Positions 1-20,972 of a stretch of 20,972 nucleotides of DNA are shown piece by piece; within the stretch, counting starts at the first letter, position 1, and every line of letters begins with the position of its first letter. Source of the stretch: Spirogloea muscicola (lineage: Eukaryota > Streptophyta > Zygnematophyceae > Spirogloeales > Spirogloeaceae); the NCBI GenBank assembly GCA_009602725.1, contig WELB01000091.1, positions 226,447-247,418 of the forward strand. Direction: 5' to 3'. The translations under genes and the position numbers were made by a program. Under the pieces are notes generated by a model that was given only the letters and a program-made list of their open reading frames with translations, had not been told where the DNA came from and searched no databases.

Positions 1-102
1 TCCCTCTCTCTCTCTCTCTCTCCCTCTCTTTCCCTCCCTCCAGCCCCCACCTCCCTCCCTCCAACTCTCGCTCCCCCCCCCTTCCTCCCAACATCATCTG
101 TC
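1..102. repeat. CT-rich low-complexity tract
   Basis: Nearly pure pyrimidine sequence, beginning as a CT dinucleotide repeat and grading into CCCTCC-type repeats. It lies just upstream of a splice acceptor (TGCAG at 161-165), so it is probably part of the intron before the pectate lyase exon. Confidence 0.85.
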
Positions 103-165
103 ACTTTGCATTTCTGTCACCCGCTTAGTACCCTTCTAATATGCTATTTCGCTCCTTGACTGCAG

Positions 166-766
166 AGATGGCTCACGCTATGTGGCAATCGACCACTGCC
201 ACGTCGAGAATGCATACCGCGGCCTGACAACAGTGATTCGTGGCTCGAAGGACGTCACCATCTCCAACAACTTCCTGCACAACCACGGCCTGCTCACTGC
301 CAATGGCACGACCCTCGACAAGGGCTTTGTGATGCTGCTGGGGGATGCCGACAATGACACTCTCGACAGAGACCTGCGCGTCACGGTCTACGGAAACTGG
401 TTCTCCAACTCCCACCAACGCCAACCGCACTGTCGCTTCGGCCAGTGCCACGTTGTGAACAACTTCTACAGCGATTGGACGTATTACTGCCTCGGCGGGC
501 GCGTACAGGGCAACATTCTCTCAGAGGGCAACGCGTTTCGGCCGGGCGCAGTGACCGAGGTTACGCCCTGGTTTCAAGACGCCCTCATCACGCCGGGCTT
601 TGACAACACGGCCACCATCCAATCGCGCAGAGACCTCCTCCTTGGCGGTGCCACCTTCCACCAGTTTGGGTCGCCGGCCAACAGCTTTGCTGCACCTTAC
701 TCACTGGCCATCCGGTCTGCCGGCCTTGTAGAGGCAGCAGTGCGGACCCAGGCGGGTCCAAGGTAG
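166..766 (+). CDS. Pectate lyase (PL1 family), divergent, C-terminal exon only
   Basis: Pectate lyases cleave de-esterified pectin by beta-elimination, normally outside the cell. This is the last exon of such a gene. It follows a TGCAG acceptor and reads in frame from GAT at 167; no initiator is claimed, and the signal peptide and N-terminal half lie upstream of the window. From V at 182 as residue 1 there are: the IDHC segment (residues 3-6, family usual WVDHC), TISNN (26-30), VMLLGDAD (50-57, usual VMLLGHSD), the catalytic arginine region QRQPHCR (79-85, usual QRMPRCR), HVVNN (90-94), and a tail with RRDLLLGGATF (149-159) like land-plant enzymes. The stop is TAG at 764-766. Oddities: the usual DGLVDA calcium-site segment reads YRGLTTV here, and the tryptophan before IDH is replaced by A. 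The fold is clear, but catalysis is uncertain. Confidence 0.85.
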
Positions 767-1110
767 CTGGCACACCACAACCCAAGGCGCAATTACAGCT
801 GCCACAATTTGTTCTTAAGATAGTTGAATAATGTATTAGCCAGGTCAGTCGCAAAGGTGCGACTCGTGAGGTTTAGGGTAGAGTAGCTCGTCAGGGCCCC
901 CATGCCAGGCCCACATCAGGCAAACTCCCAGCAGATCTAGGACTCTTGGGCGAGCTTCCGCAGCTTGGCGCCGCCCGTTTACTCCAGAATCCATTCTTTT
1001 TCTCTAAACATCAAAGTCACTTGTAAAAGTGCTGCTCTGGCTTGATTTAGCCTCATCCACAGATGAGAGTGAACCTCTCATTCAATCCTTTTGTTTGCTT
1101 ACCTCCACAG
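767..1110. other. 3' flank of the pectate lyase gene, no gene seen
   Basis: No convincing coding frame. The first 100 or so bases are AT-richer and probably hold the 3' UTR. No canonical AATAAA signal was found, which is common in green algae and plants. Confidence 0.4.
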
Positions 1111-1122
1111 CTTCACTCAGTC

Positions 1123-1319
1123 TTATCCAGCTGCTAGCTGGATAATAGCTACTCCGACTTGCGGCTGTTACCTTGTCAAGCACCAACTCGTAGTAGCCAC
1201 TTGCATAGCTGCTTGCGACGCTCTCCGGGCCCTTGGGACCTTGTGCATCCCTTCCGTGCTAGCTTTGGCAAGCTCTGACGAGCTATGAAAGAGCTGATCA
1301 CCTGGAAGAGCTCTTTCAT
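1123..1319. repeat. Short hairpin pair in a foldback-like repeat
   Basis: Two perfect inverted repeats. TTATCCAGCT at 1123-1132 pairs with AGCTGGATAA at 1136-1145 over a 3-base loop. ATGAAAGAGCT at 1285-1295 pairs with 1309-1319 over a 13-base loop. The phrase between them (CTCCGACTTGC...GACCTTGT) recurs in diverged form near 16670-16770, so this is a copy of a dispersed element rather than unique DNA. Confidence 0.6.
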
Positions 1320-1514
1320 CTTATGGAAGAAAGAAGGCCATTGTGCGGATGAAATGGAATGGAAGGGAGGGAGGCCAAATCAAGCCAACAGTGGTTCAGG
1401 TAAAAGCCAGTGCAAACAGTGGGGCTACACAAAGCGAAGCCGTATGCTACCGGGTTGAGGTGACTTAGCGAGATCCTTCCGTTTCCTGAGCTGGCTAATC
1501 ACAGCCATCGCCCT

Positions 1515-1593
1515 CTACTGAAAGAGTCTGTCTTCAATTTCTTCACCTTGTTTTTAAATAGAACAGAAAAGCGAGAGAAGACTCTTCCAGTAG
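1515..1593. repeat. Imperfect inverted repeat
   Basis: CTACTGAAAGAGTC near 1515 pairs with GACTCTTCCAGTAG at 1580-1593, with a few mismatches and an AT-rich middle. It is probably the end of a degraded foldback element adjoining the repeat cluster that starts at 1651. Confidence 0.45.
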
Positions 1594-1650
1594 AAGCCGG
1601 ATGTAGAACATCTCGTCGGCCGCCTCATGGGCGCCCACAGCGGGCGTCCA

Positions 1651-2515
1651 GAAGAAAGAAAGAGCTCGCCCATTGAGGATAGGGGCTGGCACAGCCAGCC
1701 CTAAAAAGAATGGACAAAGTACGAGAAGGGAGCCAGGGGAAGAACGCTAAGAAAAACAAGCACAAGAAGAAACAAAGCAACTACGAATGACTCAGTAATT
1801 CCTGCTGAGCAGCCGCAGATCAGAGATGCTAGGGTCCTGGAAGTGGGTCCCCTGGACAGAGCCAGAGGCAGCAGCTAGGAAGAAAGGGCTCGCCCATTGA
1901 GGATAGGGGCTGGACAAGCCAGCCCAAAAGAGAGAGAAGGCGCGCGGGGCGCATGAATTGAAAGGGAGGCCAATTCAAGCCAATACATTGTTCAGGCAGA
2001 AAGAATGAACAAAGAACGAGAAGGGGGCCAGAGGAAGCCAGAAGAAGAAGAAAGTGCTCGCCCATTGAGAATAGGGGCTGGAACAACCAGCCCGAAAAAG
2101 AATGAACAGAGTACGAGAAGGGGGCCAGGGGAAGCGCTAAGAAACCAAAGCACACAAAGAAAGAAAGCAGCTACAAATTACTCAGTAACCCCTGCTAAGC
2201 AGCCGCAAATCAGAGAAGCTAGGGCTCTTCCGGCACGAAGGTGCAGCGCACGGGCCATGGACCTCTGCAGCGAGACGGCCAAGCGCATGCGATACACTTG
2301 CGCCAGCGACCCGGCTGCAGGAAAGTCTACCGGTTCACCATGGAAGCGACGGGCGATTGCGTGGCGGGCGAGCTGGTTAAGTAGCTCAAGCCACCGAGCG
2401 CCCAGTGCCCCATGGATGTCAATTGCCAACGGGAAGAAAGTGCTCGCCCATTGAGGATAGGGGCTGGAAAAAAGAATGAACGAAGTACGAGAAGGGGGCC
2501 AGGGAGAGTCCAGAA
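1651..2515. repeat. Cluster of four family A dispersed repeat units
   Basis: The core CTCGCCCATTGAGGATAGGG or a near copy occurs four times in the same orientation, near 1665, 1889, 2056 and 2445. Each copy is preceded by a purine run (GAAGAAAG) and followed by GGGGCTGG, then variable lengths of a shared body: AGTACGAGAAGGGGGCCAGG, CTCAGTAAC, AAGCAGCCGC, GGACCTCTGCAGCGAG. Other copies occur at 5995-6250, 11313-11660, 12095-12190, 17016-17105 and 19795-19912. Open frames across the cluster are short, differ between copies and show no domain. This is most likely a non-autonomous transposon (SINE- or MITE-like) that has piled up. Confidence 0.75.
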
Positions 2516-3254
2516 GGCCTGCAGTGTCGGCGCCGCCAATGGGGGCCTGAACTGCGCGCCGAGCGCGGCGGGCGGGAAGCGAGAGATAGGCTCGGCGCCG
2601 GATGATGGCAGGCGATGACGGCGGGGGGCCCCCCTCTCCTTTTGCCGACAGGTAAGTTGACGACTTGCCGACCTGCCCGCCTCTCTCTCCATCGAGGAAT
2701 TCACTGTCTCTAACGTCGCTCCGCTGCCCCGTTCGTCGTCGCTTGGTCGCTCGGTGCCTGCCTTCTTCCAAGCGGGAAGTTAGCGGGGAGCCAGGTGGTG
2801 CCCGGTAACAGGTGCCGTCAAGGCCGTCACATTGCGGCTCTGCTGCTGCCCTCCCCGTCGCCGCCGTCTCCGCCGCCGCCGCCGCCGCCTCCGCCGCCGC
2901 CGCCGTCGCCGCCGCCGCGGGAAGCCTCGCGCGTCGGCCAGGCGACACGAGGCTGCGCCTGAGCGCAGGCGGCGCCGTTGCGGCCAGGCGCCCTCCCTCT
3001 GCACGGCCATGGCCTGAGGGCCGGCAGCGAGGCGCCACCGCGGTGCTCGCCAGGCTGGCCGGGCGCCACGGCGGCGGCGGCCAGTGCGCGGCATTGTGGC
3101 GAGCGCAGCCGGAGCCGCGTGTCAGTCGTTAGCGACGAAGGCATTGGGATATCGGCGTCGTGATCTGTGACAGCTGACTGGCGGCAGCCTGGGGCATGAT
3201 GGGACGCGGCCTCTAGGCGACGGTCTTCGTTAGCCAGCAGGCGCTCCACACGGC
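2516..3254 (+). promoter_or_regulatory. CpG-rich 5' region of the DUF1640 gene
   Basis: GC content rises sharply and CpG is abundant up to the ATG at 3255. The stretch includes a CCG trinucleotide tract at about 2857-2922. Overlapping open frames on both strands here are alanine-, arginine- or glycine-rich by-products of that composition. No TATA box is obvious. The position directly before an intact gene suggests a promoter plus 5' UTR. Confidence 0.5.
2857..2922. repeat. (CCG)n trinucleotide repeat
   Basis: Imperfect CCG/CGC repeats with occasional GTC and CTC interruptions, upstream of the DUF1640 start codon. Similar GC trinucleotide tracts occur at 12428-12541 and 16337-16380. Confidence 0.85.
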
Positions 3255-5556
3255 ATGGCCTTCCGCCTGTGCGCCGGCCTGGCGGTGGCGGCGGGAGGCC
3301 GGCGGCAGCGGCCCACGCAGCGGCTGCTGCTGCGGCCGACGGCGGGGCCCTGGCCGTCGCTCCGGGAGGAGGCCTTCCACTCCAGCCCCTTGCCGACGAC
3401 CGTCCTGCCGCCGGACATGTGCCGTGATCTGCTCCTGAAGCAGGCCGCGCCAGCGGCAGTCCGGCTCCACTCGCCGCCGCCGCTGTACGGGCCCGACACG
3501 ACGCTCTGCCAGGACCGGGCGCAGGGCCAGGCCTCGCTGAGCTTCAGCCCCTCCACCGCGTGGAACCACGTCACGTACAGAGGCCTGTTCCTCCGGAACC
3601 TGTCGGGCCTGGTGCAGAGCCCCAACGGCCGGCGGGCGTTCCTGGTCGACACCCTTGCCCTGGTGCGCCGCGCGACGCACTCGCGTGATGCCCGCTCACC
3701 ACCATCTTGTGCATGCCAGCTGTATCTTGGATTTCGAAGGCTGGCTGTTCTCTGGCTCAGGACATTGACTTGCTTCTGCACTACATTCACAATGGCGATG
3801 ACAGCGGCATGCAGCAAAGGCTGCTCCATTGTCTGACTTGTCTGGGAGCCTGAGGCAATCAATCTCATAGCACGAGCGAGAAATGGCAGGTCAAGAGGCT
3901 GGAAGCACAGGGCCTGACGGCAAAACAGGCAGAAGCCATCACTGCCGTCATCACCGAGGTCCTCAACGACTCCCTGGAGAATGCGGGGCACTCCTTTTCA
4001 TCTAAGACTGACATGCAGAGGGTAAGCAGTATGTATGTGTTGACTTGTCAGAAGAGTCCAGGCTTTGAGCAGAAATCTGTCGCACATCCAGGGTCCCCAG
4101 ATCAGTCGCCACACAGAAAGGTTGAGATGGGCAGTGGCTTCTGACTCTAGTCTGAGCACAATATGGGTGTTATGTGTCGTCAGCTTTACTTCATAGGTCT
4201 TCTCTTCAAGGCTTACTGTGTGCTTGACAACTGCAAGCATGGCTGCCTGTCTTTTCCAATTACAAAGTGCTCCTCCTTCAGCTCCACTGTCTTGTCAATG
4301 TTCACGCTCTTCAGTACAGTGAGGGATAAACTAAGACACGGCTGCACCTGCCTGTCAGACACTTCATTATGCTTACAATGTATCATCAATCGTATGCTTT
4401 TTCCTTCTGAAATAGACGGAGTTGTTGCAAGAAGCTGCACTTTCCAAGTTCAAAGCCGAGATGCAAAGTACGCAGGTCAGTGCCTATTACTTCTGACCTG
4501 TTGGTGGATATGCAGGTGTCACGATACCTCCAGTTTGTTTGAGCGTCAGATTTACTGGTCCAGGGTTTGTTTACCCTTCTCCCAAGTGACTCTGTGTAGA
4601 TAGCAAGACTTGTCCAGTCAGACCTCTTTGGTAAGTTTCTGTGCACCTTCTTTGGACACTTGTACAGTGACCTGAGCCTTTTTTCCCTGATGCCGCAGGA
4701 TCATCACTTCACCACACTTCAACGTGAGACAGAGAGACTACGCACCGACATCGAGAAGATGAGGAGTGAGCTCAGGTGAGGTCATGTTCATCGGAACTCT
4801 TCTAGCCCTTCTTGATTTGGAATATTTGTCTCAGCAAGGTTGTGTGCTTACTGTGTGCTTTTCCAGGTACGAGATTGACAAGGTGACTGCTGGTCAGAGG
4901 CTCGATCTCAACCTGGAAAAGGGGTAAGTTGCTGATGACTCTAAGCTTGTGTGCTTTGTTTTCAGATCTATTTGCAGCATTGACAGTTGTCTTCAGGACC
5001 TTTGTTGCATACAGCAAGCTTACAAGAATTCACAATGTTTGATGACAGGCGCATTAGGGAGGAGCTGGCGACGCAGAGCCAAGAGACTGCCGAGCTCACC
5101 AATAAGCTTGACAGAGTATGTCCCCAGCAACTAATTTTTATCTCTGGCATTGCTACCTTTTATGTTGGACATATGCAGGTCGCTACAGTCGCCAGGTGGT
5201 TGCTCATATTGAAGATACTGACAAGCATGCTGGTGATGACCTGACATCAGGAGATTAACACATTACGCACTAGAGTTGAAGCTGCTAAGTATGAAGTCAT
5301 CCAGTACTGCATAGGTGAGCTTGACTCCTAATTGTAGCTTGACTTTGACCTTGAAGCTGCAGCGCAGTGTGCTGCTGTCCTGACCTGCAAAAGCAAGAAC
5401 AAGGTTTCGATGACCTGCATCTTTCTTGCTTGTCAGAGGCGATCTGCACACATGTCGACTTGAATGCTGTAAATCTGATGTCCACTTCTTGTGGCTGCAG
5501 GAACGATCGTTTCAGTGACAGCTGTAGGGCTGGGGCTGCTGCGTGTCCTGATGTGA
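3255..5556 (+). CDS. Mitochondrial DUF1640/CCDC90-family coiled-coil protein, 8 exons
   Basis: Exons placed by frame continuity and GT-AG sites: 3255-3662, 3890-4021, 4416-4475, 4699-4775, 4867-4923, 5049-5115, 5251-5314, 5501-5556. The spliced frame gives 306 residues with every phase matching and TGA at 5554-5556. Order: an arginine-rich, acid-poor N-terminus like a mitochondrial presequence; a poorly conserved region to about residue 130; the family core starting VDTLALVKRLEAQGL, then QAEAITAVITEVLNDSLENA; a long coiled coil (LQRETERLRTDIEKMRSELR, then YEIDKVTAGQRLDLNLEKG); and a C-terminal membrane segment (TIVSVTAVGLGLLRVLM). Known relatives are animal MCUR1/CCDC90B and yeast Fmp32, inner-membrane proteins linked to calcium uptake or respiratory-chain assembly; the plant role is little defined. 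Core residues closely resemble land-plant members. The N-terminal extension is long for the family. Nothing looks broken. Confidence 0.92.
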
Positions 5557-5994
5557 CGCTGTTGGCCACTGTGGAACTTGACTTCAGCCTTATCCTGCTC
5601 CCAGCAGCAGAGCAGGCTGCGAAAAAAATCACCCATTCTTTCGCCATCCTGTGGCTTGGCTCTTCACTTCTTATGGACCTCGGCTCGGGCAGACCCCTGT
5701 ACAGCAGCTCGACCAGATTTTTTTGGCCCCTAGATCGGCGCTCATGCATCTTGTCAATGTTGCCATGTTTTCCAACCGAAGCAGGTTCTCTGGGCATGCT
5801 GCTCCCTGGCACCTGTTGCTTTGCTGGATGGTAGACGGGAGGGGGTTCAGTGCTTTGGTTGAGGTCGTTTCAAGCTTGAGACAGTACTGCAGCTCCCCGA
5901 GCAGGTCACTGGGTCAACACTCAGGCTCAAAGAAAGACTCCTCCAGAAGAGGGCGATGGCTGGAGTGGCCAACCAACAGAGAAAAGAGTTAACA

Positions 5995-6250
5995 AAATTC
6001 GAGGGGGCCAGAGAAAGCGCCAAAGCACACAGCGACGCAAGTGGCCACTAGGCACTCAATATCCCCTGTTGAGCAGCCGCGAGTCAGAAGAACTAGTTTC
6101 TGGGTAGCAGGTTCCCTGGCTAGAGGCCGCTGGTCCCTTCAGACAGAGTGCAGTAGCGAGGCTTGCCAAAAATGCGATTGATGTGATTGGCCAGCTCGTG
6201 AGTCCTTGTAGGGCCTGAGCTGAGCTACAACGAGCACCCAAAAATTGGAG
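5995..6250. repeat. Degenerate family A copy
   Basis: Keeps the family A phrases in order: GGGGGCCAGAGAAAGCGC, CACTCAATATCCCCTG, GAGCAGCCGCGAGTCAGA, then GGTTCCCTGGCTAGAG, in the same orientation as the 1651-2515 cluster but with more substitutions. The CTCGCCCATT core is missing. Confidence 0.55.
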
Positions 6251-7261
6251 TATCATACTGCCACTGCTGCTGCAGCCCTATGTGGCTTGGCTATATCTCG
6301 CTCACACTCTCAACCATCATCATAGGTATCATCTATTGAAGCTTGCACTTGGATACGCAGCTTCCTCCTCCTTTGTATCTCAAGCAACGCCCGACTGAAG
6401 TGGGCTCTAAGCATAGTCAGTCAGCCGCACTAAACCAGCTCACAGTCAAAGGGCAGCATCAACATTGCCGCCCATCCACACTGCATCAGCCAGGGCGATA
6501 GCTTTCGTCCTACAGTTCGTTCAGTGCCCAGCTTTCATGAGGTTGACCGAGAAATGTCATTTCCAATGACCAGGTCCACCCTCTCTCCCCCTTCACAGCC
6601 CTTCATCTCCCTCCTCCACGCTCTCTCATTTCCACCCATTCTCCCTTTTGCCAGAATGTTAAGTTTCAGGAGGGGCAGGTAGACGGGGAGCGGGAATGCA
6701 AGGAGAGTGGAACCTTGAAAGCCTTGAAGATGGAGGCATTGGGAGTGAAGACGAATATAGGACGCAGCAACTGCTGGGACTGGCTAGTCGGGATATGGGG
6801 TGTTGGGGCAGACAGCGCCAGCAAGAAGGCCGCAAGCTAAGTAGAAGGTGAAGCGAGCGCAGTAGCCGCCAGGTGGCAGCCTGAAGAAGATGAGAGTGGG
6901 CCACACAACAGCAAAACCAAGGCAAGCGTACAGCAGTCTCTCCCTGCTCAGCTCGTGATAAGATGTGCAACTTTTACGGCTTGCATGGCATAGCAGGCAA
7001 GGCGACAGGCACAGAGCAGCCCAGTGTCGATCTCTCTTTTCCGTGTTCTACCTCAATTGCGTCCCCACTTTACAGCAGCCACCACGGTCATGTGATTAGC
7101 GACTGTGTCCGGACGCGATCGGGCAGCAGTTCGGGCTTTGGCAGGGCCCTCCCTTCCTTCTCTGCTTGTGTCTGACTTGCAGTTGCCCACGAGAGGCCAT
7201 CGACCTCCTGCTGAGCGACTGGGCTCCATGGAGTGGGCGTGGCAACCCTTGGCCCCCTCTT

Positions 7262-7390
7262 GTCCATCCTTTCTATGCTGAGACCTCACAGCCTCACTGA
7301 GTAGCTGATTAGTTCAGCACTTTCCGGCCCCTTCCGACTTCGTCCATTCTTCACTGGCCGTTTCACAGCCATCGCCCCCTTTTCAAGAAT
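7262..7390. repeat. Degenerate family A copy, opposite orientation
   Basis: Reads as the reverse complement of the family: CACTGAGTAGCTG, then CCTTCCGACTTCGTCCATTC and TTTCACAGCCATCGCCCC. A related phrase occurs near 1500-1514. Boundaries are approximate. Confidence 0.4.
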
Positions 7391-7815
7391 CTCTACCGAT
7401 CACAGATGTGGCCTCTAACGGGGAGCCCAGCTGATGTTTCCATTGTAAAGACGAAGCTCTTTCCGAAGGGGCGCTGTTGTGCCATGGAATGTCGAGTGCC
7501 GCATAACGTCGATAGAACAGATTAGTCCGAAGTTCAGGTGAGATTGTTGGAGTCTATGTGACAGGCAGCGCAACACATTCTGAATAAAAGTAAAACACAC
7601 GAAATTAGGTATTCCTACTTTGCAAACAAAAACATTTCTGAAAAGATAGTCTAGTTAAAGTATGGTAAGAGACTTTGAGCTTGTCATGGATGATTGCAAA
7701 TTACCCCCCCATTGTATTTTCTTCAGCTGATTAGGGTACATATGCAGGTGCTCAGTTTCAAAATCATCTTAGACAATGATAAGCTATTTTCAGGAAAAGA
7801 TATGTTTTGTCTGCA

Positions 7816-9608
7816 GTCGAAAACAAGTTCATCAATGACAAATGTCAGGAGTTCTTGGCTAATGGTTTGAAGAACCATCTCACAGCTCTTATGCAGCACC
7901 AACCGTTTGCCTGCCAAAAAGGATGACTTTGGCAACTACACCGATAGGCGAATGTGTGGTGATAACATACAACTGAATGCCGCCACGCCTTCAGACCGTT
8001 ATCCAATGCCAACGCCCGAAGAGATCTTTGTCCGTGTTGGCGCAAGTAAGATCTTTTCTGTACTTGACCTTAGGCAGGGCTAATCAAATTGATATTGAGC
8101 CTCGCGACAAACAACAAAACAGCGTCTGGGGGGTTGACCAAGGTTTTGGTGTTCTATACCAAGATCAAAATGCCCTTCGGACTTAAAAATGCTCCAATTA
8201 TGTTCCAGCGAGTCATGGATGCTGTTCTGCGGGGTATTTCCTTTGCTCGTTGTCACATCGACGATGTACTGATTTTCAGCAAGGACTTCTCGGAGTACAT
8301 GACTCATGTTACAGTGGTACTGGATACAATTCACCGCGCTGGACTTCGGTGTCACCCAGGCAAATGTCGCTTTGGACTTACAGAAGTTGTTTACTTGGGA
8401 CACCAAATCTCTGACCGCGGTCTATCACGTCACGATGCCAAGGTTCAGGCTGTCCTTGAGATTCCAGCACCTACATGTCTTAAGTCATTGCGCTCTTTCC
8501 TCGCTACGGAACGAAGTGGTCTGCCCTCCTCCATCGCCTGGCACTGCATGTAGATGCCTGCCGACGTTGTCGGGCGGGTAGCTTAGGCCATTCTAGCTTC
8601 CCGCAAGCCATAGTTGCATGCTTTAGAATGCGGTTATCGTTGAGTCTGCAGCGCTCTCAGGCACTCGCAATCCACCAGCGTGCTGGTCGTGCATTAGCCC
8701 AGGCTAATGGCTTCCGTGGGGGTGGTTTGGCTTGTCAGATATGCATGTGCTCACTCGTGGATAGTGTCCCCCTTAGCCAGCTCATTACCCAGTTAAGAAG
8801 ACATTTGTAAGGCTAGAATTGGCCTCCCTTTCAATTTCATGCGCACCGCGCGCCTTCTCTCTCTTCCTTGGCTTACTCGGTTACTATTGCCGCTCCATTC
8901 CTGACTTCAGCTCCCATGCTCGACCTCTGCATGATTTGTGGAAGAAAGATGAATCGTGGAATTGGACACCAACACGTCAACTGGCATTCCAGACGTTGAA
9001 GGTTGCTTTGACACAAGACAGTTCTGCGGCGTCCTGATTACGATAAAGACTTCTTTCTTCACACCGATTGGAGTAAAGTGGCAATGGGTGCAGATCTTAC
9101 TCAGCGAGACGAAAATCAACACCATTATGTCATTGCCTATGCTAGCCGTAGAAATACATCTGCCGAGGCTAACTATTTAGCATACGAAGGTGAATTTTCA
9201 GCTGCAGTATGGGCCGTCACCCACTTCCGTCCATATTTACATGGGAGACCTTTTCAATTGATCACAGATCATCAACCTCTACAATGGTTGTTGACCACTC
9301 AGAACCTGACAGGAAAATTGGCACGCTGGGCATTAAAGCTTCAGGACTATCAGTTCAAGATTGTTCATAGACCAGGTCTTCAGCAGATGGATGCTGATGC
9401 CCTCAGTCGTATGCCACTACCTACCACAGATTCTCATCAACTAGCTCACATGACAATACGGGCGGACGGAAATCGTGTGTTTGTCGTGCGCCATCCCGTC
9501 GGTGGTCGATTCGCGTCGGTGCTGACTCGGACGCGGAGGTGGCTGCACACGTGGAGATTCAAGACAGGTCATGCATCGACTTGGCGTGAAGAGAAGAGTA
9601 CCACTTGA
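7816..9608 (+). pseudogene. Ty3/gypsy retrotransposon pol remnant (reverse transcriptase + RNase H)
   Basis: Reverse transcriptase blocks run in order across changing frames. The start of RT lies at 7816-8080 (NAATPSDRYPMPTPEEIF, then SKIFSVLDLRQG) and ends in TAA at 8081. The next block, NQIDIEPRDKQQNSVWG, is in a second frame, and a third frame from about 8130 (after a run of six G) carries KMPFGLKNAP, FQRVMDAVLRGI and the catalytic HIDDVLIFS (usual YIDD). The block ends at LKSLRSFL near 8502, where a repeat is inserted, and resumes at about 8861 with FLGLLGYYCRSIPDF. A further frameshift near 9020-9040 precedes RNase H: HTDWSKVAMGADLTQ, EGEFSAAVWAV, LITDHQPLQWLL, DADALSRM, with the acidic residues kept. 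No protease, gag or integrase is visible. It is dead but recognisable, with at least three frame breaks plus one insertion. Confidence 0.9.
8503..8860. mobile_element. Repeat insertion splitting the gypsy RT frame
   Basis: The reverse transcriptase stops at SLRSFL (about 8502) and continues with FLGLLGYY after 8860. The roughly 358 bases between do not belong to pol. Their right end, GAATTGGCCTCCCTTTC through GCGCACCGCGCGCCTTCT, recurs at 16413-16453 and in reverse complement near 1943-1980. A CTCT(T)TCCT-like string lies at both junctions, possibly a decayed target duplication. Confidence 0.65.
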
Positions 9609-9616
9609 CGACGTTC

Positions 9617-9654
9617 GACTTCAATTGCCGCCCACTTCCGTCTTGTGCGGGAGG
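9617..9654. repeat. Left part of a short tandem array interrupted by the LTR element
   Basis: TTCAATTGCCGCCCACTTCC and the following GCGGG resemble the repeat units at 11786-11910 (AATCGCTGCNCACGTTCCG, then GACGCGGGC). The LTR element at 9655-11778 lies exactly between the two parts. Confidence 0.5.
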
Positions 9655-9786
9655 TGTAACGGTAATGGACAGTTAGCGGCAATAGTTAGCCTAACAGGCT
9701 GACAGTTATAGTAATAGTATTGACGATGCATCTAGCGTGCACGACAGTTGGATGATTTGATGAGTGCCACGTAGTTCACGCATAGG

Positions 9787-9855
9787 CGCCACGTGGAGAC
9801 ACGTCATGCTCCACGTGGCGACATGAAGCGGTCCACGGGTCCAATGTGACACGTG
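9787..9855 (+). promoter_or_regulatory. G-box cluster in the LTR
   Basis: CACGTG occurs at 9790-9795, 9812-9817 and 9850-9855, with further ACGT cores between. The first two lie in a perfect 12-base inverted repeat (9787-9798 and 9809-9820). CACGTG is the core bound by plant bZIP and bHLH factors. The 3' LTR carries four (11176, 11201, 11223, 11239), one of which is mutated to CACGGG in this LTR. Confidence 0.6.
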
Positions 9856-9925
9856 GCCTAGGCAGGTAACACTGCCGAGACCAGCTGGCTGCACAGCTGT
9901 TGGCCATCTGCCGCCTGGGGGTCTC

Positions 9926-9933
9926 CTATATAG
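9926..9933 (+). promoter_or_regulatory. TATA box of the LTR promoter
   Basis: CTATATAG lies about 70 bases downstream of the last G-box. The same box in the 3' LTR (11305-11312) is the site of the nested insertion. Confidence 0.6.
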
Positions 9934-10444
9934 GGGGCTCCACTCTTGTAACAGACAGCTCTTGGCAGACGCCCAATCCATTCCCATCTGCATTAGCGCT
10001 GCCTCGGCTCCGGCGGCCTAACCCACCGTCGTTAGACCCGCAGTCGTTTCACTGGTGGAGACGCCGGTCCCTTGCGCGCGGGCAGGCCGCCAACCGACGA
10101 CGCCGGCTCCCGAGCCGAGGAGGAAGAGCGCGACGACAGCGCCACCTCTTGACGACTGAAGGGCGACGAGCGCGACACCAGCGCCACGCCGCCACGAACC
10201 CCGCTTGCGGCTCCTGACCCACGGCAAGGCCCCCCACGAGTTCCGGCAACGAGCGGACTGCGGTCAACAAGGGTAACTGGCCAGCTTAAAGCGGACGCCT
10301 GCGGCACGCACTGCTTGCGAGCATGGCGGTCCTGCTGGCCAGACAACAACAGCATGTGCCGATGCGAGCGGCAACAGCAGCAGACCTGGAACGCCAGCGA
10401 CAAGAAATCCGAGACACAATTCACGATTCGAGCAGCAGAGCAGC

Positions 10445-10606
10445 ATGACGACGACAACGACGACGGAAGAGAAGATGGGGTACATTCTCTTACCTTTCTC
10501 ATCCGAGTTTGAGGAAGATGCCCACGATGCTGAGGAGAGCAGAACGCTGCCCCGACATAGCTTGGGGATGACGACGACGACGACGATGACGACGACGACG
10601 ACTATA
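10445..10606. repeat. GAC/GAT trinucleotide tracts inside the LTR element
   Basis: Runs of GAC with scattered AAC, GAT and GAG triplets at about 10445-10470 and 10567-10603. Reading frames through them give poly-Thr, poly-Asp or poly-Val and are not taken as genes. Confidence 0.75.
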
Positions 10607-11026
10607 ACAACAAACGAGATCTGCAATGCGGAGAGAAGGACGAGGAGGAACAGAACAGGAAGATCACAGCAAGGTACTGCAGAAGGAAGGATGAAGAAGG
10701 ACAGCCAAGCCCCCGGGATTTTTTCTGGGGGGGGGCAGTAGGCAGAATAAGGAGGAGCCGAGCTCCCGCAGGGGGCGAGGCGATTTGCAGGGACGCCAGT
10801 GGGGAGGCGAGCACAGGGAGCCTCCACAGAACCCGGCAGGGCGACGAGCCACTACAGGTGGCGAGGAGACATGCAGGGCTGGCGTGCAGAGGCGAGCGAG
10901 GAGAGCGCAGCGAGCCACAGCGAGCCTCAGCACCTGCAACCTTTTTCACTTTTTTGGCTTGGTGTGAAATGCATAGATTTGATTTGATGCACTCTCCTCC
11001 TAAGCCATGAAGCTCAGCTTCTCCGT

Positions 11027-11040
11027 AGAAGAGAGAGAGA
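11027..11040 (+). other. Polypurine tract
   Basis: AGAAGAGAGAGAGA ends exactly at the first base of the 3' LTR. This is the expected position of the plus-strand primer in LTR retrotransposons and fixes the element's orientation. Confidence 0.75.
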
Positions 11041-11778
11041 TGTAACGGTAAAGGACAGTTAGCGGCAATAGTTAGCCTAACAGGCTGACAGTTATAGTAA
11101 TAGTATTGACGATGCATCTAGCGTGCACGACAGTTGGACGATTTGATGAGTGCCACGTAGTTCACGCATAGGCGCCACGTGGAGACACGTCATCATGCTC
11201 CACGTGGCGACACGTAGCGGTCCACGTGTCCAATGTGACACGTGGCCTAGGCAGGTAACACTGCTGGCTGCACAGCTGTTGGCCATCTGCCGCCTGGGGG
11301 TCTCCTATATAGACTTTGTTCATTCATTTTCGGGCTGGTTGTTCCAGCCCCTATTCTCAACGGGCGAGCACTTGCTATATAGAAGAAAGTGCTCGCCCAT
11401 TGAGAATAGGGGCTGGAACAACCAGCCCGAAAAAGAATGAACAGAGTACGAGAAGGGGGCCAGGGGAAGCGCTAAGTAACAGAAACAAAGCTGCTACGAG
11501 ACACTCAGTAACCCCTGCTAAGCAGCCGCACATCAGAAATGCTGGGCTCCTGGAAGTGGGTCCCCTGGCCAGAGCCAGAGGCAGCAGCGAGGGCTCTGCC
11601 GGCACGAAGGTGCAGCGCCCGGGCCATGGACCTCTGCAGCGAGTGGGAGCTCCTATATAGGGAGCTCCACTCTTGTAACAGACAGCTCTTGGCAGACGCC
11701 CAATCCATTCCCATCTGCATTAGCGCTGCCTCGGCTCCGGCGGCCTAACCCACCGTCGTTAGACCCGCAGTCGTTTCA
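11041..11778 (+). repeat. 3' LTR, split by a nested insertion
   Basis: Matches the 5' LTR on both sides of 11313-11660. Relative to the 5' LTR it lacks 10 bases near 11265 and has 3 extra bases near 11191. Confidence 0.9.
11313..11660. mobile_element. Family A insertion with foldback end, nested in the 3' LTR
   Basis: CTCCTATATAG occurs on both sides (11302-11312 and 11650-11660) and only once in the intact LTR, so it is an 11-base target duplication. The insert opens with an inverted repeat: 11313-11372 pairs with 11388-11447 with three mismatches I can see, around a 15-base loop. The rest (to 11649) is a family A unit closely matching 2047-2275. CTATATAG also appears in the hairpin loop (11375-11382), giving three copies in all. 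Confidence 0.8.
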
Positions 11779-11785
11779 GAGGGCA

Positions 11786-11910
11786 TCATCCAATCGCTGC
11801 TTCACTTTCCGTCGGACGCGGGCTTAATCATCCAATCGCTGCGCACGTTCCGCTGGACGCGGGCATATCTCTTTAATCGCTTTGCTGCCCACGTTCCGTC
11901 TGACGCGGGC
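11786..11910. repeat. Short tandem repeats, about 40-45 base unit
   Basis: Three imperfect units starting near 11786, 11827 and 11873 share CAATCGCTGC, a TTCCG block and GACGCGGGC. A weaker fourth (CCCGTCGGACACGGG) follows near 11936. Related sequence at 9617-9654 lies on the other side of the LTR element. Confidence 0.65.
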
Positions 11911-12789
11911 GCACCCCCCAAACCGTCGTCCCATTCCCGTCGGACACGGGAAGGCCCAACCCAATCAACTAGCCGTGACAGCCTGGTCACGGCGTGCAGG
12001 CATACCGCCGCCCATGTCGATTTCTGACAGCAGTGAGCGGTGGCAGTGCCTTTTCTTGCCGCCCACACCACACACAGAGAGGTCCTCAATCATAGACCGA
12101 GAAGAAGTGGTACTCCCAATGGGGGCAAGGGCTGCGAAAAGCCAGCCCAAAAGAATTGTCAAAGGTTCGAAGAGAGCTCCAGCAAGCGCGTCGAAGGTGT
12201 GATTTACCTCAACGGGCCGTGGGTAATCAGCTAGCTAGGCCGTAGTGGGACATGGTAGGACAATGGTAGGAGTACGTCTCAGGTCACACTGGCTTTGAGG
12301 CCTGGGGTCAGATGAGCAGCATAGCTCACCCCATTAAACAATGTATTTCTCCTGACCAGCATAAGGGTGTGGAGGACCAGAGCCGAGCCAAGTCTTTCTC
12401 GGCTCTGTCTCTCCTTTTGGCCTTTGCCACTGTCGCCGCCGCCGCTGCCGCCGCTGTCGCCGTCCCTGCTGCTGCTCCTGCCGCCGCTGCCGCCGTCGCT
12501 GCTGCTGCTGCCGTCACCGCCGCCGCTATCGCCGCTGTTACAACAACGAGCGTAGTGCGCGCGTACGGTGTCACGCCAGGAGGGCGTTGCATAGGCGTCC
12601 GTGTAATCGCCGCTAGAGAGCCTCACCCCCGAGAAGCTTCTGGCACCGGCACGTAAGACCGGACGCACCTGGTAAGACGCAAAGATTGTGGCCTTGTGTG
12701 TTGTTGAGCGACTACAAGCATAACCTTGCGTTGCTCTGAGGTGTTGCATATATCCAGCACCTGTTCCTTGCAAGAGTGCATACATCTTT
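11911..12789. other. Intergenic DNA with a GCN tract, no gene recognised
   Basis: Contains a diverged family A copy (about 12095-12190: AAGCCAGCCCAAAAGAAT) and the alanine-type trinucleotide tract at 12428-12541. A + frame at 12312-12656 reads through the tract as poly-Ala; it has no domain and its length is explained by the repeat, so it is not called. Confidence 0.45.
12428..12541. repeat. (GCC/GCT)n trinucleotide repeat
   Basis: Imperfect GCC, GCT and GTC triplets. All six frames stay open through it, producing spurious ORFs on both strands. Confidence 0.85.
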
Positions 12790-13010
12790 GTTCCTCGACA
12801 CTGGGCTCAGTAGCCCCGACCGAAGTAGACAGGACTGAGCTTGGCTCCTGATCGGTTTCCAGTCACTACGAATATCGGTTACGGGTACTTGAAACTTGGT
12901 TTTGGACCGTTGAGACTCGGATACAGATACCAGCCGAGTGGTCGTATTCCTGCATTGAGTGCCCAGTGTTTATCTTGTTGCTTGCACATACTTTACAGAG
13001 CCGAGAAAGA

Positions 13011-13775
13011 CTTCCAGAGCCATGTGGGCGTAGAGGTTGGCGGCCGGTGCTGACGATCAATGCAAGCTTGCAGCATCTTCGCGGGGGCGAGGTTGGTCCA
13101 GTGAACACGGCGCCTATCTGCCAGGGAACCCAGGTAGGCAGCGTCAAGAATGTTGTACGGACCCAAGATGTCGCACACTGTATTGAAAGCAAAGCGCGCC
13201 CTTGGATGATTCTCGCGCGGCTCAACGTTCTCCACGATGTAACCAAGGTCCTTGGTCTGCCGCGCCTGAACTGCGTGCAGAAACTTCGCGAAAGGCTTGA
13301 ATAGGGCCGTCGATGGATGACCAAAACCTTTGCCTAACCCTATTGGGCTAAACCCCTGACATGGGAAGCCCGCAATGATGAGGTCTACTGGAGGTAGGAG
13401 ATTCTGCACAGGGCTAACCGCTGCCTCACAAATGTCCTGGGGGAGCAAAGAATCCCACTCAAGGAAAGTAGAATCAGTGATCAACAGAGGATACTGACTC
13501 TTTAATATGTCCAAGTGGTGCGTAGCAGCTTCGCGTGCTGCAGAATCATTGTCAATATAGAAATACCGGGCTACTTTAATATGACTAGCCATAGCGGCTC
13601 GGAATCCATTTGCTGTACCCCCGAACACTTCGACCAAAACGATACCGTCATCGGGAACCGTCCAAGGTATGATGCCGTTGTAAAGGGTACCAATTGCCTC
13701 CACATCCTGATGGCCCGCATTGGACCGTTCCCGATGACGGTATCGTTTTGGTCGAAGTGTTCGGGGGTACAGCAA
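13011..13775 (-). pseudogene. Retroelement-type cytosine-C5 DNA methyltransferase domain (first copy, left arm)
   Basis: The minus-strand frame from 13775 to 12993 encodes 260 residues with DNMT3-like catalytic motifs in order: motif I LVEVFGGTANGF (47-58), the acidic SAM-site YIDND (73-77), motif IV GFPCQGFSPIG (136-146, nucleophile C139), motif VI VENVEPREN (181-189) and RRRVHWTN (221-228). Such enzymes methylate C5 of cytosine in DNA. The ATG lies in the opposing palindrome arm, so the real start is lost; GHQDVEAIGTLYNGIIP in the spacer is probably genuine upstream protein. Homology with the other arm ends at 13011, after which the frame soon stops. The target-recognition region and motifs IX and X are absent. 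It is a truncated fragment, probably not an active enzyme alone. Confidence 0.8.
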
Positions 13776-14177
13776 ATGGATTCCGAGCCGCTATGGCTAG
13801 TCAAATTAAAGTAGCCCGGTATTCCTCTATTGACAATGATTCTGCAGCACGCGAAGCTGCTACGCACCACTTGGACATATTAAAAAGTCAGTATCCTCTG
13901 TTGATCACTGATTCTAATTTCCTTGAGTGGGATTCTTTGCTCCCCCAGGACATTTGTGAGGCAGCGGTTAGCCCTGTGCTGAATCTCCTACCTCCAGTAG
14001 ACCTCATCATTGCGGGCTTCCCATGTCAGGGGTTTAGCCCAATAGGGTTAGGCAAAGGTTTTGGTCATCCATCGACGGCCCTGTTCAAGCCTTTCGCGAA
14101 GTTTCTGCACGCAGTTCAGGCGCGGCAGACCAAGGACCTTGGTTACATCGTGGAAAACGTTGAGCCGCGCGAGAATT
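13720..14177 (+). pseudogene. Methyltransferase fragment, right arm of first copy, cut at the N
   Basis: Same domain as the minus-strand arm, starting at WTVPDDG and running through GFPCQGF to VENVEPREN, where it meets the N at 14178. It is the incomplete version of 15109-15764, and exists as a separate locus only if the 1388-base duplication is real. Confidence 0.7.
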
Positions 14178-14399
14178 NGTTCCTCGACACTGGGCTCAGT
14201 AGCCCCGACCGAAGTAGACAGGACTGAGCTTGGCTCCTGATCGGTTTCCAGTCACTACGAATATCGGTTACGGGTACTTGAAACTTGGTTTTGGACCGTT
14301 GAGACTCGGATACAGATACCAGCCGAGTGGTCGTATTCCTGCATTGAGTGCCCAGTGTTTATCTTGTTGCTTGCACATACTTTACAGAGCCGAGAAAGA

Positions 14400-15164
14400 C
14401 TTCCAGAGCCATGTGGGCGTAGAGGTTGGCGGCCGGTGCTGACGATCAATGCAAGCTTGCAGCATCTTCGCGGGGGCGAGGTTGGTCCAGTGAACACGGC
14501 GCCTATCTGCCAGGGAACCCAGGTAGGCAGCGTCAAGAATGTTGTACGGACCCAAGATGTCGCACACTGTATTGAAAGCAAAGCGCGCCCTTGGATGATT
14601 CTCGCGCGGCTCAACGTTCTCCACGATGTAACCAAGGTCCTTGGTCTGCCGCGCCTGAACTGCGTGCAGAAACTTCGCGAAAGGCTTGAATAGGGCCGTC
14701 GATGGATGACCAAAACCTTTGCCTAACCCTATTGGGCTAAACCCCTGACATGGGAAGCCCGCAATGATGAGGTCTACTGGAGGTAGGAGATTCTGCACAG
14801 GGCTAACCGCTGCCTCACAAATGTCCTGGGGGAGCAAAGAATCCCACTCAAGGAAAGTAGAATCAGTGATCAACAGAGGATACTGACTCTTTAATATGTC
14901 CAAGTGGTGCGTAGCAGCTTCGCGTGCTGCAGAATCATTGTCAATATAGAAATACCGGGCTACTTTAATATGACTAGCCATAGCGGCTCGGAATCCATTT
15001 GCTGTACCCCCGAACACTTCGACCAAAACGATACCGTCATCGGGAACCGTCCAAGGTATGATGCCGTTGTAAAGGGTACCAATTGCCTCCACATCCTGAT
15101 GGCCCGCATTGGACCGTTCCCGATGACGGTATCGTTTTGGTCGAAGTGTTCGGGGGTACAGCAA
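14400..15164 (-). pseudogene. Methyltransferase domain, second copy of the left arm
   Basis: The encoded 260 residues are identical to those of the frame at 12993-13775, shifted by 1389 bases. It carries all the same motifs and the same truncation. It is probably the same genomic locus counted twice by the assembly. Confidence 0.7.
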
Positions 15165-15866
15165 ATGGATTCCGAGCCGCTATGGCTAGTCAAATTAAAG
15201 TAGCCCGGTATTCCTCTATTGACAATGATTCTGCAGCACGCGAAGCTGCTACGCACCACTTGGACATATTAAAAAGTCAGTATCCTCTGTTGATCACTGA
15301 TTCTAATTTCCTTGAGTGGGATTCTTTGCTCCCCCAGGACATTTGTGAGGCAGCGGTTAGCCCTGTGCTGAATCTCCTACCTCCAGTAGACCTCATCATT
15401 GCGGGCTTCCCATGTCAGGGGTTTAGCCCAATAGGGTTAGGCAAAGGTTTTGGTCATCCATCGACGGCCCTGTTCAAGCCTTTCGCGAAGTTTCTGCACG
15501 CAGTTCAGGCGCGGCAGACCAAGGACCTTGGTTACATCGTGGAAAACGTTGAGCCGCGCGAGAATTATCGAAGGGCGCGCTTTGACTTCAATACGGTGTG
15601 CGACATCTTGGGTCCGTACACCATTCTTGACGCTGCCTACCTGGGCTCCCTGGCAGATAGGCGCCGTGTTCACTGGACCAACCTCGCACCCGCGAAGATG
15701 CTGCAAGCTTGCATCGATCGTCAGCACCGGCCGCCCAACCTCTACGCCCACATGGCTCTGGAAGGTAGTTGAGCAGTCTCAAACTAGGATCAGTCAGAAA
15801 GACCTTGCCTATCAGTTCTGCTTGTGGTTGCAGGAAAAGGGTTACGGCAAGTCCAGGGTCTTTTGA
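15109..15866 (+). pseudogene. Cytosine-C5 DNA methyltransferase domain, right arm with native downstream sequence
   Basis: Carries motif I (VEVFGGTANGF), GFPCQGFSPIG, VENVEPREN and RRRVHWTNLAP, about 97% identical in DNA to the left arm. Near 15734 it has one extra C (GCCGCCC versus GCCGCC), which shifts the frame: the first frame ends at 15774, while the frame matching the left arm (TSTPTWLWK) continues with VVEQSQTRISQKDLAYQFCL to TGA at 15864-15866. Homology between arms stops at 15764, just before GTAGTT, which also looks like a splice donor. The substitution pattern keeps all catalytic residues. It is followed closely by the zinc-knuckle segment, suggesting both come from one retroelement polyprotein. 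Confidence 0.8.
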
Positions 15867-16303
15867 TGATGCGTCGACAATACCTCAACAAGAAGGACGT
15901 CGACATTGAAGATGTCTACTGAGTAATGTTGGACAAAGAAACTGACGACTTTAAATTGGAATGTGCGGATGAACGCTTTGCAGGCGCTCAAGGCACTGCT
16001 GAGAAGAAGCCGACTGCTGTGTCACCAGACAAGGCCAGAGGTATGAAGAAGGCCTTTGCAGCTTACCCATCCGTTGCGTGTCCAACAGAGATTTCTGTGA
16101 CTAGGTCGGTCACAGAATGTCATGGGTGTTGTAAACAAGGTCACGTAAGGAGAGATTGTCCCAGGAGTCACCAGACTTCAGTTGCTCTATGTGCCTATTG
16201 CTCCAAACCGGGTCACATAGAAGAACAGTGTTGGGGCAAGTTTCCAGGCAAAACGACAAGGAGCCGCCGGCGCGTGGTCAATCAGTTTCCTCCTCTCTCC
16301 TAG
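15866..16303 (+). pseudogene. Gag-like fragment with two CCHC zinc knuckles
   Basis: A + frame from 15866 (MMRRQYLNKKDVDIEDVY) ends in TGA at 15920-15922; the same frame reopens at ATG 15926 for 125 codons to 16303. That part has two zinc knuckles of the form C-X2-C-X4-H-X4-C: CHGCCKQGHVRRDC (65-78) and CAYCSKPGHIEEQC (89-102), followed by a basic stretch (TRSRRR). Paired CCHC knuckles are typical of retrotransposon Gag nucleocapsid, which binds RNA. Matrix and capsid parts are not recognised. The upstream frame (QKDLAYQFCLWLQEKGYGKS) joins it only across a frameshift near 15860. It is broken, but its position 100 to 350 bases after the methyltransferase points to one element. Confidence 0.75.
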
Positions 16304-16316
16304 GGGCCAGAAGATT

Positions 16317-16390
16317 CGCCCCGCGTGATCTCCGCCGTGTAAGGCGGCGCGCACGCCGCCGCCGCCGCCGCCGCCGCCGGGGCGCGGGCC
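16317..16390. repeat. GC-rich tract with (CGC)n
   Basis: Pure CGC repeats at about 16337-16380 inside a CG-rich block, directly after the gag-like frame and before a family A related repeat beginning near 16397. Confidence 0.8.
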
Positions 16391-16396
16391 GGCCGG

Positions 16397-16640
16397 CAAA
16401 TGTATTGGCTTGAATTGGCCTCGCTTTCATTTCATGCGCACCGCGCGCCTTCTTTCTGCAGCGGCTTGCATGGTAGGCCATCGAACATCGGCAGGGACAG
16501 CAAGGTGAGCTACCCGGCTTCAACGTCGCCAGGTCGCTTGCGCAGGTGTTCCGTATGCGGCTGTCCATGTCTTCCAACGGTCCTAGGCTCACGCAGTGCA
16601 CTTGCGGGCAGGCTGTGCCATAGCTGCTGCTTCTGAGTCT
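16397..16640. repeat. Dispersed repeat copy, + orientation
   Basis: TGTATTGGCTTGAATTGGCC through GCGCACCGCGCGCCTTCT matches the end of the insertion at 8503-8860 and, reversed, sequence near 1943-1995. The part from about 16500 (TCGCTTGCGCAGGTGTTCCG) resembles the reverse complement of 2280-2330, the outer end of a family A unit. Confidence 0.6.
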
Positions 16641-16660
16641 TATTGGGGTGCCTCTTTTCC

Positions 16661-17105
16661 AGCTGCAAGTTACTCCGACTTGCAGCTGCTGACTCGGGGT
16701 ACTAACTCACATCCGCTGTAGTCTCTTGCATAAGTGTGTGCTTTTGGCGCCTTTCGGCTCTTTGGACCTTGTTATTCCTTTTGGGCTGGCCTGTCACGGC
16801 TACTGCCGTGAATTGAAAGAGCTGTTCTTCTTTTTTAAAAAGAGCCACTTCTCAGAGCCATTGCCTAAATGTGGAAGAGCTATTTCCCTCCCTCATCCGC
16901 TTTCCGGGCCTTTAAAGCCCCTGTCCGTTGTTTCTGGTCCTTGTACATTCCTTCCTTCGCTAGAGCTTACTAAGTGAATTATCCTACCGAGAAGCTTTGA
17001 GAAAGCGCTTTGTACAGAAAATAGCTCTTCAATTTACGGCAATGGCTGTGAGAGGCTAGCCCAAAGGAATGTAGAAAGTATGAAAGGGCCGGAAGGAGAG
17101 ATACT
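16661..17105. repeat. Foldback element
   Basis: A perfect 10-base hairpin (AGCTGCAAGT at 16661-16670, ACTTGCAGCT at 16678-16687) opens the segment. The larger arms 16745-16832 and about 17016-17100 are inverted copies at roughly 75-80% by eye: GGGCTGGCCTGTCACGGCTA pairs with TGGCTGTGAGAGGCTAGCCC. The right arm keeps family A phrases (GCCCAAAGGAATG). The middle is AT-richer and non-coding. Structurally it is MITE-like. Confidence 0.6.
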
Positions 17106-18099
17106 AAATAAGAATGTGATGTATGTGCTTCTGATCCAGCTCTTTGTTGGATAAACGATCTTGCTTGAATAAGATGGTTGAACAGCTGACGCAATCAGCA
17201 GAATGCAAAAGAGCCGGGGAGGCACAGTAATAGTAAAGCCCTGGAGATGCGCAGGTCAACTTACTCCCGAGAATGTCTTGCTTGCATGTGGCTGGATCAT
17301 TGATGCCTCTTTGGGCTGCGAGCTACATCCACACCTGGGCCCAAGTCGCTGCCCGTGTCCACAAGAAGAATCTGCGCTTGAGCAGGCTCGCCAACTTCTG
17401 TGATCCACAAACTAAGTTCCTGAGCCCAAATTGTAGCCTGAATGAGGTGTGCCGATCTGTATGTCCGAGTAGCTGCTTGAGCTGCTCCAATTTTCACGGG
17501 AGCTCTTGTGCAGCTGGTTATTGAAGCCTGGGCAATCTTCAAAGTTGGAGGCAAGTCCATGTCCTTAGGGTGGATTGTGGCTCATCTCCACTGACCTGTT
17601 TCTGATCTTACCTCAAAGTCATGTATTGTGCTGCACTGATGGTATTGTGGATTCTTGTGTACTTGTCAGATCCACATACCGGTTAGCACCAATGGTGGTG
17701 GCAACTGCAGCTGCAAGTGTTGATGAAAAGTACTGTAGAGGGCAAGGCCCTCTTCATTGCCACACCATGGTTGACATCCTCCTGCATGTATATTGCCGCC
17801 GGCAATTATGGCGAGTAGACACAGTGGCTGCCTCACTTGTTGCTCTGGAGAGGGGAAGCAATAGTAAGATTCCTGTCAGGCCACTTACGCCGCAAAAGGG
17901 TCGAGCAAGCCAAAGTGTCGCTGGCCTACAGCATGCCTGAATGGTCCAGGCATGAGAGGGGCAGTGCCTGTGCCGACTTGCAACAAGCACCTCTGCTTCG
18001 GCAGGAGCATGAGGAGCAGCGCAGCGGGCGACCAGAGTGGGATTCTCATAGGTGCTGCGACGAGGCAAAATTGACGGTCAACTTCGAGGCCGTCAGTGA
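17106..18099. other. No gene recognised
   Basis: Several open frames of 60 to 120 codons on both strands, none with a convincing motif or a plausible exon chain. It separates the foldback element from the CpG-rich region upstream of the gene at 18508. Confidence 0.4.
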
Positions 18100-18507
18100 C
18101 CAGAGAGGGCGTGAGGTAAGCCGTGCGGGCGGCTGGCCGCAGCCGACCTGGCCCGCTCTGGCCTGGCCGGCAGGCCGCAGAAGCCCCCGCCGAGGGCAGA
18201 GAGCGCGGGCGGCGGTGGCGGCGGCTGCGCACCCGTGTAGGCGCAGAGGAGGGCAGCGCAGGCCGCCGCCGCGTGCCGCAAAGGCGACGCGAGGCGCCCG
18301 GAGGAGCCACGGAGTGGGCGGCGGGGTGCGGAGGCGGAGGAGGGCGAGGGGCGCGGGAATAGGAGAGGCCTGGGCTGTCGTCTCGCAGGCACAACCAGCA
18401 GCCGTAAGCCGCCGCCGTCGCAGCCGCGGAGGCGCCCGCGGCGCCTGCGTGCGAGCCGCGGCGGCCGCCGCGGCTCGTAGGGCCCTGGCACCGCTCTTGC
18501 GGCTGCC
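18100..18507 (+). promoter_or_regulatory. CpG-rich 5' region of the gene at 18508
   Basis: Very GC-rich, with many CGG/GCC triplets, ending at ATG 18508. Overlapping Arg/Ala/Pro-rich frames on both strands reflect composition. The arrangement matches the DUF1640 gene, where a similar block ends at its ATG. Confidence 0.45.
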
Positions 18508-19695
18508 ATGGCTCTCACTCAGCAGCTCCAGGACGCCCTGGCAGAGCTCCTGCAGCTTCCGGACCTGCGGCCCTGCCGGCGGCTGCTCGACCAGCTGGTC
18601 CAAGCCTTCCACCTGGTCGGCTCTGTCTACGCGTCACAGCAGGTGTGCACGGGTCGTGCTCGATTGAGCTCGTCTCAGCTGGCAACGCAAGATTGCGGTC
18701 TTCGCGCGCCCTTTCATAGATGCGAGATCTGAAGTTGTGCAACCGTTTGCGCAGCAAAGTTGGATGGTCGTGCTCGAGTCAATGTCGTGCTCCTACGAGC
18801 TGCGAGGCACAGCAATGTTGCCTTACGCCCCAACGCTCGCTCGGTGGCCATGTAGGAGTCTCAGCACCAAGATCAGCATGCCGTCTTCAAGGCTGCGCAA
18901 GATCTGCTGTCAAAAGCGGCCGACATTGTCGTGAATATCTGGCAAAACGATGCAATTCATGACGTTGACCCTGAGCGGGGAGCAGCTGGTGAGTCCGTCT
19001 GCCAGCTTGGCAGCTTGGCTCTGCTGCTCTTGGCGGACACCCATCGCCGTGTAAGAGCTGAAGTCTAGACCTATGTCTCTGCGGTATCTGAATCTGTGCT
19101 TGATAAATGCTAAGATATATCCTTTGCGTAAATGAGACACCAGCTAGCAGATAGGGTATATGCTGCTGCAGTATCTGAACTTGCTGAATCAATGCTTGAG
19201 GTACATCCTTGGCGTGAATGATACACCAGCAGATATTCATAGGCTGCACTGACAGACGGCCTCTGTGCAGGCAATACTCAAGATCCAGATGGACGCTGGC
19301 GGCACTGCTTGGTCAAGGCCTGTATCGAGGCGCTGGTGGCTTTGGGCTGCCTTGCAGGAAACAAGGGGCATGCCGGAGCAATCTTGAGTGATTCTTGGAA
19401 GGCCGTTGTCACCATCACTCAGTGGCGGCCTGCCAGAGAGAAAATTGACGAGGTGGTGGACAGCGCCAAGGTCATCCAGAGCTTGGTCGGACTTCTAGTC
19501 CAGTCATTGAGGAACGCGCTCTCGCAGGCACACTCTGGCAGTATTTCAGGAAAGGAGGGGCCGGAGGTGCCACAGAGGGGGGGGATCCGTGCTGACGAGG
19601 GCCATGTCGACTCGACCTGCACCGCTTCTGGAGCTGCTAGAGGAGTGGGGGGCAGCAGCAGTGGCAAGTGGATGGCGGGTGGAGGAGAAAGATGA
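18508..19695 (+). CDS. Unrecognised helical protein, three exons seen, 3' end uncertain
   Basis: Proposed exons: 18508-18642 (45 codons, MALTQQLQDALAELLQLPDL to YASQQ, donor GTGTGC), 18856-18988 (acceptor TGTAG, donor GTGAGT) and from 19271 (acceptor GTGCAG). Phases match: exon 2 ends one base into a glycine codon that exon 3 completes. Visible segments are ESQHQDQHAVFKAAQDLLSK, then WRHCLVKACIEALVALGCLA, then IDEVVDSAKVIQSLVGLLVQ. It is leucine/alanine-rich and amphipathic, in the style of ARM/HEAT-type helical repeats; no signal peptide or membrane segment is seen. I do not recognise the family. From about 19549 the frame enters a short repeat also found at 19926-20016, and its last 49 codons (Gly/Ser-rich, stop 19693-19695) may not belong to the native protein; a further exon or truncation by insertion is possible. 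Confidence 0.6.
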
Positions 19696-20016
19696 CTGCG
19701 GCTGCTGATATCAATAGAGCTGCTGTAAGAGGCCAGCCAGATGCATATTCATGACAAAAGGAGGGGGGGAAAAAAGAGCGCTTCCAGATTGACAACAGTG
19801 GCTGTGAGAAACCAGCCCAAAAGAATGGACAACTTCTGAAGGGCCAGATGGCACAAGAAACAAGATACTAATCGCTCAGTTGTCAGAAAGGAGACTCTCG
19901 GAACCTCTGGTAAGCAAGTGCAGCAGGGGAAGGAGGGCCGAAGGTGCCACAGAGCGGGGAGCCGTGCTGACGGGGGCCATGTCGACTCGACCTGCACCGC
20001 TTCTCAGCTGCTAGAA
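19549..20016. repeat. Direct repeat pair of about 90 bases
   Basis: 19549-19641 and 19926-20016 share GGAGGTGCCACAGAG, CCGTGCTGACG, GGCCATGTCGACTCGACCTG and CACCGCTTCT. A shorter match (GGCCGGAGGTGCCACAG) is at 20071-20087. The first copy overlaps the end of the reading frame that began at 18508. Confidence 0.75.
19795..19912. repeat. Degenerate family A copy
   Basis: AACCAGCCCAAAAGAATGGA, then AAGGGCCAGATGGC and ACTAATCGCTCAGT follow the family A order and orientation of the 1651-2515 cluster. It lies between the two direct repeats. Confidence 0.5.
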
Positions 20017-20091
20017 CTAGCACATACGGAATCAAGCAGCTACGAAACACTCAGTCAGCCCTGAAAGGCGGGCCGGAGGTGCCACAGTGCT

Positions 20092-20395
20092 GCAGAAGGT
20101 CCAGCCATTGACTGCCGAGTGCCCCGTGCACGTCTATCGCCAGCGCCCCAGAAGGGGGCGACGTAAGCCGAAGAAATCCATACAGGGCCCAAAGGGCGGG
20201 CAATTTCGTCGATAGCACGCGGAAAGTGCACGCAGGGAAGGGAAGGCGCGGCCAGATTGACTGCAAAAGGTCCAGCCGTTGACTGCCAAGTGCCCGTGCA
20301 CGTCTATCGCCAGCGCCCCAAGGGGGCGACGTAGGCCGAAGGAATAAGCACAGGCCCAAAGGGCGGGCAAGTACGTCGTTAGCACGCGGAAAGAA
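20092..20395. repeat. Tandem duplication, 171-base period
   Basis: 20092-20262 and 20263-20395 share AAGGTCCAGCC, GTGCACGTCTATCGCCAGCG, GGGGGCGACGTA, GGCCCAAAGGGCGGGCAA and AGCACGCGGAAAG, with several small indels. The second unit is shorter. The start of the unit resembles 2390-2425, next to a family A core. Confidence 0.75.
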
Positions 20396-20569
20396 GGACA
20401 GAGGAAGACTCGTGCAGCAGTGGGCAGAGGCTGTGGTTGGCTAGCCCAGGGGCATGGTGGATGCGCCGGGCGGGAAGAAGGAGAAGAAGGCGCCTGCCCG
20501 GGCTTCTGCCGCCCTCCGCCCCCGCCACTTGGCCAGCGCTGGAGTGGCTCGCCCATAAAGGATAGGGGC

Positions 20570-20972
20570 TTCTTCTGCCGGGCGGCATACCTCGGCAGCT
20601 GGGCACAGACTGCCGCCTCCGTGGCGCAGCGCTTCTTGGTCCATGGCCGGCGTGCACTGGAGCAGGCGGTGGTGGAGGTGGACAAGGGCGCGCTGCCGTT
20701 CCAAGTGGCGCTTAGCACCGCCCACCAGGAGCTGCTCGGGGCACACCCCGACATGGCAGGCCAGGCGGTCTCGTTTGCGCACCTCGCGCACACCGCTGAC
20801 CTGCGCGTCCAAGCGCGCTTCGCGGCCGTCGTCGGCAAAGCCGCCTACACCACCGTCGTACTGCAGCTCCCTGAGGCCGACCAGCGCGGGCGCGCGAGAC
20901 TCCTCTCTGCCTCGTCCCCGGGAGCAGCGGCGTGGCTTCAGGCCCTCCCCCTCACCGACGCCCTCACGCTTC
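20570..20972 (+). CDS. Partial retroelement-like protein (post-RT region), runs off the window
   Basis: The + frame with codons in phase at 20576 stays open to the end of the window: CRAAYLGSWAQTAASVAQRF, a middle rich in Ala, Leu and His, then ARLLSASSPGAAAWLQALPL. AAYLGSWA followed later by a GA-x-AWL-x-ALP block is a pattern I associate with the region after the reverse transcriptase in some non-LTR-type RT proteins of algae and protists; this is recall, not a search. The 5' part is missing: immediately upstream lies a degenerate family A core (CTCGCCCATAAAGGATAGGG at 20549-20568), so the gene is probably truncated there. The minus-strand frames over the same bases look like shadows. Codon use is strongly GC3-biased. 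Confidence 0.45.

Follow-up and report, generated by a model that had tools for sequence, protein, structure and literature searches.

Identity of the window locus

In the genome of Spirogloea muscicola, a fragment of a C5 DNA methyltransferase (DNMT) is followed on the same strand by two zinc knuckles of the Gag type, and this raises the question of whether the two are parts of a methyltransferase-carrying retrotransposon and, if so, of what kind this element is. The locus lies in a stretch of 20,972 nucleotides (C91:226447-247418; WELB01000091.1), which we will refer to as the window, and the genome searched for related sequences consisted of 153.1 Mb in 471 contigs. The features of the window that bear on this question are listed below.

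15062 to 15772, plus strand: C5 DNA methyltransferase (DNMT) fragment, open frame of 236 aa, PF00145, aligned to longer copies
15765 to 16303, plus strand: degenerate gag fragment directly behind the DNMT piece, with an internal frameshift and stop
16118 to 16159, plus strand: CCHC zinc knuckle 1, CHGCCKQGHVRRDC, read from the sequence
16190 to 16231, plus strand: CCHC zinc knuckle 2, CAYCSKPGHIEEQC, read from the sequence
7717 to 8505, plus strand: reverse transcriptase (RT) fragment of the same element kind (RVT_1, E 3.1e-16; tblastn)
8822 to 9458, plus strand: end of RT and RNase H fragment (RT_RNaseH, E 1.9e-35)

The methyltransferase assignment is based upon a Pfam match to PF00145 at 15062-15769 on the plus strand (E 1.8e-9, score 37.9 bits, cut-off 22), and the segments GFPCQGFSPIG, VENVEPREN, and RRRVHWTN, from which a first-pass annotation of this DNA had recognized such a domain, all lie within the frame at 15062-15772. 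The fragment spans motifs I to VIII and the C-terminal motifs IX-X are absent, the motif numbers (I to X) following the customary scheme. The annotation had also noted two CCHC knuckles behind this domain on the same strand, with the intervening residues open in shifted frames, and both observations are borne out: the region at 15806-16252 aligns by tblastn with residues 230-372 of the gag from another copy (L012, in C157) with 41.6% identity, and the frameshift and stop lie in gag between the DNMT and the knuckles. The start of gag at about 15765 was set by eye against the L012 gag, and the zf-CCHC profile is weak in the window (E 0.32; 11.6 bits, under the Pfam cut-off of 20.8). Further upstream, the RT fragment is 89% identical at the DNA level to the RT in locus L005 (C341), and about 320 nt of inserted sequence separates it from the piece containing the end of RT and RNase H. 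The window locus is a non-working element, and it is almost certainly a decayed and rearranged relic of a methyltransferase-carrying retrotransposon.

Other sequences in the window include a pectate lyase exon at 140-766 (PF00544, E 4e-17) and a pair of direct repeats at 9651-10051 and 11037-11778, the pieces of which are 93-100% identical and enclose a 1-kb interior. A different repeat interrupts the right copy of this pair for about 330 nt, and the pair may represent a small non-autonomous LTR element. A family of short dispersed repeats is present in both orientations at 1655, 1879, 2047, 2433, 11313 (inverted), and 11382, and it also adjoins the C157 copy (L012, at about 940-1090).

Copies elsewhere in the genome and their domain order

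Searched with the window DNMT, the genome gave at least 153 matches (236 candidates, 150 of them scored), which form about 100 clusters, the cluster counts being based upon 150 of the 153 matches. Some of these copies retain open frames, the longest being of 1411 aa, and the order of the domains was read on four copies with long frames. The most complete of them, in C2, answers the call of the first-pass annotation for fuller copies, as it contains gag, protease, and DNMT followed by RT, RNase H, integrase, and a PHD finger. Its first open reading frame (ORF1, 1411 aa) consists by Pfam of CCHC, an aspartic protease, and then the DNMT; the protease (21.9 vs. 28.2 bits) and zf-CCHC (18.3 vs. 20.8) are below their cut-offs, and both are in the expected order. 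The second (ORF2, 1037 aa) contains RT, RNase H, the integrase zinc domain (Integrase_H2C2), rve, and the PHD finger. The best match of the integrase/RT region is the Ty3 Gag-Pol (4.5e-103), and no tyrosine recombinase family was found in either C2 ORF by Pfam at E 0.1. The PHD finger was detected in two copies (1e-9 and 1.3e-10), with no chromodomain in the Pfam listing alongside it. In C157, the DNMT shares one 1250-aa open frame with gag and protease; the PHD finger is present in this copy and an RT match is absent. The DNMT frame in C134 continues into the start of RT. A copy in C17 (L046, C17:277000-282500) has gag, protease, RT, and integrase, with no DNMT match between its protease and RT. 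Its RT pieces show 90-94% aa identity to C2, except for a short end piece (58%), and this copy does without the DNMT.

The same order is seen more broadly when pairs of same-strand matches within 6 kb of a DNMT are counted, where one locus may count more than once. In such pairs gag is upstream 51 times and downstream five times, integrase is downstream 51 times and upstream three times, and RT, for which the counts are limited to the 46 of 106 matches with at least 53% identity, is downstream 40 times and upstream twice. Because gag lies upstream, and RT and integrase downstream, in most of these pairs, the arrangement in the window, where the methyltransferase precedes the knuckles, is an exception; it is best read as a local rearrangement that is uninformative on the order within the element, and it does not represent the element order, as the initial description of the locus could suggest. 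The same description had allowed that the association would be accidental if other copies never lay near knuckles or RT; such neighbors do occur, a gag, RT, or integrase match having been found within 6 kb of 55 of 100 DNMT clusters, and the association is not an accidental one.

Taken as a whole, the feature is very probably a multi-copy retrotransposon of the Ty3/Gypsy type with a DNMT3-type cytosine methyltransferase, of which the window holds a decayed, rearranged relic, and its split-repeat mechanism and functions, which are considered below, are in part inferred.

Type of the methyltransferase

The window DNMT taken as a single sequence has HhaI as its best match (0.0014). A profile built from seven DNMT copies matched DNMT3A best (1e-9), followed by HaeIII (2.5e-9) and DRM2 (6e-4). 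In a structure search, the best 50 of 140 fold matches (E 0.001) were DNMT3 chains or complexes containing DNMT3, the AlphaFold model used being of low confidence (pLDDT 55.4, pTM 0.60). The motifs in the alignment follow the order I (LELFGG), IV (GFPC.GFS), VI (ENV), VIII (R.R), and X-like (GQAFDLN), and because this order is the usual, unrearranged one, the element DNMT is, as judged from its sequence, not a DRM. The earlier description of the domain as DNMT3-like therefore receives moderate support: the best profile match and the fold point to DNMT3, but HaeIII scores nearly as well and the model is weak.

Exons matching PF00145 that belong to the host were observed in three similar places (C256, C168, and C234) and in two others (C10 and C23). 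From motifs judged by eye, C256 is MET1/DNMT1-like and C10 is Dcm-like, both look intron-containing, and the two host loci read would accordingly be of other kinds than the element DNMT. The suggestion that the window contains a host DNMT fragment beside a separate retroelement, in favor of which are the unusual order in the window and the frame break between DNMT and knuckles, is contradicted by the long frames joining gag, protease, and DNMT in C2 and C157 as well as by the different kinds of DNMT at these host loci, and we consider it to have a negligible probability.

The exon spacing in C256, C168, and C234 is alike (1613, 1653, and 1660 nt). The host is photosynthetic, with 68 LHC-domain matches in this genome, and LHC genes also occur in threes (C130, C37, and C98). 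Of the ordinary LHCII chains, the nearest to one LHCII exon are the moss entries 8htu and 7xqp (about 340 bits), the Chlamydomonas entry 6kac scoring 318 bits; the multi-domain chain 9vfj has a larger summed score (417 bits), of which its best stretch contributes 232. No match to rbcL (PF00016) was found. A genome triplication is reported for S. muscicola in the portion of the literature source available (PMC7994812), and the host genes in threes suggest the state expected after whole-genome triplication.

Ends, repeats, and target-site duplications

The ends of the element were read in three copies with ORFs, and two of them show the plan A-ORFs-B-A-B, where A and B are repeated segments. In C65, an A1 into which other sequence has been inserted is followed by the ORFs, B1, A2, and B2, with A of about 1.05 kb and B of about 0.21 kb. 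The plan in C328 is the same with a shorter A, and in this copy there is no protease match and a further piece of A is found in its place. The C2 copy shows A-ORFs-B only. Matches in the genome number at least 40 for the left end of A (127 candidates) and at least 41 for B (86 candidates), with 40 candidates scored in each case, and from these, five solo A-B units were taken, picked for an A-B distance of about 1.1-1.5 kb. All eight insertions with both ends readable, viz. C65, C328, C2, and these five units, combine TG...CA ends with a target-site duplication (TSD) of 4 bp, as listed below; in six other stretches (C17 twice, C174 twice, C240, and C2:433) one end or none was found, and these are outside the TSD count.

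Element copies: C65, ACAC; C328, GTGC; C2, GGCT
Solo A-B units: C370, GACT; C274, ACTG; C52, GGCT; C384, CCGC; C137, GCTG

The left end of C137 is slightly changed (TGTTGTG vs. TGTCGTG). The letters CA-GC-TG precede the second A in all three copies where it is seen (C65, C328, and C17), B itself being unmatched beside this junction in C17. The solo A-B units and the A-ORFs-B copies are the expected products of recombination between two As or two Bs.

LTRs had been anticipated on full-length copies, but C65 and C328 carry A at the left and B-A-B at the right, and not the same LTR at both ends as in a standard LTR Gypsy element; the other trait of such elements, TG...CA ends with a short TSD, is present in all eight insertions. 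A direct repeat of about 1.3 kb (80%) around the C2 copy was rejected as a pair of LTRs, since the element ends inside it, with TG/CA and the GGCT duplication. Four short patterns for a tRNA primer-binding site gave no matches in the C2 copy. Elements of the DIRS/PAT/Ngaro type have split direct repeats and are not known to make a target-site duplication; the element described here resembles them in the first respect but differs in the second.

Palindromes at DNMT loci

The DNMT fragment in the window makes up the right arm of an inverted repeat, and part of this region is duplicated.

14428 to 15054, minus strand: left arm, DNMT sense on the minus strand, open frame at 14382-15179 (265 aa)
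15055 to 15108: spacer of 54 nt between the head-to-head arms
15109 to 15735, plus strand: right arm, DNMT sense on the plus strand, 627 nt, 97% complementary to 14428-15054
12787 to 14175 and 14176 to 15564: duplicate of 1389 nt, identical at 1388 of 1389 positions, the sole mismatch being an N at 14178

A first comparison of clusters that contain matches of opposite strand no more than 500 bp apart gave 17/103 for DNMT, 0/39 for RT, 1/81 for integrase, and 2/92 for gag. When queries of the same length were used, with matches of at least about 51 bits (141/160 of the integrase-PHD and 114/149 of the protease matches), the corresponding values for integrase-PHD and protease were 3/99 (p 0.0016) and 6/92 (p 0.044). 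At up to 1500 bp they were 18/102 for DNMT, 4/94 for integrase-PHD (p 0.003), and 10/88 for protease (p 0.30), and gag reached 9/85 at up to 3000 bp. With matches of at least 125 bits, DNMT had 4/50 vs. 3/139 (p 0.08); a comparison at 105 bits (10/62 vs. 3/140) was set aside as unmatched, since the integrase and gag rows stop at about 125 bits. A strong excess specific for DNMT was therefore rejected, as it shrank under matched scores, was moderate within 500 bp and was gone in relation to protease within 1500 bp. A moderate excess of short-looped palindromes at the DNMT is likely from these counts.

The simplest explanation of this excess would be fold-back (snap-back) copying. That the palindromes arise in this way in reverse transcription, or else from break repair, often near the linker that precedes the DNMT, we regard as a serious possibility of somewhat under even probability. 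In its favor, the sense DNMT of C174 and C365 has RT and integrase downstream and is immediately preceded by an inverted N-terminal piece of the DNMT, and the head-to-head junctions of four loci (the window, L020, L025, and L030) are in the pre-DNMT linker. The junctions vary between loci, however: those of L022, L023, L024, L029, and L032 are head-to-head inside the DNMT and those of L019, L021, L026, L027 (twice), L028, and L031 are tail-to-tail, which a single stall site does not explain, and all of these loci were picked for looking palindromic and hence are not a random sample.

That the window palindrome was created during assembly or by long reads is unlikely. Because the 1389-nt duplicate is exact and has a lone N at its join, the segment at 12787-14175 is probably an unmerged contig overlap; it holds a further DNMT palindrome, and one of the two DNMT palindromes would then be unreal. 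The artefactual appearance is nevertheless limited to this second copy, as the arms of the palindrome at 14428-15735 differ at 18 of 627 positions (nine synonymous and nine nonsynonymous by count). At the DNA level, the arms of another palindrome, in C24, are 80% and 76% identical to the arm in the window, so that the C24 palindrome at least is old. Inverted pairs of gag/protease with equal scores in both copies were also observed (C91:424316/428202, C7:878358/881314, and C268:119072/121345), and these look as if they were recent, gene-converted, or made by the assembly.

A hairpin locus can make small RNAs against an element, as is the case for Mu killer in maize, and by analogy the DNMT inverted repeats could be selected hairpin loci that silence this element. 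The both-strand counts within 500 bp would agree with this, but the loss of the excess over protease at 1500 bp, the values at 125 bits, and the differing head-to-head and tail-to-tail junctions all argue against it, and we regard it as improbable.

Selection, mosaicism, and the CpG record

The dN/dS ratios of the DNMT relative to C2, with frame-shifted stretches dropped, are 0.20 for C328 and 0.12 for C65 (0.38 and 0.18, respectively, before these were dropped), and dS is saturated in wider pairs. A comparison of C328 with C65 gives about 0.83 (22.5 nonsynonymous and 8.5 synonymous changes), because of which these two copies are taken to be decaying. For the PHD finger, the ratios were 1.06 and 0.70 in near pairs (9 and 10 changes) and 0.31 for C174, and constraint in the near copies is not clearly indicated.

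The dS of gag is 0.38-0.41 in pairs where that of the other domains is 0.03-0.11, and for C174 (L044) the RT has a dS of 0.71 and the DNMT is saturated. As dS differs among domains of the same pair, modules of the element have probably been exchanged between lineages. RT and integrase showed far greater similarity than DNMT or gag for L044 (C174) and for L042/L043 relative to C2, and likewise for the window RT relative to L005.

C>T/G>A changes were found in 10 of 713 CpG site-comparisons and 41 of 4040 comparisons at other C/G sites, which gives no clear signal of CpG decay in the element copies. The observed/expected ratio of CpG is 0.67-0.72 for the three copies of the element, as compared with 0.80 for three LHC loci and 0.53 for the MET1-like locus. 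That these copies are heavily methylated at CG is not favored by the mutation record and the CpG ratios.

Proposed replication and functions

The TG...CA ends and 4-bp TSDs point to a retroviral-type integrase as the enzyme that inserts the element. In DIRS/PAT/Ngaro elements, the RNA ends are proposed to be completed by means of the internal B-A junction, and by analogy the RNA of the present element would end inside the outer A and B and be completed by copying its own internal B-A junction. The DNMT would be made with Gag-Pol and, from its predicted activity, would most likely methylate the element cDNA or the new insertion, so that the methylated element would resemble host DNA or stay quiet; such self-marking has, in our estimate, an even chance of being correct. 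The PHD finger borne by the integrase is predicted to read a histone tail and would guide insertion. We regard this targeting as possible and rate it below self-marking, the estimate having been lowered because of the PHD dN/dS ratios given above, which are based upon few changes. The solved chains closest to the element PHD include ATXR5, PHF21A, BAZ2, and UHRF1. An acidic residue inside the second CxxC of PHD fingers contacts K4; this residue is a serine here, and specificity for unmethylated H3K4 is not claimed. The gag piece would have come to lie behind the DNMT in the window when the DNMT segment underwent an inverted duplication and a deletion or rearrangement took place.

A broader proposal, which we put forward tentatively, is that these elements constitute a replication class of their own, in which split direct repeats, and not LTRs, serve a Gypsy polymerase and an integrase of the retroviral type, and a DNMT3 writer and PHD reader form a loop that inserts into chosen chromatin and then marks it, common to at least two streptophyte algal lineages.

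Comparison with known systems

The element is like chromoviruses, so far as the sources available describe them, in that the Gypsy integrase carries a C-terminal domain of the histone-reader type, but this domain is a PHD finger instead of a chromodomain and the terminal repeats differ. In the accounts of PAT and Ngaro elements available, split direct repeats of the plan A1-ORFs-B1-A2-B2 (PMC4157794; PMC8547959) and, for Ngaro, solo A-B units (PMC8547959) are likewise described, whereas the rve integrase, TG...CA ends, and 4-bp TSDs, and the absence of a tyrosine recombinase match in the C2 ORFs, set the present element apart. The 4-bp TSDs and TG...CA ends point to DIRS-like split repeats being usable by an integrase of the retroviral type, and make this replication route testable. 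SymbioDIRS-Dnmt3, as given in the main text of PMC5890265, shares with it a DNMT3 within a retrotransposon and the plan A-coding region-B-A-B, which that paper sets out for the elements of Symbiodinium, but it has a tyrosine recombinase and a DIRS reverse transcriptase in place of the rve integrase observed here.

Retrotransposons carrying the kind of enzyme by which they are silenced have been reported from dinoflagellates and one charophyte (de Mendoza et al., 2018; PMC5890265), and the latter, KnitGypsy-Dnmt3 of Klebsormidium nitens, contains an intronless DNMT3 in a Gypsy polyprotein with Ka/Ks below 0.2 and repeats that are "the same as that of a DIRS retrotransposon" (PMC5890265). In the part of another source available, retrotransposon DNMT3s are cited as being in "LTR Copia and DIRS" elements (PMC12344493), a label at odds with the Gypsy domains both here and in PMC5890265. 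Among titles and the openings of abstracts, a single literature source was found for the KnitGypsy name, and no description was found of PHD-bearing Gypsy, zygnematophyte, or split-repeat relatives.

The first-pass annotation had left it to a full-length relative to show whether the class is known or new. Set beside its description, KnitGypsy-Dnmt3 is of the same kind, with an intronless, unrearranged DNMT3-type domain in gag-pol frames, many copies, and a Gypsy-type RT, RNase H, and rve integrase combined with a DIRS-like repeat plan. The differences in relation to its main text are that in the present element a PHD finger ends ORF2 and that TG...CA ends and 4-bp TSDs are observed; the terms "PHD" and "target site" are absent from that main text, where the TSDs mentioned concern SymbioLINE, and its figures or supplements may show either. 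The PHD finger next to the DNMT suggests targeted insertion together with self-marking. The window itself, being a relic, offers a modest lesson. With regard to selection the comparison is mixed, the Ka/Ks of KnitGypsy-Dnmt3 standing against the ratios relative to C2 and the much higher one between C328 and C65 reported above. In the other features tested the element matches KnitGypsy-Dnmt3, by description and not by sequence; the host differs, being S. muscicola here and K. nitens there, and the presence of the same DNMT element and repeat plan in a second streptophyte host would imply that this class is either old or moving between algae.
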